Below, one piece after another: positions 1 through 64,000 of a stretch of DNA of 64,000 bases. Source of the DNA: Sporosarcina trichiuri. GTDB taxonomy: Bacteria; Bacillota; Bacilli; Bacillales_A; Planococcaceae. A program made the translations under genes and the position numbers. Each line of letters opens with the position of its first letter. Position 1 is the first letter of the stretch. The notes below the pieces were generated by a model. It worked only from the letters and a program-made list of their open reading frames with translations, made no database searches and had not been told where the DNA came from. The stretch lies in assembly GCF_030406775.1 (NCBI RefSeq), contig NZ_CP129119.1:282001-346000 (forward strand). The letters are read 5' to 3'.

Positions 1-1
1 C

Positions 2-811
2 GTGAATGGCAAAAAGATCCGTGTCTATGCAGAAAAAGACCCGGCAAACCTTCCGTGGGGAGATCTCGGTATCGACATCGTCGTGGAAAGCACAGGTGTG
101 TTCCGTGACGCAGCCGGTCTGCAGAAGCATATCGATGCGGGTGCAAAGAAAGCGATCTTGTCAGCACCTGCGAAAGGCGATGTCAAAACACTCGTCATGG
201 GCGTCAATGAGCAGGAGTATGATCCGAAGGAAGACAAGTTCGTCTCCAACGCATCCTGCACAACGAACTGCCTGGCGCCGGTCGTCAAAGTGCTGAACGA
301 CAAATTCGGCGTGGAACGCGGCATGATGACGACCATCCACTCGTATACGAACGACCAGCGGATCCTCGATTTGCCGCATGAGGACTATCGCCGTGCCCGC
401 GCAGCTGCCGAGTCGATGATCCCGACAACTACGGGAGCGGCTTCTGCCGTGACGAAAGTCATCCCTGAGCTGAAGGGCAAACTGGATGGAATGGCAGTCC
501 GTGTGCCGACACCGAACGTTTCGCTCGTCGACTTCGTTGCGGAATTAGGCAAGGATGTCACTGTCGAAGAAGTGAACAGCGCACTGAAAGAGGCTTCTGA
601 GAACGAATTGAAAGGCTACCTGTTCTACAGCGATCTGCCGCTTGTGTCGAAAGACTATAACGGTACACATGCATCATCGACTGTCGATGGATTGTCGACA
701 ATGGTACTGCAGGACAGCATGGTGAAAGTCATCAGCTGGTATGACAACGAGCAGGGATACGCTGCACGCTGTATCGACCTTGCGTTGTATATGAACGAAA
801 AAGGTCTCTGA
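2..811 (+). CDS. gapA: glyceraldehyde-3-phosphate dehydrogenase, 5' partial
   Basis: This is the glycolytic NAD-dependent dehydrogenase converting glyceraldehyde-3-phosphate to 1,3-bisphosphoglycerate in the cytoplasm. The 269 visible residues hold the catalytic motif SNASCTTNC (nucleophilic Cys at residue 86 of the fragment), the substrate-binding HSYTNDQ segment, the [10 protein letters not shown] stretch and the C-terminal [12 protein letters not shown] signature. Full-length GapA is about 335 residues with its Cys near 152, so about 66 N-terminal residues lie left of the window. The GTG at base 2 is an internal codon, not the start. The [15 protein letters not shown] segment looks like the catabolic GapA rather than gluconeogenic GapB. 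It is followed by a strong hairpin terminator and then pgk. Confidence 0.97.
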
Positions 812-889
812 TCAACCTGGCCACAGATCCATACAGACACATAAAATCTGGCTTATCGGATTGTGACCGATTATACTGAATAGATGGGC

Positions 890-925
890 AGGAGGAACGG
901 CATTGCCCCGTTCCTCCTTTTTTTT
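890..925 (+). terminator. intrinsic terminator between gapA and pgk
   Basis: An 11-bp perfect stem (AGGAGGAACGG / CCGTTCCTCCT) with a 7-nt loop is followed at once by eight T. It lies 78 nt after the gapA stop and 37 nt before pgk. It probably lets gapA mRNA accumulate above the distal genes. The left arm also resembles a Shine-Dalgarno sequence. Confidence 0.88.
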
Positions 926-961
926 CACAACTACATTTGCCGTAAAGGAGTGCTTGTTCCC

Positions 962-2149
962 ATGAATCCGAAACAGACGATGAAAGACATGGACTTGAAG
1001 GGGAAGCGTGTATTCTGCCGCGTCGATTTCAACGTACCGATGGAAAACGGAAAGGTCTCCGATGATACCCGCATCCGTGCGGCGCTGCCGACGATCCAGT
1101 ATTTGTCCGAACAGGGAGCGAAAGTGATCCTCGCAAGTCATCTTGGACGACCAAAAGGCCAGGTGAACGACGAGTTCCGTCTGACTGCAGCAGGTGAGCG
1201 GCTGGAAGAACTGCTCGGAAAGCCCGTTGTGAAGCTTGATGAATCGACAGGAGCTGCAGTGGAATCCCGCATTTCAGAGCTGTCCGACGGCGGCGTGCTT
1301 CTGCTTGAGAATGTCCGGTTCCACCCGGGCGAGGAGAAGAACGATCCGGAGCTTGCCAAGCAATTCGCAAGTCTGGCGGATGTCTACGTCAATGATGCGT
1401 TCGGCGCTGCTCACCGGGCACATGCGACAACTGCAGGCATCGCGGAGTATCTCCCGAGTGTCCAGGGGCTCCTGCTGGAAAAAGAGCTCAGCATCCTCGG
1501 TAAAGCCTTATCCGATCCGGAACGGCCGTTTACTGCGATCATCGGCGGCGCAAAAGTGAAAGACAAGATCGGCGTCATCGACCACCTGCTGGATAAGGTC
1601 GATAATCTGCTGATCGGCGGCGGTCTGTCGTATACTTTCACGAAAGCGCAGGGACACGGGATCGGCGACTCCCTATTGGAAGAGGACAAGATCGATCTTG
1701 CGGCATCTTTCATTCAGAAGGCGAAGGAAAAAGGGGTCAACCTCTATTTGCCGATCGACGTGAAAGTGGCGGATACGTTCTCTGAAAGCGCAAACACGAA
1801 AGTTGTTCCGATCGACGGCATCGAAGCTGGCTGGATGGGGCTCGATATCGGTCCGAAAACGGCGGAACAGTATGCCGATGTCATCAAGGCTTCGAAGCTC
1901 GTCATCTGGAACGGACCGATGGGCGTATTCGAAATGGCGCCGTTTGCCGAAGGCACGAAACAAGTGGCGCAGGCGATGGCGGAGACGGATGCCTTCACGA
2001 TCATCGGCGGCGGCGACTCCGCAGCAGCGGTTGAAAAGTTTGATGTCGCTGACCGGATGGATCATATCTCGACAGGCGGCGGTGCTTCCCTGGAGTTCAT
2101 GGAAGGGAAAGAACTGCCTGGCGTGACAGCACTGGACGACCGACTTTAA
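962..2149 (+). CDS. pgk: phosphoglycerate kinase
   Basis: Phosphoglycerate kinase makes ATP and 3-phosphoglycerate from 1,3-bisphosphoglycerate. The protein is 395 residues, the usual length for bacteria. The N-terminal RVDFNVP loop and the [12 protein letters not shown] segment bind substrate; [12 protein letters not shown], the IGGGLSYTF segment and the C-terminal [12 protein letters not shown] loop belong to the nucleotide-binding half. An open frame extends back to 884, but the ATG at 962 follows AAAGGAGTG at the right distance and gives the family N-terminus. It is the second gene of the glycolytic operon, and tpiA follows after 16 nt with its own AAGGAGGAGGG site. Confidence 0.98.
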
Positions 2150-2165
2150 GGAGGAGGGACAAGTC

Positions 2166-2927
2166 ATGAGAAAACCGATCATTGCAGGAAATTGGAAAAT
2201 GTACAAGACGATGCAGGAAGCAATGGACTTCATGAATGCATTGGAAAGCAGACTGGACGGCACAGGAGCGGCCGAACTCGTCATCTGTCCGCCGTCCCCA
2301 TACTTGGCGGCACTTGCCGGAAAAGCGGAGAAGCTGCCAGTCAAAATCGGTGCACAGACGATGCATGAGGAAGACGAGGGAGCCTTCACAGGCGAAGTCA
2401 GCCCTGTCATGCTGAAAAGCATCGGTGTTGAACTGGTCATCCTCGGCCACTCGGAGCGCAGGCAGTATTATAACGAAACGGACGAGAGTGTGAACCGCAA
2501 AGTGAAAGCGGCTTTCGCACACAGTCTGACGCCGATCGTCTGTGTCGGTGAGACACTTGAACAGCGTGAGGCCGAAGAGACAGCGGAAGTGGTCGGACGC
2601 CAGGTGAAGAAGGCATTCGAAGGGGTTCGTGAAGAGGATGCGAAACAATCCATCGTCGCCTATGAACCTGTCTGGGCGATCGGCACAGGACGTACGGCAA
2701 CTGCGGAGGATGCGAACGAAGTGTGCGCGCATATCCGTACTGTTCTTGCGGAGATCTTCTCCGAAGAAACTGCAGAAGCGATCCGCATCCAGTACGGCGG
2801 CAGCGTAAAACCTGCCAATATCAAAGAACTGCTGGCGATGAGCGACATTGATGGCGCGCTAGTCGGCGGGGCAAGCCTGGATCCGGACTCGTTTGCCGAA
2901 CTTGCGAAGGCGGGTTCCCATGAGTAA
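2166..2927 (+). CDS. tpiA: triosephosphate isomerase
   Basis: Interconverts dihydroxyacetone phosphate and glyceraldehyde-3-phosphate. The 253-residue (beta/alpha)8 barrel protein shows Lys11 in AGNWKM, the electrophile His95 in LGHSERR, the catalytic base Glu167 in [11 protein letters not shown] and the phosphate-binding YGGSV and GGASL loops. A strong AAGGAGGAGGG Shine-Dalgarno precedes the ATG. The last eight bases overlap the start of gpmI, so the two are translationally coupled. Confidence 0.98.
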
Positions 2928-4440
2928 AGGACCCGTCGGACTCATCATCATGGACGGTTTCGGACTGCGCGAAACAGCTGCCGGAAATGCTGTGGCGCAT
3001 GCTTCGAAGCCGAACTATGACCGTCTGTGGAAGGAGTATCCGCATTCTACGCTGACCGCCTGCGGAGAAGCGGTCGGCCTGCCGCCCGGGCAGATGGGGA
3101 ATTCCGAAGTCGGCCACTTGAATATCGGCGCCGGCCGGATCGTCTATCAGAGTCTGACGCGCATCAACAAATCGATCCGTGAGCGGGAGTTCTTCGACAA
3201 CGAGGCGCTTCTGTCCGCTGTGAACCATGCGAAAAATCACGGCAGCGCGCTGCATGTCATGGGACTGCTGTCGGACGGCGGCGTACACAGCCATTTTGAG
3301 CATCTGTTCGCACTGCTGGAACTCGCCTCTATGCACGGACTGGAAGACGTCTATGTCCATGCGTTCCTGGATGGACGGGATGTCGGACCGAAAACGGCGA
3401 TGGCGTTCCTGCAGCGGACGGAAGAAGTGATGAAAAAAGCGGGCATCGGCAAAATCTCTTCGGTGTCCGGACGGTATTATGCGATGGACCGGGACAAGCG
3501 CTGGGACCGTGTCCAGCTGGCCTATGATGTCATGGTCAATGATAAAGGCCCAAGGTACAAAACGGCGGAAGAAGGTGTCCAGGCGTCCTACGATGCGGGA
3601 GTGACCGATGAATTCGTCGTTCCGTTCATCGTACAGCAAGCTGGCGGTGAAGCCGTCCGTATCAGCGAAGGCGATGCGGTCATCTTCTTCAATTTCCGTC
3701 CGGACCGGGCGATCCAGCTCTCACGTGCATTTACGCAGAACGGGTTCGACGGGTTCCCAGTGAAGCCGTTCACCGACCTGAAATTCGTGACATTCACAGT
3801 ATACAGTGAAGAAGTGGCCTCCGAAGTGGTCTTTCCGAGCCAGGATCTGAAGAATACGATCGGCGAAGTGCTGTCCGCCAACCACTTGCGGCAGCTGCGG
3901 ATCGCGGAGACGGAAAAGTATCCTCATGTAACGTTCTTCATGAGCGGCGGCCGGGAAGAGGAATTCGACGGTGAAAAACGGATCCTGATCGCTTCACCAA
4001 AAGTTGCGACCTATGATCTGAAGCCCGAGATGAGCGCCTATGAAGTGACGGATGCACTTATCGAAGAGATCGAGAACGACCGGATCGATGCATTCATCCT
4101 CAATCTTGCAAACCCTGATATGGTCGGCCATAGCGGGCTTCTCGAGCCGACCGTGAAAGCGGTTGAAACGACGGATGCATGCGTCGGCCGGATTGTCGGG
4201 CTGCTGGAGCAGAAGGGCGGCGCGGCCATCGTCACAGCGGACCACGGCAATGCGGATGAAGTGATCACGCCGGAAGGCAATCCGATGACAGCGCACACGA
4301 CCAATCCGGTCCCTGTCATCGTCACGAAAAAAGGAATCGAGCTCAGAGCGGGCGGGATTCTCGCAGACCTGGCACCAACCATGCTAAAATTGCTGGGAAT
4401 CGAACAGCCGGAAGAAATGACAGGAACGCCATTATTTTAA
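2920..4440 (+). CDS. gpmI: 2,3-bisphosphoglycerate-independent phosphoglycerate mutase
   Basis: Mn-dependent, cofactor-independent mutase interconverting 3- and 2-phosphoglycerate, about 506 residues. The alkaline-phosphatase-fold metal site is visible in the N-terminal MDGFGLRE, with the phospho-acceptor Ser62 in [10 protein letters not shown], and in the C-terminal TADHGNADE and HTTNPVP segments. The frame is open from 2893, but ATG 2920 gives the conserved [15 protein letters not shown] start and overlaps tpiA by 8 nt, with a GCGAAGG site inside tpiA. In endospore formers this enzyme's need for Mn and its pH sensitivity matter for 3-phosphoglycerate storage in spores (family knowledge). 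eno follows after 18 nt. Confidence 0.97.
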
Positions 4441-5751
<1,311 letters not shown>

Positions 5752-5762
5752 TCTTTTTTGAA

Positions 5763-5801
5763 GCATTCCGACAACTGCTGCAAACAGCGGTTGTCGGATG
5801 C
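5763..5801 (+). terminator. hairpin after eno
   Basis: A long stem of 17-18 nt arms (GCATTCCGACAACTGCTG against CAGCGGTTGTCGGATGC) with a 4-nt loop, one bulge and one G-U pair. No T-tract follows, so it may act as an mRNA-stabilising 3' hairpin or a weak terminator before secG. Confidence 0.55.
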
Positions 5802-5818
5802 TCCATAGTTTGGTAAAC
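5791..5818 (+). promoter_or_regulatory. possible sigma-A promoter of secG
   Basis: TTGTCG, 16 nt, TAAACT. The -35 lies in the right arm of the post-eno hairpin. Start would be about 40 nt before secG. Weak but plausible. Confidence 0.35.
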
Positions 5819-5858
5819 TAGTAAGGGCAGTTGAGCTAGTTTCAGGAGGTGCAATAGT

Positions 5859-6086
5859 ATGCATGCGTTGTTAATGACATTGCTCGTGATCGTCTCACTT
5901 TCACTAATTGTCGTTGTACTGCTGCAATCAGGGAAAAGTGCAGGTCTGTCAGGAGCCATCTCCGGCGGAGCGGAACAGTTATTCGGGAAACAGAAGGCAC
6001 GCGGCTTGGACTTGGTCCTTCAGCGCGTTACCATTATTTTGTCCGTTGTGTTCTTTGTATTGGCGATTGCAATTATGAAAATATAA
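5859..6086 (+). CDS. secG: protein translocase subunit SecG
   Basis: Small subunit of the SecYEG channel in the cytoplasmic membrane. The 75-residue protein has two hydrophobic helices (about residues 2-22 and 54-73) joined by a Gly-rich loop with the family motif [19 protein letters not shown]. The ATG follows TTTCAGGAGGTG. The order eno...secG-est-rnr-smpB-ssrA matches B. subtilis. A terminator follows, so it is probably transcribed on its own. Confidence 0.95.
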
Positions 6087-6102
6087 ACGAACAGCAATTT
6101 CC

Positions 6103-6134
6103 GCCTGGCCATCAGTACGGCTGGGCTTTTTTAT
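6103..6134 (+). terminator. intrinsic terminator after secG
   Basis: 8-bp stem GCCTGGCC / GGCTGGGC with two G-U pairs, followed by a T6 run. Confidence 0.75.
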
Positions 6135-6156
6135 TTGGCAGGGTGTCAACGTAAGC

Positions 6157-6291
6157 GGTTGCTTTGCGCTGCAGGCGGACGCTTTCCGGGGGGCACGGCT
6201 TCAGCCTCCTCGCTGCTACGCAGCTGTGGGGTCTTCAGCTCGTGCTGATCCCCTCGGAGTCGCCGCCTTCCGCTCCAAGCAACTGGATTGT
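6157..6291. repeat. dispersed imperfect-palindromic repeat, copy 1
   Basis: About 135 nt holding GGACGCTTTCCG, GCTTCAGCCTCCTCGCTGC, GGGGTCTTCAGCTCGTGCTG and GGAGTCGCCGCCTTCCGCTC. The same blocks, reverse-complemented and somewhat diverged, occur at about 61956-62075. From memory this resembles a dispersed intergenic repeat common in Bacillales genomes. It fills the gap between the secG terminator and est, and no ORF in it is convincing. Confidence 0.75.
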
Positions 6292-6334
6292 GTAACAACT
6301 TCAAAAGTGTTCATAACAGAAAGGGTCGTTTTGG

Positions 6335-7081
6335 ATGAAGATTGGACAGGCGAAGCCGTTTTTCTTTAAGCATGGGAAGCGGGCGGTGTTGCTGCTGCAC
6401 GGGTTCACGGGGACGTCGGCGGATGTCCGGATGCTCGGGCGGTATTTGGAGAAGAAGAATTATACGTCACTGGCGCCGCATTATAAAGGTCATGGTGTGG
6501 CGCCGGAAGAGTTGATACATACCGGACCGGATGAGTGGTGGCAGGATGTGCTCGAAGGCTACCGGACGCTCCGGGAAGCGGGATATGACCAGATCGCGGT
6601 TGCCGGGTTGTCGCTTGGCGGTGTGTTTTCATTGAAACTCGGCAGTGAGATGCCGGTGAAGGGGATTGTGACGATGAATGCCCCGATGTCGATGCGCTCG
6701 ACGGATCTCATGTATGAAGGTGTGCTGCGGTACGCTGGCGAGTATAAGAAAATTGAAGGGAAATCCGAAGCGGAGATCGAAGAAGAAGTGGAGGCGCTCC
6801 GCGGACAGACGATGCCGTCCCTGGCCGATCTACAGCAGCTCATAGCGGACGTGCGCAGCGGACTGGATCTGATCTATGCACCGACGCTCGTCGTACAGTC
6901 CGTGCACGATGAGGTGATCGATCCGGAGTCGGCGGATGTCATCTTCGAGACGATCGAATCTCCGGACAAACGGCAGTCCTGGTACAAGAACTCGGGACAT
7001 GTCATCACGCTCGGCAAAGAAAAAGAACAGCTTCATGAAGATGTCTTTGCGTTTCTCGAGTCGCTTGACTGGGAAGAGTAA
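6335..7081 (+). CDS. est: alpha/beta-hydrolase carboxylesterase (Est30/YvaK type)
   Basis: Monoglyceride lipase/carboxylesterase-type alpha/beta hydrolase, 248 residues, the length of Geobacillus Est30. The oxyanion-hole HGFTG follows strand 3, the nucleophile elbow is GLSLGG (Ser93), the acid is Asp192 in SVHDEVIDP and the histidine His222 in NSGHVIT. A cap segment lies around residues 115-175. No signal peptide is present, so it is cytoplasmic; the physiological substrate is unknown. The Shine-Dalgarno is weak (AAAGGGTCG). rnr follows after 45 nt, and the pair is conserved next to secG in Bacillales. Confidence 0.92.
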
Positions 7082-7126
7082 ACAAGAGGCGTTCAGGCAA
7101 CACTAGTGAGTAAGGAGGGGTGCGAA

Positions 7127-9505
7127 TTGGATACATTCGAACAACAATTGGAACAGCAGATCTTATCACTTATGAAAGAGGATGCATATAAGCCGCTGAC
7201 CGTGCAGGAAATCCAGGAATTGCTCGGCATGGAACAGGCGGCGGAATTCAAGGAACTCGTCAAGATGCTCGTCCACCTGGAGCAGAAAGGTGTGGTCATC
7301 CGCTCGCGGACGGACCGCTACGGCCTGCCGGAGCGCATGAATCTCGTGCGCGGGAAGTTCATCGGCCATGCGAAGGGATTCGGCTTTGTGACACCGGAGA
7401 CGGAGGGGATGGATGATATTTTCATCCCGCCGACGGAAGTGAATACCGCCATGAACGGCGACACGGTCCTTGTCCGCGTGGCGAACGGTTCATCCGGCGA
7501 CCGCCGGGAAGGCAGCATCATCCGCATCGCGGAGCGCAAGACGACGAAAGTGGTCGGAACGTACCAGGATAACCGCGGCTTCGGCTTCGTCATCCCGGAC
7601 GATAAGAAACTGCCGATGGATATCTTCATCGCAAAAGGCGACAACTTAGGCGCGATCGAAGGCCACAAAGTCGTCGTGGAGATCACTGAATTCCCAAGCG
7701 ACCGGAAATCGGCGACGGGCAAAGTGATCCAGATCCTCGGCCACAAAAACGATCCGGGTGTCGATATACTCTCGATTATCTACAAGCACGGCATCGAGAT
7801 CGAATTTCCGGACGACGTCATGAAGCAGACCGACAACGTGCCGGCGGAAATCCAGGAAAAAGATTGGTTCAAGCGGACCGACCTGCGCGACGTGCTGACG
7901 ATCACGATCGACGGCGCGGATGCGAAGGACCTGGATGACGCAATCTCGCTCGAGAAGAATGCAGACGGCACGCATACACTGTCCGTCCATATTTCGGACG
8001 TCAGCTATTATGTGACGGAACACTCACCGCTCGATAACGAAGCATATGAGCGCGGGACAAGTGTCTACTTGACGGACCGCGTCATCCCGATGCTGCCGCA
8101 CAAGCTGTCGAACGGCATCTGTTCACTCCATCCTCATGTGGACCGTCTGACATTGACGTGCCGCATGACGGTTGACCATAACGGGAAAGTGACGCACCAC
8201 GAGATCTACCCGAGTGTCATCAATTCCGATTACCGGATGACGTACCAGAACGTCTATAAAATCGTGGAAGAGAAAGACGAAGCCCTGCGTGAAGAATATG
8301 CAGAGATCGTACCGATGCTGATGGATATGGCAGATCTCATGAAGATCCTGCGCCAGAAGCGGGAAGACCGCGGTGCCATCGATTTCGACTTCAAGGAATC
8401 GAAGATCATCGTCGATGACGAAGGCTGGCCCGTCGACATCAAGATCATGGAACGGACGATTGCGGAGCGCATGATCGAGGAGTTCATGCTGCTGGCGAAC
8501 GAAACTGTCGCAGAGCACTTCCACTGGATGCAGGTGCCGTTCATGTACCGGATCCACGAAGACCCGAAGACGGAGAAACTGCAGCGGCTGTTCGAGTTCC
8601 TGACCAACTTCGGAATTCTCGTCAAAGGGGCGGGCAATAAGATCCATCCGCGCGCGCTCCAGGAGATCACCGAATCGGTTGCAGGCCTTCCGGAAGAAAC
8701 GGTCATATCGACGATGCTCCTGCGTTCGATGCAGCAGGCGAAGTATTATCAGGCGAGTCTTGGACACTTCGGCCTGTCGACGGATTTCTATACACACTTC
8801 ACATCACCGATCCGCCGCTATCCGGACTTGATCGTCCACCGGCTCATCCGGACGTACCTGTTCGAAAAGGATGTCTCACAGACGACGATCGCCCATTGGG
8901 ATGCGGAGCTGCCGGAAATCGCGGAGCACTCATCCGAGATGGAACGCCGCGCAGTCGATGCGGAACGCGATACCGATGCACTGAAGAAAGCGCAGTTCAT
9001 GGTGGACAAAGTCGGTGAGGAGTTCGAAGGGGTCATTTCATCCGTCACGAACTTCGGATTATTCGTCGAACTCGAGAATACGATAGAAGGACTCGTGCAC
9101 GTCAGCTACATGACGGACGATTATTACCGCTTCGACGACCGGTCGATGATGATGATCGGCGAGCACACGGGCAAGCAATACCGCATCGGCGATGAAGTCA
9201 CCGTGCGGGTGGCGGCTGTGAAACCGGAAGAGGCGTCAATCGATTTCGAGATCGCCGACATGAAGCAGAAATTCCACCGGACGCGGAAAGAAGCGCCGAA
9301 AGTGATCCATGCGCGCGGCAAATCAGGCGGCGACAGCAAATCCGGCAAGTCCGGACAGTCCGGTCAGTCCGGAAAACCAAACGGCTCCGGCAAGAAAGAC
9401 AGCGGGGGAGCACCTGGTAAGAAGAACGGCGGCAGCCAGAAGAAACGCTTCTATGAAGGCGTCGCGAAGAAGAACAAGAAACAGAAACCGAGAAAACGAA
9501 AGTGA
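7127..9505 (+). CDS. rnr: ribonuclease R
   Basis: Processive 3'-5' exoribonuclease that degrades structured RNA and, with tmRNA, the mRNA of stalled ribosomes. From the TTG at 7127 (AAGGAGGGG six nt upstream; a GTG at 7106 lacks such a site) it is 792 residues. In order: winged-helix N-terminus, two cold-shock/OB domains (GFGFVTPE near 85 and GFGFVIPDD near 152), the RNB catalytic domain from about 250 with [11 protein letters not shown] and [14 protein letters not shown], an S1 domain near 630-700, then a tail of about 70 residues rich in Gly, Ser and Lys. The basic tail is typical in kind but here is built from SGK/SGQ-like repeats. smpB and ssrA follow, forming a trans-translation module. 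Confidence 0.96.
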
Positions 9506-9550
9506 GCGGAGTGGCCAGGCGGCCATTCCGTTCGCGGGAGGTGAAGGGCC

Positions 9551-10018
9551 ATGGCGAAAGGTAAAGGAAAAGTGCTCGCCGTCAATAAGAAGGCGAATTT
9601 CGACTACGCCATCGAAGAGACGATCGAAGCGGGCATCGTCCTCGAAGGCACGGAGATCAAGTCGATCCGCAACGGCAAAGTGCAGCTGCGCGACGCGTTC
9701 GTGCTGATCCGAAACAACGAGGCGTGGATTTCGAACATGCACGTCAGCCCGTACGAGCAGGGGAACCGGTACAACCACGATCCGGTGCGCTCCCGAAAGC
9801 TGCTCATGCATCGCAAACAGATCGCGACACTCATCGGGCAGACGAAAGAAAAAGGGACGGCGATTGTGCCACTCAAGATGTACATCAAGGACGGCTTCGC
9901 AAAAGTGCTGATCGGCGTCGGAAAAGGGAAGAAGCTCTATGACAAACGGGCCGATCTGAAGAAGAAGGAAGCCAATCGGGAAATGGCACGTGCACTGAAA
10001 GACAAACAGAACTATTGA
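9551..10018 (+). CDS. smpB: SsrA-binding protein SmpB
   Basis: RNA-binding partner of tmRNA that places it in the empty A site of stalled ribosomes. The 155-residue protein carries the family signature [13 protein letters not shown], the LRDAFV and [12 protein letters not shown] segments, and the basic C-terminal tail ([16 protein letters not shown]) that becomes helical in the mRNA channel. The ATG follows GGGAGGTGAAGGGCC. The ssrA promoter starts inside its last codons, and the tmRNA gene follows after 107 nt. Confidence 0.97.
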
Positions 10019-10043
10019 AGTCTGCCTGTGATTTTGGTATACT
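10015..10043 (+). promoter_or_regulatory. sigma-A promoter of ssrA
   Basis: TTGAAG, 17 nt, TATACT. The -35 overlaps the smpB stop codon. Start would be near 10050, leaving about 75 nt of 5' precursor for RNase P to remove. Confidence 0.7.
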
Positions 10044-10125
10044 GGGTACAGAAAGTCAGTTCCGAAGTCTCGGGATCAGCAGGAGACTGTTGTGACCTCA
10101 GACGTTTCCCGGACATCCCTTTAAC

Positions 10126-10482
10126 GGGGACGTTACGGATTCGACAGGGGTGGTCTGAGCGTGAGCTGCGCGTCGGAGGCTCGTCTCCGTCAGAAACGGA
10201 CCTTAATAATAACAGGCAAAACAAACAACAACCTAGCATTCGCAGCGTAAGCTGTTGAATCTGCCTTATGGTTCCATCGCCCATGTGGCGCTGTAAGGCT
10301 CAACCTATAGTGGGATACGCTGGCTGCTGCGTCTCGAGGCAGTCCAGAAGAGATTCACGAGATAGCGCCCCAGACGCCTCGTCTTCCGGCATACGGGTGC
10401 GCGAACCTAAATAGAAAGACTACACGCGTAGACGTTTACGTATTGGAGCCTCTGGACGTGGGTTCGACTCCCACCGTCTCCA
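10126..10482 (+). ncRNA. ssrA: transfer-messenger RNA (tmRNA)
   Basis: The 5' end GGGGACGTTACGGATTCGAC pairs with CGTCTCC at the 3' end to form the acceptor stem, and the T arm GGGTTCGACTCCCACC is intact. The tag reading frame starts at 10215 and encodes GKTNNNLAFAA followed by TAA at 10248; with the alanine charged on tmRNA the tag is (A)GKTNNNLAFAA. This is shorter than the B. subtilis tag but keeps the protease-recognised AA end. The acceptor stem and discriminator A are followed by TAG, so the final CCA is not encoded and must be added. A terminator follows. Confidence 0.96.
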
Positions 10483-10497
10483 TAGTAATATGGCAAA

Positions 10498-10528
10498 ACA
10501 CCACCCGCCGAGGGTGGTGTTTTTGTTT
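10498..10528 (+). terminator. intrinsic terminator after ssrA
   Basis: 9-bp perfect stem ACACCACCC / GGGTGGTGT, 5-nt loop, then TTTTGTTT. Confidence 0.9.
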
Positions 10529-10570
10529 GGACTGCTGTTGAAATGACGGGAGCAGTCATACAAGTGCAGG

Positions 10571-10745
10571 AGTGCTCATAAACACTGGCGTTCCGCTCAT
10601 AAATCTCTGGAAGTGATCATAACTCCCCGATTCCGCTCATAAAACCGGTAAAGTGATCATAAATCTCAGATTCTGCTCATAAACCTGTGAAAGCGATCAT
10701 AAACATGGAAATCCGCTCATAATCCTCGGAAAGTGATCATAACGC
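10571..10745. repeat. 20-nt-period intergenic array A (alternating GCTCAT/GATCAT)
   Basis: Nine units between the ssrA terminator and the 3' end of the amidase gene. The TCATAA core recurs at 21 then exactly 20 nt steps (TCAT ends at 10579, 10600, 10620, 10640, 10660, 10680, 10700, 10720, 10740). After the first two units, cores alternate strictly between CGCTCATAAA and GTGATCATAAA, giving a 40-nt super-period. The 7-10 nt between cores vary. The core is usually preceded by TTCC/ATCC in one class and GGAA/GAAA in the other. No ORF runs through it. Confidence 0.85.
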
Positions 10746-10774
10746 CCTGTTCTGAGCGGCCAGCCAGCCCGGCA

Positions 10775-12235
10775 TCACTCACCAATCCCCAAACATCTGC
10801 GGTACCCACCAAACTCCCGCTCCAACAGTTCCCCAACTTGAAACAAGAGCTCTTCATTCCCTTTCCTGCTCATCAGCTGAACGCTGATCGGCATACCATC
10901 CTCATCTCTGCCGACCGGCACAACAAGCGACGGCAGTCCCCAGACGTTCGCATAGCCGGTGAATGGCATATACTTTAAAAATTCTTTCCGCAGGGAGAAG
11001 ATCTCCTTATACATCCGGCCGTGGAGCGGAGCGCCGGTGTGGTAGACAGGGAACACGACAATGCGGTCGGCGAGATAGCTGTTGAGCTCACGGTCTCCTT
11101 GTTCGATGATGGCATCGATTTCCGCCCGCCGTTTGGCAGAGGGACGGAACAGGGTGGCGCCGATGATCGCCCACGAAAGATACGGATGGATGGCGGATCG
11201 TCTGCCGAGTTTGGCTTTGGCGAATTCCTTTATGGCGTTCGCCCCTTTGCCGGGCAGGGCGATGTCCCGCATGCCGGATGCGCCGTCGAACGACATCATC
11301 TCCTGCCACAAGCGGGCACTGTCCCGGAAGTAGGGCGGCTCCTTGCGCGCAACGGGGAAGTCCTGTTTGAGGTGCGCCGCCACCTGGTTGAGTGCATCTG
11401 CCGTTTTCCCTGACATTGGATAGGGGCCGGCCGGCGGCAGCACATCGATCTTCAAATCGTCTGTCTGCCGTTCCTCCATTGACTGCTCGGCGATAAGGCC
11501 ATACAGCAGGCGCATGTCACGGACCGACTTCCCCATCGGGCCGAAGCCGATCATCCGCTCCTGGATCGGGACGCCGACTGCAGGGAATGAGCCGTCGCCG
11601 GACACTTGGAACCGGCCGCTTTTGAAGCCGATGACGCCGTTGAAATGGCTCGGGAACCGGATCGAGCCGCCGATATCCGAGCCGATGCCGACCGCGGCGC
11701 CGCCTGCCGCAAGAAGAGCACCTTCGCCTCCGCTCGAGCCGCCGGCTGTCCGGGCCGGGTCCCATGGGTTGTTGGTGCGGCCATACAGGTTGTTGTCGGT
11801 CTCCTGGCAGAAACATAGTTCCGGCGTATTCGTCTTGCCGAGGATGATGGCCCCGGCCTGCTTCAGCCGTCTGACCACTTCGGCATCCTTCTCCGCCACT
11901 ATGTGCTGACGGTGAAGCAGGCCGCCCGTCGTCTTCATGCCGGCTGTGTCGAATGCTTCCTTCACACTGATCGGCACGCCGAACAGTTCGCCGGTGGCTG
12001 TCCCGGCTGCGAGCTGCCGGTCTTTCTCCTCGGCTTCCTGGAGCGCCTGCTGGAAGCGGTCTTCCACCATTGCGTTAATGTGCGGGTTCATCCTCTGCAA
12101 GTGGGTGACGTACGCACCGACTGCCTCAGTGCATGTCAGCTCACCTGTTTGTATAGCTTTCACTGTTTCCGTGGCGTCCATGTCGAGAATGGCGGGCATC
12201 GTTTGTGCAAGAACCATGGTCCCTTGTTCATCCAT
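10775..12235 (-). CDS. amidase signature family protein
   Basis: Amidase-signature hydrolase of 486 residues; members cleave carboxamides and acyl-amides and the substrate cannot be told from sequence. The Ser-cisSer-Lys triad is visible: Lys92 in SVKEAF, Ser167/168 in AGGSSGGEG and the nucleophile Ser191 in DIGGSIRFP. It is longer than a typical GatA fragment, and no gatC or gatB is beside it, so a stand-alone amidase is likelier than Glu-tRNA amidotransferase. The minus-strand ATG follows AAAGGAGG. A perfect AGTAAC/GTTACT palindrome sits in its promoter region. It ends against repeat array A and is convergent with ssrA. Confidence 0.9.
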   Translation of the reverse strand: MDEQGTMVLAQTMPAILDMDATETVKAIQTGELTCTEAVGAYVTHLQRMNPHINAMVEDRFQQALQEAEEKDRQLAAGTATGELFGVPISVKEAFDTAGMKTTGGLLHRQHIVAEKDAEVVRRLKQAGAIILGKTNTPELCFCQETDNNLYGRTNNPWDPARTAGGSSGGEGALLAAGGAAVGIGSDIGGSIRFPSHFNGVIGFKSGRFQVSGDGSFPAVGVPIQERMIGFGPMGKSVRDMRLLYGLIAEQSMEERQTDDLKIDVLPPAGPYPMSGKTADALNQVAAHLKQDFPVARKEPPYFRDSARLWQEMMSFDGASGMRDIALPGKGANAIKEFAKAKLGRRSAIHPYLSWAIIGATLFRPSAKRRAEIDAIIEQGDRELNSYLADRIVVFPVYHTGAPLHGRMYKEIFSLRKEFLKYMPFTGYANVWGLPSLVVPVGRDEDGMPISVQLMSRKGNEELLFQVGELLEREFGGYRRCLGIGE

Positions 12236-12601
12236 AATAAAGCCTCCTTTTTCCGGCAGTCATCCCTGTGGGGAGCGGCCGTCTCATTTCCTAGTAACTT
12301 GTTACTTTCAGTATACCAGTTAAAATCAGAATAATAGTTCATTTGAAAAGTAGACACTTAAATTTGGCGGAAATATGGAGGGCGATGAGAAAAGTCTTAA
12401 CACGAATTTGCCGTTATAGTATCATCTTATCGGCGGGCAGCTGTCCCTTCAGGGGGGGGGCAACCGGGCGGGCGTACCGGTTGTATAGAATTGCAACACG
12501 TGCCAGCTCGCAATAATGCATAAAGGCTTGCAGAACGGATATATGATAACCGGCGAACTTCGAAAAACGTCTCGCACAGATATTCTCAAAAGGAGGATTC
12601 C
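12236..12601. other. intergenic region between divergent amidase and UPF0158 genes
   Basis: 366 nt without a convincing ORF. It holds the amidase ribosome-binding site, an operator-like palindrome at 12293-12306, a G9 run at 12452-12460, and a weak promoter-like pair TTGCAA-17-TAATGC at 12491-12519 that could serve the downstream gene. Nothing else is recognisable. Confidence 0.5.
12293..12306. promoter_or_regulatory. operator-like palindrome upstream of the amidase
   Basis: AGTAACTTGTTACT, perfect 6-bp arms around a 2-nt centre. On the minus strand it lies just downstream of a TATACT (plus-strand 12310-12315), so a bound repressor would cover the start point. The shape fits a MarR/HxlR/TetR-type site. 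No regulator gene is adjacent. Confidence 0.5.
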
Positions 12602-12997
12602 ATGAAACTGATCGATGAACTAACAGATATCTATTTAGAAGGAGTGCAAGGGGAGATGCGCTATCTTTTCGACCGGCACACGGAGCGCATCTTGCTGGAT
12701 GCGCCGACGTCACTGACGGGCGAACCTGAGATCGACATGGATGACGAAGAGTATGAACTGGCAGTGGAAGTTCCAGTGTCCACGTCTGCTGAGATGTACC
12801 AGCTGAGAGCCGAATTTACGCAAAAGCAGACAGAAACGAATTCGGTCGGGGCATTATTGGCGGCACTAGAGGGTCGCAAACCATTCCGGCAGTTCCAAGA
12901 AGCGGCATATGAACTTGGACTGATAGAGGATTGGTATACGTATGAACGTACATATGCGGAAGGGATTATGGAAGAGTGGTTGACTGACAATCAATGA
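12602..12997 (+). CDS. UPF0158-family protein
   Basis: 131-residue acidic protein of unknown function. The C-terminal half with GRKPFRQFQEAAYELGLIED and the Tyr/Trp-rich ending fits UPF0158-type proteins, whose role is not known. The N-terminal half holds an acidic DMDDEEYELA stretch. The ATG has a strong AAAAGGAGG site. It is monocistronic, flanked by the amidase on the opposite strand and by a terminator-like hairpin serving the next, convergent gene. Confidence 0.65.
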   Translation: MKLIDELTDIYLEGVQGEMRYLFDRHTERILLDAPTSLTGEPEIDMDDEEYELAVEVPVSTSAEMYQLRAEFTQKQTETNSVGALLAALEGRKPFRQFQEAAYELGLIEDWYTYERTYAEGIMEEWLTDNQ

Positions 12998-13069
12998 CCG
13001 GGTTTTCCATGACTTGGACTAGTGCCGGAACGCAGTCTGTCATTCTGCACTAGTACATACGGGAACGAT

Positions 13070-13102
13070 CAAAAAGGGACCGAGCCTATCAGCTTGGTCC
13101 CT
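13070..13102 (-). terminator. terminator for the 13150-13449 gene
   Basis: 11-bp stem AGGGACCGAGC / GCTTGGTCCCT (one G-U). Read on the minus strand it is followed by TTTTT; on the plus strand the T-tract is poor. Confidence 0.75.
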
Positions 13103-13149
13103 GCAAAGTTTTAGCTCAGCCAATGAAATGAAAACCCAGAACTGTGCCG

Positions 13150-13449
13150 TCACACGAGCCTGAGATCCTCATCATGCACAATCCCAAACACATTGACGAT
13201 GAACAGGATGATGCCGAGAGCCAACGCGCCGCCGCCCGAAAATGTGAGGACGTGGGCGAATCCCCGGGTGCTCGGTATCTGCACCATGAACATGCTCGCC
13301 AGCAGGAACGGCAGGCCGATCTGGTACAGCCAGAACGTCCAGGTTCCGAGCACGCTCCGTCCTGCACGCGGATACGCCGCATAGACCAGGCCAAGTCCGA
13401 TTCCGGTGATGAAATAGAGGCTCGCTAATTTGAACCATTTTGAAGCCAT
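13150..13449 (-). CDS. small membrane protein, shortened cytochrome-c-oxidase-subunit-I-like family
   Basis: 99 residues with three hydrophobic segments (about 9-25, 38-58 and 68-88). The frame is open upstream to 13599, but the ATG at 13449 has an AAAGGGA site and gives the family-like start MASKWFKLASLYFITGIGLG. From memory the start and the FWLYQIGLPFLLASMF segment match small (about 130-residue) Bacillales proteins annotated as cytochrome-c-oxidase-like. Those carry a second helix with an HAHxNLLGW haem-type motif. Here that helix is absent: the first helix runs straight into YAAYPRAG. It may be a degenerate member or a different protein. Function unknown. Confidence 0.6.
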   Translation of the reverse strand: MASKWFKLASLYFITGIGLGLVYAAYPRAGRSVLGTWTFWLYQIGLPFLLASMFMVQIPSTRGFAHVLTFSGGGALALGIILFIVNVFGIVHDEDLRLV

Positions 13450-13853
13450 TATGAAAATCCCTTTCCCCTTACGATTTCCATGTCTGCAATCAGGTGTGTT
13501 ACTACTTTTCTCCCGCGATCTTCCGCGGACAAACTTCGATTTGCATAGCTGTATCTTATTGTGGATAGGTGAATGGAAGAAAATGCATATATGAAGCAAA
13601 CAGAGAATGAAAGAGTTGCTAGTAAGTCAGCAGGGTTCATACAGGACCTGTTGACGCGGGAAAAGTGATCATAAACTTAAGCATTTCGCTCATAAATCGT
13701 GAAAAATGATCATAAATCCGCCATTCCGCTCATAAACACGGGAAAGTGATCATAAAACCCGGAAATCACTCATAAACCCTGAAAAATGATCATAACCCAT
13801 GCCAAACCGCTCATAAACTTGACCCCGCATGTCCCCGCCTGCCCATTCACGCA
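13450..13853. other. intergenic region with array B
   Basis: About 400 nt. The first 200 nt hold only the ribosome-binding site of the minus-strand membrane-protein gene and AT-rich sequence that presumably includes its promoter. Array B occupies 13661-13820. No convincing ORF. Confidence 0.5.
13661..13820. repeat. 20-nt-period intergenic array B (alternating GATCAT/GCTCAT)
   Basis: Eight TCATAA cores whose TCAT starts at 13669, 13690, 13710, 13730, 13750, 13770, 13790 and 13811, i.e. 20-nt steps with a 21 at each end. Cores alternate GTGATCATAAA / CGCTCATAAA; one unit reads CACTCAT. Spacers differ from those of arrays A and C. Lies between the start of one minus-strand gene and the 3' end of rocB. 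Confidence 0.85.
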
Positions 13854-13886
13854 AAAAAGCTGACCTCACCAGGTCAGCTTTTTCCT
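13854..13886. terminator. bidirectional terminator after rocB
   Basis: 13-bp perfect stem AAAAAGCTGACCT / AGGTCAGCTTTTT with a CACC loop. T-tracts on both strands; it ends rocB on the minus strand. Confidence 0.88.
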
Positions 13887-13908
13887 TTCCTATTCGCAAT
13901 CCGCGCCA

Positions 13909-15591
13909 TCAAGCCGGCAGCAGCCCTTCTTCCGCAGCCTGCGCAAGCAGCGCCACCGTCGCAGTCCGGATCAGGCCCGGCAGCACGCCGAACGAGTATG
14001 GCTTATACAGGCGCTCGGTCCATTTGTGGCCGTCCTTGCCGTAGACGCCCATGTTGACGGACGGGATGTCGAGCCCCTGGATCGCCTTATATGGAATCGG
14101 GAAGAATGTCTCCCATTCCGGCAGGTTGTTAAGCAGGGGAGCCAGCTCGTCTTCCGTCTCGTGGATGGACAGGAAGCTGCCGTCCGCCAAATAGGGGAAG
14201 AACTTCTTCAAAGCAAACTGTTCGCCGGTCGCAGCCGACGCTTCCGCCAGAATTGCTGTCAGTGTCTCCTGGATCGCCGCGTCGCGCGCAACGTCCGTCT
14301 TCAAATAGTTGTGCGGCAGGAACGGCGGCGCGAAGAACACGATGACGCGCGCTTTCTTGGCTGGGTCCGCTTCCTGCAGGGCGCCGGCGATTTCGAAACT
14401 GATCTCCCGGAAGTCGTCCGATTTGCTGTCTGCAATCGCCTGTTCGATGATCGGCTGGACATCGATGCCCTGTTCGATCAGCTGCTGCATGTACTCCTCG
14501 TACGTCACGACATCGATCTCCCATGACAGGTCGCGTGTCGGCAGACCGGTGAAGCGGATATACTGCTGGAACTGCTCCTGCAAATACTGCTCGGTTTCCG
14601 CGCAGACATTCTTCGTTTCCCTCAGCAGCTTGCCGAGGATCTCACCCGGCGTGTCTTCGTAGACGAAGTAATTGAAGTACAGATGGCTGCTCGAGGCAGT
14701 CTGGACGGTATAAATGTCTTTTGTGTCCCGCTGGTACAGGCAGGTCGGCGGCAGGACGAGTTCGCCTTCGATCTGCTCCGCGAGTTCGTACCGGTTGTGG
14801 AAGCGCTCTGTCAGTTTCGCAGCGATGAAGTTCGGATCGATGCCGGACAGCGTATCGCCGACATGCACCTCACGGCCGTATATATGGAAGCAAGGCAGGA
14901 TCTTGCCCGCCGCGCCAGTGTAGATATACCGGTGCGGGTCGCCGTCATAGAGCGGGGTGATGAAGTCCGTGTTGATGGCGAGCGCATACTCGAGGCCCTG
15001 TTCCGCCTGCAGCCTGTTCAATTCGGCGAGCGCTCCGATGATGCCGCGGTGTTCGCTTTCCTCGTCGCCGTTCAGCAGGAGCAGGAGATTGCCTTCCAGC
15101 TCGTCGCGATGCTCGGAGAAATGCAGGAGGTTCACCATGTGGACTGCTGCGCCGCTCTTCATGTCGACGGCACCGCGGCCGAACATCCAGTCACCGGACT
15201 GGGCGTCCCGCCGGAGTTCATCATCGTTTTCGTAGGAGCTGAAAAACTCCGCGAGCGCATCTGGCGAGAAGGCACTGTCTTTCAGCTGGCCGAAGTCTTC
15301 CACGCCGACCGTGTCGATATGGGAATGATAGATGATCGTCTTTTTCGAGAACGACTTCCCTTCGACGAACGCAAAGACATTCTTGCGTCCGATCGGATCA
15401 TTTTCGACCGGCTGCATCCACAAGTGTTCGGGATGCTCCTGGAAGTAGGGGAAGGAGCTCAGGATCCGGAAGAGCTCTCCCGCCACTTCGACTTCCCCTG
15501 ATGTGCCGTTGATGCTCGGGATGCCGACCAGATGTTTCGTAATCGCCTCAAGTCTCTGTTCCGTTGTCAGTGGGTGGATGGATGCGTACAT
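13909..15591 (-). CDS. rocB: M20-family metallopeptidase, RocB-like
   Basis: 560-residue M20/M25/M40-type peptidase closely matching in length and layout B. subtilis RocB, an arginine-catabolism protein of unproven reaction. The zinc site is visible as YHSHIDTVG (His, Asp), the catalytic DEES region (NGDEESEH) and the FGRGAVDMKSG loop. A TTG at 15612 opens the frame, but the ATG at 15591 is preceded by CAGGAGG and is preferred. It is the second gene of an operon with the AGCS symporter 22 nt upstream, under an IclR-type divergent regulator, so it may hydrolyse an imported peptide or acyl-amino acid. No rocA/C/D/E/F is nearby. Confidence 0.85.
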   Translation of the reverse strand: MYASIHPLTTEQRLEAITKHLVGIPSINGTSGEVEVAGELFRILSSFPYFQEHPEHLWMQPVENDPIGRKNVFAFVEGKSFSKKTIIYHSHIDTVGVEDFGQLKDSAFSPDALAEFFSSYENDDELRRDAQSGDWMFGRGAVDMKSGAAVHMVNLLHFSEHRDELEGNLLLLLNGDEESEHRGIIGALAELNRLQAEQGLEYALAINTDFITPLYDGDPHRYIYTGAAGKILPCFHIYGREVHVGDTLSGIDPNFIAAKLTERFHNRYELAEQIEGELVLPPTCLYQRDTKDIYTVQTASSSHLYFNYFVYEDTPGEILGKLLRETKNVCAETEQYLQEQFQQYIRFTGLPTRDLSWEIDVVTYEEYMQQLIEQGIDVQPIIEQAIADSKSDDFREISFEIAGALQEADPAKKARVIVFFAPPFLPHNYLKTDVARDAAIQETLTAILAEASAATGEQFALKKFFPYLADGSFLSIHETEDELAPLLNNLPEWETFFPIPYKAIQGLDIPSVNMGVYGKDGHKWTERLYKPYSFGVLPGLIRTATVALLAQAAEEGLLPA

Positions 15592-15613
15592 AGCAAATAC
15601 CTCCTGCTTCAAA

Positions 15614-16978
15614 TTAGTGTCGTTTCTTATTCGGATATAGGTTCGTGAAATAATCTTTCGTGATTTCCCGCACTTTTCCGTTCAGGAAGAGGACGGCGAT
15701 CAGGTTCGGGATGACGACCGCTGCCAGCAGCAGATCCAGGAACTGCCAGATGAACTGCAGACCGCCGACCGCTCCGATGACGATGGCAATGATATAGACA
15801 AAGCGCATGACTCTAGAGAAAGCAGTGCCGAACAGGAATTCCGCCTGCTTTTCACCGTAGAAGATGATGACGACGACTGTCGTGATGACGAACAGGAAAA
15901 GCGTTGCGGAGATGATGAATCCGCTCAGCGATTCGCCGAAGACAGGCGCGAATGAAGCGGCCACCATCGTCGAAGCGTCATCCGCTGCAATCCCTTTCCA
16001 GACGCCGGACGTCAGAACGACGAGGGCGGTCAGTGTACAGACGATCAGCGTATCCACGATGACTTCGAAAATCCCCCAGAACCCCTGCTTGGCCGGATGA
16101 TCAGTCATGGCGGAAGAGTGTGCGATCGGCGCGGTTCCCATACCCGCTTCATTGGAATAAAGGCCGCGTGCGAGCCCCCAACGGATTGCTGCAGCGACTC
16201 CGGCCCCTGCAAATCCGCCGGCTGCCGAGATCGGGGTGAAGGCGTGCTGGAAGATCAGCCCGAACGCAGCTGGCACTTCCTTGCTGTTGACCGCAAGGAC
16301 GATCAGCGCGCTGAGCAAATACAGCACAACAATCGCCGGAATCATTTTCTCGGACACTTTCCCGATGGTCCGGATTCCTCCATACGTGACCAGGATGACC
16401 AGGACGGCGACAATGATCCCGGAAGCGAGCGGCGGGATGCTGAACGAACTTTTCAGTGTGGCCGCGATGGAGTTGGATTGGACCATTGCGCTTGCAATGA
16501 CTTCGATCATGAGGGCGAAGGCGAAGAAGGAGGCGAGCTTCTTCCAGCCGAGCCCTTTCTTTATGTAATACATCGGACCGCCGACATACTCGCCGTGCTT
16601 GTTCTTCTCCCGGTATTCGATGCCGAGTACAACTTCGGAATACTTCGTGCCGATGCCGATCAGGGCTACGAGCCACATCCAGAAGATGGCGCCGGGACCG
16701 CCGAGCGCGATAGCAACCGGCACGCCGACGATATTGGCAGCCCCCATCGTAGAAGCGAGTGCAGCGGTTGTCGCCTGGAATGGTGTCAGGGTGCCGGGTG
16801 AATCCGACTGGGCGAAGATCTTGCCGAACGTTTGTGACACAATGTGCGGGAAGTAACGGAACTGGAAGAAGTTCAGCCGGACGGTCAGGAACAGCCCGCC
16901 GCCGATAAGCAGAAGGATCAGCGGCATCCCCCAGATGAAGTTTGATACGGATGAAATCAGTTTTGTGAATTCTGCCAC
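15614..16978 (-). CDS. sodium:alanine/glycine symporter, AGCS family
   Basis: Membrane cation:amino-acid symporter, 454 residues with about 10-11 hydrophobic segments. Family signatures include GTLTPFQATTAALASTMGAANIVGV, the ENKHGEYVGGPMYYI loop and GLYSNEAGMGTAPIAH. In Bacillales, relatives include AlsT, YrbD and GlnT, so alanine, glycine or glutamine is plausible but not determined. The GTG start follows AAAGGGG. It heads the operon with the RocB-like peptidase. Its promoter (TTGACA-17-TTAAAT on the minus strand) is followed by IclR-like palindromes and a cre-like site, suggesting substrate induction and carbon repression. Confidence 0.93.
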   Translation of the reverse strand: MAEFTKLISSVSNFIWGMPLILLLIGGGLFLTVRLNFFQFRYFPHIVSQTFGKIFAQSDSPGTLTPFQATTAALASTMGAANIVGVPVAIALGGPGAIFWMWLVALIGIGTKYSEVVLGIEYREKNKHGEYVGGPMYYIKKGLGWKKLASFFAFALMIEVIASAMVQSNSIAATLKSSFSIPPLASGIIVAVLVILVTYGGIRTIGKVSEKMIPAIVVLYLLSALIVLAVNSKEVPAAFGLIFQHAFTPISAAGGFAGAGVAAAIRWGLARGLYSNEAGMGTAPIAHSSAMTDHPAKQGFWGIFEVIVDTLIVCTLTALVVLTSGVWKGIAADDASTMVAASFAPVFGESLSGFIISATLFLFVITTVVVIIFYGEKQAEFLFGTAFSRVMRFVYIIAIVIGAVGGLQFIWQFLDLLLAAVVIPNLIAVLFLNGKVREITKDYFTNLYPNKKRH

Positions 16979-17014
16979 ACTTCCAACCCCTTTTCGTATG
17001 AATGGAACTCTAAT

Positions 17015-17028
17015 GGAAAGCGTTTACA
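17015..17028. promoter_or_regulatory. cre-like site (CcpA)
   Basis: GGAAAGCGTTTACA matches the cre consensus TGWNANCGNTNWCA at every fixed position but the first. It lies downstream of the predicted start of the symporter operon, a position where CcpA can act as a roadblock. Confidence 0.5.
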
Positions 17029-17063
17029 TTCCGCAATGTGGAATGTATTCTGTAATGCGGAAT
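17028..17063. promoter_or_regulatory. paired IclR-type operator
   Basis: Two tandem imperfect palindromes, ATTCCGCAATGTGGAAT (17028-17044) and ATTCTGTAATGCGGAAT (17047-17063). Their outermost 8 nt, ATTCCGCA and TGCGGAAT, are also a perfect inverted repeat. They sit between the divergent symporter and IclR genes, just after the predicted symporter transcription start. Confidence 0.65.
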
Positions 17064-17078
17064 AACTTCGCAAGTACT

Positions 17079-17107
17079 ATTTAATCCTACTTATCTGGCA
17101 CTGTCAA
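17079..17107 (-). promoter_or_regulatory. sigma-A promoter of the symporter-rocB operon
   Basis: On the minus strand TTGACA, 17 nt, TTAAAT. Transcription would begin near 17071, immediately before the paired palindromes. Confidence 0.7.
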
Positions 17108-17266
17108 TTCCTTATTTTACGAACAAACCGGTTTTCATAATTTACACAACAGTCAATGTCTTGTAGACTCAATAGACAAGACTTTCTTCATAAGAAGAGC
17201 GGTGAGCGGGCGGCAGAAAGGTACAGCCGGAAAGCACCCGCTGGCAATTGAAACGGAGCTGACAAG

Positions 17267-18010
17267 ATGATCCAGTCGATAGATCGGGCAATGAAACTAA
17301 TTGAAGCACTGTCTGCGGACGGGAAAGACCTCTGGCTTGCCGCAGAGCTCGCAGAAGAGACGGAACTTCCGATCAGTACGGTCTACCGGATCACGCAGTC
17401 CCTGCTGCAGCACGGGCTGATCATCCAGGACGAGACAACAAAACAGTTCAGTCTGGGCTACAGGTGGATGGAACTCGGACTGAAGATGTTCGAGAAGCTC
17501 GATGTCCGGGACATTACGAGGCCCGTGCTTGAACAGCTCGCAGCCGGCGTGGAGGAGACCGTCTACCTGAATATTCCGCGAGGTGACTACTCGATGATCA
17601 TTGAACGGATTGACAGTCCAAAGAGCGTGAAGATCCAGGACAGTGTCGGTGCCCGGATTCCCCTCCATATCGGCGGTGCGAACAAAGCGATCCTCGCCAA
17701 TCTGCCGAGTACCGAAGTACAGAAGATACTGAAGCGGCTGGTGTCTGATGAACAGAAGCGTGCAGAACTGCTGGAGGTGCTGGCCGTCGTGAAGCAGCAG
17801 GGGTACGGAATCAGTTATGGGGAGAAGACGAAAGGGACCATCGCTGTCGGTGCTCCTGTCTTCGACTTCGAAGGGCGGCCCGTCGGTGCAATCAGTGCCG
17901 AGGTGCTCGCCTACGATTTCAAGGAAGAACGTCTCGACAGTCTCATCGAACAAGTCTGTGCGGCCGCACGCCAGGTCACAGCGGAATTGAGCGGCGCCCA
18001 GCACGGATGA
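17267..18010 (+). CDS. IclR-family transcriptional regulator
   Basis: 247-residue regulator. An N-terminal winged helix-turn-helix (about residues 4-60; LPISTVYRITQSLLQHGLI as recognition region) is joined to a GAF-like IclR effector domain (about 75-240) with the typical IPLHIGGANKAILANL and GYGISYGEKTKGTIAVGAPV segments. It is divergent from the AGCS symporter and RocB-like peptidase and very likely controls them through the paired palindromes in the shared upstream region. The effector is unknown, perhaps the transported substrate. The ATG follows a modest GGAGCTGAC site. Confidence 0.93.
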   Translation: MIQSIDRAMKLIEALSADGKDLWLAAELAEETELPISTVYRITQSLLQHGLIIQDETTKQFSLGYRWMELGLKMFEKLDVRDITRPVLEQLAAGVEETVYLNIPRGDYSMIIERIDSPKSVKIQDSVGARIPLHIGGANKAILANLPSTEVQKILKRLVSDEQKRAELLEVLAVVKQQGYGISYGEKTKGTIAVGAPVFDFEGRPVGAISAEVLAYDFKEERLDSLIEQVCAAARQVTAELSGAQHG

Positions 18011-18187
18011 TCCAGATGTAAGAAGATCGGCTGCGGCCGGTCTTTTTCTGTGTGGAATTTGATTCAGGCAGGGAACACGGCGGCTGCAGCCAAAGGCCGG
18101 TTTCACATTCCCTTTCATCCACTTGGCGCTTTGGTGATTGACCTTCGGGTTCCCCGGGAAACCTGTCCAGTAAGGAGGGTGATCGAT

Positions 18188-18757
18188 TTGGAAGAGTTCT
18201 GCCTGTGGCCGGAGGATCCAGTGCCGGCCGATCAGAAAGGATGCACATGCTGCAGACTGTACCGCCAAGGATCCCGCATGGTATGGGGAGAGGGGACGCC
18301 CGGGGCGCCGGTCATGATCATACTGGACAATCCGGGTGCGCGTGAAGATCGGGAGGGGAACCCTGCGGTGTGCACGACGCGTCAGACATTGCAGCGCGCG
18401 GTCCGCGAAGCGGGGATGACGGAGGACCAGCTGTATGTCACATATATTCTCAAACGGCGGCCCGTGCGAAAGTATGATAAGGAAGAGACCCGGTCCATCT
18501 GCATGCAGCACTTGGACCAGCAGCTGGCCGCACATCGACCGGAACTGATCCTCTGTCTCGGAAATGTAGCGGTCCAATCATTCTTTGGCGAACCTGATGC
18601 AGAAGTGAAACCATTGCGCGGAGCCTGGCATGAGGTGCGGGGGATCCCGACCGCAGCAGCGTATCATCCATTGGCGGTGCGCCGCCGGCCGAATCTTCTC
18701 CGGCTGTTCCAGGAAGATATGGATTTTGTAGCCGCCGCACTCCGTTCACGAACATGA
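18188..18757 (+). CDS. uracil-DNA glycosylase superfamily protein (family-4-like)
   Basis: 189 residues from the TTG at 18188, which follows AAGGAGGGT by 7 nt (the frame is open to 18050). The fold is suggested by WGEGTPGAPVMIILDNPGAR, the family-4 site with the usual GEAPG changed to DNPG, and by the late YHPLAVRRRPNL segment equal to the HPS-type loop. The N-terminal Cys cluster (Cys19, 21, 22) and the Cys of RSICMQHL are present. The Cys expected in the K-C-R-P motif is Arg here (ILKRRP), so a complete 4Fe-4S site is doubtful. I recall the same pattern in Bacillus homologues, so it may be a distinct subfamily. Activity on uracil is unproven. Confidence 0.8.
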   Translation: MEEFCLWPEDPVPADQKGCTCCRLYRQGSRMVWGEGTPGAPVMIILDNPGAREDREGNPAVCTTRQTLQRAVREAGMTEDQLYVTYILKRRPVRKYDKEETRSICMQHLDQQLAAHRPELILCLGNVAVQSFFGEPDAEVKPLRGAWHEVRGIPTAAAYHPLAVRRRPNLLRLFQEDMDFVAAALRSRT

Positions 18758-18893
18758 GCCTGCAGGGGTTTTTTGAAATTGCTCCCGCTGGACATTCAAC
18801 ACACCGCGAAAAGTCCGTATTGGCATCCCATCCGCCGAAGCTGTTCATTTCAAGAAACCTGGTGTATCTTCCTGCCGAACAAAAGCCTAGTAA

Positions 18894-18922
18894 TTGACAG
18901 GAAGACAGTTTCGGGGTACAAT
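18894..18922 (+). promoter_or_regulatory. sigma-A promoter of ltaS
   Basis: Perfect TTGACA, 17 nt, TACAAT. Start near 18929 leaves a leader of about 100 nt before ltaS. Confidence 0.8.
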
Positions 18923-19028
18923 TCATTGTCGGGGAAACCTCCGATAAATGCTCTGCGTCCATACAATGGACTGTTCCGAAATGAAACTGAACCGACAATT
19001 GAGACTATATAAAAGGCGGGTGGGAAAT

Positions 19029-20990
19029 TTGAAAGATCTGACCAGCGGAACGGACAACTTCTTGAATAAGTTCTTAGGCATATACGGGTTGGCGGTTGTG
19101 ATGCTTTGGCTGAAGACCTATCTCACGCAGGCCTCGCAATTCACGCTTGGCGTGGAAGGGCCGCTCCAGCATTTCCTTCTGCTCATCAACCCATTGGGGT
19201 CAGCCCTGTTATTCCTGAGCATCGCCTTCCTTTTCAGAGGGAAGAGACGCTACACAGTACTGACCGTCATTTACGCACTGATGTCGTTCCTGCTGTATGC
19301 GAACGTCGTGTATTACCGGTTCTTCAGTGACTTCATCACACTGCCGACAATCTACCAGACGCAGAACTTCGGCGATCTGGGCGGCAGTATCATGACGCTC
19401 ATGAAACCGACGGACCTCCTGTTCTTCGTTGACGTTCTCGTCATGTTCGCCCTGCTGTTCACACGCAGGGTCAAGAAAGAGACGGACCGGGTCGGCCGGC
19501 GGAAAGCTGTCGCAATCGTTGCGTTCGCCCTGGCAGTGTCCCTCGTCAACCTGGGACTCGCGGAAGCGAACCGTCCGCAGCTGCTGACACGCGGATTCGA
19601 CCGCAACTACATCGTGAAATACTTGGGTATGTACAATTACTCGATCTACGACACTGTCGAAACGGCGAAGGCCTCGTCGCAGCGTGCACTAGCGGACAGC
19701 AGTGACATCGCCGAAGTGATCAATTACACGCAGTCGAACTATGCGAGCCCGAATCCGGAGTATTTCGGCAAAGCGAAAGGCATGAACGTCATTTACCTGC
19801 ATCTGGAGTCCTTCCAGAACTTCCTCATCGACTATAAGATGAACGGAGAAGAAGTGACCCCATACTTGAATGCACTGGCGAAAGACAAGAATACCCTGTA
19901 CTTCGACAACTTCTTCCACCAGACCGGCCAAGGGAAGACATCCGACGCCGAATTCATGCTGGAGAACTCGCTGTTCGGCCTGCCGCAAGGTTCCGCGTTC
20001 ATCACAAAAGCGCAGAATACGTACCAGGCGGCGCCGAATCTGCTGAAGAGCCATGGCTATACGTCAGCGGTCTTCCACGGAAATAACGGCAGTTTCTGGA
20101 ACCGGAACGAAGTCTACAAACAGTTCGGCTACGACCATTTCTTCGATGCAAGCTACTATGACACCAGCAAGCCGGAAGATATGGCGGAATACGGCCTGCT
20201 CGATAAGCCGTTCTATGAGCAATCCGAGAAGTACCTTGAAAAATTGCCCGAACCGCTGTATGCGAAGTTCATCACCGTCGCCAACCACTTCCCGTATACG
20301 ATCCAGCCGGAGCTGACGACGATCGAGAAGGCGCAGACAGGCGATGTAAGTGTCGACGGCTACTTCCAGACAGCCCGTTACACCGACGAAGCCATCAAGC
20401 AGGCATTCGATCAGCTGAAGGAAATGGGCCTGTATGACAACTCGATGATCGTTCTGTACGGCGACCATTACGGTATCTCCGACAACCATAAGCGGGCGAT
20501 GGCCCAGGTGATGGGAAAAGAGATCACGCCATACGAAGGCGCCCAGCTGCAGCGTGTACCATTATTCATCCACGTGCCGGGCATGAAAGGCGGCATCGAC
20601 CATACGTACGGCGGTCAGACAGACCTGCTGCCGACACTGCTCCACTTGCTCGGCATCGAATCGAAGGATTATATCCAGTTCGGATCTGACCTGCTGTCTG
20701 ACGGGCATAAGGAATTGGTGCCGTTCCGGAATGGTGATTTCATCAGCCCGGCTATCGATTCCATCAATGAAAAACTGTATGACAACAAAACCGGCGAGCT
20801 GCTCGACGACAGTCAGCACGAAGCCGCAGAAGCGCTGAAAGAAGAAGCGTCCTACAGATTGCAGCTGTCCGACAAAGTCGTCAACGGCGATCTGCTGCGG
20901 TTCTACACACCGGAAGACTACACGCCGGCCGATCCGGCTGAGCTGGATTATAAGAAGGATGCAGAGAGCACAGCCAACGGAGTGCAGTAA
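19029..20990 (+). CDS. ltaS: lipoteichoic acid synthase
   Basis: Polyglycerolphosphate synthase that builds lipoteichoic acid outside the membrane from phosphatidylglycerol. From the TTG at 19029 it is about 653 residues: five hydrophobic helices in the first 185 residues, then an extracellular sulfatase-fold domain. The nucleophile Thr304 (GQGKTSDAEF) and metal ligand Glu260 (YLHLESFQN) match S. aureus Thr300/Glu255; YGDHYG supplies further ligands. A signal-peptidase-like Ala-Leu-Ala lies at 220-222, where LtaS is normally cut to release the domain. In-frame ATG 18981 and GTG 19020 are alternative starts without a better ribosome site. A terminator and then array C follow. Confidence 0.94.
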   Translation: MKDLTSGTDNFLNKFLGIYGLAVVMLWLKTYLTQASQFTLGVEGPLQHFLLLINPLGSALLFLSIAFLFRGKRRYTVLTVIYALMSFLLYANVVYYRFFSDFITLPTIYQTQNFGDLGGSIMTLMKPTDLLFFVDVLVMFALLFTRRVKKETDRVGRRKAVAIVAFALAVSLVNLGLAEANRPQLLTRGFDRNYIVKYLGMYNYSIYDTVETAKASSQRALADSSDIAEVINYTQSNYASPNPEYFGKAKGMNVIYLHLESFQNFLIDYKMNGEEVTPYLNALAKDKNTLYFDNFFHQTGQGKTSDAEFMLENSLFGLPQGSAFITKAQNTYQAAPNLLKSHGYTSAVFHGNNGSFWNRNEVYKQFGYDHFFDASYYDTSKPEDMAEYGLLDKPFYEQSEKYLEKLPEPLYAKFITVANHFPYTIQPELTTIEKAQTGDVSVDGYFQTARYTDEAIKQAFDQLKEMGLYDNSMIVLYGDHYGISDNHKRAMAQVMGKEITPYEGAQLQRVPLFIHVPGMKGGIDHTYGGQTDLLPTLLHLLGIESKDYIQFGSDLLSDGHKELVPFRNGDFISPAIDSINEKLYDNKTGELLDDSQHEAAEALKEEASYRLQLSDKVVNGDLLRFYTPEDYTPADPAELDYKKDAESTANGVQ

Positions 20991-21016
20991 CCGCAGGCTG
21001 CCCTGGCCTTTACAGA

Positions 21017-21045
21017 AACACCATCCATCGCGGATGGTGTTTTTG
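21017..21045 (+). terminator. intrinsic terminator after ltaS
   Basis: 10-bp stem AACACCATCC / GGATGGTGTT, 5-nt loop, then TTTTG. Nearly identical to the hairpin at 21594. Confidence 0.9.
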
Positions 21046-21098
21046 TGTTAGGGGAAAGCACGTGCGATAACTGACGGGTGCTTATTAAGTTGGGTCTT

Positions 21099-21230
21099 TG
21101 ATCATAAATCGAGGGAAGTGATCATAAAAATGGGGAAGTGATCATAAAACAGGAAAAATGATCATAAAACAGAGAAAGTGATCATAAATCTGGGAAAGTG
21201 ATCATAAAACCGAGGAAAGTGATCATAACT
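21099..21230. repeat. 20-nt-period intergenic array C (all GATCAT)
   Basis: Seven cores GTGATCATAAA with TCAT starts at 21102, 21122, 21142, 21162, 21182, 21202 and 21223. Unlike arrays A and B there is no GCTCAT alternation. The nt between cores vary but stay purine-rich before each core (GGGAAGTG, GGAAAAATG). Confidence 0.87.
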
Positions 21231-21346
21231 TCACAACTCCACCCGACGCCTGCCGATAATTCAGCATGGCTGCCGTACATCACCGCACACATGCGCTCAT
21301 AGAACTTCCACTATCGGGAACACTGCTCACGAGGAGGCGGATCGCT

Positions 21347-21532
21347 ATGCAGAACAGCAAGAAGTACACGGTGGCCGGCACTGACATCGAGGAAGTGAAA
21401 CGGCTGAACGCGAATTCCGGGCTGACGTACAACGAATTGAACGAACTCATCGCCAGGACAGGCGGCAAGGGGTCTGCCCGGTATTCGGACACGGACGCTT
21501 CCGCCGTCAGAAGGGCAATCCGCGGGGAATGA
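21347..21532 (+). CDS. small protein, possible gamma-type spore protein relative
   Basis: 61 residues, with ATG after GAGGAGGCGG (the open frame reaches back to 21266). Two related motifs are seen, AGTDIEEVKRLNANSG near the start and YSDTDASAVRRAIRG at the end. The (T/S)-x-T-D-x-x-x-V-(K/R)-x-x-N pattern resembles the repeat unit of gamma-type small acid-soluble spore proteins. That assignment is an inference from the motif only; the family is usually longer and Gln/Asn-richer. It stands alone between two almost identical terminator hairpins, next to array C. Confidence 0.6.
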   Translation: MQNSKKYTVAGTDIEEVKRLNANSGLTYNELNELIARTGGKGSARYSDTDASAVRRAIRGE

Positions 21533-21593
21533 GGGAATCCGGGCTTGCAGCATTTTGTTCCGGATCAAGCGGACCTCTTTGGCAAACGAACAG

Positions 21594-21620
21594 AACACCA
21601 TCCATGACGGATGGTGTTTT
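21594..21620 (+). terminator. intrinsic terminator after the 61-residue ORF
   Basis: 10-bp stem AACACCATCC / GGATGGTGTT with a 5-nt loop and TT; a near copy of the ltaS terminator. Confidence 0.8.
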
Positions 21621-21808
21621 ACGTTCTATCAGAAGGCAGCAAAGATGTGTACGTGCAAAAATAAACGCGACCGGCCAAGCCCGTCTCTGGTTATCGGGCA
21701 AAACCGAGATTGAATGGACGGGCTCCGCTGGCGCTCCGCCTTTTCTGTCGGAGATGAACATTGTCAGCATGCGAGTGTTCAATCTGCTGGTGTCTGTTCT
21801 TGCGCAAG

Positions 21809-21913
21809 ACCCGCCCGTTCCCACGCCGAACCCGCCCGTTCCCACGCCGAACCCGCCCGTTCTCAATAGGAACCCGCCCTTTCGAACCAGCAACCCGCCC
21901 ATTCCCGCCCTCC
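21809..21913. repeat. 21-nt-period GC-rich array D
   Basis: Five units starting with ACCCGCCC at 21809, 21830, 21851, 21872 and 21893, an exact 21-nt period. Units 1 and 2 are identical; units 3-5 keep the core ACCCGCCC(N)TTC but diverge in the last 9 nt. On the minus strand it carries repeated GGGCGGG runs able to form G-quadruplexes. It ends just before a strong terminator. Confidence 0.88.
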
Positions 21914-21914
21914 A

Positions 21915-21950
21915 ACGCAAAAAGACCAGCCGCGGCTGGTCTTTTTGCGT
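21915..21950. terminator. bidirectional palindromic terminator
   Basis: Near-perfect palindrome of about 36 nt centred on CCGCGG, with stem GCAAAAAGACCAGC / GCTGGTCTTTTTGC. It abuts the stop codon of the minus-strand gene at 21950. Confidence 0.9.
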
Positions 21951-22504
21951 TACATGCATGTGAACGTATCGATCCGATCCAAGTCGAAGCCGGTATATTC
22001 CCAGCGGCGCCACTGGCTGTTCCAGCGGTAGCCGGCGATCGATGTCCGGCCGACGAAGGTCGGATAGAACCAGAAACCGCGCCGGCGGGACGTCCAGATG
22101 TACGTGTAGCGGTACATACAGTTGCGGATGCCGCCAGGGTCGACCCGCATGAGCTGCTGATCCGGATAGGCGGGTGTCTGCGAAGGGGGTGCAGACTGCG
22201 GAGCGCCCTGCGACTGGCCGCCGCCTGGTCGGGATGGCTGATCCGGACGGCCCCCTGGATAGGACGGTGTGCCCGGCCATCCCCCCGGATAAGACGGATG
22301 GCCCGGCTGCTGTCCCGGCCATCCGCCCCACGGCCAATTCTGCTGACTGCCGTGCCAGCCCGGCTGCTGCCAGTCGCCCCACTCCGGCTGGTTCCATTGG
22401 TTCCTCGCTGTCATCGAATCCATCTGCCAATCAACCTGCTGTGGGACATAGCCTTCCGGCAGCTGCGGAAACCACTGCCCGTCACCGCTGTTCATCTGAT
22501 TCAT
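21950..22504 (-). CDS. Pro/Gly/Trp-rich protein with conserved aromatic C-terminal domain
   Basis: 184 residues starting at the ATG at 22504, preceded by GAGAGGAG. The first 120 residues are low-complexity, rich in Gly, Pro, Gln and Trp (SYPGGWPG-, QQPGHPSY-type repeats). The last 60 form a conserved-looking aromatic module: GGIRNCMYRYTYIW, FWFYPTFVGRTSIAGYRW and a final TFTC. From memory this module occurs in Bacillus proteins of unknown function, sometimes annotated 'transporter' without support. There is no signal peptide or membrane helix. A surface or spore-coat role is possible but not shown. The two Cys (CMYRY and near the end) could form a disulfide. Confidence 0.7.
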   Translation of the reverse strand: MNQMNSGDGQWFPQLPEGYVPQQVDWQMDSMTARNQWNQPEWGDWQQPGWHGSQQNWPWGGWPGQQPGHPSYPGGWPGTPSYPGGRPDQPSRPGGGQSQGAPQSAPPSQTPAYPDQQLMRVDPGGIRNCMYRYTYIWTSRRRGFWFYPTFVGRTSIAGYRWNSQWRRWEYTGFDLDRIDTFTCM

Positions 22505-22655
22505 CCAAAAACTCCTCTCACTCATTCGCTCTTCGCTCTATCCTATGCAGCCCACACATCGCCGTCTGGACATCCGCCCGGCTAAACCTTTCTGCCACCA
22601 GCAGTGCAAACATGATATGATGAAAACAGCATCTAACAACCAAGGAGAGTGCCTC

Positions 22656-23591
22656 ATGACAGACATGCGCCCGCACATCCTGGTCGTTGACGGAATGGCT
22701 CTGCTGTTCCGTTCGTTCTTTGCGACCGCTGTGCACAATCGATACCAATACAACGAGCAGGGGATTCCGACGAACGGCGTCCAGGGATTCGTCCGGCATA
22801 CACTGACCGCCGTCTCCGTCTTCCGGCCGACACATCTGGCGGTCTGCTGGGATATGGGAGCTGTCACGTTCCGGAACGAGCTCTATGATGGCTATAAAGC
22901 GAACCGGCCCGCACCGGCCCCGGAGCTGGTGCCCCAGTTCGATCTCGCCCGCCAGGTGTCCGAGGACATGGGCTGGGCAAATTTCGGCATCGCCGGCATG
23001 GAAGCGGATGACCTGATCGGATCGCTTGTGAAAAGATGGAAAGCCGAGGCACAGCTGACCGTCGTATCCGGAGACAAGGATCTGCTCCAGCTGCTGGCGC
23101 CTGATGTCCGGATCGCCCTGACGAAGAAAGGCCATTCCATCTATGATGTCTATACGGAAAACCGTTTTGTCGAGGAGTATGGGATGACGCCGCAGCAGTT
23201 CATCGACTACAAAGCGTTCATCGGCGATCCGAGCGACGGTTATCCGGGCGTCAAAGGGATCGGGCCGAAAACCGCCTTGAAACTGATTCAGACCTACGGT
23301 ACAGCAGAGAACGTGGCCCGGTCTCTGGACAAGCTGACCAAATCAGAACGGACCAAGATCGAGCAGAACCTGGACATGCTGCGTATCTCCAGGGAACTGG
23401 CGGAAATCCATTGTGAAGCGGACGTCGGAGGAACACTGGAGGACCTCATGATTCCGTCTTATGACAGCATGGTCATCAGCAGGCTGTCCGGCAACGGCCT
23501 GCGCGGTGTTGTCAATCAGCTGGTGTTATCCGAGCCGGTATTACAGTCAGGAGGGGATCGGAATGAGGAATTTATTGATCCGTTTGAGTGA
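22656..23591 (+). CDS. ypcP: 5'-3' exonuclease (PolA N-terminal-like)
   Basis: Stand-alone 5'-nuclease/flap-endonuclease-type protein, 311 residues, similar in size to B. subtilis YpcP. Acidic metal-binding motifs are present in order: VVDGMALLFRSF at the N-terminus, GMEADDLIGSL, SGDKDLLQL, and the helix-hairpin-helix region GDPSDGYPGVKGIGPKTA. It probably removes RNA primers or flaps beside PolA. The frame is open from 22545, but ATG 22656 with CAAGGAGAG is the start. Its end overlaps the STAS-domain gene by 29 nt, so the two are likely co-translated. Confidence 0.92.
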   Translation: MTDMRPHILVVDGMALLFRSFFATAVHNRYQYNEQGIPTNGVQGFVRHTLTAVSVFRPTHLAVCWDMGAVTFRNELYDGYKANRPAPAPELVPQFDLARQVSEDMGWANFGIAGMEADDLIGSLVKRWKAEAQLTVVSGDKDLLQLLAPDVRIALTKKGHSIYDVYTENRFVEEYGMTPQQFIDYKAFIGDPSDGYPGVKGIGPKTALKLIQTYGTAENVARSLDKLTKSERTKIEQNLDMLRISRELAEIHCEADVGGTLEDLMIPSYDSMVISRLSGNGLRGVVNQLVLSEPVLQSGGDRNEEFIDPFE

Positions 23592-24378
23592 GAAAGTGAT
23601 CGGAAACGCTGAACAGCTGGCGGGTCTGATCACCCGTACCCAGAACGAGCGGTACCCGATCATGCGGAAACTGGAAGGCGAGCTCTATCCGGCCCGTGTG
23701 GAATTGGTGAAACTATATGCGAGTGCGATGATGATGGATGAAGAAGAGCGGAGTGAACGGCTGAAACGCTGGGGTGAGGAAGTCGGCACGGCATTCGCAA
23801 AGAAGGAGATCATCTCACTGGATATGATGCTCCGTGAAGTTCCTGAGTACCGCGAGTATATTGGAACCGTTATGAAACATGAAGGACTGAACCAGGGGAT
23901 CAGTGCGGAAGAGATGTATGACCTGACAACCGACTTCGACAGGATCGTCAATGACATCGTCTATTACTTCAGCCTCCCGTTCGTGCAGTATGAAAAAGAG
24001 ATGCTGCTGAAATCACAGGAAGCGGTCGAGGCATTGTCTGTACCTATTTCTTCGATAAGTGATACGACTGCCATCCTGCCGCTGATCGGTGTCCTCGATT
24101 TCAACAGGAGCACCGTGCTGCAGGAAAGGGTGCTGATGGAAGCTGTCCGGATGAGACTGGAATATCTCATTATCGACCTGTCGGGCCTCCAGACGACGGA
24201 TACCTATGTTGCGCAGCAGCTGTTCACGCTGTTCGATTCTCTGACACTTGTAGGGACAACGCCCGTCGTGAGCGGCATCACACCGGTCATTGCCCAGACA
24301 CTGGTCGGATTGGGCCTCGATTTCGGAGCGATCCGCAGTTTCGGGAATCTGAAAACGGCAATCGAGCACGTGTCCTGA
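23563..24378 (+). CDS. RsbR-type STAS-domain protein
   Basis: 271-residue RsbR paralogue: a non-haem, all-helical N-terminal sensor half (about 1-150) and a C-terminal STAS domain (about 165-265). RsbR proteins build the stressosome that holds and releases the RsbT kinase. The second phospho-acceptor region (DLSGLQTTDTYVAQQL, Thr in TDT) matches RsbR Thr205; the Thr171-equivalent site reads GVLDFNRS and lacks the Thr. ATG 23563 follows CAGGAGGGG and lies inside the 3' end of the exonuclease gene. No rsbS/rsbT/sigB is in the window. Confidence 0.87.
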   Translation: MRNLLIRLSEKVIGNAEQLAGLITRTQNERYPIMRKLEGELYPARVELVKLYASAMMMDEEERSERLKRWGEEVGTAFAKKEIISLDMMLREVPEYREYIGTVMKHEGLNQGISAEEMYDLTTDFDRIVNDIVYYFSLPFVQYEKEMLLKSQEAVEALSVPISSISDTTAILPLIGVLDFNRSTVLQERVLMEAVRMRLEYLIIDLSGLQTTDTYVAQQLFTLFDSLTLVGTTPVVSGITPVIAQTLVGLGLDFGAIRSFGNLKTAIEHVS

Positions 24379-24391
24379 ATTTTGCATATAA

Positions 24392-24437
24392 AAAACCGGA
24401 TCTCCCTGGAAATAATCCAGGCAGGTCCGGTTTTCCA
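24392..24437. terminator. bidirectional terminator between convergent genes
   Basis: Outer stem AAAACCGGA / TCCGGTTTT and inner stem CCTGG / CCAGG. T-rich on both strands, serving the RsbR-type gene and the convergent C39-like gene. Confidence 0.85.
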
Positions 24438-24446
24438 TTCTGCGGT

Positions 24447-24962
24447 CTATAGGCGACGCGGAACAATGCGCACAAACGTCAGTACCGGCGCATTCTCCTT
24501 ATAGGAAATATACCGCAGGCGGCTCGGTGAAGAGGGGGAGCCATTATCATGGACGGCCAGCTGGATATCCCCAGCGTCTCTTTCGTAACCGATGACCGGC
24601 ACCCAGTGGTAGTCGAATGCTGCAGACTGCCGCCACTTCCGGGACAGCCATTTATCGAACTTTGCTGCAACAGGCCGCCCTTCATCGATTTCGGAGAGGG
24701 CTTCTTCAACGGTGCATTTTTCGACCGTCCAGCCTGCGCCGAGAAGTTTCCGCAGACGGCGGACGAAGCGTCCTGTGAACAGACCGATCCGTGTTGTTCC
24801 GAGAAGCCGGTACAGCTTATCCACAGGCACATCCCCGAGCGGGTGGCGTGCGTAGCGCAGCAGCAGGGAAACGGTCACGGGCCCGCATGCGGATGAGCGG
24901 ATTTTTTGACCGATATCGCTGTCATACTGGGATTTCCCCGTGAATTCTTTTAACAGCGGCAT
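24447..24962 (-). CDS. C39-like cysteine peptidase-fold protein
   Basis: 171 residues. The motif SSACGPVTVSLLLRYA (Cys26) and the later DYHWVPVIGYE (His119) with VHDNG match the papain-like peptidase_C39_2 layout: Cys in a helix start, His, then Asp/Asn. No signal peptide or transporter domain, so it is not a bacteriocin exporter. It might be a cytosolic peptidase or an inactive relative. It follows the STAS gene by 14 nt with TAGGAGG, so the two are one operon. Confidence 0.75.
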   Translation of the reverse strand: MPLLKEFTGKSQYDSDIGQKIRSSACGPVTVSLLLRYARHPLGDVPVDKLYRLLGTTRIGLFTGRFVRRLRKLLGAGWTVEKCTVEEALSEIDEGRPVAAKFDKWLSRKWRQSAAFDYHWVPVIGYERDAGDIQLAVHDNGSPSSPSRLRYISYKENAPVLTFVRIVPRRL

Positions 24963-24976
24963 TGCGGTACCTCCTA

Positions 24977-25435
24977 TCAGTTCCTGGCGAACGACAGTCC
25001 ATTCTCTTTCATGAGGACTTGGAGAGCGGCTTTGAAGTTTGCATAGGACTCGATCTGTTCGGCAACTCCGGCGTTCGTCAATTCGCGGACGAAAGGAGGT
25101 GTGAACCCGACCATGAGAGGACGGACCCCCATCATCTGCAGTTCGGCCTGCATGAGACGGAGTTCCGCTGTCATGACTTCCGGGCCATCTTCTTCGTCCA
25201 GCCGGAGACCGGAAAAGTCGAAGACGGCATATTCGATATCCCTGTGGTCGCCTGTATATGCGAGGACAGTGGACCGGATACGTTCGAAGCGGCTTTGGTC
25301 TGTATGTCCCGTGATGGGGAGAAGAATTGTATTTTCGACGATCGAAGGAATGATCGGAACGGACGTCTCACTGATGATCTCTTCATATTTGGCAATCTTC
25401 TCTTTCAACTGCCGGATCTCTTCTGTTGGATTCAT
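24977..25435 (-). CDS. STAS-domain protein with coiled-coil N-terminus
   Basis: 152 residues: a short N-terminal helix (TEEIRQLKEKIAKYEEII, probably coiled coil) followed by a STAS domain related to the RsbR-type protein encoded 600 bp away (compare GVRPLMVGFTPPFVRELTNAGV with its GTTPVVSGITPVIAQTLVGLGL). The expected phospho-acceptor position is replaced (FSGLRLDEEDG instead of a T-x-D-T), so switching by RsbT-like phosphorylation is unlikely. First gene of a two-gene operon with the C39-like gene. Start ATG after AGAGGTG; a TATAAT lies upstream at the right distance but with no clear -35. Confidence 0.8.
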   Translation of the reverse strand: MNPTEEIRQLKEKIAKYEEIISETSVPIIPSIVENTILLPITGHTDQSRFERIRSTVLAYTGDHRDIEYAVFDFSGLRLDEEDGPEVMTAELRLMQAELQMMGVRPLMVGFTPPFVRELTNAGVAEQIESYANFKAALQVLMKENGLSFARN

Positions 25436-25498
25436 GGTACACCTCTGTGTAGTTTCTATGGTTCTCCCCTATTATACAGGAACTTGGAAAAATGGCAC

Positions 25499-25527
25499 GA
25501 AAAAACCGGATGCCGAAACATCCGGTT
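25499..25527 (-). terminator. terminator of the thioredoxin gene
   Basis: Stem AACCGGATG / CATCCGGTT with a CCGAAA loop, followed on the minus strand by TTTTTT. Confidence 0.8.
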
Positions 25528-25537
25528 GCGCGTGCTG

Positions 25538-25858
25538 TCAGATGGAGATCCCTTCAAGGAACCCGGTCACCTGATCCGGGGACTTCGCGTTGGCACTGTG
25601 CAAGTGCGCCTTCTTTTCGCCATTTTCGAACACAAGAAGACTCGGAATGCCCATGACATCGTATTTCTCGGCGATTTCAGGGAGAACGTCGCGGTCGACG
25701 TCATACCAGTCATACTCGTCGTATTTCTCTTCGATCGGTCCGATGAACATGTCCATCACGCGGCAGTCCGGGCACCAGCCGGCCTGGAACTTGACGATGG
25801 AGCGGGACTTATCCGAAATGATGTCGTAAAATTGTTCTGAAGTTTTGATTGATTCCAT
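25538..25858 (-). CDS. thioredoxin-family protein
   Basis: 106-residue single thioredoxin domain with active site WCPDC (Cys29-Cys32) and the cis-Pro loop GIPSLLVFENG. WCPDC rather than WCGPC suggests a specialised reductase or substrate. No signal peptide, hence cytoplasmic. The frame is open to 26026, but the ATG at 25858 with AAGGTAGGGA is the credible start. It is divergent from the fad operon. Confidence 0.92.
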   Translation of the reverse strand: MESIKTSEQFYDIISDKSRSIVKFQAGWCPDCRVMDMFIGPIEEKYDEYDWYDVDRDVLPEIAEKYDVMGIPSLLVFENGEKKAHLHSANAKSPDQVTGFLEGISI

Positions 25859-25960
25859 ATTGCAATCCCTACCTTTCATACCCCCAGTGTACAATGAAAA
25901 CCGGTAAGTGGGAACGAACTTGCCTTCCCCATAGTGATGGAAGTTTTTCAGATTTAAATA

Positions 25961-25989
25961 TTGCGAAAACGCTGGAAATGAGCTAGACT
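25961..25989 (+). promoter_or_regulatory. sigma-A promoter of the fad operon
   Basis: TTGCGA, 17 nt, TAGACT, 82 nt before the fadN start and just upstream of the FadR box. Confidence 0.7.
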
Positions 25990-26030
25990 TGTATTCATAG
26001 AAGGGGTTTCTATTTTTTTTACGCATAAAA

Positions 26031-26048
26031 TGAATGAGTATTCATTCA
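26031..26048. promoter_or_regulatory. FadR operator
   Basis: TGAATGAGTATTCATTCA fits the Bacillus FadR (YsiA) consensus TGAATGANTANTCATTCA at every fixed position. Located between promoter and fadN, it implies repression relieved by long-chain acyl-CoA. Confidence 0.9.
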
Positions 26049-26070
26049 AACGTTAAGGGAGGACATTCAA

Positions 26071-28455
26071 TTGGCTTATCATATCAAGAAAGCGGCGGTC
26101 ATCGGGTCCGGTGTCATGGGCTCCGGAATCGCGGCGCACCTCGCCAATATCGGGATCCCTGTGCTTCTTCTCGACATTGTGCCGAACCAGCTGACAGATG
26201 ACGAGGAAAAGAAAGGGCTTACGATCGAGAGTCCGGCAGTGCGCAACCGGATGGCGGCCGGAGCATTGAAGAAACTGCTGAAACAGAAACCGGCTCCGCT
26301 GACATCGAAGAAGAATCTGTCCCTCATCGAACCCGGCAACCTGGAAGACGACCTGGAAAAACTGGCCGACGCAGACTGGATCATCGAAGTCGTTGTGGAA
26401 AACCTGGCTGTCAAAAAGTCACTCTATGAAAAAATCGACCGTGTGCGGAAACCGGGAACGATCGTCACATCCAATACATCCGGTATCAGTATCAATGATA
26501 TGGCCGAGGGCCGTTCGGAAGACTTCCAGACCCATTTCCTCGGCACCCATTTCTTCAACCCGCCGCGCTATCTGCATTTGCTGGAAGTGATCCCGGCTGA
26601 GCGGACATCACAGGAAGTGACCGACTACATGGCACGGTTCGCGGAGGACCGTCTCGGGAAAGGTGTTGTTCTGGCGAAAGACACCCCGAACTTCATCGCC
26701 AACCGGATCGGGACATATGGGCTGCTCGTCACGCTGCGTGAAATGGAGGCGCGTGGGTATTCCGTTGGGGAAGTCGATTCCGTTACCGGTACACTGATCG
26801 GACGCCCGAAATCAGCAACATTTCGCACCCTTGACGTGGTCGGACTGGATACGTTCATGCACGTAGCGAAGAACGCCTACGACAAGACGGAAGGCGACGA
26901 ACAGAAAGTGTTCGAACTGCCGCCGTTCATGCAGAAGATGATCGACAACGGCTGGATCGGCGCCAAAGCGAAGCAGGGCTTCTTCCTGAAAAAGGGCAAG
27001 GAGATCCTCGAGATCGACTCGGCGACGCTCGAGTACAGCCCGGCGAAAAAATTGAAAACGCCTTCAATCGAGATGGCGAAACAGCAGAAGGGCCTCGGCA
27101 ACCGTGTGAAATCGCTCGTCTATGCAGATGACCGGACCGGCGAACTGCTCTGGCATATTCTCGCGCCGACACTCCGGTATTCCGCGGAAATGCATGGCCG
27201 GATTGCAGACGATATCGTCGCCATCGACAATGCCATGAAGTGGGGCTTCGGCTGGACGCAGGGACCGTTCGAGACATGGGATGCGATTGGCGTCGCCAAG
27301 TCCGTCGAACGTATGAAAGAAGAAGGGGACACCATCCCGGAATTTGTACAGAACCTGCTCGGCAAAGGCTATGAAACGTTCTATAAGGAAGAAGACCATA
27401 CACGCTACTACTTCGATGGCGACGGCTACTCGGAAGTGCCGGTCAATGAGAAAGTGATCGACTTGAAGCGGTACAAGAAGCAGCACGGTGTCATCAAAAA
27501 GAACTCCGGCGCGAGCCTGATCGACATGGGCGACGGCATTGCGCTGCTTGAATTCCATTCCCAGTCGAACGCGATCGGACTCGACATCATGCAGATGATC
27601 AACTTTGCTGTGGATGAAGTCGAAAAGAACTACAAAGGGCTCGTCATCGGCAACCAGGGCAAGAACTTCTGCGTCGGCGCGAACCTTGGCATGATTCTCA
27701 TGGAAGCACAGGACGACAACATCTTTGAACTGGACTTCGTCGTCCGCACCTTCCAGAACGCGATGATGAAAATCAAGTACTCGACGAAACCGGTCGTTGC
27801 GGCGCCGTTCCAGATGACACTCGGCGGCGGTGCGGAAGTCTGTCTGCCGGCTGCGCACATCCAGGCATCGATGGAGACGTATATCGGTCTTGTCGAAGCA
27901 GGTGTCGGACTCATCCCGGGCGGCGGCGGCAACGTCGGACTCTACTTGAAGCATCTGAAAGGGCTGCCGCAGGGCGTGCAGGTCGACTATCAGAACATCG
28001 CGAACAAAGTGTTCGAATCGATCGCGCTTGCGAACGTCTCCACTTCCGCCGAGGAGGCGCGGGAGAACAACTTCCTCGATTTCGCGGACGGGATCAGTGT
28101 GAATCCAGATCATCTGCTCTATGACGCAAAACAATCAGCGCTCGCGTTAGCGAAAAACGGCTACCAGCCGCCGAAAAAAGAGGAATTCCCGGTCGTCGGG
28201 GAGACCGGCTATGCGACACTGCTGCTCGGTGCGGAAGGCATGCGGCTGTCAGGGTTCATCAGCGATCATGATATGAAGATCGCGAAGAAACTGGCCTACG
28301 TGCTCGCTGGCGGGAAGCTGCCGTACGGTACACTCGTCGATGAGCAGTACATGCTCGATCTGGAACGGGAAGCCTTCCTGAGCCTGGTGGCGGAGCCGAA
28401 ATCACAGGCGCGCATGCAGCATATGCTCGTCAAAGGCAAACCGCTCCGCAACTGA
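26071..28455 (+). CDS. fadN: 3-hydroxyacyl-CoA dehydrogenase / enoyl-CoA hydratase
   Basis: Bifunctional beta-oxidation enzyme of 794 residues, the size of B. subtilis FadN. The N-terminal NAD-binding domain (AVIGSGVMGSGIAAHLA) and 3HCDH domain come first, then a C-terminal enoyl-CoA hydratase/crotonase domain (from about residue 500, with NFCVGANLGMI and EAGVGLIPGGGGN). This is the reverse order of E. coli FadB and typical of the FadN type. TTG start after GGGAGGACA. First gene of the fadN-fadA-fadE operon under a FadR box. Confidence 0.96.
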   Translation: MAYHIKKAAVIGSGVMGSGIAAHLANIGIPVLLLDIVPNQLTDDEEKKGLTIESPAVRNRMAAGALKKLLKQKPAPLTSKKNLSLIEPGNLEDDLEKLADADWIIEVVVENLAVKKSLYEKIDRVRKPGTIVTSNTSGISINDMAEGRSEDFQTHFLGTHFFNPPRYLHLLEVIPAERTSQEVTDYMARFAEDRLGKGVVLAKDTPNFIANRIGTYGLLVTLREMEARGYSVGEVDSVTGTLIGRPKSATFRTLDVVGLDTFMHVAKNAYDKTEGDEQKVFELPPFMQKMIDNGWIGAKAKQGFFLKKGKEILEIDSATLEYSPAKKLKTPSIEMAKQQKGLGNRVKSLVYADDRTGELLWHILAPTLRYSAEMHGRIADDIVAIDNAMKWGFGWTQGPFETWDAIGVAKSVERMKEEGDTIPEFVQNLLGKGYETFYKEEDHTRYYFDGDGYSEVPVNEKVIDLKRYKKQHGVIKKNSGASLIDMGDGIALLEFHSQSNAIGLDIMQMINFAVDEVEKNYKGLVIGNQGKNFCVGANLGMILMEAQDDNIFELDFVVRTFQNAMMKIKYSTKPVVAAPFQMTLGGGAEVCLPAAHIQASMETYIGLVEAGVGLIPGGGGNVGLYLKHLKGLPQGVQVDYQNIANKVFESIALANVSTSAEEARENNFLDFADGISVNPDHLLYDAKQSALALAKNGYQPPKKEEFPVVGETGYATLLLGAEGMRLSGFISDHDMKIAKKLAYVLAGGKLPYGTLVDEQYMLDLEREAFLSLVAEPKSQARMQHMLVKGKPLRN

Positions 28456-28489
28456 AGGAAAGAGAGCAATCAACAGAGGAGGAAATACA

Positions 28490-29665
28490 ATGCGTGAAGC
28501 AGTAATCGTTGCGGGTTCCCGCACACCGGTCGGGAAGGCGGGCAAAGGATCGCTCGCGACAGTACGGCCGGATGACCTCGGGGCCCTTACTATAAAAGAA
28601 ACGCTGAAACGCGCTGGCGGCTATGACGGGCCGATCGAGGACCTGATCATCGGCTGTGCCATGCCGGAAGCGGAGCAGGGCATGAACATGGCGCGCAATA
28701 TCGGAGCGCTTGCGGGACTCCCGGATACGACTCCCGCCATCACAGTGAACCGGTTCTGTTCGTCCGGTCTCCAGTCGATCGCCTATGCAGCCGAGCGGAT
28801 CATGCTCGGTGCATCGGAAGCAATCCTCGCAGGTGGTGCGGAGTCGATGAGCATGGTGCCGATGATGGGCAATACGGTCCGTCCGAACGCGAAACTTGCG
28901 GAAGAGGCGCCGCAGTATTACATGGGCATGGGGCATACCGCAGAGCAGGTCGCCGTAAAATATGGGGTCAGCCGTGAGGACCAGGATGCCTTTGCAGTGG
29001 AATCCCACAAACGGGCGGCCGCTGCGATCGATGCCGGGAAATTCGACGAAGAGATCGTCCCTGTCGAATTCATGAAAGGGTACGTGGACAGCAGCGGCAA
29101 ATTCGATGAGAAGCACGAAACGTTCTCGATGGATGAAGGCGTAAGAAGAGGGACGACGACGGAAATCCTCGCGAAACTGCGGCCGGCATTCTCCGTCACA
29201 GGGTCTGTGACAGCGGGCAATGCGTCGCAGACGTCAGACGGAGCGGCGTCCGTCCTCGTCATGGACCGGGAAAAAGCTCTTGCCGAAGGGCTGACACCGA
29301 TACTGAAATTCCGCTCCTTCGCAGTCGCGGGTGTCCCGCCGGAAGTGATGGGGATCGGACCGGTCGCCGCAATCCCGAAAGCGCTGAAACTGGCAGGCCT
29401 GACGAAAGACGATATCGATGTATGGGAATTGAACGAAGCATTCGCCTCTCAGTCGCTGCAGGTCATCCGGGAACTCGGTCTCGATACCGACAAGGTGAAC
29501 GTCAACGGCGGAGCGATCGCGCTCGGTCATCCGCTCGGTGCGACGGGTACGATCCTGACTGTCCGCATGATGAATGAACTGAAGCGTCAGAAGAAACAGT
29601 TCGGCGTCGTCACGATGTGCATTGGCGGCGGCATGGGCGCTGCAGGCGTGTTCGAATTACTATGA
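28490..29665 (+). CDS. fadA: acetyl-CoA C-acyltransferase (3-ketoacyl-CoA thiolase)
   Basis: Thiolase of 391 residues performing the last beta-oxidation step. The acyl-accepting Cys90 (NRFCSSGLQS), the His347 of GHPLGATG and the Cys377 of MCIGGGMG are all present. The ATG has GAGGAGG upstream and lies 34 nt after fadN. It is probably the degradative thiolase, given its operon and FadR control. Confidence 0.97.
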   Translation: MREAVIVAGSRTPVGKAGKGSLATVRPDDLGALTIKETLKRAGGYDGPIEDLIIGCAMPEAEQGMNMARNIGALAGLPDTTPAITVNRFCSSGLQSIAYAAERIMLGASEAILAGGAESMSMVPMMGNTVRPNAKLAEEAPQYYMGMGHTAEQVAVKYGVSREDQDAFAVESHKRAAAAIDAGKFDEEIVPVEFMKGYVDSSGKFDEKHETFSMDEGVRRGTTTEILAKLRPAFSVTGSVTAGNASQTSDGAASVLVMDREKALAEGLTPILKFRSFAVAGVPPEVMGIGPVAAIPKALKLAGLTKDDIDVWELNEAFASQSLQVIRELGLDTDKVNVNGGAIALGHPLGATGTILTVRMMNELKRQKKQFGVVTMCIGGGMGAAGVFELL

Positions 29666-29698
29666 CAACCTTATCCAATACATGAGGAGGAAAACGAT

Positions 29699-31486
29699 AT
29701 GAGTGAGACAACTACAAACGAGCTGGTAAAAGGCGGGGCGTTCCTGACGGAGGATATTACACCGGACCGTGTCTTCACACCGGAAGACTATACAGATGAG
29801 CAGAAGATGATCGCGAAGACGACAGAGGACTATGTGAAAAACGAAGTGCTGCCGGTCGTCGAGAAACTCGAGAACCATGAATTCGAGCATTCCGTCCGTC
29901 TGCTGAAGTCGGCTGGGGACCTCGGCCTTCTCGGCGCTGACGTACCGGAAGAATATGAGGGTCTCGGTCTCGACAAGATCTCCTCGGCACTCATTTCAGA
30001 GAAGATGGCCGTCGCGGGCGGCTTCTCGATCACGCACGGCGCCCATGTCGGAATCGGGACACTGCCGATCGTCCTGTTCGGGAACGAAGAGCAGAAGAAG
30101 AAGTATCTGCCGAACTCGGTTGCAGGTGACAAGATCTCTGCATATGCGCTGACGGAACCGGGCTCGGGGTCGGATGCGCTTGGTGCGAAGACGACTGCAA
30201 AGCTGAACGACGCCGGCACACACTATATTCTGAACGGTGAAAAGCAATGGATCACGAACGCAGGGTTCGCAGATGTTTTCGTCGTCTATGCGAAAGTGGA
30301 TGGCGAGAAGTTCTCGGCGTTCATCGTCGAGCGTGAATTCCCGGGCGTGTCGGTCGGTGCGGAAGAGAAGAAGATGGGCATCAAGTCTTCCTCCACACGG
30401 ACACTCATCCTGTCTGACGCGGAAGTGCCCGTCGAGAACCTGCTCGGCGAGATCGGCCGTGGCCATATTATCGCATTCAACATCCTCAACATCGGCCGCT
30501 ACAAGCTCGGTGTCGGGACAGTGGGCGGCGCAAAGCGTGCACTCGAACTCGCGATTTCGTATGCGAACGAGCGCAAGCAGTTCAACACGCCGATTTCTTC
30601 GTTCAACTTGACGAAGGAGAAGATCGCAACGATGGCGGCACGTCTGTACGCGACGGAAAGCCTGATCTACCGCACAGTCGGTTATTTTGAACAGCGGCAG
30701 AGCCAGATGACGGCAGAGCAGCAGAAAGACGGGAAAGCGATCGCTGCAGCGATTGCCGAGTATGCGATCGAATGCTCCATCAACAAAGTCGTCGGATCGG
30801 AAACACTCGATTACATCGTCGACGAAGCGGTCCAGCTGCATGGCGGCTATGGCTACATGCAGGAATACGAAGTGGAGCGCGCCTACCGCGATTCACGCAT
30901 CAACCGGATCTTCGAAGGTACGAATGAAATCAACCGGATGATCGTACCGGGCACGTTCATGAAGAAAGCATTGAAAGGCGAGCTGCCTCTGCTGCAGCAG
31001 GCCCAGGCCCTGCAGGAAGAGCTGCTTATGATGATGCCGGAAGAGCCCGGTGACGAGCCGCTCGCACAGGAGCGGATGCTCGTGAAGAACGCGAAGAAGA
31101 TCGGTCTCCTTGCAGCCGGCCTTGCCGCGCAGCGTTTCGGCACGAAGCTGGAAGAAGAGCAGGAAGTGCTTGTCAACATCGCGGACATCGCGAACAACAT
31201 CTTCGCCATGGAGTCGGCACTGCTGCGCGCGGAGAAGGCGGTCGATAAGAACGGTCCGGAAAAAGAGCGTCAGAAAGTCCTGTATACGGAAATCTTCTGC
31301 CAGGAAGCATTCGCCGCCATCGAGCGCGATGCGAAGGAAACCTTGTACGCCGCAGTGGACGGCGACAACCAGCGCATGATGGTGTCGGCATTGCGCAAAC
31401 TGACCCGGTCCAACCCGTACAACATCATCGCGAAAAAGCGCGAAGCATCCGAGAAACTGATCGATGCTGCACGCTATGTCGTCTGA
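29699..31486 (+). CDS. fadE: acyl-CoA dehydrogenase
   Basis: FAD-dependent acyl-CoA dehydrogenase of 595 residues. It is longer than the classic 380-residue enzyme because of a C-terminal helical extension (from about residue 410), as in B. subtilis FadE. The FAD/substrate signatures ALTEPGSGSDA, QWITNAGFAD and QLHGGYGYMQEYEVERAYRD are present; the region QLHGGYGYMQEY marks the end of the catalytic core. It catalyses the first step of beta-oxidation and is last in the operon. GAGGAGG precedes the ATG and a terminator follows. Confidence 0.96.
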   Translation: MSETTTNELVKGGAFLTEDITPDRVFTPEDYTDEQKMIAKTTEDYVKNEVLPVVEKLENHEFEHSVRLLKSAGDLGLLGADVPEEYEGLGLDKISSALISEKMAVAGGFSITHGAHVGIGTLPIVLFGNEEQKKKYLPNSVAGDKISAYALTEPGSGSDALGAKTTAKLNDAGTHYILNGEKQWITNAGFADVFVVYAKVDGEKFSAFIVEREFPGVSVGAEEKKMGIKSSSTRTLILSDAEVPVENLLGEIGRGHIIAFNILNIGRYKLGVGTVGGAKRALELAISYANERKQFNTPISSFNLTKEKIATMAARLYATESLIYRTVGYFEQRQSQMTAEQQKDGKAIAAAIAEYAIECSINKVVGSETLDYIVDEAVQLHGGYGYMQEYEVERAYRDSRINRIFEGTNEINRMIVPGTFMKKALKGELPLLQQAQALQEELLMMMPEEPGDEPLAQERMLVKNAKKIGLLAAGLAAQRFGTKLEEEQEVLVNIADIANNIFAMESALLRAEKAVDKNGPEKERQKVLYTEIFCQEAFAAIERDAKETLYAAVDGDNQRMMVSALRKLTRSNPYNIIAKKREASEKLIDAARYVV

Positions 31487-31509
31487 TAAGGGATAGGCCT
31501 GATGAGCAT

Positions 31510-31541
31510 CCAGACTGCCGCTCGGCAGTCTGGGTGTTTTT
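31510..31541 (+). terminator. intrinsic terminator after fadE
   Basis: 10-bp stem CCAGACTGCC / GGCAGTCTGG, GCTC loop, then GTGTTTTT. Confidence 0.9.
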
Positions 31542-31573
31542 GCGGTACACTTATCACCATGGAGGTGACTGGA

Positions 31574-31933
31574 ATGGACGTGACGTATTACGGATACCCG
31601 AAGTGCACGACATGTAAAAAGGCGGAGAAATGGCTGAAGGAGAACGACATTTCATATGCGGCTGCCAATATCGCGGAAGAGCCGCCATCCGCTGGTGAAC
31701 TCAGGCAGATGGTGGAGACGTCGGGTCTGCCCCTCAAAAAGTTCTTCAATACGAGTGGCCAGAAGTACCGGGAACTCGGTCTGAAAGACAAACTCCCGGC
31801 AATGTCCGAGGATGAACAGCTGGCACTGCTTGCCTCAGAAGGCATGCTCATCAAGCGCCCGCTCGTGACGGACGGAGAGAAAACGACTGTCGGATTTGCG
31901 GAACAGACGTTTGAAGACACCTGGAAATCCTGA
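31574..31933 (+). CDS. yusI: ArsC/Spx-family protein YusI
   Basis: 119-residue thioredoxin-fold protein of the arsenate-reductase-like/Spx family, with the redox CxxC (CTTC) in YPKCTTCKKAEKWL. Spx-like regulators need an RNA-polymerase-binding face, which I cannot judge here, and no arsenic genes are nearby, so its role is open. The frame is open to 31502, but ATG 31574 follows GGAGGTGACT. The fad-yusI-gcvH-yusE-met-suf order equals the B. subtilis yus region. Confidence 0.88.
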   Translation: MDVTYYGYPKCTTCKKAEKWLKENDISYAAANIAEEPPSAGELRQMVETSGLPLKKFFNTSGQKYRELGLKDKLPAMSEDEQLALLASEGMLIKRPLVTDGEKTTVGFAEQTFEDTWKS

Positions 31934-32010
31934 GTTCATTTCTTGTCTTTCACGGACGGCTGTGGCAATATGAAATTAGACATTTAATTTGATAGCTGGA
32001 GGGAAATGGA

Positions 32011-32394
32011 ATGAGCACACCACAAGGTTTGAAGTACTCTGAAGAGCATGAATGGGTAAAAGAAGAAGACGGTAAATACCGGATCGGGATCACACATTTC
32101 GCACAATCCGAACTCGGCGATATCGTATTCGTGGAACTGCCGTCGGTCGGCGATGAATTGAAATCGGACGAGCCGTTCGGCAGCGTCGAATCCGTGAAGA
32201 CAGTATCTGAACTGTATGCACCGATCACAGGCAAAGTCGTCGAAGTCAACGAAGACCTCGAAGACAGCCCGGAACTCGTCAACGAGTCTCCATACGAAGG
32301 CGCATGGATGGTCGTCGTGGAAGCGTCCAAGCCGGAAGAACTCGATGAGCTCATGTCGGCGGAAGACTACGACAAGATGACTGTCGGAGAATAA
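32011..32394 (+). CDS. gcvH: glycine cleavage system H protein
   Basis: Lipoyl carrier protein, 127 residues, shuttling the aminomethyl group between P and T proteins; in Bacillus it also serves as lipoate donor in the relay to E2 subunits. The lipoyl Lys63 lies in [14 protein letters not shown], flanked by GDIVFVELP and [17 protein letters not shown]. No gcvT/gcvP is adjacent, as usual in Bacillales. A terminator follows. lipA is also in this window (54.2 kb). Confidence 0.97.
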
Positions 32395-32407
32395 CAGCAG
32401 CAAACAG

Positions 32408-32436
32408 ACGCCGGGCAGCTCCGGCGTTTTTTCTTT
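32408..32436 (+). terminator. intrinsic terminator after gcvH
   Basis: 7-bp stem ACGCCGG / CCGGCGT, GCAGCT loop, then TTTTTCTTTTT. Confidence 0.85.
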
Positions 32437-32473
32437 TTGACCAGCATGTATCAGAAAGCGGGGAAGACGCCAT

Positions 32474-32773
32474 ATGGAACAATGGTCATACCGTGAATGG
32501 AAAGAGATTACGGAAAAGGAGGACCTGTGTGCATACTACTTATACACGCCTCTTTGCGGCACATGCGCGGTCGCTTCCAGGATCCTCTCCGTCGTGACCG
32601 AACTGAAACCTGATCTTGTCATCGGGAAGGCCGACTTGAATTATCAAGAACAAATCGCAGAAGATTATCAGGTGGAGAGTGTGCCCTGCCTGCTCATCCA
32701 TCGTACCGGGCAGCCGGTGGAGAAAGTCTATGCCTTCCGGTCCGTCCAGAATATCCTCGAAAAACTCAGTTGA
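32474..32773 (+). CDS. yusE: thioredoxin-like protein YusE
   Basis: 99-residue thioredoxin-fold protein with active site CGTC (Cys28-Cys31) in LYTPLCGTCAVA and the cis-Pro motif SVPCLLIHRTG, which has an extra Cys. It is shorter than classical thioredoxin. The weak GGGGAAG site precedes the ATG. The promoter of the SAM riboswitch begins in its last codon, with the TGA stop inside the -35 hexamer. Confidence 0.88.
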   Translation: MEQWSYREWKEITEKEDLCAYYLYTPLCGTCAVASRILSVVTELKPDLVIGKADLNYQEQIAEDYQVESVPCLLIHRTGQPVEKVYAFRSVQNILEKLS

Positions 32774-32798
32774 CACCTGGGAACCCCTATGGTATAAC
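32770..32798 (+). promoter_or_regulatory. sigma-A promoter of the met operon
   Basis: Perfect TTGACA, 17 nt, TATAAC; the yusE stop codon is inside the -35 box. Start near 32805, just before the S-box. Confidence 0.85.
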
Positions 32799-32821
32799 TA
32801 GTAGCAACCAATTGAATAGCT

Positions 32822-32932
32822 GACTCTTATACAGAGTGGTGGAGGGAAGTGCCCTATGAAGCCCGGCAACCGTCAAATTTTTTGAAATGGTGCCAAGTCA
32901 CACAAAGCGCATGCTTTGAAAGATGAGAGATC
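32822..32932 (+). ncRNA. SAM-I riboswitch (S-box)
   Basis: Core landmarks in order: CTCTTATACAGAG, GGTGGAGGGA, GCCCTATGAAGCCCGGCAACC, GGTGCCAA, and GAAAGATGAGAG closing P1. With the terminator at 32959 it forms an attenuator: SAM binding allows termination and shuts off metNIQ. Confidence 0.96.
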
Positions 32933-32958
32933 GGTTGAACGCACATAATTTTTCGCGT

Positions 32959-32998
32959 ACACCTTTCTGTGAATCTGCAGAAAGGTGTTTTTGTTTTT
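32959..32998 (+). terminator. riboswitch-controlled terminator
   Basis: 11-bp stem ACACCTTTCTG / CAGAAAGGTGT followed by TTTTTGTTTTT; expression platform of the SAM riboswitch. Confidence 0.9.
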
Positions 32999-33051
32999 AT
33001 CCGCCAAGCGGACAGAACGACTTATTTGAATGAACGGTGAGGTGGAGCGGG

Positions 33052-34074
33052 ATGATTCAACTAACGAATGTCAACAAGCGGTTCGGCACCGCGGCGTCTG
33101 GCATCAAAGCTGTCGATGACGTCACGCTGACGATCGAAGAAGGCCGTATTTACGGCATCATCGGATACAGCGGCGCCGGCAAGAGTACGCTGATCCGTCT
33201 GCTGAACGGATTGGAGCGGCCGACAGAGGGCTCTGTCGAAGTGAATGGCAGGCTCATGTCGTCGATCGGCGGAAAGGAACTGCGCACCGCCCGTCAGAAG
33301 GTGAGCATGATCTTCCAGCACTTCAATCTGCTCTGGTCACGCACCGTGAAAGAGAACATCACGTTCCCGCTCGAGATCGCCGGCGTCAAGAAAGCGGAGC
33401 GTGAACGGAAAGCGGCCGAGCTGATTGAGTTGGTCGGTCTCGGCGGAAGGGAGAATGCGTATCCGTCCCAGCTGTCGGGCGGCCAGAAACAGCGTGTCGG
33501 CATCGCCCGTGCACTTGCCAACGATCCGGAAGTCCTGCTGTGTGATGAAGCGACGTCCGCGTTGGATCCGGAGACGACAGATGCGATCCTCGATCTGCTG
33601 ACGAGCATCAATGAGCGTCTCGGCCTGACAATCGTCCTGATCACACACGAAATGCACGTCATCCGCAAAATCTGCCATGAGGTGGCGGTGATGGAGCAGG
33701 GACGTGTCGTCGAAACAGGCGATGTGCTGGAAATCTTCCAGGCGCCGAAAGAGGCGATCACGAAACGGTTCGTGTCCCAGGTGACCGAGCCGGAAGACGC
33801 CAAGAAAGTCATGTCGCTCATGCGGGAGGATCATCCGGACGGCACACTCGTCAAGCTCGCGTTCGTCGGGGAACGGACCGAACAGCCGGTACTCGCCAGT
33901 CTGATCCGTGAATTCCCGATTGACGTCAGCATCCTGCAGGGCAACATTTCGCAGACACGCGGCGGCGCATATGGAACGCTGATCCTGCAGCTGACCGGTG
34001 AAGAAGCGGCCATCGGCAAAGCGATCGGATACTTAAATGAGCAGGGTGTCCAGACGGAGGTGTTCGGGAAATGA
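33052..34074 (+). CDS. metN: methionine ABC transporter, ATP-binding protein
   Basis: 340-residue ATPase of the MetNIQ D/L-methionine importer. Walker A is GYSGAGKST (38-46), the signature [15 protein letters not shown] and Walker [15 protein letters not shown]-terminal NIL regulatory domain (about 265-340), where methionine feedback acts, is present. The first ATG in frame with GAGGTGGAG is 33052. metI overlaps by 4 nt. Controlled by the upstream SAM riboswitch. Confidence 0.97.
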
Positions 34075-34739
34075 TTGAAACGTATCTGCCTAACGTCGAT
34101 TGGGCGAAAATGTGGGAAGCGACCGCCGAGACGCTCTATATGACGTCCGTTTCCACCGTCTTCACCTTCGTGCTCGGCCTTGCGCTCGGTATCCTATTAT
34201 TCCTGACATCACCGGGTCATGTGTGGGCGAACCGCCTTGTGAACCTGCTCACAGGATCGATCGTCAATATTTTCCGCTCGATCCCGTTCATCATCCTGAT
34301 CATCCTGCTGATTCCGTTCACGAAATACCTGATCGGGACGATCCGGGGGCCGATGGCGGCGATGCCGGCACTGATCATCGGTGCCGCGCCGTTCTACGGA
34401 CGGATGGTGCTGATCGCTCTGCAGGAGATTGACAAAGGGGTGCTTGAAGCGGCCCGGTCAATGGGGGCGAAGACGTCCACCATCATCTTCAAAGTTCTGC
34501 TGCCTGAATCGATGCCCGCGCTCATCTCGGGCATCACGGTCACGGCGATTGCACTCGTCGGCTATACGGCGATGGCGGGCATCATCGGCGCAGGCGGACT
34601 CGGCACACTGGCCTTCCTGGACGGTTTCCAGAGGAGCCGCACCGACGTCACGCTCGTGTCCACGGTACTCATCCTCATCGTCGTCTTCATCCTCCAGTTC
34701 GCTGGGGACTGGGCAGTCAAAAAGCTCGACAAACGCTGA
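34071..34739 (+). CDS. metI: methionine ABC transporter, permease
   Basis: 222-residue membrane permease with about five helices and the ABC-coupling EAA motif ([21 protein letters not shown]). It starts at the ATGA shared with the metN stop. With MetN and the lipoprotein MetQ it imports methionine; B. subtilis calls it MetP. Confidence 0.97.
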
Positions 34740-34800
34740 TCCGGCATTACCAGGCATCACAGCCTGCATTATAAAAATACAGTAAAGGGAAGTGGAATGG

Positions 34801-35643
34801 ATGAAAAAACTGTTGACAGGTATTTTACTCGCTGTGCTCGTTCTGGCACTGGCGGCTTGCGGTACGAAAGATGATAAGAACGGCAGCGCAGGCGGTTCAG
34901 ACGAAGAATCAAAAACAATCAAAGTCGGGGCATCCAACGTGCCTCACGCTGAAATCCTTGAAGAAGCGAAACCGCTGCTAAAAGAGAAAGGGTACGATCT
35001 TGAAATCGAGACATACCAGGACTACGTGCTTCCGAACAAAGATCTGGAGTCAGGGGACCTGGATGCGAACTACTTCCAGCACATTCCGTATTTGGAGACA
35101 CAGATTGCGGACAACGGCTATGATTTCAAGAATGCCGGCGGTATCCATATCGAACCGATCGGTGTCTATTCGAAGAAATACAAGTCCCTCGATGAACTGC
35201 CGGACGGTGCGACCATCCTGATCAGCAACTCGGTCGCAGACCACGGACGCGTCCTTGCAATGCTTGAAGCACAAGGACTCATCAAACTGAAAGACGGTAT
35301 CGACAAGACAAAAGCCGAAGTGAAAGATATCACGGACAATCCGAAGAACCTCAAGTTCGAAGCGGACTACGAAGCGGCCCTGCTTCCGCAAATGTATGAA
35401 AGCGAAGAAGGCGATGCAGTCCTCATCAATTCGAACTATGCGATCGATGCAGGCCTGAACCCGCTGGAAGACGCGATTGCACTTGAAGATTCCGATTCGC
35501 CGTATGTCAATATCATCGCCGTCCGTTCGGGGGACGAAGACAAAGAATCTGTCAAAGCACTCGTCGATGTCCTGACATCGAAAGAGATCCAGGACTTCAT
35601 CCTCGACAAATGGAAGGGCTCCGTTGTTCCAGTGGAAAAATAA
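34801..35643 (+). CDS. metQ: methionine-binding lipoprotein
   Basis: 280-residue solute-binding lipoprotein of the NlpA/MetQ family. The lipobox LALAAC puts the lipidated Cys at residue 20. The mature part carries KVGASNVPHAEILEEAK and the DLDANYFQHIPYLE segment typical of methionine binders. An upstream GTG (34792) opens the frame but lies too close to the AAAGGGA site; ATG 34801 is preferred. Last gene of the met operon, followed by a strong terminator. Confidence 0.96.
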   Translation: MKKLLTGILLAVLVLALAACGTKDDKNGSAGGSDEESKTIKVGASNVPHAEILEEAKPLLKEKGYDLEIETYQDYVLPNKDLESGDLDANYFQHIPYLETQIADNGYDFKNAGGIHIEPIGVYSKKYKSLDELPDGATILISNSVADHGRVLAMLEAQGLIKLKDGIDKTKAEVKDITDNPKNLKFEADYEAALLPQMYESEEGDAVLINSNYAIDAGLNPLEDAIALEDSDSPYVNIIAVRSGDEDKESVKALVDVLTSKEIQDFILDKWKGSVVPVEK

Positions 35644-35655
35644 AAACCATGCAGG

Positions 35656-35691
35656 CCACCTTAGCCGGTTATCCGGCTAAGGTGGTTTTTT
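35656..35691 (+). terminator. intrinsic terminator after metQ
   Basis: 13-bp perfect stem CCACCTTAGCCGG / CCGGCTAAGGTGG with a TTAT loop and T6. Confidence 0.93.
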
Positions 35692-35789
35692 GAATAGAAA
35701 GAAAACGGTTCATAGGCTAATAATCCAGATGAATATATTGTATGATGAAAAAGTCTTTACCTATTTACTGTGTGAAAGGGGTTTGTGTT

Positions 35790-36977
35790 TTGAAATTCAA
35801 GATAGGACTCATCTGGAGAATTGTCATCGCCATCGGCCTGGCCGTGGGCTTCGGCTATTTGACTCCGCTGATCGGGGAAGGGTTTGCGAAAAACTTCACC
35901 CGTCTGTTTGCGACATTCAATATGCTGTTCGGCGGGTTCCTGAACTTCGTCGTGCCGCTCATCATCCTGGCGTTCATCGCACCGGGAATTGCCAAACTCG
36001 GGAAGGGGTCCGGCAAGCTGCTCGGTCTTGCAACCGTTTTCGCCTATGCGTCCACGATCGTGGCTGGAATCCTTGCGTACTTTGCGGCAACGGCCATTCT
36101 GCCTTCCTATATCAATGGACTGTCGGATAAGTCCATCAGTACGGGAAAGGAAGCCGCGGCCGCTTTCTTCAAAATGGAGATGACACCGCTCATGGGCGTC
36201 ATGACGGCCCTGCTGCTGGCGTTCGTGCTCGGCATCGGCATGGCGTCAATCGGCAGCAAGACGATGCTCCGCGTGTTCGAGGAATTGAATACGATCATTG
36301 AAAAAGTCATCAGCGTCGTGATCATCCCGCTTCTGCCGATACATATCTTCGGGATCTTCCTGAACATGACCTATACAGGTGAAGTTGCGAAAGTGCTGTC
36401 GATCTTCATCTTCGTGTTCGTCATGATCATCGTGCTCCATCTGATCATGCTGACAGTCCAGTACACCGTGGCGGGCGCTGTGTCCCAGCGCAATCCGTTC
36501 CGCCTGATGAAAACGATGGCTCCCGCCTATTTCACAGCAATCGGGACACAGTCCTCGGCGGCAACGATCCCGGTGACACTCAGGCAGGCGAAGCAGACCG
36601 GAGCGTCCGCGAAAGTTACGGATTTCACCATTCCGCTGTTCGCCACGATCCACTTGTCCGGCAGTACGATCACATTGGTCTCCTGCTCGATCGGCGTCAT
36701 GCTCATGAACGGAGCACCGATCAGTTTCGTTTCGTATCTGGGCTTCATCTTCATGCTCGGCGTCACGATGATCGCAGCTCCGGGCGTACCGGGGGGCGCA
36801 GTCGTCGCAGCGACCGGACTTCTCGCATCGATGCTCGGATTCGACGAGTCGATGATTGCGCTCATGATCGCCCTGTACATGGCGCAGGACAGTTTCGGCA
36901 CAGCGACGAACGTCACGGGCGACGGAGCCCTTGCCATCATCGTCGACAGCTTTTCAGACAGAACACCGGCCAAATGA
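35790..36977 (+). CDS. dicarboxylate/amino-acid:cation symporter (DAACS)
   Basis: About 395 residues from the TTG at 35790 (AAAGGGG 8 nt upstream; the frame opens at 35742). Glutamate-transporter fold: hydrophobic throughout, with the hairpin-1 Ser-rich loop IGTQSSAATIPVTL, the TIHLSGSTITL segment and the C-terminal GTATNVTGDGA (NxxGD-type) motif. The substrate (glutamate, aspartate, serine or another) cannot be told. It lies between metQ and suf, where B. subtilis has no such gene, with its own terminator, so it is an inserted single-gene unit. Confidence 0.92.
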   Translation: MKFKIGLIWRIVIAIGLAVGFGYLTPLIGEGFAKNFTRLFATFNMLFGGFLNFVVPLIILAFIAPGIAKLGKGSGKLLGLATVFAYASTIVAGILAYFAATAILPSYINGLSDKSISTGKEAAAAFFKMEMTPLMGVMTALLLAFVLGIGMASIGSKTMLRVFEELNTIIEKVISVVIIPLLPIHIFGIFLNMTYTGEVAKVLSIFIFVFVMIIVLHLIMLTVQYTVAGAVSQRNPFRLMKTMAPAYFTAIGTQSSAATIPVTLRQAKQTGASAKVTDFTIPLFATIHLSGSTITLVSCSIGVMLMNGAPISFVSYLGFIFMLGVTMIAAPGVPGGAVVAATGLLASMLGFDESMIALMIALYMAQDSFGTATNVTGDGALAIIVDSFSDRTPAK

Positions 36978-36989
36978 CCGGGCCCGAGC

Positions 36990-37019
36990 CGTTTCCTTTT
37001 CGGAGGAAGCGGTTTTTTG
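36990..37019 (+). terminator. intrinsic terminator after the symporter
   Basis: 9-bp stem CCGTTTCCT / AGGAAGCGG with one G-U, then TTTTTT. Confidence 0.85.
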
Positions 37020-37134
37020 CGTCTGAACCGCGGTTTTAAGCCAATTTATGAAGGCTTATATTCTCACTCTGTGAAACTTAATTGAAAATGAAAATACTTG
37101 CTGATCGCGAAGAATTAAAGGATTTTTATATTAT

Positions 37135-37149
37135 TTATAATCATTCTCA
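37135..37149. promoter_or_regulatory. Fur/PerR-like box upstream of suf
   Basis: TTATAATCATTCTCA differs at two positions from both the PerR (TTATAATNATTATAA) and Fur 7-1-7 (TGATAATNATTATCA) patterns. It lies just upstream of the suf -35. Confidence 0.45.
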
Positions 37150-37154
37150 ATGAT

Positions 37155-37183
37155 TTGCAACGGACGGCGGGATGGGGTAAGAT
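37155..37183 (+). promoter_or_regulatory. sigma-A promoter of the suf operon
   Basis: TTGCAA, 17 nt, TAAGAT; start near 37190, about 54 nt before sufC. Confidence 0.6.
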
Positions 37184-37243
37184 TAGAATGATGATAATTA
37201 GAAGATGAGCAATCATCTTATTACGCATACTGGAGGTATTGGA

Positions 37244-38023
37244 ATGGCAACTTTGGAAATCAAAGATCTTCACGTTTCAATCGAAGACAAAGAAATACTT
37301 AAAGGGGTCAACTTGACCATCAATACAAATGAGATCCATGCAATCATGGGACCGAACGGAACAGGTAAATCCACGCTCGCGTCCGCAATCATGGGGCATC
37401 CGAAATACGAAGTGACATCAGGTACGGTCCTGCTGGACGGCGAAGATGTGCTTGAAATGGAAGTGGACGAGCGTGCGAAAGCCGGTCTGTTCCTGGCCAT
37501 GCAGTATCCGAGTGAGATCACAGGCGTCACGAATGCGGACTTCCTCCGTTCTGCTATCAATGCTCGCCGTGAAGAGGGGGATGAGATCTCCCTCATGAAG
37601 TTCATCCGTGAACTCGACAGCAAAATGGAACTTCTTGAAATGGATGAAGATATGGCAACACGCTATCTGAACGAAGGATTCTCGGGCGGGGAGAAGAAGC
37701 GTAACGAGATCCTTCAGCTGATGATGCTGAAACCGAAATTCGCAGTACTCGACGAGATCGACTCCGGTCTTGACATCGATGCTTTGCGCATCGTCTCAAC
37801 AGGCATCAACGAAATGCGCGGCGAAGGCTTCGGCTGCCTGATCATCACCCACTACCAGCGCCTGCTGAACTACATCACGCCGGACCACGTCCATGTCATG
37901 ATGCAGGGCCGTGTCGTCAAATCAGGCGGGGAAGAACTTGCACGCAAGCTGGAAGAGCACGGCTACGACTGGATCAAAGAAGAACTCGGTATCGAAGAAG
38001 AGACAGTAGAACAAGAAGCGTAA
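37244..38023 (+). CDS. sufC: Fe-S cluster assembly ATPase SufC
   Basis: 259-residue ABC-type ATPase of the SufBCD scaffold. Walker [10 protein letters not shown], the signature [12 protein letters not shown] and Walker [16 protein letters not shown] are present. A short open extension to 37205 is ignored because ATG 37244 follows TGGAGG. First gene of sufCDSUB, the only complete Fe-S assembly operon in the window and the essential system in Bacillota. Confidence 0.97.
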
Positions 38024-38041
38024 GAGGGAGGACGATTGAAC

Positions 38042-40568
<2,527 letters not shown>

Positions 40569-40569
<1 letters not shown>

Positions 40570-41006
40570 TGAAAAACGAAAAACTCGACCAGCTGTACCG
40601 ATCGGTCATCATGGATCACTACAAAACACCAAGGAACAAAGGTGTGCTCGACGAAGGCAACGTCACTATCGACATGAACAACCCGACGTGCGGCGATGTC
40701 ATCCATCTGACTCTGCAAGTGGAAGACGATATCGTGAAAGATGCCAAATTCGAAGGGGAAGGCTGCTCGATTTCGATGGCCTCCGCTTCGATGATGACAC
40801 AGCTCGTCAAAGGGAAGAATACCGAAGATGCCCTTCACGCAGCGCATGCATTCTCCGATATGATGCTCGGCAAGGACGTGGACGACACCGTCGACTTCGG
40901 AGATATCGAGGCATTGACGGGTGTGGCCAAATTCCCGGCCCGCATCAAGTGCGCAACCTTGCCATGGAAAGCAATGGAGAAAGGGATCGCACACGATTCC
41001 GAATGA
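40569..41006 (+). CDS. sufU: sulfur-transfer protein SufU
   Basis: 145-residue zinc-binding sulfurtransferase that takes the persulfide from SufS. The ligands Cys41, Asp43, Cys66 and Cys128 are at exactly the expected spacing (NPTCGD, GEGCSIS, IKCATLPW). The ATG shares its A with the sufS TAA; an ORF reading back into sufS is ignored. Confidence 0.96.
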
Positions 41007-41027
41007 TATGAACGGGAGGAATAGCAA

Positions 41028-42425
41028 ATGGCTAAACAAATGCCGGAAATCGGCGATTACAAATACGGGTTCCACGACAAGGACGTATCTGTATTCCGTT
41101 CCGAGCGCGGTCTGACGAAAGAAATCGTCGAAGAGATCTCGCGCATGAAAGAAGAACCGGAATGGATGCTCAACTACCGCCTGAAATCCCTAGAGCTGTT
41201 TTACAGCAAGCCGATGCCGCAATGGGGCGGCGATCTGAACTCGCTCAACTTCGACGAGATCACATACTACGTCAAACCGTCTGAAGCGACTGAGCGTTCT
41301 TGGGACGAAGTGCCGGAAGAGATCAAGCAGACGTTCGACAAGCTTGGGATTCCGGAAGCGGAACAGAAATACCTGGCAGGCGTGTCGGCTCAGTATGAGT
41401 CGGAAGTCGTCTACCACAACATGAAAGAAGAGCTCGAAGACATGGGGATCGTCTTCAAGGACACGGACTCCGCGCTCCGCGAGAACGAAGAACTCTTCAA
41501 GCAGTACTGGGGCACCGTCATCCCGAATTCGGACAACAAGTTCGCCGCACTGAACTCGGCTGTCTGGTCGGGTGGATCGTTCATCTATGTGCCGCCGGGC
41601 GTGAAAGTCGATACACCGCTGCAAGCCTATTTCCGGATCAACTCGGAAAACATGGGACAGTTCGAGCGTACGCTCATCATCGTCGACGAAGGCGCAAGCG
41701 TCCACTATGTGGAAGGCTGTACAGCACCTGTCTACACGACAAACTCCCTGCACAGTGCAGTCGTCGAAATCATCATCAAGAAAGACGCGTACTGCCGTTA
41801 TACGACGATCCAGAACTGGGCGAACAACGTCTACAATCTCGTGACGAAGCGTGCGGTCTGTGAAGCGAACGCGACGATGGAATGGATCGACGGCAACATC
41901 GGTTCCAAACTGACGATGAAATACCCGGCAGTCCTGCTGAAAGGTGAAGGCGCCCGCGGTATGACATTATCAATCGCCATCGCCGGAAAAGGCCAGCATC
42001 AGGATGCCGGCGCGAAGATGATGCACCTAGCACCGAACACTTCGTCCACAATCGTGTCGAAGTCGATTTCACAGCACGGCGGAAAAGTGAGCTACCGCGG
42101 TATCGTCCACTTCGGACGGAAAGCGGACGGCGCCCGTTCCAACATCGAATGCGATACGCTCATCATGGATGACAAGTCGACATCCGATACGATTCCGTAC
42201 AACGAAATCCTGAACGACAACATCTCGCTCGAGCACGAAGCGAAAGTGTCCAAAGTATCGGAAGAGCAGCTCTTCTACCTGATGAGCCGTGGCATCTCCG
42301 AACAGGAAGCGACCGAAATGATCGTCATGGGCTTCATCGAGCCATTCACGAAAGAACTGCCGATGGAATACGCGGTGGAAATGAACCGCTTGATCAAGTT
42401 CGAAATGGAAGGATCGATCGGCTGA
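41028..42425 (+). CDS. sufB: Fe-S cluster assembly protein SufB
   Basis: 465-residue scaffold subunit, the main cluster-building partner of SufC and SufD. Recognisable segments are [13 protein letters not shown] at the N-terminus, [27 protein letters not shown] and the C-terminal [20 protein letters not shown]. Last gene of the suf operon; a terminator follows. Confidence 0.97.
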
Positions 42426-42436
42426 TCCCCCTCCTG

Positions 42437-42464
42437 CCTCTGCACATCCGTGCAGAGGTTTTTT
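42437..42464 (+). terminator. intrinsic terminator after sufB
   Basis: 9-bp perfect stem CCTCTGCAC / GTGCAGAGG, ATCC loop, T6. Confidence 0.92.
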
Positions 42465-42583
42465 CATTTGGGAACCCGGACAGGTTCAGGATTACAATTT
42501 GTCCGTCCAGATGCTTTTGCCCGGCAGCCGCTATCCCTTTCCGCCGCAGGGTCCTATATAACGGGCAGGAAGGAAAGGAGACG

Positions 42584-43294
42584 ATGACTTTGGTTCGTAT
42601 TGTATTGGATGCAGGACATGGGCTGGGCACCCCAGGGAAACAGTCGCCCGCCGGGGAGAAGGAATGGCTGTTCAACAACAGGGTTCTGCTGGCTGCACAG
42701 ACGGCATTATTGCAATATGAAAACGTAGAAGTCGTACGGGTGGATGATCCATCAGGAATGGCGGACATACCGCTCAGACAGCGGACAGATCGAGCGAATG
42801 CACAGCAGGCCGATCTGTATATCTCGTTCCATCATAATGCGAATACAGGCTCCTGGGGCGATTGGGGCGGCGTGGAAACGTACACGATGGATGCACGGAA
42901 TGCGAATCCAGAGTCTGTCCGGCTCGCCCGGTTAATCCAGCCGGAGATCGTGAAAGCGATGGGGCTGCGCGATCGGGGAGTGAAGAAGAAGAATCTCCAT
43001 GTCCTGCGGGAGACCCGTATGCCCGCCGTGCTTATGGAAGGTGGGTTCATGGATTCCCGGACGGATATTGCTGCACTCCGCAATTCGCAGAAACTGCAGG
43101 CACAAGGAAGGGCAGCAGCTTCCGCGATAGCTGCGTACTTCGGATTGGTTTTGACACCGCAAAATCAAAAGCCGCTGGGCAGCAGCGCATACCGGCTCGT
43201 GACGGGCACATTCAGCAGCCGGGACAGTGCAGAGAAAGCGGCAGAGCTGATCAAGGCCGCCCATGGCTGGACCGTCTATGTAAAAGAAGAGTAA
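42584..43294 (+). CDS. N-acetylmuramoyl-L-alanine amidase (CwlC-like)
   Basis: 236 residues with no signal peptide. Amidase_3 zinc hydrolase: His12 (DAGHG), Glu25, His83 (SFHHNA) and catalytic Glu152 (LMEGGFMD). A C-terminal SPOR-like segment (AYRLVTGTFSSRDSAEKAAEL, about 197-236) would bind peptidoglycan. The lack of a signal and the short length match B. subtilis CwlC, a mother-cell enzyme of late sporulation. A phage-type endolysin is a weaker alternative, since no phage genes are near. AAAGGAG precedes the ATG. Confidence 0.88.
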   Translation: MTLVRIVLDAGHGLGTPGKQSPAGEKEWLFNNRVLLAAQTALLQYENVEVVRVDDPSGMADIPLRQRTDRANAQQADLYISFHHNANTGSWGDWGGVETYTMDARNANPESVRLARLIQPEIVKAMGLRDRGVKKKNLHVLRETRMPAVLMEGGFMDSRTDIAALRNSQKLQAQGRAAASAIAAYFGLVLTPQNQKPLGSSAYRLVTGTFSSRDSAEKAAELIKAAHGWTVYVKEE

Positions 43295-43412
43295 CGAGAG
43301 CCGGCGGATCCCGATCTGCCGGCTGTTGCTGCGTTCAGGCAGACTGCCCGGCCAGGACGACTAGTTATGATATGATACGGGTAAGGAACAAGACAAGAAT
43401 GGAGGGATTCTC

Positions 43413-44273
43413 ATGATAGAAATCGGCCTGACGGGCTGGGGCGACCATCCGGATGTCTATGCACCGACCTCATCCGCCAAAGACAAACTGATCGATTACA
43501 GCGCGCATTTTCCGATCGTGGAGCTGGACTCTACATTTTACGCGATTCAGCCGGAGCGCAATATCCGGAAATGGATACGGGAGACGCCGGATCATTTCCA
43601 GTTCATCGTCAAAGCGTATCAGGGGATGACCGGTCATCTGCGCGGGGAGCTGCCGTATGAATCGAAGGAGGAAATGTTCCGGCTGTTCCGTCTGTCATTG
43701 CAGCCGCTCGAGGAAGCGGACAAGCTGTCGATGATCCTCATACAGTTCCCGCCTTGGTTCGATTGTGTCAAAGAGCATGTCGAGGAAATACGATACATAT
43801 GCGGGCAGCTGGAAGGGTTCGATCTGGCTGTCGAGTTCAGGCACCAGTCCTGGTATTCGGAGCAGCTGCGGGAAAAGACGTTCAAGTTCCTGTCCGACAA
43901 CAAACTGATCCACGTCATCACCGACGAACCGCAGGCCGGGGAAGGCAGTGTGCCGTTCATCCCCCGGGTGACGCATCCGGATAAGGCGATGGTACGGCTG
44001 CATGGACGCAATCTCGCCGGCTGGAAAAACCCTGGCGGCAGCCGGGAAGCCTGGCGGAAAGTCCGCTATTTGTATGATTACAATGATCGGGAGCTACAGG
44101 AGATCCAGGCGGCTGTGGAGCAGGCGTCTGAGCACGCGGCGTATACGGCAGTCATCTTCAACAATAATTCAGGCGGGCATGCTGCCGGGAATGCGAAACA
44201 GTTCCAGCAGATGCTCGGCCTCTCCTTCGAAGACCTTGCCCCGAAGCAGCTCGACATCTTTGAGGGGGAATAG
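43413..44273 (+). CDS. yunF: DUF72-family protein (YunF)
   Basis: 286-residue DUF72 TIM-barrel protein of unknown function. Typical features are IGLTGWGDHP at the start, the VELDSTFYAIQ strand, FDLAVEFRHQSWY and MVRLHGRN. The ATG follows ATGGAGGG. Only 2 nt separate it from the following TSUP permease gene, and the yunF-yunE-yunD order is kept as in B. subtilis. Confidence 0.9.
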   Translation: MIEIGLTGWGDHPDVYAPTSSAKDKLIDYSAHFPIVELDSTFYAIQPERNIRKWIRETPDHFQFIVKAYQGMTGHLRGELPYESKEEMFRLFRLSLQPLEEADKLSMILIQFPPWFDCVKEHVEEIRYICGQLEGFDLAVEFRHQSWYSEQLREKTFKFLSDNKLIHVITDEPQAGEGSVPFIPRVTHPDKAMVRLHGRNLAGWKNPGGSREAWRKVRYLYDYNDRELQEIQAAVEQASEHAAYTAVIFNNNSGGHAAGNAKQFQQMLGLSFEDLAPKQLDIFEGE

Positions 44274-44275
44274 GA

Positions 44276-45100
44276 ATGGAATATATTTTGCTCATTGCCA
44301 TCGGCATGCTGTCGGGCGTCGTCGGCTCGCTCGTCGGGCTCGGCGGCGGGACGATCTTCGTGCCGGTGACACTGCTCGTCGGCATTGATCTCGGGTGGAT
44401 TCCGCATGTGACGCCGCAGACGGTCGTCGGCATGTCCGTCATCATGATGGTGTTCAACGGGCTGTCGTCCACGCTGTATCACTTGAAAGCGAAGACCGTC
44501 GATTACCGCAGCGGACTCATCTTTTTCGCCGGGAGTGTTCCCGGGACAATTGTCGGTGCCTTTTTCAACAGAGGGCTCGATCTGAATTCATTCAATATCT
44601 ATTTTGGGCTGCTGCTGATCTTCCTGGCGGCACTTCTGCTTGTGAAAAAATATTTAAAACCGATCCGCTGGTTCGTCGACCATGGCAAACCGATCACATT
44701 CACCGATCCGCAGGGTCAGGACCATGTGTACGGGTATCCCATCTGGTTCGCACTCGTATTCACCTTTTTCATCGGCCTGACGTCAGGTCTTTTCGGGATC
44801 GGCGGCGGAGCGATGCTCGTGCCGGGAATGATCCTGCTGTTCCTGTTCCCGCCCCACGTGGCGGTCGGCACATCGATGCTCATGGTGTTCCTGTCCGCGC
44901 TTGTGAATTCAGGGACGCATATCTATCTCGGCCATGTGCCCTGGCTGTATTCGCTCGCAGTCATTCCGGGCGCCTATATCGGCGGCACGGTCGGTTCGAT
45001 GCTGAATAAGAAGCTGAGCTCCGAAGCGCTCGTTGTCGTATTGCGTATATTGCTTCTGCTGTTCGGGGTCAATTCAATCATTGACGGAATCTGGGGATGA
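44276..45100 (+). CDS. yunE: TauE/SafE-family sulfite exporter-like permease (YunE)
   Basis: 274-residue TSUP membrane protein with about eight helices and two internally repeated GLxGxGGG motifs (SLVGLGGGTIFVP and GLFGIGGGAMLVPG). Substrates in the family are sulfite, sulfoacetate and related anions; here it is unknown. Co-translated with yunF before and yunD after (ATGA overlap). Confidence 0.92.
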   Translation: MEYILLIAIGMLSGVVGSLVGLGGGTIFVPVTLLVGIDLGWIPHVTPQTVVGMSVIMMVFNGLSSTLYHLKAKTVDYRSGLIFFAGSVPGTIVGAFFNRGLDLNSFNIYFGLLLIFLAALLLVKKYLKPIRWFVDHGKPITFTDPQGQDHVYGYPIWFALVFTFFIGLTSGLFGIGGGAMLVPGMILLFLFPPHVAVGTSMLMVFLSALVNSGTHIYLGHVPWLYSLAVIPGAYIGGTVGSMLNKKLSSEALVVVLRILLLLFGVNSIIDGIWG

Positions 45101-46470
45101 TCGGCATTACACAGAAAACGGAAACGATCCATATCTATCATACGAATGATGTACACAGCCATTTTGACAACTGGCCGGGCATCCACGAGTATCTGCTCCA
45201 GCAGCGCAAACAGCATGAGCTGGCTGGAGAATCGGTCTTCGTGTTCGATCTCGGGGACTTCGTGGACCGCTCGCACCCTTTCACGGAAGCGACACATGGG
45301 AAAGGGAATACCGAATTGCTGAACCGGGCCCGCTACGATGCGGTTACGATCGGCAACAATGAAGGGATCACACTGCCTCCGGAAGATCTTGCACATCTGT
45401 ACGATGACGCGGCGTTCGATGTCATCGTCGCAAACCTGTCGGAAGCGGGCGGCCGTCCGCTGGAGTGGGCAGTCCCTTATGAACAATACGAGACAGCACA
45501 GGGCACTTCAGTTGCCGTCATTGCAGCGACAGCGGTCTATGAAGCCTTCTACGGGAAGCTCGGCTGGGCTGTCAGTGAGCCACTGCCCATCCTGAAGACA
45601 CTCGCGGAACAGCTGAAAGAAACATCCGATGTGGTCATCTGCCTGTCCCATCTGGGGATCCATGAAGACAGAAAACTTGCAGCGGAGACGGGGGACATCG
45701 ATGTCATCCTCGGTGCACACACTCATCACCTGTTCCTGCGCGGTGAATGGGAAGGAACTACCCTTCTCGCCGCCACCGGCAAATACGGGCAGTATGTCGG
45801 CCATATGTGCATCACGCTGGAAGCCGGACAAATCACGGACAGGGCAGCTGCCGTCATACCGGCTGAACAGCTGGATGCTCCGCCGGCAGCGGAGCGGGCG
45901 TTCGGACTTTTCCTGCAGGCGGGTGAGGAACTGCTTGATGAAACTGTGTTCAAGTCCCCGTGTCCGCTCAGCCAGAATCTGTCGGGTCCGAGCGGCCTGT
46001 CGGATTTCTTCGGAAGGGCGCTGCTGGCGTATACAGGTGCGGACTGCGCACTATTCAATGCCGGTCTGTTTCTCGGGAGCCTGCCGGAAGGGGATGTGAC
46101 GCTGCGCGATCTGCACCGCGTTCTGCCGCATCCCATCAATGCCTGTGTCATGACGGTGACCGGCCGGGCACTGCTCGAGTATTGGATCATTTCGGATGAT
46201 CCTTCATGGATCCGTACGGAAGTGAGAGGGCTCGGCTTCCGGGGCACGATGATGGGGGCCATGATCCAGACCCGGCTTTCAATGGAAGACGGCCTGCTGT
46301 ACATAGGGAGCGAGCGTGTCCGGATGGATGGGACCTATAAGCTGGCCACCCTGGACATGTTCACATTCGGCTTCTTCTACCCGGACATGAAGTCCGAAAA
46401 GATCGATTATCTCGTCCCTGAACTGATCCGGGATATCGCCGGCTGGTATGGCAGGCAGCTTGGAAACTGA
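45097..46470 (+). CDS. yunD: bifunctional metallophosphatase/5'-nucleotidase family (YunD)
   Basis: 457 residues: an N-terminal calcineurin-like metallophosphatase domain (HIYHTNDVHSHFDNW, DLGDFVDRSHP, IGNNEG, GAHTHHLF) and a C-terminal 5'-nucleotidase substrate domain (from about 300). It has no signal peptide, unlike secreted UshA-type enzymes, so it acts inside the cell. The start overlaps the yunE stop. It ends 4 nt before a terminator-like hairpin that overlaps the yunB ribosome site. Confidence 0.92.
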   Translation: MIGITQKTETIHIYHTNDVHSHFDNWPGIHEYLLQQRKQHELAGESVFVFDLGDFVDRSHPFTEATHGKGNTELLNRARYDAVTIGNNEGITLPPEDLAHLYDDAAFDVIVANLSEAGGRPLEWAVPYEQYETAQGTSVAVIAATAVYEAFYGKLGWAVSEPLPILKTLAEQLKETSDVVICLSHLGIHEDRKLAAETGDIDVILGAHTHHLFLRGEWEGTTLLAATGKYGQYVGHMCITLEAGQITDRAAAVIPAEQLDAPPAAERAFGLFLQAGEELLDETVFKSPCPLSQNLSGPSGLSDFFGRALLAYTGADCALFNAGLFLGSLPEGDVTLRDLHRVLPHPINACVMTVTGRALLEYWIISDDPSWIRTEVRGLGFRGTMMGAMIQTRLSMEDGLLYIGSERVRMDGTYKLATLDMFTFGFFYPDMKSEKIDYLVPELIRDIAGWYGRQLGN

Positions 46471-46473
46471 CAT

Positions 46474-46523
46474 AGGCAGCACCCCCCTTTCATAGGATAT
46501 GAAAAGGAGGTGCTGCCTTTTTG
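46474..46523 (+). terminator. terminator hairpin overlapping the yunB ribosome-binding site
   Basis: Arms AGGCAGCACC (46474-46483) and GGTGCTGCCT (46509-46518), extended inside by CCTTTCAT / ATGAAAAGG with one bulge, then TTTTT. The Shine-Dalgarno AAAGGAGG of yunB is inside the stem and the T-tract runs into its TTG start. Confidence 0.85.
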
Positions 46524-47288
46524 AGATTCCATACGCAAGTTCCGAAGCGGAAGAAATCGAAAGGCAGATGGCTCAAAATCCTCCTGCCGTCGTTAGTGGT
46601 GGCGATCGTCTTCAGTTTCTATTATCTGAATGCCAAACTGACACCCGTCTACATGAAATATGCTGAGGTGCAGACACGTAAAATAGCGGCGCACGTCATC
46701 AGCCAGGCGATCCAATCCAGGTCGGACAGTGTCCTGGATGTCAATGATGTGCTCATCAATATCCCGAACGATTCAAAAGAGACCGTGACGATGAAAGTCG
46801 ATGCCGAGACGATCAGTCAGATCATGGCGGAGATCCATGAGCTTGTGGAGGAGCATCTGGACCGGGCGGAATCCGGAGATCTGGCAATGCTGCCGGACGG
46901 GGAAGGGATCGACTTTGACACTGAGGAAATGGAGAAACACGGCGGGGTCGTCTTTTTCGTGCCGATCGGGCAGGTGGCGGGCATTCCGCTGCTCGGTAAT
47001 CTTGGCCCGAAAATACCGATCCGTTTCCATATCATCGGTGATGTCCATGGCAATATCGATACGAAAATCACGGAATACGGCATTAACAACGTGTATATGG
47101 AAGTGAACATAATCCTGGAAGTCAATGTTGAAATCATCATCCCGGTGGCGACAAAACAGAGTACTGTCGAGCATTCCTTCCCAGTGGCGATCGGCATCAT
47201 CCAGGGAGTCGTACCTCAAATCTACACGAAGGGGGGACAGAGTCCGGCTAATATCGAAGTGCCGATGGGCGACACGAATGCTCCGTAA
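46521..47288 (+). CDS. yunB: sporulation protein YunB
   Basis: 255-residue sporulation protein, in B. subtilis a mother-cell product needed for normal spore formation. It has a basic N-terminus (VPKRKKSKGRW), one membrane helix (about 20-40), and a long extracytoplasmic domain with IPIGQVAGIPLLGNLGPKIPIRFHIIGDVHGN. The TTG start follows AAAGGAGGTG by 9 nt; no later start would keep the helix. The ribosome-binding site is buried in a terminator hairpin, so translation is probably controlled or depends on a transcript that starts inside the hairpin. Confidence 0.9.
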   Translation: MRFHTQVPKRKKSKGRWLKILLPSLVVAIVFSFYYLNAKLTPVYMKYAEVQTRKIAAHVISQAIQSRSDSVLDVNDVLINIPNDSKETVTMKVDAETISQIMAEIHELVEEHLDRAESGDLAMLPDGEGIDFDTEEMEKHGGVVFFVPIGQVAGIPLLGNLGPKIPIRFHIIGDVHGNIDTKITEYGINNVYMEVNIILEVNVEIIIPVATKQSTVEHSFPVAIGIIQGVVPQIYTKGGQSPANIEVPMGDTNAP

Positions 47289-47294
47289 GCTCCC

Positions 47295-47323
47295 TTGCAT
47301 GTCCCTTCACTATCTGGTATGCT
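47295..47323 (+). promoter_or_regulatory. sigma-A-like promoter before the 54-residue ORF
   Basis: TTGCAT, 17 nt, TATGCT; start near 47330. Confidence 0.55.
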
Positions 47324-47367
47324 GAAAAGGTAATATCATATTCGATAGGGTAGAGGCTGCATTGCTT

Positions 47368-47532
47368 ATGAGTATCACATGCGAGAGTGACGTTGAAGAC
47401 CATGTGAAAAAGGAAGTTTTGCCGAAGCCGTATGGAGGTCATCTCCATTGCGGTTGGGGTCATTTCGAACAGGAATGGCACTGTCATGGACGTTATATTG
47501 TCCGTGATGAGCTACAATCGTCAGTTGGATAA
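47368..47532 (+). CDS. unrecognised 54-residue Cys/His-rich small protein
   Basis: ATG to TAA, 54 residues. An acidic/basic first half (ESDVEDHVKKEV) leads to a Cys/His/Trp-rich cluster: HLHCGWGHF then EWHCHGRY, with residues H25, H27, C28, H32, H38, C39 and H40, a pattern that could bind a metal. A TTG two codons upstream (47362) with AGAGG is an alternative start. The ribosome site is weak. A promoter-like pair lies before it and a clear terminator after it, so it looks like its own transcription unit. I do not recognise the family. A non-coding RNA with a chance frame is the alternative. Confidence 0.5.
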   Translation: MSITCESDVEDHVKKEVLPKPYGGHLHCGWGHFEQEWHCHGRYIVRDELQSSVG

Positions 47533-47565
47533 CGAACGTGATTATCAAACAAACGACATGTAGAC

Positions 47566-47616
47566 AGCCGGTGCCCGGTACACTTTCACAAGTGAGCGGG
47601 TGCCGGCTTTTTGTTT
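47566..47616 (+). terminator. intrinsic terminator after the 54-residue ORF
   Basis: 12-bp stem AGCCGGTGCCCG / CGGGTGCCGGCT with two G-U pairs and a TTTTTGTTTT tract, just before the ribosome site of the antiporter gene. Confidence 0.82.
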
Positions 47617-47650
47617 TCCCGCATACCCGAAAACAAAGGAGGAAATTGGA

Positions 47651-49228
47651 ATGATCGGTACTTGGCTTTCGATTCTGCCGCCCGTAATTGCGATTGTCAT
47701 GGTGTTGACAACGAAGCGGGTCCTGCTGTCACTGAGCGCAGGAATTTTGTCGGCTGCGCTGCTCGTCGCATCGTTCGCACCGGGGGAAACGGCTATGCAG
47801 CTCGGAAAAGCACTGGCTGTCTCCTTCTGGGACGATGGCGCACTTAATACGTACAATATTTACATCATGGTGTTCATCCTCTTTCTCGGCGTCATCACCG
47901 CGCTCGTCAGCCTGTCAGGCGGCAGCCGGGCATTTGCCGAATGGGCTGTGAAACGCATCCGGACGCGGCGGAGTGCGAAACTGCTGACAGTCGCTGTCGG
48001 GATCGCCATCTTCGTGGATGACTACTTCAACGCACTGGCAGTCGGGCAGATTGCACGGCCGATCACCGACCGCCATCAGATTTCACGCGCAAAACTCGCA
48101 TACTTCATCGACTCGACATCCGCCCCGGTCTGCGTCATTTCCCCGGTTTCGAGCTGGGGGGCATTCCTGATCGGACAGCTGACGCTGATCCTGGCGACAA
48201 CTACAGCAGTGAACTATTCACCGCTTGGGGCCTTCCTGCTGATGGCCCCTATGAACTTCTATGCTCTCGCTACACTCGCCATGGTCTTCTTCTTCGCCTG
48301 GACGAATGTCGATTTCTTCACCATGAAGAAACACGAAAGACGGGCAGAGGAAACAGGCCAGCTGTTCGATCCTGAAAAAGAGATACCGGGACAGTTGAAA
48401 GACGAGTTTCCCGAGCATGCCCACGGTCATGTGCGCGATCTAGTCGCCCCGATTGTCACACTGGTGGCCGTCACTCTGACAGCGATGATCGTGACGGGAT
48501 TCCGGATCGGCGGGGAACTCAACCTCTGGACGATTTTCGAAAATACGGATGTACCTCTGTCACTGGTCTTCGGCGGTGCTGCCGGCATACTTGCAGCGAT
48601 CATCCTGTACGCCGCACAGTTCAAGGTGAATGAGACCGCTTCCGCCGGCCTGATCGGCAGAGCGTTCGTCAGCGGTGTGAAAGCGATGCTGCCGGCTGTG
48701 CTGATCCTGATCCTGGCCTGGTCGCTGACGCATCTCATCGACCTCCTGGAGACTGGGCTGTTCCTGTCCGAAGCCGTCTCGAAGTCGAATATTCCCGTCG
48801 GCTTCCTGCCGGTCGTATTGTTTGTCCTGGCCGGCCTGATGGCATTCTCGACAGGCACGTCGTGGGGGTCGTTCGGAATCCTGCTGCCGATAGCAGGGAC
48901 GATCATGGTGAATGCTGCACCTGAGCTGCTTCTGCCGGCGCTGTCTGCAGTGCTTGCGGGCGCAGTGTTCGGTGACCATTGTTCGCCGATCTCCGATACG
49001 ACGATCCTGTCGTCCACAGGGGCTGGCAGCAACCATATCGACCATGTTGCCACACAGCTGCCGTATGCACTTGTCGCAGCGGGGATTGCAACAGGAGGGT
49101 ATATCGTGCTCGGTCTGACCGGTTCGATCTGGATAGGCCTCATCGCTGTCGTGATCATCCTTGCAGTCCTGTTCACTTTCTGGACGATGCGGTCCCGTCA
49201 GAATGCAGTGGCTCCTGCAGCTGAATAA
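47651..49228 (+). CDS. Na+/H+ antiporter, NhaC family
   Basis: 525-residue membrane protein with 11-13 helices. Signatures include VDDYFNALAVGQIARPITDRH, SPVSSWGAFLIGQ, STGTSWGSFGILLPIAG and FGDHCSPISDTTILSSTGAG. The family exchanges Na+ for H+, sometimes coupled to malate/lactate or other organic ions. ATG 47651 follows AAAGGAGG; the frame opens at 47600. It is a single-gene unit with its own terminator. With the liv operon it interrupts the yun/yut synteny of B. subtilis. Confidence 0.9.
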   Translation: MIGTWLSILPPVIAIVMVLTTKRVLLSLSAGILSAALLVASFAPGETAMQLGKALAVSFWDDGALNTYNIYIMVFILFLGVITALVSLSGGSRAFAEWAVKRIRTRRSAKLLTVAVGIAIFVDDYFNALAVGQIARPITDRHQISRAKLAYFIDSTSAPVCVISPVSSWGAFLIGQLTLILATTTAVNYSPLGAFLLMAPMNFYALATLAMVFFFAWTNVDFFTMKKHERRAEETGQLFDPEKEIPGQLKDEFPEHAHGHVRDLVAPIVTLVAVTLTAMIVTGFRIGGELNLWTIFENTDVPLSLVFGGAAGILAAIILYAAQFKVNETASAGLIGRAFVSGVKAMLPAVLILILAWSLTHLIDLLETGLFLSEAVSKSNIPVGFLPVVLFVLAGLMAFSTGTSWGSFGILLPIAGTIMVNAAPELLLPALSAVLAGAVFGDHCSPISDTTILSSTGAGSNHIDHVATQLPYALVAAGIATGGYIVLGLTGSIWIGLIAVVIILAVLFTFWTMRSRQNAVAPAAE

Positions 49229-49234
49229 TAGGTG

Positions 49235-49274
49235 AAAGGTATTCTTCCATAGTTGTGGGGGATACCTTTTTTCT
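49235..49274 (+). terminator. intrinsic terminator after the NhaC gene
   Basis: Stem AAAGGTAT / ATACCTTT extended inward by wobble pairs, then TTTTTT. Confidence 0.75.
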
Positions 49275-49484
49275 TGTTTCCCTGGAATTCATCAACTAGT
49301 TATTTAGAAATAGTTCCCATTATCCAGAGGACAGGAATGACGGGATAATGCTGATTTATCAATCTTGTAATAAGATTATGAAAATTTGTATAGACTGAAT
49401 TAGAAGTTTGTTCTAGAATAGGGTTACAGACAGAAACGGCCGGCAGACAATCTGCTGATCCGCCTTGTGTTTTGCTTTCTGTCC

Positions 49485-49499
49485 AAATTTCAGAATAGT
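49485..49499. promoter_or_regulatory. CodY-like box upstream of the liv operon
   Basis: AAATTTCAGAATAGT matches the CodY motif AATTTTCWGAAAATT at 12 of 15 positions, 21 nt before the livK start. Repression by branched-chain amino acids and GTP would suit this transporter. The rest of the 292-nt leader is AT-rich without other recognised sites. Confidence 0.45.
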
Positions 49500-49520
49500 T
49501 AAAAATAAGGGGGAAGAGAA

Positions 49521-50711
49521 ATGAAATTCAAAAGAGCATGGAGTTTACTGGCAGCAATGACGCTTGGCGTCGGTCTCCTGGCCGGCTGTTCAGACGGAGA
49601 CGGAGATAAGGGCAGCGCTTCCGGTTCGAAAGACGGCGGCGACATCAAGGTAGGTGTGAACCTGGAATTGTCGGGAGCGGTCGCCTCGTATGGGACATCC
49701 GAAGCGGACGGCATCCAGCTGGCGGTCGATGAAATCAACGACGACGGCGGAATCGACGGCCAAAAGATCAAGCTCGTCAAAATCGATAACAAGTCCGATG
49801 CTGCGGAAGCAACGAACGCAGCTATCAAACTGACAACACAGGAAAACGTATCCGTCATCATCGGGGCTGCAACGAGCGGTGCGACAGTCGCACAGGCACA
49901 GATCGCCAATGACAATAAGACACCGCTCATCAGTCCGTCCGGCACAAGCCCGACCGTCACGGTCAATGAAAAGGGCGACGTGAACGAATATGTTTTCCGG
50001 ACATCGTTCATCGATCCTTTCCAGGGGACTGTCGCAGCGAACTTCGCATATAACGACTTAGGCGTGAAGAATGTCGCCATCTATGCGGACAACTCGAGCG
50101 ACTATTCGAAAGGCCTGGCCGCTTCATTCAAAGAGGACTTTGAGAAGGCTGGCGGGAAAGTGATCGCGGAAGAGTCCTATGTAGCGAAAGACTCGGACTT
50201 CCGTTCGACACTGACACGTATCAAATCCGCGAACCCTGAATTCATCTTCATCCCGGGCTATTACGAAGAAGTCGGACTGATCGTCAAGCAGGCGCGTGAA
50301 ATGGGCATCGACGTTCCGCTCATGGGCGCCGATGGCTGGGATTCTCCGACACTGCTGGATCTGGCAGGCGCGGATGCGCTCAACAATACATTCACGACGA
50401 ACCACTACTCAGCTGATGACCCGGATGGAGCCGTAAAAGCATTCAACGATAAGTTCAATGAGAAATACGGCAAGTCCCCGGATGCCTTCAATGCGCTCGG
50501 CTATGATACGGTGTACCTGCTGAAAGATGCAATTGAGCGGGCAGGCAGCGCAGATTCCACGAAAATCAAAGAGGCACTCGAAAAGACGGACGGACTGGAT
50601 CTCGTAACCGGTACGTATTCCGTCGATGAAAATCACCATCCTGTCAAATCGGCCACCATCCTTGAATACAAAGATGGCGAGCAAGTGTTCAATACGAAGG
50701 TGAATCCGTAA
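49521..50711 (+). CDS. livK: branched-chain amino-acid ABC transporter, substrate-binding lipoprotein
   Basis: 396-residue periplasmic-binding-protein type I fold lipoprotein. The lipobox LLAGC gives Cys23 as the lipidated residue. The mature start KVGVNLELSGAVASYG and the ISPSGTSPTVT loop are typical of Leu/Ile/Val-binding proteins; other amides or amino acids are possible. AAGGGGGAAG precedes the ATG. First gene of a five-gene liv operon. Confidence 0.94.
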   Translation: MKFKRAWSLLAAMTLGVGLLAGCSDGDGDKGSASGSKDGGDIKVGVNLELSGAVASYGTSEADGIQLAVDEINDDGGIDGQKIKLVKIDNKSDAAEATNAAIKLTTQENVSVIIGAATSGATVAQAQIANDNKTPLISPSGTSPTVTVNEKGDVNEYVFRTSFIDPFQGTVAANFAYNDLGVKNVAIYADNSSDYSKGLAASFKEDFEKAGGKVIAEESYVAKDSDFRSTLTRIKSANPEFIFIPGYYEEVGLIVKQAREMGIDVPLMGADGWDSPTLLDLAGADALNNTFTTNHYSADDPDGAVKAFNDKFNEKYGKSPDAFNALGYDTVYLLKDAIERAGSADSTKIKEALEKTDGLDLVTGTYSVDENHHPVKSATILEYKDGEQVFNTKVNP

Positions 50712-50788
50712 TATCAGGGGGGCGGGGGAACTCCCTCCCCCTTCTTTTTTTGGATGGAAGTCAGATGAGAAATAAGGAGTGAGACTTC

Positions 50789-51664
50789 ATGGAATGGCTG
50801 CAGCAGCTCATCAACGGCATTTCGTTAGGCAGTATCTATGCGCTTATTGCGCTCGGCTATACGATGGTGTACGGCATTATCAAGCTGATCAACTTCGCGC
50901 ACGGCGAAGTGTTCATGATCGGCGCATTCATCGGTTACATTTCTATTACCGGATGGGGCCTGAGCTTCTTTCCGGCACTGCTCCTGTCGATGGCGATCTG
51001 TGCGGTGATTGGCGTCATCATAGAACGTGTCGCGTATAAGCGTCTGCGAAACGCAACACGGATTGCGGCGCTCATCACGGCGATCGGCGTGTCCCTGCTC
51101 ATTCAGAACGGAGTGATCTACATCCGGGGCGCACAGCCTGCTGCATACCCGGAAGTGTTCGCGAATAAGACATTCAATTTGTTCGGCGCACAGATCAGTA
51201 CACAGGCGATCCTGATTCTGTCAGTCTCTGTTGTCCTGATGATCATCTTGCAGTTCGTTGTACATAAGACCAAGATCGGGAAAGCGATGCGCGCTGTCTC
51301 CTACGATGCGGAAGCTGCAAAACTGATGGGCATCAACGTGGATAACACGATTTCCGCAACGTTTGCGATCGGATCGGCGCTTGCCGGCGCGGCAGGTGTC
51401 ATCTTCGGAATCTATTACACGAAGATCGATCCGCTGATGGGTGTTATCCCGGGTTTGAAGGCGTTTGTCGCTGCGGTGCTCGGAGGGATCGGCATCATCC
51501 CGGGTGCTGTCGCAGGCGGACTTGTCCTCGGTGTCGTGGAAACGGTTGTCAGCGCGCTCGGGTTCTCCCTGTGGCGCGATGCGGCGGCCTTCATCATCCT
51601 GATTCTGATCCTGATCTTCAAGCCTTCCGGCATCTTCGGCAAACACACAAGAGAGAAAGTGTAG
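50789..51664 (+). CDS. livH: branched-chain amino-acid ABC transporter permease LivH
   Basis: 291-residue permease with about eight helices. Family motifs are NGISLGSIYALIALGYTMVYGIIKLINFAHGE at the start, the coupling-loop region MRAVSYDAEAAKLMGIN, and GGIGIIPGAVAGG near the end. AAGGAGTGAG precedes the ATG. livM follows after 10 nt. Confidence 0.95.
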   Translation: MEWLQQLINGISLGSIYALIALGYTMVYGIIKLINFAHGEVFMIGAFIGYISITGWGLSFFPALLLSMAICAVIGVIIERVAYKRLRNATRIAALITAIGVSLLIQNGVIYIRGAQPAAYPEVFANKTFNLFGAQISTQAILILSVSVVLMIILQFVVHKTKIGKAMRAVSYDAEAAKLMGINVDNTISATFAIGSALAGAAGVIFGIYYTKIDPLMGVIPGLKAFVAAVLGGIGIIPGAVAGGLVLGVVETVVSALGFSLWRDAAAFIILILILIFKPSGIFGKHTREKV

Positions 51665-51674
51665 GTGAAAGGAA

Positions 51675-52628
51675 ATGATGAAAAAATCTAAGCAGTTCTG
51701 GGTGTTTGCCGGACTGGCGATCGTCTTCTATGCGGCTGTCCAGTTTGCGATCAGCGGAGGCTTCCTGAATAATTTCTACTCCAATACACTTATCTTCATG
51801 GGAATAAATATCATGCTTGCGGTCAGCCTGCACCTCGTCATCGGTATCACCGGACAGTTTTCCCTCGGCCATGCGGGATTCCTGGCGGTCGGCGCGTACG
51901 TCGCCGCGATCATGACGATGAAACTCGACCTGCCGTTCGTCGCTGCCATCCTGATCGGCGGCATCGCCGCAGCGCTTGCCGGGCTCGTCGTCGGGATTCC
52001 GAGTCTGCGTCTGCGCGGAGACTATCTGGCCATCGCCACGCTCGGGTTCGCGGAGATCATCCGGATCGTGTTCCTCAACATCGATTACGTCGGCGGCGCG
52101 GCCGGAATGCAGGTCACCCACCTGACGACGTGGACCTATACATTCATCTGCCTCTTCGTGACGATCCTCGTCATCGTGAACTTCACAAATTCCAGGCATG
52201 GGCGGGCCTGCATCGCAGTAAGGGAAAATGAAATCGCCGCTGACGCGATGGGCATCAACACGACGTACTACAAGGTACTCGCATTTGCAATCGGCTCGTT
52301 CTTTGCAGGCGTGGCAGGTGCGCTCTATGCGCATAACTTCTATATTATCCAGCCAGCGAACTTCGGGTTCCTGAAATCGATCGATATTCTGATCTATGTC
52401 GTGCTGGGCGGTCTTGGCAGTCTGTCAGGGGCGATCGTGGCAACTATCCTGCTGACGGTCGTCTCGACATTCCTGCAGGATTTCCCGGAAACCCGGATGA
52501 TCCTTTACAGTCTCGTTCTGATCATCGTCATGCTCTACCGGCCGAAAGGGCTGATGGGCAAGCTGGAATTCACCGATTACTTGAAGATGTGGATGCGGCC
52601 GAAGGGAGGACGACAGCATGAGCAGTGA
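51675..52628 (+). CDS. livM: branched-chain amino-acid ABC transporter permease LivM
   Basis: 317-residue second permease, with GQFSLGHAGFLAVGAYVAA, the coupling segment AVRENEIAADAMGINTTYYK and the GGLGSLSGAIVATILL region. It overlaps livG by 11 nt, indicating translational coupling. Confidence 0.95.
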   Translation: MMKKSKQFWVFAGLAIVFYAAVQFAISGGFLNNFYSNTLIFMGINIMLAVSLHLVIGITGQFSLGHAGFLAVGAYVAAIMTMKLDLPFVAAILIGGIAAALAGLVVGIPSLRLRGDYLAIATLGFAEIIRIVFLNIDYVGGAAGMQVTHLTTWTYTFICLFVTILVIVNFTNSRHGRACIAVRENEIAADAMGINTTYYKVLAFAIGSFFAGVAGALYAHNFYIIQPANFGFLKSIDILIYVVLGGLGSLSGAIVATILLTVVSTFLQDFPETRMILYSLVLIIVMLYRPKGLMGKLEFTDYLKMWMRPKGGRQHEQ

Positions 52629-53394
52629 CATCTTACTGGATGTCCAGAATACCGGCATCCAATTCGGCGGCTTGAAAGCTGTTTCCGGATTCGATATGAA
52701 AATCCATAAAGGGGAACTGGTCGGTCTGATCGGTCCGAACGGGGCCGGCAAGACGACGAGTTTCAACTTGCTGACGGGCGTTTATGTACCGACTGAAGGG
52801 GAAATCTTTTTCGACGGGAAGAAGATCAACGGCCTGCCGCCGTTCAAAGTGACGCGACTCGGCATGAGCCGGACGTTCCAGAATATCCGGCTGTTCGACG
52901 AACTGTCCGTCCTGAATAACGTGAAAGTGGCCTACCATTCGCTGGCCAAGGATTCCGTACTCAGTTCCATGCTCCGGCTGCCGCCTTATTTCAAAAGTGA
53001 ACTTGAGATGGAAGAGAAGGCGATGGAGTTCCTGAAGATTTTCGAACTCGACCAGTACAAGGACGAAAAGGCGATGAACCTGCCGTACGGGAAACAGCGC
53101 CGTCTGGAGATCGCACGGGCATTGGCGGCCAATCCGAAGCTGCTGCTGCTCGACGAACCGGCTGCGGGCATGAACCCATTCGAAACGAAGGAACTGATGG
53201 ATCTGATTGCGTTCATCCGGAAGGAATTCGGGCTGACCATCCTGCTGATCGAGCATGACATGAACCTGGTCATGGGCATCTGTGAACGGATCTATGTACT
53301 GGACCACGGTGTGCTGCTCGCGGAAGGGACGCCTGCTGAGATCCGCAACAATCCGAAAGTCATCGAAGCGTATTTGGGGGAGGAAGTCGTATGA
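52618..53394 (+). CDS. livG: branched-chain amino-acid ABC transporter ATPase LivG
   Basis: 258-residue ATPase: Walker A GPNGAGKTT, the family segment GMSRTFQNIRLFDELSVLNNV, a degenerate signature LPYGKQRRLEIARAL (as usual in LivG) and Walker B LLLLDEPAAGMNP, with a C-terminal EAYLGEE. The start lies in the livM end and its stop overlaps livF by 4 nt. Confidence 0.96.
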   Translation: MSSDILLDVQNTGIQFGGLKAVSGFDMKIHKGELVGLIGPNGAGKTTSFNLLTGVYVPTEGEIFFDGKKINGLPPFKVTRLGMSRTFQNIRLFDELSVLNNVKVAYHSLAKDSVLSSMLRLPPYFKSELEMEEKAMEFLKIFELDQYKDEKAMNLPYGKQRRLEIARALAANPKLLLLDEPAAGMNPFETKELMDLIAFIRKEFGLTILLIEHDMNLVMGICERIYVLDHGVLLAEGTPAEIRNNPKVIEAYLGEEVV

Positions 53395-54104
53395 GCATGC
53401 TGAGCATCCAGGATCTGAATGTCTACTACGGCAGCATCCATGCATTGAAAGGCGTCTCGCTCGAGGTGAACGAAGGGGAGATCGTCACATTGATCGGCGC
53501 AAACGGAGCAGGGAAGAGCACTCTCCTGAAAACGGTGTCCGGCCTGCTGAAACCGAAACAGGGGACGATCGAGTATACCGGGTCCGCCATCCAGGGGAAG
53601 CCTGCGCAGTCCATCGTCAAGATGGGAGTGTCGCAGGTGCCGGAAGGGCGGCGGGTATTCGCGGAAATGTCCGTGGAGGAGAATATTGAACTCGGCGCGT
53701 TCCTCCGCAAGGACAAAGGGGAAATCGGGAAGGATTACAAGAAAGTGTACGACATCTTCCCGAGATTGTACGAACGCCGCAAGCAGTCGGCAGGGACACT
53801 GTCCGGCGGCGAGCAGCAGATGCTTGCGATGGGCCGTGCCATCATGGCAAGACCGAAATTGCTGTTGCTCGACGAGCCGTCGATGGGCCTTGCGCCGCTC
53901 ATGGTGAAAACGATCTTCGAAACGGTCAAAGATATCAATGAGGCCGGGACGACCATCCTGCTCGTCGAACAGAACGCCCACTTGGCATTATCCATTGCGG
54001 ACCGGGGCTACGTCATCGAGACCGGACGGGGGATCCTGTCCGGGACGGCAGAAGAACTGCAGTCGAGTGAAGAGGTCAGGAACGCCTATCTCGGAGGACA
54101 TTGA
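53391..54104 (+). CDS. livF: branched-chain amino-acid ABC transporter ATPase LivF
   Basis: 237-residue second ATPase: Walker A GANGAGKST, signature LSGGEQQMLAMGRAI and Walker B LLLLDEPSMGLAP, ending in the typical NAYLGGH. It starts in the ATGA shared with livG and is the last gene of the operon. A short terminator follows. Confidence 0.96.
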   Translation: MSMLSIQDLNVYYGSIHALKGVSLEVNEGEIVTLIGANGAGKSTLLKTVSGLLKPKQGTIEYTGSAIQGKPAQSIVKMGVSQVPEGRRVFAEMSVEENIELGAFLRKDKGEIGKDYKKVYDIFPRLYERRKQSAGTLSGGEQQMLAMGRAIMARPKLLLLDEPSMGLAPLMVKTIFETVKDINEAGTTILLVEQNAHLALSIADRGYVIETGRGILSGTAEELQSSEEVRNAYLGGH

Positions 54105-54126
54105 CGATAGAAGGAAAACGGCGGAG

Positions 54127-54152
54127 AGCACCCTTGCGCAGGGTGCTTTTTC
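54127..54152 (+). terminator. intrinsic terminator after livF
   Basis: 8-bp stem AGCACCCT / AGGGTGCT, TGCGC loop, TTTTTC. Confidence 0.88.
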
Positions 54153-54176
54153 TCATGCAGCCCGCTGTCCGGTATG

Positions 54177-54205
54177 TTGTCCGCCGCCGGATAGTATGGT
54201 ACATT
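54177..54205 (+). promoter_or_regulatory. sigma-A promoter of lipA
   Basis: TTGTCC, 17 nt, TACATT; start near 54212. Confidence 0.6.
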
Positions 54206-54257
54206 TACTGAAGCGGGAATTCTGAAAATGTTTAAAGGGAATGGAGTCGATGTCACG

Positions 54258-55205
54258 ATGTCTTGCACACCTGGGACGGGAACGAAAAAAGAGCACATCC
54301 GGAAACCGGATTGGCTGAAAATCAAACTGAACACGAATGAAAACTATACAGATCTGAAGAAGCTGATGCGTGAAAAGAATCTGCATACGGTCTGTGAGGA
54401 AGCACGCTGTCCGAACATCCATGAATGCTGGGGGGAACGGCGAACAGCTACGTTCATGATCCTCGGGGATACGTGCACACGGGCCTGCCGTTTCTGTGCG
54501 GTGAAAACAGGTCTGCCGACCGAACTGGATCTGGCAGAACCGGAGCGGGTCGCGGACTCGGTCGCGCTCATGAATCTGAAGCACGTCGTTGTGACGGCGG
54601 TTGCGCGGGACGATCAGAAAGACGGCGGATCCGGGGTGTTCGCGGAGACCATCCGTGCGATCCGGAGAAAGAATCCGTTCACGACAGTGGAAGTGCTCCC
54701 TTCCGATATGGGCGGGGAGTATGACAACATTAAGCGCCTGATGGATGCGAAGCCGGATATACTCAACCATAACATCGAAACGGTGAGACGGATGACGCCG
54801 CGGGTGCGGGCGCGTGCGAAATACGACCGGTCGCTCGAACTGCTGCGCCGGGCAAAGGAAATGCATCCGGATATTCCGACCAAGTCTTCGATCATGCTCG
54901 GGGTCGGTGAAACATGGGAAGAGATCATCGAAACGATGGACGACCTGCGTGCAAATGGTGTGGATATCATGACGATCGGGCAATACTTGCAGCCGACGAA
55001 AAAACATCTGGCTGTCCAAAAATATTATACGCCAAAGGAATTCAGGCAGCTCTTCGATATCGCGATGAGCAAAGGCTTCTCCCACTGCCAGTCCGGTCCG
55101 CTCGTACGTTCCAGCTATCATGCGGACGAACAGGTGAACAGCGCGGCAAAGGAACGCCAGCGCAAGGGCGAAGAGGAACTGGAGTCCTTGACGGTGAAAG
55201 GCTGA
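54258..55205 (+). CDS. lipA: lipoyl synthase
   Basis: Radical-SAM enzyme inserting sulfur at C6 and C8 of octanoyl groups to make lipoyl cofactors. It has both cluster motifs: the auxiliary cluster [13 protein letters not shown] and the radical-[11 protein letters not shown], plus the C-terminal RSSYHADEQ. From the ATG at 54258 it is 315 residues; an in-frame ATG at 54228 would add ten. TGGAG nine nt before 54258 favours the shorter form, but the longer is possible. Its product modifies GcvH (32 kb). Conserved upstream of the yut genes. Confidence 0.95.
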
Positions 55206-55211
55206 GTCAGC

Positions 55212-55571
55212 ATGACAGAACAGCGGATTACGCTGGATCAGGTTGAATTCGAAGTGATCGAAAATCACCGTGACGGGTTCAATAGTGAAGCGTTGGAAAG
55301 CCGATACAGCGAAATACTGTCCAAGTACGATTATATTCTCGGTGACTGGGGATATGGCCAGCTGCGGCTCAAAGGGTTCTTCGATGACCGCAGTTCGAAG
55401 GCCACCTACGAAACCAAAATAAGTACACTTCAGGACTATCTGTACGAGTACTGCAATTTCGGCTGTGCGCACTTCGTCCTGAAGAAAATCGGCAAAGTGA
55501 AGAAAGAGCAGCCGGATGCATCCCAGCAGCCGAAGGACGGACCTGTGAAGACCGCTAAGAAAACTTCATGA
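55212..55571 (+). CDS. yutD: YutD family protein
   Basis: 119-residue conserved cytoplasmic protein of unknown function. The family core DYILGDWGYGQLRLKGFFDD and YCNFGCAHFVLKKI is present, and the last 25 residues are Lys/Pro/Gln-rich and probably unstructured. It lies 6 nt after lipA. No ribosome-site oddity beyond a weak motif within the lipA end. Confidence 0.9.
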   Translation: MTEQRITLDQVEFEVIENHRDGFNSEALESRYSEILSKYDYILGDWGYGQLRLKGFFDDRSSKATYETKISTLQDYLYEYCNFGCAHFVLKKIGKVKKEQPDASQQPKDGPVKTAKKTS

Positions 55572-55651
55572 TCGATCGGCAGGCGTCAGTCAGAAACTTC
55601 GGCGGCGCCTGTTTGCTGTGGCAGAGAAACTTACACACTGGAGGCGTCTGT

Positions 55652-56116
55652 ATGTATTTTATCGACAGGAAGAAGATCAGTGAAACACTGGCCTATATGG
55701 AAGAATTGCTCGCACAGTTCTCGTCGGAGAGCGGCTGGCAGGAAAACTCCTTGAAAAAACTTGCATTGGAGCGGATCGCCCAGAGTGTGATTGAATCCGT
55801 CATCGATGTCGGCAATTCGATGATTGACGGTTTCATCATGCGGGATCCCGGCAGCTATGATGACATCATCGACATCATGAACGATGAGAAAGTCATCGAT
55901 CCTGACATGGACCGGCCGCTGAAAGACGTGATCGGCCTGCGCAAAATGCTTGTCCGCGATTTCACGCACGTCGACCTCGACGAAGTGACGAAGACACTGC
56001 ACGGCAGTCTGCCGGTACTCAAGCGGTTCCCGGAGCGGGTGCTGACCTATCTCGAAAACGAGCTTGGTCCTGTGTCCGCGTTCCTTCCGGAGGAGTCATC
56101 CAGTGACACATTATAA
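55652..56116 (+). CDS. yutE: HepT-like DUF86 protein (YutE)
   Basis: 154-residue all-helical DUF86/HepT-fold protein. HepT toxins use an R-x4-6-H motif in the segment corresponding to LRKMLVRDF; here the expected His position is Arg, and no MntA-type nucleotidyltransferase antitoxin is adjacent. So it is likely a housekeeping relative, not an active toxin. ATG 55652 follows CTGGAGG. The HAD gene overlaps its 3' end by 14 nt, with the ribosome site in its last codons. Confidence 0.85.
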   Translation: MYFIDRKKISETLAYMEELLAQFSSESGWQENSLKKLALERIAQSVIESVIDVGNSMIDGFIMRDPGSYDDIIDIMNDEKVIDPDMDRPLKDVIGLRKMLVRDFTHVDLDEVTKTLHGSLPVLKRFPERVLTYLENELGPVSAFLPEESSSDTL

Positions 56117-56879
56117 GGCGGTCTGCTTCGATCTGGACGGCACTGTGTACAAAGAAACCGAGCCGATCGAAGAATCGGTCGCGTTCCTCAAGTCGCTGGC
56201 AGGCACTTCAGCCGATGCGTATTTCATCACGAACAATTCTTCGCATACCCGCGAACAGATCGTTCGGAAGCTTGCGGCATTCGGTATCGAGACGGATGAA
56301 TCGCACATTATGACGTCCGCCATTGCCGCTGCTGAATACTGCGCACGGGAGCTGCACGGCAGGACCATCCAGATGATCGGGGAAGCAGGGCTGGAAGAGG
56401 CGCTTGCGGAGAAGGGCATCCGGACCGTCAGCCGGGGCGGAGACGTGGTGGTCATGGGAATCGATCACGGCATTACGTATGACAAGCTTGCGGATGCCTG
56501 CCTTTCCATCCGGGCAGGTGCTGAATTCATCGCGACGAATGGAGATTTGTCCGTGCCTGGCAAAGAAGGGCTCGTTCCGGGGAACGGGGCGTTTGCCGAA
56601 CTGGTCCGGTCCTCCACAGGTGTGGCGCCGGTCATCGTCGGCAAACCGGAATCATATATGCTGGAATTCATCCGCCAGGAGAGCGGTGTCCGGAAAGATG
56701 AGATGATCATGATCGGTGATAATTATGATACGGATATTCTGTCGGGCATCCGGTACGGCATCGATACGATCCATCTTGAAGGCGGTGTTACACCGCGTGA
56801 GCTCGTCCTCAGCAAACCTGAACAGCCTACGCATGTATTCAAATCACTTGCCGACTGGAAAGATCATCAGTTATTCTGA
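56103..56879 (+). CDS. yutF: HAD-superfamily phosphatase (YutF)
   Basis: 258-residue HAD hydrolase of the NagD/p-nitrophenylphosphatase type with a C2 cap. Motif I is FDLDGTVY (Asp10, Asp12), motif II ITNNSS, and the late motifs are VGKPESYM and MIGDNYDTDI. The GTG start at 56103 has GGAGGAG seven nt upstream and overlaps yutE. The open frame to 56064 is ignored. The natural substrate is unknown. Confidence 0.92.
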   Translation: MTHYKAVCFDLDGTVYKETEPIEESVAFLKSLAGTSADAYFITNNSSHTREQIVRKLAAFGIETDESHIMTSAIAAAEYCARELHGRTIQMIGEAGLEEALAEKGIRTVSRGGDVVVMGIDHGITYDKLADACLSIRAGAEFIATNGDLSVPGKEGLVPGNGAFAELVRSSTGVAPVIVGKPESYMLEFIRQESGVRKDEMIMIGDNYDTDILSGIRYGIDTIHLEGGVTPRELVLSKPEQPTHVFKSLADWKDHQLF

Positions 56880-56895
56880 AGGCCGTACAATTGAA

Positions 56896-56941
56896 AAGGC
56901 TGTCCTGTAAGGTCGCAACAACGACCCGGCAGGACAGCCTT
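56896..56941. terminator. bidirectional terminator between yutF and yuzB
   Basis: 12-bp perfect stem AAGGCTGTCCTG / CAGGACAGCCTT with a long loop that holds a further GGTCG / CGACC pairing. Confidence 0.78.
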
Positions 56942-56955
56942 CTCCATTTGTTCTA

Positions 56956-57198
56956 TTAAAAAAGAGGGTTCTCTTCGATGAACTGATAAATATTTTCCGT
57001 CAGCTCGGCGGGACTGTCCCCCTCGACGACTTCACCATTCACCAGGGCATACAGCGACTCTGCACAAAGTGTACAATAGCTGAGACAGCCGTATTCCAGT
57101 ACGTCGATATTCGGATCCCTTTCGAGCGTCTCGAGGGTTTCTTGAGAACCATTCGCTAAATTACTGATGCAGAACTCCACTATCGGGTTCACATCCAT
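56956..57198 (-). CDS. yuzB: YuzB family (UPF0349/DUF1450) protein
   Basis: 80-residue protein with the conserved Cys pattern [14 protein letters not shown], suggesting metal or Fe-S binding or a thioredoxin-like ferredoxin fold. Function unknown. The ATG at 57198 (or a GTG one codon earlier) follows AAGGTGAGG. Encoded opposite the flanking yutF and yutJ, as in B. subtilis. Confidence 0.9.
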
Positions 57199-57256
57199 CA
57201 CCTCACCTTATCCGATGGTACTCTTTTTTCCCGAAGCCGTCAAAACACTTGCCTTA

Positions 57257-57274
57257 TTGTGAAGGAAGTCACAA
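57257..57274. promoter_or_regulatory. Rex-type operator at yutJ
   Basis: TTGTGAAGGAAGTCACAA matches the Rex consensus TTGTGAANNNNTTCACAA with one mismatch and has perfect TTGTGA/TCACAA arms. It coincides with the -35 of yutJ, so Rex binding would block RNA polymerase at high NAD+/NADH. Confidence 0.8.
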
Positions 57275-57285
57275 ACTGTTATACT
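57257..57285 (+). promoter_or_regulatory. sigma-A promoter of yutJ
   Basis: TTGTGA, 17 nt, TATACT; the -35 is the left arm of the Rex-type palindrome. Confidence 0.75.
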
Positions 57286-57331
57286 CAGGAATGAAGAACG
57301 ATCGGAAATCTCTCAGGCAAAGGAGACTATT

Positions 57332-58396
57332 ATGAAGAAACTAGTATTATTGGGCGCCGGATACGGCAATATGAGAATCCTGAGCCGGATCCTCAGCAAT
57401 CTGCCCGAAGATGTCGAGGTGACGCTCGTTGACCGCACCTCCTTCCACAGCTTGAAAACGGAATTCTATGCCCTCGCTTCCGGCACAGTCCCTGACAGCG
57501 ATGTGCGTGTCCAGCTGCCGACCCACGAACGGCTCAAAGTGACGGAAGGCGAAATTGCATCCATCGAGTTGGATGAGAAATGCGTCCTGCTCGCAGATGG
57601 AAGGAAAGTGCCCTATGATCAGCTGGTCATCGGACTCGGCTGTGAAGACAACTACCATGACGTCCCGGGTGCACAAGAGTATACATCGAGCATCCAGACG
57701 ATCGGCCAGTCCCGGGAAACGTACAGGAAACTGCTGAACTTGAGCGGCGGTGCCACCGTCGCGATCGTCGGCGCGGGACTCAGCGGAATTGAACTGGCAA
57801 GCGAGCTGCGGGAAAGCCGTTCGGATCTGAACATCAAACTGTTCGACCGCGGTCCCCGGATCCTGCGTGATTTTCCGGAGCGCCTGAGTAATTTCATCCA
57901 GAGCTGGTTCGACAAGCACGATGTCGACGTCATTGCAAACTCCAACATTACAAGGGTGGAAGAAAACCGCCTGTTCAATCACGAGGACCGCATCGAAGTC
58001 GACGCAGTCGTCTGGACTGCCGGCATCCAGCCGACAAAAGTGGTTCGTGACCTCGATGTCGAAAAAGACAAGTCCAACCGTGTTGTGCTCAATCAGTATC
58101 ACCAGATACCGGGCCGTGAAGACGTGTATGCAGTCGGTGATATCGCCTCACTCCCGCATGCGCCGAGCGCGCAGCTGGCAGAAGGTCAGGCGGAACAGAT
58201 CGTCACGGTGCTCCGCCACACGTGGAATGGGGAAAAACTGCCGGACACGATGCCGGATATCAAGCTGAAAGGATTCATGGGATCGCTCGGCAAGAAGCAG
58301 GGATTCGCCTATCTCGCTGACCGCACTGTCACAGGCAGGATCGCCCGGCTGCTGAAATCGGGTGTTCTCTGGATGTACAAATGGCATAACGGCTGA
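57332..58396 (+). CDS. yutJ: NDH-2-type FAD-dependent oxidoreductase (YutJ)
   Basis: 354-residue type II NADH dehydrogenase relative: an N-terminal FAD-binding GAGYGNMRI, a second NAD-binding fold AIVGAGLSGIELASEL, VVWTAGIQP and YAVGDIASLPHAP before the C-terminal membrane-association region. It is shorter than the canonical enzyme (about 400; compare yumB at 60.6 kb). Whether it donates to menaquinone is not certain. The upstream Rex-type operator fits control by the NADH/NAD+ ratio. Confidence 0.9.
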   Translation: MKKLVLLGAGYGNMRILSRILSNLPEDVEVTLVDRTSFHSLKTEFYALASGTVPDSDVRVQLPTHERLKVTEGEIASIELDEKCVLLADGRKVPYDQLVIGLGCEDNYHDVPGAQEYTSSIQTIGQSRETYRKLLNLSGGATVAIVGAGLSGIELASELRESRSDLNIKLFDRGPRILRDFPERLSNFIQSWFDKHDVDVIANSNITRVEENRLFNHEDRIEVDAVVWTAGIQPTKVVRDLDVEKDKSNRVVLNQYHQIPGREDVYAVGDIASLPHAPSAQLAEGQAEQIVTVLRHTWNGEKLPDTMPDIKLKGFMGSLGKKQGFAYLADRTVTGRIARLLKSGVLWMYKWHNG

Positions 58397-58400
58397 AGAG

Positions 58401-58437
58401 AAAATCGCACGTGCCGGCCGGCAGCGTGCGATTTTTT
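58401..58437. terminator. bidirectional terminator between yutJ and yuzD
   Basis: Stem AAAATCGCAC / GTGCGATTTT with GGCCGGC-rich inner stem and T6; serves both convergent genes. Confidence 0.85.
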
Positions 58438-58466
58438 GTTCTCATTTATAAATTCGCGATTATCAC

Positions 58467-58796
58467 TCAGCCGGCAGGGATGTAACCGTTCTTCTCGAGT
58501 TCCCGGTACACCCGCTTCAGCTGGATGTGTCCTTCGCCGAGCACTTCCTCATTGACAAGAACAAGCGGATAGAAGTACTCATCATCTTGCACCTTGGCGG
58601 CAATATCGGCCTGCCGAGCATCCGTAATGACAGAATCGATATCGATATATACTATTTCAAATGGCTGATCTGGATATTTCCTCCGGATTGCGGCATCGAG
58701 CCATTCATACGTATCTTTCGAGGTCGGTGCGTTCACGCAGCTTGCACAGACCACCTCTGCACCGTATACTTCAACTAGGACATGTTTTGTCTCCAT
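58467..58796 (-). CDS. yuzD: YuzD (DUF1462) protein
   Basis: 109-residue thioredoxin-fold-like protein. The conserved [21 protein letters not shown] start contains a CxxC (CASC), but the role is unknown. ATG 58796 follows AGGAGGCG; the frame is open to 58880, which is the start codon of the divergent nfu gene, so the two genes have a short shared upstream region. Confidence 0.92.
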
Positions 58797-58879
58797 CAAC
58801 AACGCCTCCTGATTCTTCAATGGATTTTTCGGGTGATCCAGTTTATAATGAATATAAAGGAAAGGGGAGTTTACAACCA

Positions 58880-59116
58880 ATGACTGAAGCTACCATGAAC
58901 GAATCCGTCCAGGAAGTTTTGAATAAATTGCGTCCGTTCCTATTGCGTGACGGCGGTGACTGTGAATTGATCGACGTGGAAGACGGGATCGTTAAACTGC
59001 GCCTGCTTGGCGCATGCGGTACGTGCCCTAGTTCGACGATCACATTGAAAGCCGGCATCGAGCGTGCGCTTCTCGAAGAAGTGCCCGGTGTCGTGGAAGT
59101 GGAGCAAGTATTCTGA
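58880..59116 (+). CDS. yutI: NifU-like Fe-S scaffold/carrier (YutI, Nfu)
   Basis: 78-residue single-domain Nfu protein with the cluster-binding CxxC in [13 protein letters not shown]. It carries assembled 4Fe-4S clusters to targets after SUF assembly, such as LipA (encoded at 54.3 kb). AAAGGGGAG lies 11 nt before the ATG; an internal ATG (58895) is possible. Divergent from yuzD. Confidence 0.93.
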
Positions 59117-59165
59117 TCTTCCGCTGCAACCTGACAGGAATGGGCCGACCGGGCCTGTTCCTGTT

Positions 59166-59843
59166 TTACGTTTCGTTCCGGATTTCCTGCCACCGCTCCT
59201 TCGTCATGTCAATGAGCTGAGGCTCCGTGGATATCCGCTGGTGTTCGATGATGCGGGAGAAGTGCTGGATCGCTTTTTCCCGATCACCGATGCGCCAGGA
59301 GAGTTCCGCGATCATATAGAGGACACGGGATTCCGACATCTGCGTGCCGGCATGATCGTCGTTGGAATAGGCTTCTTCGTACAGATTGCGTGCCAATTTC
59401 AGAAATCGTGTTTCTTCTCCCTGGCTGTCTGACTCACGGTACAGCCAGGCCGTCCGTACTGCAATACCCGCAATCGTAAGTGCTTTCTCCCGTTTCACCA
59501 TTGCGCTCAGATAGCCGAGCTTATAGGCATCTATCGCTTCTTCGAGTGTCCGCTCGCCGCCGAGGGAGCGCGGCTGCCAGCCGGCAGTGATGACCGCAGC
59601 GATCTGTTCTTTCGTTCCCGGCGCAAAGTACGGAGCGAAGTCCTCCGTAAACGAAAAGCCGCACGCCGGGCATACGGCAATATTATAGAAAAGGGGGTTT
59701 ACGGCACGGTCCTTGTAATTCGGTTTGAAATCGCTATCGGTCGACGCGACTCTTGCAAACCGGGACCGCACCTTTGTCGTCGTGAAGTGCTCCTTGCAGT
59801 TCAGGCAAGTCATCTTCTTATCATAGAGCGGGGTCACTTCCAT
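59166..59843 (-). CDS. DUF2225-family protein
   Basis: 225 residues with two Cys pairs, MTCLNCKEHF near the start and AVCPACGFSF near residue 58, most likely a zinc ribbon. A helical, TPR-like C-terminal half follows (EEAIDAYKLGYLSAMVKREK, ELSWRIGDREKAIQHFSRII). Function unknown. Start ATG with AAAGGATG. Convergent with yutI and divergent from yutM. Confidence 0.88.
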   Translation of the reverse strand: MEVTPLYDKKMTCLNCKEHFTTTKVRSRFARVASTDSDFKPNYKDRAVNPLFYNIAVCPACGFSFTEDFAPYFAPGTKEQIAAVITAGWQPRSLGGERTLEEAIDAYKLGYLSAMVKREKALTIAGIAVRTAWLYRESDSQGEETRFLKLARNLYEEAYSNDDHAGTQMSESRVLYMIAELSWRIGDREKAIQHFSRIIEHQRISTEPQLIDMTKERWQEIRNET

Positions 59844-59907
59844 GGCAGATCATCCTTTCATGCATTCCTTCCCAGTATACCAAACAGACAGGACCAAAGG
59901 GATTTTG

Positions 59908-59937
59908 TTGGATTGGAAATTTTAATATTGATATAAT
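59908..59937 (+). promoter_or_regulatory. sigma-A promoter of yutM
   Basis: TTGGAT, 18 nt, perfect TATAAT; start near 59944 gives a very short leader before the ATG. Confidence 0.65.
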
Positions 59938-59961
59938 AGAAACAAATTAGGAGGAGATCAT

Positions 59962-60327
59962 ATGACACAACTGATCAACTTATCGGAATCAGCTGCATAC
60001 CGCGTCAAACAGATGATGGAGCATAACGGGGAAGAAGGCTCTTTCCTCCGTGTCTCGGTCAATGGCGGCGGCTGCAGCGGACTGACATACGGCATGGGAT
60101 TCGACAAGGAACAGCATGATACGGATCAGATGCTTGAACTGCACGGTATCCAGATTGTCGTCTCTTCCGAAGATACCGACATCCTGGCCGGAACGGAAAT
60201 CGATTACAAGGAGTCTCTCATGGGCGGCGGATTCACAATCGAAAATCCGAATGCGATTGCATCATGCGGATGCGGGACTTCATTCCGCACAGCAAAGAAA
60301 GCCGGCGCGCCGGCGAGCTGCGACTGA
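59962..60327 (+). CDS. yutM: A-type Fe-S carrier (HesB/IscA family, YutM)
   Basis: 121-residue A-type carrier. The three ligand Cys are present: GGGCSGLTY and the C-terminal SCGCGTSF. It receives clusters from SUF and feeds 4Fe-4S enzymes. GGAGGAG precedes the ATG. It and yutI are the two carrier proteins of the window. A terminator follows. Confidence 0.95.
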   Translation: MTQLINLSESAAYRVKQMMEHNGEEGSFLRVSVNGGGCSGLTYGMGFDKEQHDTDQMLELHGIQIVVSSEDTDILAGTEIDYKESLMGGGFTIENPNAIASCGCGTSFRTAKKAGAPASCD

Positions 60328-60357
60328 TCGGCCATTTGCACATGATGCATTTCAGGA

Positions 60358-60394
60358 AAGCCCTTCACCGGTGTCAGCCGGCGGAGGGCTTTTC
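60358..60394 (+). terminator. intrinsic terminator after yutM
   Basis: Outer stem AAGCCCT / AGGGCTT, inner CCGG pairing, then TTTT. Confidence 0.72.
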
Positions 60395-60621
60395 GTATGG
60401 CCCGGGTGCAGGGCCCGCTCAGCGTAAACTACACTTCCGTGAATTGTGAAGTTCATCCGAACTTATTTCGACAGCAATCATAAGAAACCGAAACTGCTAT
60501 TGAATTGGCATGGTAAAAAGGCTACTATAATATGTGGAAACGAAATAACCGCGCTGGATTGCAGGGTCGCACGATTTTTGCAAACCGGCACATCATACAT
60601 GTAAAGGTGGAACCGATTGCC

Positions 60622-61836
60622 GTGAAAAGACCTACAATCCTCGTGTTAGGCGCCGGATATGGCGGATTGTCTACTGTAGTGAACCTTCAGAAGTCACTTG
60701 GAACAGACGAAGCCGAAATCATCCTCATCAACAAAAACGATTACCACTACGAATCGACCTGGCTCCATGAAGCAGCTGCCGGGACACTGAGCCCCGAGCA
60801 GGTGCGGTACGATATCAGCCGCGTCATTAAAAAGGATAAAGTGACATTCGTCAAAGCGGAAGTGACAGGAATCGATGTCAGCGGGAAGACCGTCGCATCG
60901 ACTGCCGGAGACTTCACGTACGACTATCTCGTCATCGCACTCGGATTCGAAGGCGAGACGTTCGGTATCCCGGGTCTCGACAGATATGCGCTTTCGATCG
61001 CCAATGTAAACGCTGCACGTCAGATCCGCGAGCATATCGAGTACCAGTTCGCCACTTGGTCGCAAGAAGAAGAGAAGTCCGACAGCCGTCTGACCATCAT
61101 CGTCGGCGGCGCCGGGTTCACCGGCATCGAGTTCCTTGGCGAACTCGGGGACCGTATCCCGAAACTTTGTGAAGAATTCGACGTGCCGGCGGACAAAGTG
61201 AAAGTCCTTTGTGTTGAGGCTGCGCCGATGGTGCTTCCCGGATTCGACCCGGAACTCGTCGATTATGCAGTGCGCCAGCTCAAGTCCAAAGGCATCGAGT
61301 TTTCGATCGGCACACCGGTCGTCGAAGCGACACCGGAAGGCGTCAAGCTCAAAAAGGGCGAGGACGAATTCGAATTCATCGAGGCGGGGACTGTGGTCTG
61401 GGCTGCAGGCGTCCGCGGCAACCGCCTTATTGAAGAAACGGGCATCGAAAATATGCGTGCCCGTGTCAAAGTCGAAAAAGACCTGCGCGCGCCTGGATAC
61501 GATGATGTGTTCATCGTCGGGGACTGCGCACTGATGATCAACGAAGAGGTCAACCGGCCGTATCCGCCGACTGCGCAGATCGCGATGCAGCAGGGCGACA
61601 TGTGTGCGAACAACCTCATAGCTCTCATGAAAGGCCAGCCGACATCTCCATTTGTGCCGGACTTGAAGGGCAGCATTGCGTCGCTCGGCTCAAGTGACGC
61701 GATCGGTGTCGCGTTCGGCAAGAAGATGACCGGCGCGAAAGCCTCGTTCATGAAAAAGATGGTCGACAACCGCGCGCTGTACTTGATCGGCGGTGCCGGA
61801 CTGACATTCAAAAAAGGGAAATTCGATTTCCTGTAA
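60622..61836 (+). CDS. yumB: type II NADH dehydrogenase (YumB)
   Basis: 404 residues from the GTG at 60622 (AAAGGTGG 11 nt upstream); an open frame reaches to 60532 but adds no conserved sequence. FAD fold VLGAGYGGLST, NADH fold IIVGGAGFTGIEFLGEL, the quinone/FAD segment PPTAQIAMQQGD and a C-terminal amphipathic region mark a membrane-bound NDH-2 that feeds electrons to menaquinone without proton pumping. Possible -10 elements TACTAT/TATAAT lie near 60523-60531, and a degenerate Rex half-site (TTGTGAA) is at 60444. Followed by a long terminator. Confidence 0.94.
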   Translation: MKRPTILVLGAGYGGLSTVVNLQKSLGTDEAEIILINKNDYHYESTWLHEAAAGTLSPEQVRYDISRVIKKDKVTFVKAEVTGIDVSGKTVASTAGDFTYDYLVIALGFEGETFGIPGLDRYALSIANVNAARQIREHIEYQFATWSQEEEKSDSRLTIIVGGAGFTGIEFLGELGDRIPKLCEEFDVPADKVKVLCVEAAPMVLPGFDPELVDYAVRQLKSKGIEFSIGTPVVEATPEGVKLKKGEDEFEFIEAGTVVWAAGVRGNRLIEETGIENMRARVKVEKDLRAPGYDDVFIVGDCALMINEEVNRPYPPTAQIAMQQGDMCANNLIALMKGQPTSPFVPDLKGSIASLGSSDAIGVAFGKKMTGAKASFMKKMVDNRALYLIGGAGLTFKKGKFDFL

Positions 61837-61876
61837 GACATGCAGTTTAAAGTTGACGAGATTCGATAGGAACGCA

Positions 61877-61915
61877 AAAATGCGCAGAGGAATTACATCC
61901 TCTGCGCATTTTCTA
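61877..61915. terminator. intrinsic terminator after yumB
   Basis: 15-bp perfect stem AAAATGCGCAGAGGA / TCCTCTGCGCATTTT; T-rich on both strands. Confidence 0.93.
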
Positions 61916-61955
61916 TTTGCTGCAAGTATTTACTAATGCGTGAACAGAGTGTACC

Positions 61956-62075
61956 TGAGCGGAAAAAGGCCGACTCCTGCGGGAACCAGCGCCAGTCTTG
62001 AGACTCCGCAAAAGCGGAGCGATGAGGAGGCTCAAGGGCGCCCCGCGGAAAGCGTGCCTTTTGCAGCGAAGGGAA
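61956..62075. repeat. dispersed imperfect-palindromic repeat, copy 2 (opposite orientation)
   Basis: Blocks GAGCGGAAAAAGGCCGACTC, GGAGCGATGAGGAGGCTCAA and CGCCCCGCGGAAAGCGTGCC are the reverse complement, with changes, of the blocks in copy 1 at 6157-6291. Internal complementarity is extensive, so it can form a long hairpin. Confidence 0.75.
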
Positions 62076-62146
62076 ACGGGCCGGTTTGCAGTATGATCCC
62101 CAAGTCTTTTGCTTTTTCGACAACTTCATGACAGTTGTCCAGGCTG

Positions 62147-62175
62147 TTGAAAGGGGGGGAGGAATCCGGTAAACT
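62147..62175 (+). promoter_or_regulatory. sigma-A promoter of yuiB
   Basis: TTGAAA, 17 nt, TAAACT; start near 62182, about 20 nt before the TTG start codon. Confidence 0.68.
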
Positions 62176-62202
62176 AGACTAAGGAAAATGGAGGTCATCG
62201 AT

Positions 62203-62529
62203 TTGGGAACAATTTCACTCACAGAGATCATCCTGTCAGTCCTCATCTTTATCGTCATGTTCTTCGGCATCGGTTTTTTGCTGAATATGCTATTGCGCAT
62301 GTCGTGGATCATGGCGGTCATCTACCCGATTGTCGTCATCCTGATCATAGATGAAGTGAAGGCATATGAATACATCACGAAACCGGGTCATGCATTCAGC
62401 CTGCTCGGAGAGAAACTGATGGCGCTCCACACCGTCGACATCGTCATCCTGTCGAGCGGAATGCTCGGTGCGATCATCTCAGGTATCGTCAGCAAGCTCT
62501 TGCGTAAGCAGGGTTATCAGATGTTTTAA
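62203..62529 (+). CDS. yuiB: YuiB-like membrane protein
   Basis: 108 residues from the TTG at 62203 (GGAGGT seven nt upstream; an ATG at 62188 overlaps that site). Three hydrophobic segments (about 8-40, 42-58 and 80-100), with the conserved FGIGFLLNMLLRMSW. Function unknown. Same position as in B. subtilis, between yumB and yuiD. Confidence 0.87.
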   Translation: MGTISLTEIILSVLIFIVMFFGIGFLLNMLLRMSWIMAVIYPIVVILIIDEVKAYEYITKPGHAFSLLGEKLMALHTVDIVILSSGMLGAIISGIVSKLLRKQGYQMF

Positions 62530-62530
62530 C

Positions 62531-62563
62531 GAAACGCCCGGACGGCTTTGTCCGGGCGTTTTG
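62531..62563. terminator. bidirectional terminator between yuiB and yuiD
   Basis: 12-bp perfect stem AAACGCCCGGAC / GTCCGGGCGTTT with a GGCTTT loop; T-tracts are short on each strand. Confidence 0.85.
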
Positions 62564-63040
62564 TCATAGTATGAAGGTATAGGTGATAACGGAGATCAGG
62601 ATGCCGGTGATCGCGCCAGCGGCCACTTCATTCGGCTTGTGGCCGAGAAGGGTCTTGAGTTCCTGCATCTTCTGCTCATCGTCTTTCTGGACCCAGTCTT
62701 TCGCTTCACTGACGAACACTTGGAAGTCCCTCCGCATTTCGTTGATGATGACCGCCTGCTGGCCGGCCTGATACCGTATGCCCGTCGCATCGAACATGAC
62801 GATCACTGCAAAGATGGCCGATACCGCAAACAGGGACGAATCGAGTCCATGCTCATAGGCGACAGCGGTTGTAAGTGCCGTGACAGCCGCAGAGTGGGAG
62901 CTTGGCATACCGCCTGTCGACGTCATCAGCTTCCAGTCGAGCTCCCGCGTCAGCAGGAAGTGGATCGGTATTTTGACGAATTGGGCAAAAAGGATCCCAA
63001 ACAGCGCAACGAGCAATGGGACGTTGTTCAGTATCATCAT
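62564..63040 (-). CDS. yuiD: divergent PAP2-family membrane protein (YuiD)
   Basis: 158-residue membrane protein of the divergent PAP2 (DUF212) family. The phosphatase-like motif STGGMPSSHSAAVTAL and RYQAGQQAVIIN are present, with four or five hydrophobic segments. Substrate unknown; a lipid phosphate is possible. ATG 63040 follows GAGGAG. Divergent from pepA. Confidence 0.92.
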   Translation of the reverse strand: MMILNNVPLLVALFGILFAQFVKIPIHFLLTRELDWKLMTSTGGMPSSHSAAVTALTTAVAYEHGLDSSLFAVSAIFAVIVMFDATGIRYQAGQQAVIINEMRRDFQVFVSEAKDWVQKDDEQKMQELKTLLGHKPNEVAAGAITGILISVITYTFIL

Positions 63041-63155
63041 GCAGGCACTCCTCGTATGAAATAGTCATTGTATTAGTACGGAACCCGAAGAATCTTTTTC
63101 GTTTCCTCCTCAACTGGTATATAATTAGAATGTATGAAAATGAGGAGGTAGTCAA

Positions 63156-64000
63156 ATGAAAACAACCATTGCGAACAAGGAAATCGAACAGGCGGCGCTC
63201 GATGTGCTCGTCGTCGGCCTGCCGGAACATCCGGAAAACTTGGAAAGATGGGACAGTCTGAATGACCTGTTCGGCGGACGTCTGCTGGATTGGGTGAAAG
63301 AAGGGGATGTCTCCACCGATCTGAAAGCGGTCACAAAACTGCCGGCTGCTTCCGGTACAGCGGTCAAACGTGTCCTCTTCATCGGCCTCGGTCCAGCGAA
63401 GAAGCTGACTGACCAGATTCTGCTGGAAGTCTTCGCGAAAGCCGGAAAAGAGCTGAAAGGACGGAAAGCGGAAAATGTCTCGATCTGGGCGGATTCCTTT
63501 ACAACGGATACACTGGAAGCGGATGACACTGCATTTGCCGCAATCCAGGGAATGCTTCTGGGCAGCTACCAATTCGATGACTATAAAACGACGTCGAATG
63601 AAAAGGACTTCTGCTTCGCTGAAATTGAACTGATCAGCACCGCAGATGAGGACGAGCTGAAGGCCGCAGCCGAAGTGGGAAGAGTGCATGCGGAAGCTGT
63701 CAATTCCGCACGGACACTCGTCAACACACCGCCGAATATCCTGACAGCGGTCAAGATGGCGGAGCATGCGGAACAACTGGCGGAACGGTATGATTTCGAA
63801 CTGGAAGTGCTCGGGAAAGAGGAGATGGAAGAACTCGGCATGGGAGCGATCCTTGCGGTCAACAAAGGGTCTGTCGAAGAGCCGCGGCTCATCGTCCTCA
63901 AGTATGCGGGCGGCAATGAGGACTGGACGGATGTTGTCGGACTGGTCGGAAAAGGCATCACCTATGATACCGGCGGCTACTCGCTGAAACCGAAAGACGG
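63156..64000 (+). CDS. pepA: leucyl aminopeptidase, 3' partial
   Basis: First 281 residues of a cytosol (leucyl) aminopeptidase (M17). The N-terminal macro-like domain runs to about 170, then the catalytic domain begins with ARTLVNTPPNILT, and the last bases encode VGKGITYDTGGYSLKP, the start of the metal-binding active site (Lys and Asp). The family reads VGKGITFDSGG; Tyr and Thr here are conservative changes. ATG with GAGGAGG. A perfect TATAAT lies 31 nt upstream but with a poor -35. The gene continues past the right edge; it is not broken. Confidence 0.95.
   Translation, partial: MKTTIANKEIEQAALDVLVVGLPEHPENLERWDSLNDLFGGRLLDWVKEGDVSTDLKAVTKLPAASGTAVKRVLFIGLGPAKKLTDQILLEVFAKAGKELKGRKAENVSIWADSFTTDTLEADDTAFAAIQGMLLGSYQFDDYKTTSNEKDFCFAEIELISTADEDELKAAAEVGRVHAEAVNSARTLVNTPPNILTAVKMAEHAEQLAERYDFELEVLGKEEMEELGMGAILAVNKGSVEEPRLIVLKYAGGNEDWTDVVGLVGKGITYDTGGYSLKPKD

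Follow-up and report, generated by a model that had tools for sequence, protein, structure and literature searches.

The locus raises a simple question: what is the regularly spaced array of short direct repeats that lies behind the tmRNA gene (ssrA) of Sporosarcina trichiuri, is it peculiar to this place, and what could it be for? The window, i.e., the whole 64-kb stretch of DNA that was analysed, carries array A and two further arrays of the same family, B and C, which were overlooked in the earlier, sequence-only reading. The relevant features are as follows.

10126..10485, + strand: ssrA (tmRNA; Rfam RF00023), upstream of array A
10498..10526, + strand: hairpin with T run resembling an intrinsic terminator, following ssrA, about 45 nt before the start of array A, recognized from the sequence
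10576..10742, + strand: array A, nine cores of classes C C A C A C A C A (C, GC-TCATAA; A, GA-TCATAA), from a pattern scan and unit listing
10775..12235, − strand: convergent ORF downstream of array A, amidase-like by eye, with its stop about 33 nt from the array
13669..13816, + strand: array B, eight cores with steps of 21, 20, 20, 20, 20, 20 and 21 nt, same family as array A
13853..13885, strand not given: terminator-like hairpin between array B and the 3' end of the minus-strand ORF 13909-15612
21017..21047, + strand: terminator-like hairpin with T run for the gene upstream, some 52 nt ahead of array C
21102..21228, + strand: array C, seven cores, all of GA class, with five steps of 20 nt and one of 21 nt, then CTTCACA; same family as array A

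All nine TCATAA cores previously described for array A were recovered on the + strand (at 10576, 10597, 10617, 10637, 10657, 10677, 10697, 10717 and 10737), and their rigid spacing was confirmed, with a first step of 21 nt followed by seven of 20 nt. From the second core onwards the cores had been described as alternating strictly between two words; this is correct for the GC and GA classes, but the exact words vary (e.g., TGCTCATAA at core 6 and GCGATCATAA at core 7). Core 1 is of the GC class, as is core 2. The TTCC and GGAA flanks of the cores, taken in the original prediction for short complementary arms, are only a trend in array A and are missing from GA-only arrays, GC-only arrays and several other species, so that short hairpins formed by such arms were rejected as not general across arrays and species. 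The interval from the amidase-like ORF (10775..12235) to array A yielded no terminator. Over the whole window, TCATAA occurs 43 times, compared to 20.9 ± 4.1 times in shuffled sequences. A separate tandem repeat, of period 21 and 4.7 copies, occurs at 21809-21906.

A dispersed family with two unit classes

A search of the complete genome, as had been proposed on first inspection of the locus, found the array pattern spread over the chromosome and not confined to array A. Across the 3.06-Mb genome, three cores at steps of 18-20 nt matched 121 + 87 times, the reversed pattern used as a control never matched, and five cores at exact 20-nt steps gave 59 + 38 matches (the whole list). Counted from the stretches around pattern matches together with the window, a procedure that could miss arrays without five exact 20-nt steps, there are at least 55 arrays in this genome (G000), array A among them; a 56th run, at 3054300, was removed beforehand as unrelated. 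Arrays of G000 have 3-10 cores, and up to 25 were seen in another Sporosarcina. The 51 arrays that have five or more cores show inner steps of 20 nt in 205 of 216 cases, and their end steps are often 21 nt (the first in 19 arrays, the last in 34), a regularity missed in the earlier reading. In array 2381837 the units are almost identical, and in most others the spacers differ from unit to unit while core and step are kept. The array is often part of a longer element. CTTCA or CTTTA follows directly after 34 of the 55, and a conserved tail block matched 22 times in the stretches, 19 of these within 250 nt 3' of an array and on the same strand. The block seen after about 19 arrays (e.g., 2191500 and 2233406) reads CCGCGG ... 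GCCGCGC ... CAAGTCAAAGACTGGCTTG ... CTCCGCTGCGCTCCGC, TTTT, and its consensus RNA structure is weak (-5.9 and -6.4 kcal/mol). The statement that no described family has this form was borne out: at the gathering score the Rfam matches in the window were the tmRNA and the lysine and SAM riboswitches, with none on the arrays, and searches of open-licence papers returned no counterpart. The evidence therefore supports a genome-wide repeat family without a described counterpart, as far as the open-licence literature was searched.

The two classes of unit are real, and several species share them. Among 260 units that follow a 20-nt step, the class before the core is GA in 154 and GC in 102, with the unit consensus GGAAAGTGA-TCATAAA for the GA class and GATTCCGC-TCATAAA for the GC class. 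Genome-wide, 190 of 328 pairs of neighbouring units are of unlike class, above the maximum of 186 seen in 2000 within-array shuffles (159.4 ± 7.2), so that alternation is real yet not strict. As a general rule strict alternation fails, since array 303102 is all GA, and 111904 and 625515 are all GC. It is stronger in Sporosarcina sp. BI001-red, with 170 of 195 GA/GC neighbours in the stretches examined, and is nearly absent in NCCP-2716, where 79 of 84 neighbours are GC-GC.

Arrays occupy particular places. By the calls of a home-made gene finder, which missed a transposase of an insertion sequence, none of the 55 lies inside a gene. With arrays sharing one gap counted separately, 24 lie in convergent, 25 in tandem and 5 in divergent gaps, and one in a gap of undetermined type; array-free gaps of at least 100 nt in the same stretches were convergent in 6 cases, tandem in 90 and divergent in 36. 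The arrays of tandem gaps run along transcription in 12 cases and against it in 13, which argues against an RNA read in one sense. Of 58 gene ends next to arrays, 44 have a terminator-like site between gene and array, compared to 64 of 151 in the control; four others have such a site only past the array, and the remaining ten yielded none.

In a dinucleotide wedge model, the mean predicted bend of the 55 arrays is 0.189, compared to 0.043 ± 0.036 for 1500 random stretches, and 54 of the 55 lie above the 90th percentile of the latter. For 30 regular arrays the mean predicted bend exceeded that of all 60 column-permuted versions in two related models, and a 21-bp period would give a larger bend in the model than one of 20. 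Predicted bends are strong in three other array-rich genomes and weak (0.03-0.09) in G031, G032, Fictibacillus and Bacillus niameyensis. RNA folding is mildly better than that of shuffled sequences, with a mean z of -1.5 for the top and -1.1 for the bottom strand (28 of the 55 arrays) and some values near -5.

Constraint, persistence and distribution

In the closest genome, G253, 48 of the 55 arrays could be paired at the corresponding place. Differences number 10 of 2039 positions in cores, 263 of 4476 in spacers and 344 of 6360 in flanks, roughly a tenth as much change in cores as in either of the other two. A column was counted as core if at least one of the two genomes had TCATAA there, so that a core lost from both escapes the count. 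By phase within the 20-nt unit, divergence is lowest at 17-19 and 0-6 and highest at 8-12. Since most paired loci are nearly identical, this contrast is carried by a small number of divergent ones. In seven loci picked afterwards for high divergence (295669, 1761737, 1841843, 2105024, 2130154, 2145337 and 2253643) the differences are 6 of 341 in cores, 170 of 769 in spacers and 291 of 1369 in flanks, i.e., spacers drift like flanks and cores stay, the spacer figure being possibly inflated by partial misalignment as some pairs differ in copy number. Loci 793310 and 2381837 have at least five flank differences each and none in core or spacer, and at 1387043-1387170 there are eleven spacer differences between the two strains and none in core or flank. 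Copy number itself varies between the two genomes, by 20 nt (805497, 2381837), 40 nt (1473429, 1746288, 2168954), 60 nt (949808) and 37 nt (2094416). A 40-nt step, the size of the duplication unit suggested originally, thus does occur among the strain differences, alongside those of 20, 60 and, once, 37 nt. Duplications of the whole element also differ between the strains, at 448829 and 2105024.

Many arrays are older than the split between S. trichiuri and a sister species, G021. Thirty arrays of the latter (among the matches listed, plus one stretch) were considered. Of these, 16 occupy a gap that also has an array in G000, as shown by alignment of both flanks (68-88% identity), and in every one of the 16 pairs the two arrays point the same way. 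Only one of the 30 lies in a gap without an array in G000, and for the other 13 the G000 stretches lacked one or both flanks. In the G021 arrays examined, 268 of 278 cores are of the GC class, and many cores have changed class between the two genomes, at dispersed places with unlike spacers. A changed reader, or the loss of one of two readers, would be a simpler explanation for this than gene conversion. The place of array A is itself occupied in other array-rich genomes: arrays of at least three cores lie behind ssrA in G021, G024, G019, G229 and G242, and reduced forms occur in G009 (two cores) and G007 (remnants). None was found within the 1.5 kb examined behind ssrA in array-poor or array-free genomes, where inserts in ssrA may hide a distal array. 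In G253 the ssrA-side array lies past such an insert: about 12 kb (C3, ~78571-91307) separate ssrA from a duplicated ssrA 3' end that adjoins array A (compare window 10126-10490), the arrangement that integration of an element in ssrA would leave. Short additional matches to the 3' end of ssrA, of a similar kind, occur in several relatives.

An order-wide search with the five-core pattern matched 19 of 68 Sporosarcina genomes and one of 193 others (G067), and as 49 of the 68 have no such match the system is dispensable in the genus. The three-core pattern added one match each in G034 and G035, both without a five-core match. A stricter four-core pattern occurred in three of 398 genomes of a class-wide sample (G000, G031 and G612). 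A tree of ssrA sequences from 25 genomes grouped the nine that have at least 97 five-core matches into a single clade (support 1.000). It did not include a tenth genome with that many matches, G248, in which ssrA was truncated by the contig end. Among the matches listed for the named collection are Sporosarcina, three Fictibacillus loci and one array of Bacillus niameyensis, and repeats with other units occur elsewhere. The B. niameyensis array (L187:5753-7538) consists of 90 head-to-tail 20-bp units with the CGCTCATAAA core, as here, between convergent ORFs. The array of G067, which belongs to another genus, was not counted in the family; it also repeats TCATAA every 20 nt, but its spacers, of the CTCCTTAAT type, are quite unlike those of the family. 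This array is located beside a terminator-like hairpin (L110, minus strand, near 8948), and perhaps represents a separate or very distant family. Array A had no match to plasmids and phages at 1e-5. Viral contigs matched in 14 stretches, and the seven that were inspected all had other units.

Known systems and the reading of the arrays

Several known systems resemble the arrays in part. In CRISPR loci repeats of about 24 nt or more are separated by spacers of similar length; the arrays likewise combine a repeat with a variable spacer, but the core has 6-10 nt, the step is 20 nt, and the spacers drift by substitution at the rate of the flanks. Iterons and parS/parC-like centromere arrays place protein sites in tandem, about two helical turns apart, as the putative sites are here, but 55 chromosomal arrays are a different arrangement and no Rep or Par family was found among ten neighbour proteins. 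The REP/BIME elements of enterobacteria and pseudomonads also occur in many dispersed intergenic copies, as the 55 arrays do, and PMC2817692 and PMC3733652 propose protein and supercoiling roles for them. The present units, from another phylum, differ in being direct, non-palindromic, of a single orientation and at a fixed 20-bp step; in place of palindromic hairpins, only TGATCA within the GA cores is self-complementary. TIGR arrays, as described in PMC12045711, are built of 36-nt units in which edge and loop repeats alternate, and are similar to the present arrays in having two alternating short conserved words and spacers of about 9 nt. They differ in that a pair takes up 40 nt here, only 190 of 328 neighbours alternate, there are 55 arrays, and no Nop-domain effector was found. 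None of 17 genomes had a match to the Nop domain (PF01798) over the cut-off, and G000 had none at E <= 1; archaeal controls were positive, although a very divergent Tas could escape. One sub-threshold match occurred in the array-free genome G018. TIGR-Tas was rejected on the Nop-domain result and the mismatch in architecture. The tested features do not fit CRISPR, TIGR-Tas or REP.

The arrays are probably, by a modest balance of the evidence, DNA docking strips for one or two putative DNA-binding proteins, perhaps acting as a boundary or topological anchor in transcription-quiet gaps. A fixed helical step, constrained words, free spacers, the lack of an orientation bias, a mostly quiet position and persistence fit such docking arrays. 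Protein binding is what we infer from features that can be observed directly, i.e., the arrays, their spacing, constrained cores, positions and persistence at orthologous places; the identity of the reader protein and its job there are guesses. Each 20-bp unit would offer one site of about 10 bp, YG[A/C]TCATAAA, to be read by one or two sequence-specific proteins, and sites about two helical turns apart on DNA that is predicted to be bent could allow several copies to load side by side. The strips lie mostly past terminators, often between convergent genes, and in either orientation relative to transcription. Their likeliest job might be to halt residual read-through, to hold or wrap DNA, or to recruit a topoisomerase or an SMC-type machine. 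No shared family suggesting a partner was found among the ten neighbour proteins (six loci, array-poor genomes). Also counting against docking are dispensability in the genus, the reduced arrays and remnants behind ssrA (G009, G007), the weak bends, and gene ends without a terminator, including that of the ORF next to array A. The mildly better folding of top-strand RNA likewise counts against it, and makes an RNA role conceivable. If a protein does read the arrays, they would mark a Bacillota system that organises the chromosome or sets boundaries to transcription, and a natural experiment would come with it, in species with and without arrays and in sister species with different site classes at shared places. 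A more specific version, tentative and on present evidence rather doubtful, is a genome-wide two-letter DNA lattice, in which two related proteins, or two states of one, would occupy GA and GC sites on bent, two-turn-phased DNA in quiet chromosomal gaps, with the code co-evolving with its reader across many arrays simultaneously. Co-evolution is suggested by G021, where the cores are nearly all of the GC class while the arrays keep their places, and this sister species provides the best natural test of a two-protein lattice. If correct, the lattice would be a bacterial chromosome-organising system not previously described, as far as searched.

Four other readings are less likely. It is conceivable, if unlikely, that the arrays are a REP/BIME-like selfish or semi-mobile repeat, with array and tail spreading together by duplication, recombination or a helper transposase and landing harmlessly behind terminators, with no cellular job. 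The composite structure of the element, with its frequent CTTCA/CTTTA and tail block, is as this predicts, and so are duplicated elements side by side (e.g., 2145050/2145337 and 2191500/2191796), the strain-variable duplications (448829 and 2105024) and the patchy presence in Sporosarcina. However, it does not account for cores being constrained while spacers drift at a flank-like rate, or for position and orientation being kept at about 80% identity, and array A matches no plasmid or phage at 1e-5 and has non-palindromic units. A clean pair of empty and occupied sites with target duplication was not seen between G000 and G253, because nearly all paired places hold arrays in both genomes. The same constraint on cores makes it improbable that the arrays are neutral minisatellites, made and kept by slippage and unequal exchange: copy-number changes of mostly 20, 40 or 60 nt, the 90-copy array of B. 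niameyensis and the near-identical units of 2381837 are what such a process would leave, but in most arrays the spacers vary from unit to unit while core and step stay, spacers have diverged as flanks have with cores unchanged, and convergent gaps are strongly preferred.

Intrinsic curvature alone, placing supercoil apices or aiding terminators without a dedicated protein, is very improbable as the whole explanation. The strong predicted bend in G000 and three other array-rich genomes and the location behind terminators speak for it; against it, the best-conserved word is TCATAA rather than the A-tracts of the spacers, weakly bent arrays exist (G031, G032), and the 20-bp step is kept though a period of 21 bp would bend more in the model. 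Least credible is a TIGR-like RNA array, in which a transcript would be processed to small guide or sponge RNAs and the spacers would carry the information. Its two alternating words and spacers of about 9 nt do resemble the dual-repeat arrays of PMC12045711, and folding is mildly negative in z, but besides the missing Nop-domain family, the 40 rather than 36 nt per pair, the lax alternation and the 55 copies, the arrays have no orientation bias in tandem gaps and lie mostly behind the terminators of other genes.

An IS110-family element within the arrays

The arrays are also invaded. A 1768-bp element with an IS110-family transposase matched four times in G000, its copies identical and all inside arrays.

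L068:5836-7603 (G000 ~2131935-2133702): copy of the IS110-family element, with further copies in L064, L066 and L081

The insertion point of all four has the same phase, between TTCCGCT and CTCATAA, so that the target in the sense of the transposase reads TTATGAG / AGCGGAA. The element resembles in this the IS elements found within REPs, which, in PMC1525189 and PMC11208160, are described as targets of insertion sequences that include IS621 of the IS110 family. The 376-nt non-coding 3' end of the present element contains TTATGAGC, then TCCGC 10 nt later. Under the rules given in PMC11208160, the two motifs fit a putative bridge RNA, as its left and right target guides. The arrays are an evident landing pad for this element, and possibly a naturally programmed bridge-RNA target. 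With these target-like motifs having been sought after the target was seen, TTATGAG followed by TCCGC within 25 nt occurred in three of 5000 shuffled versions.
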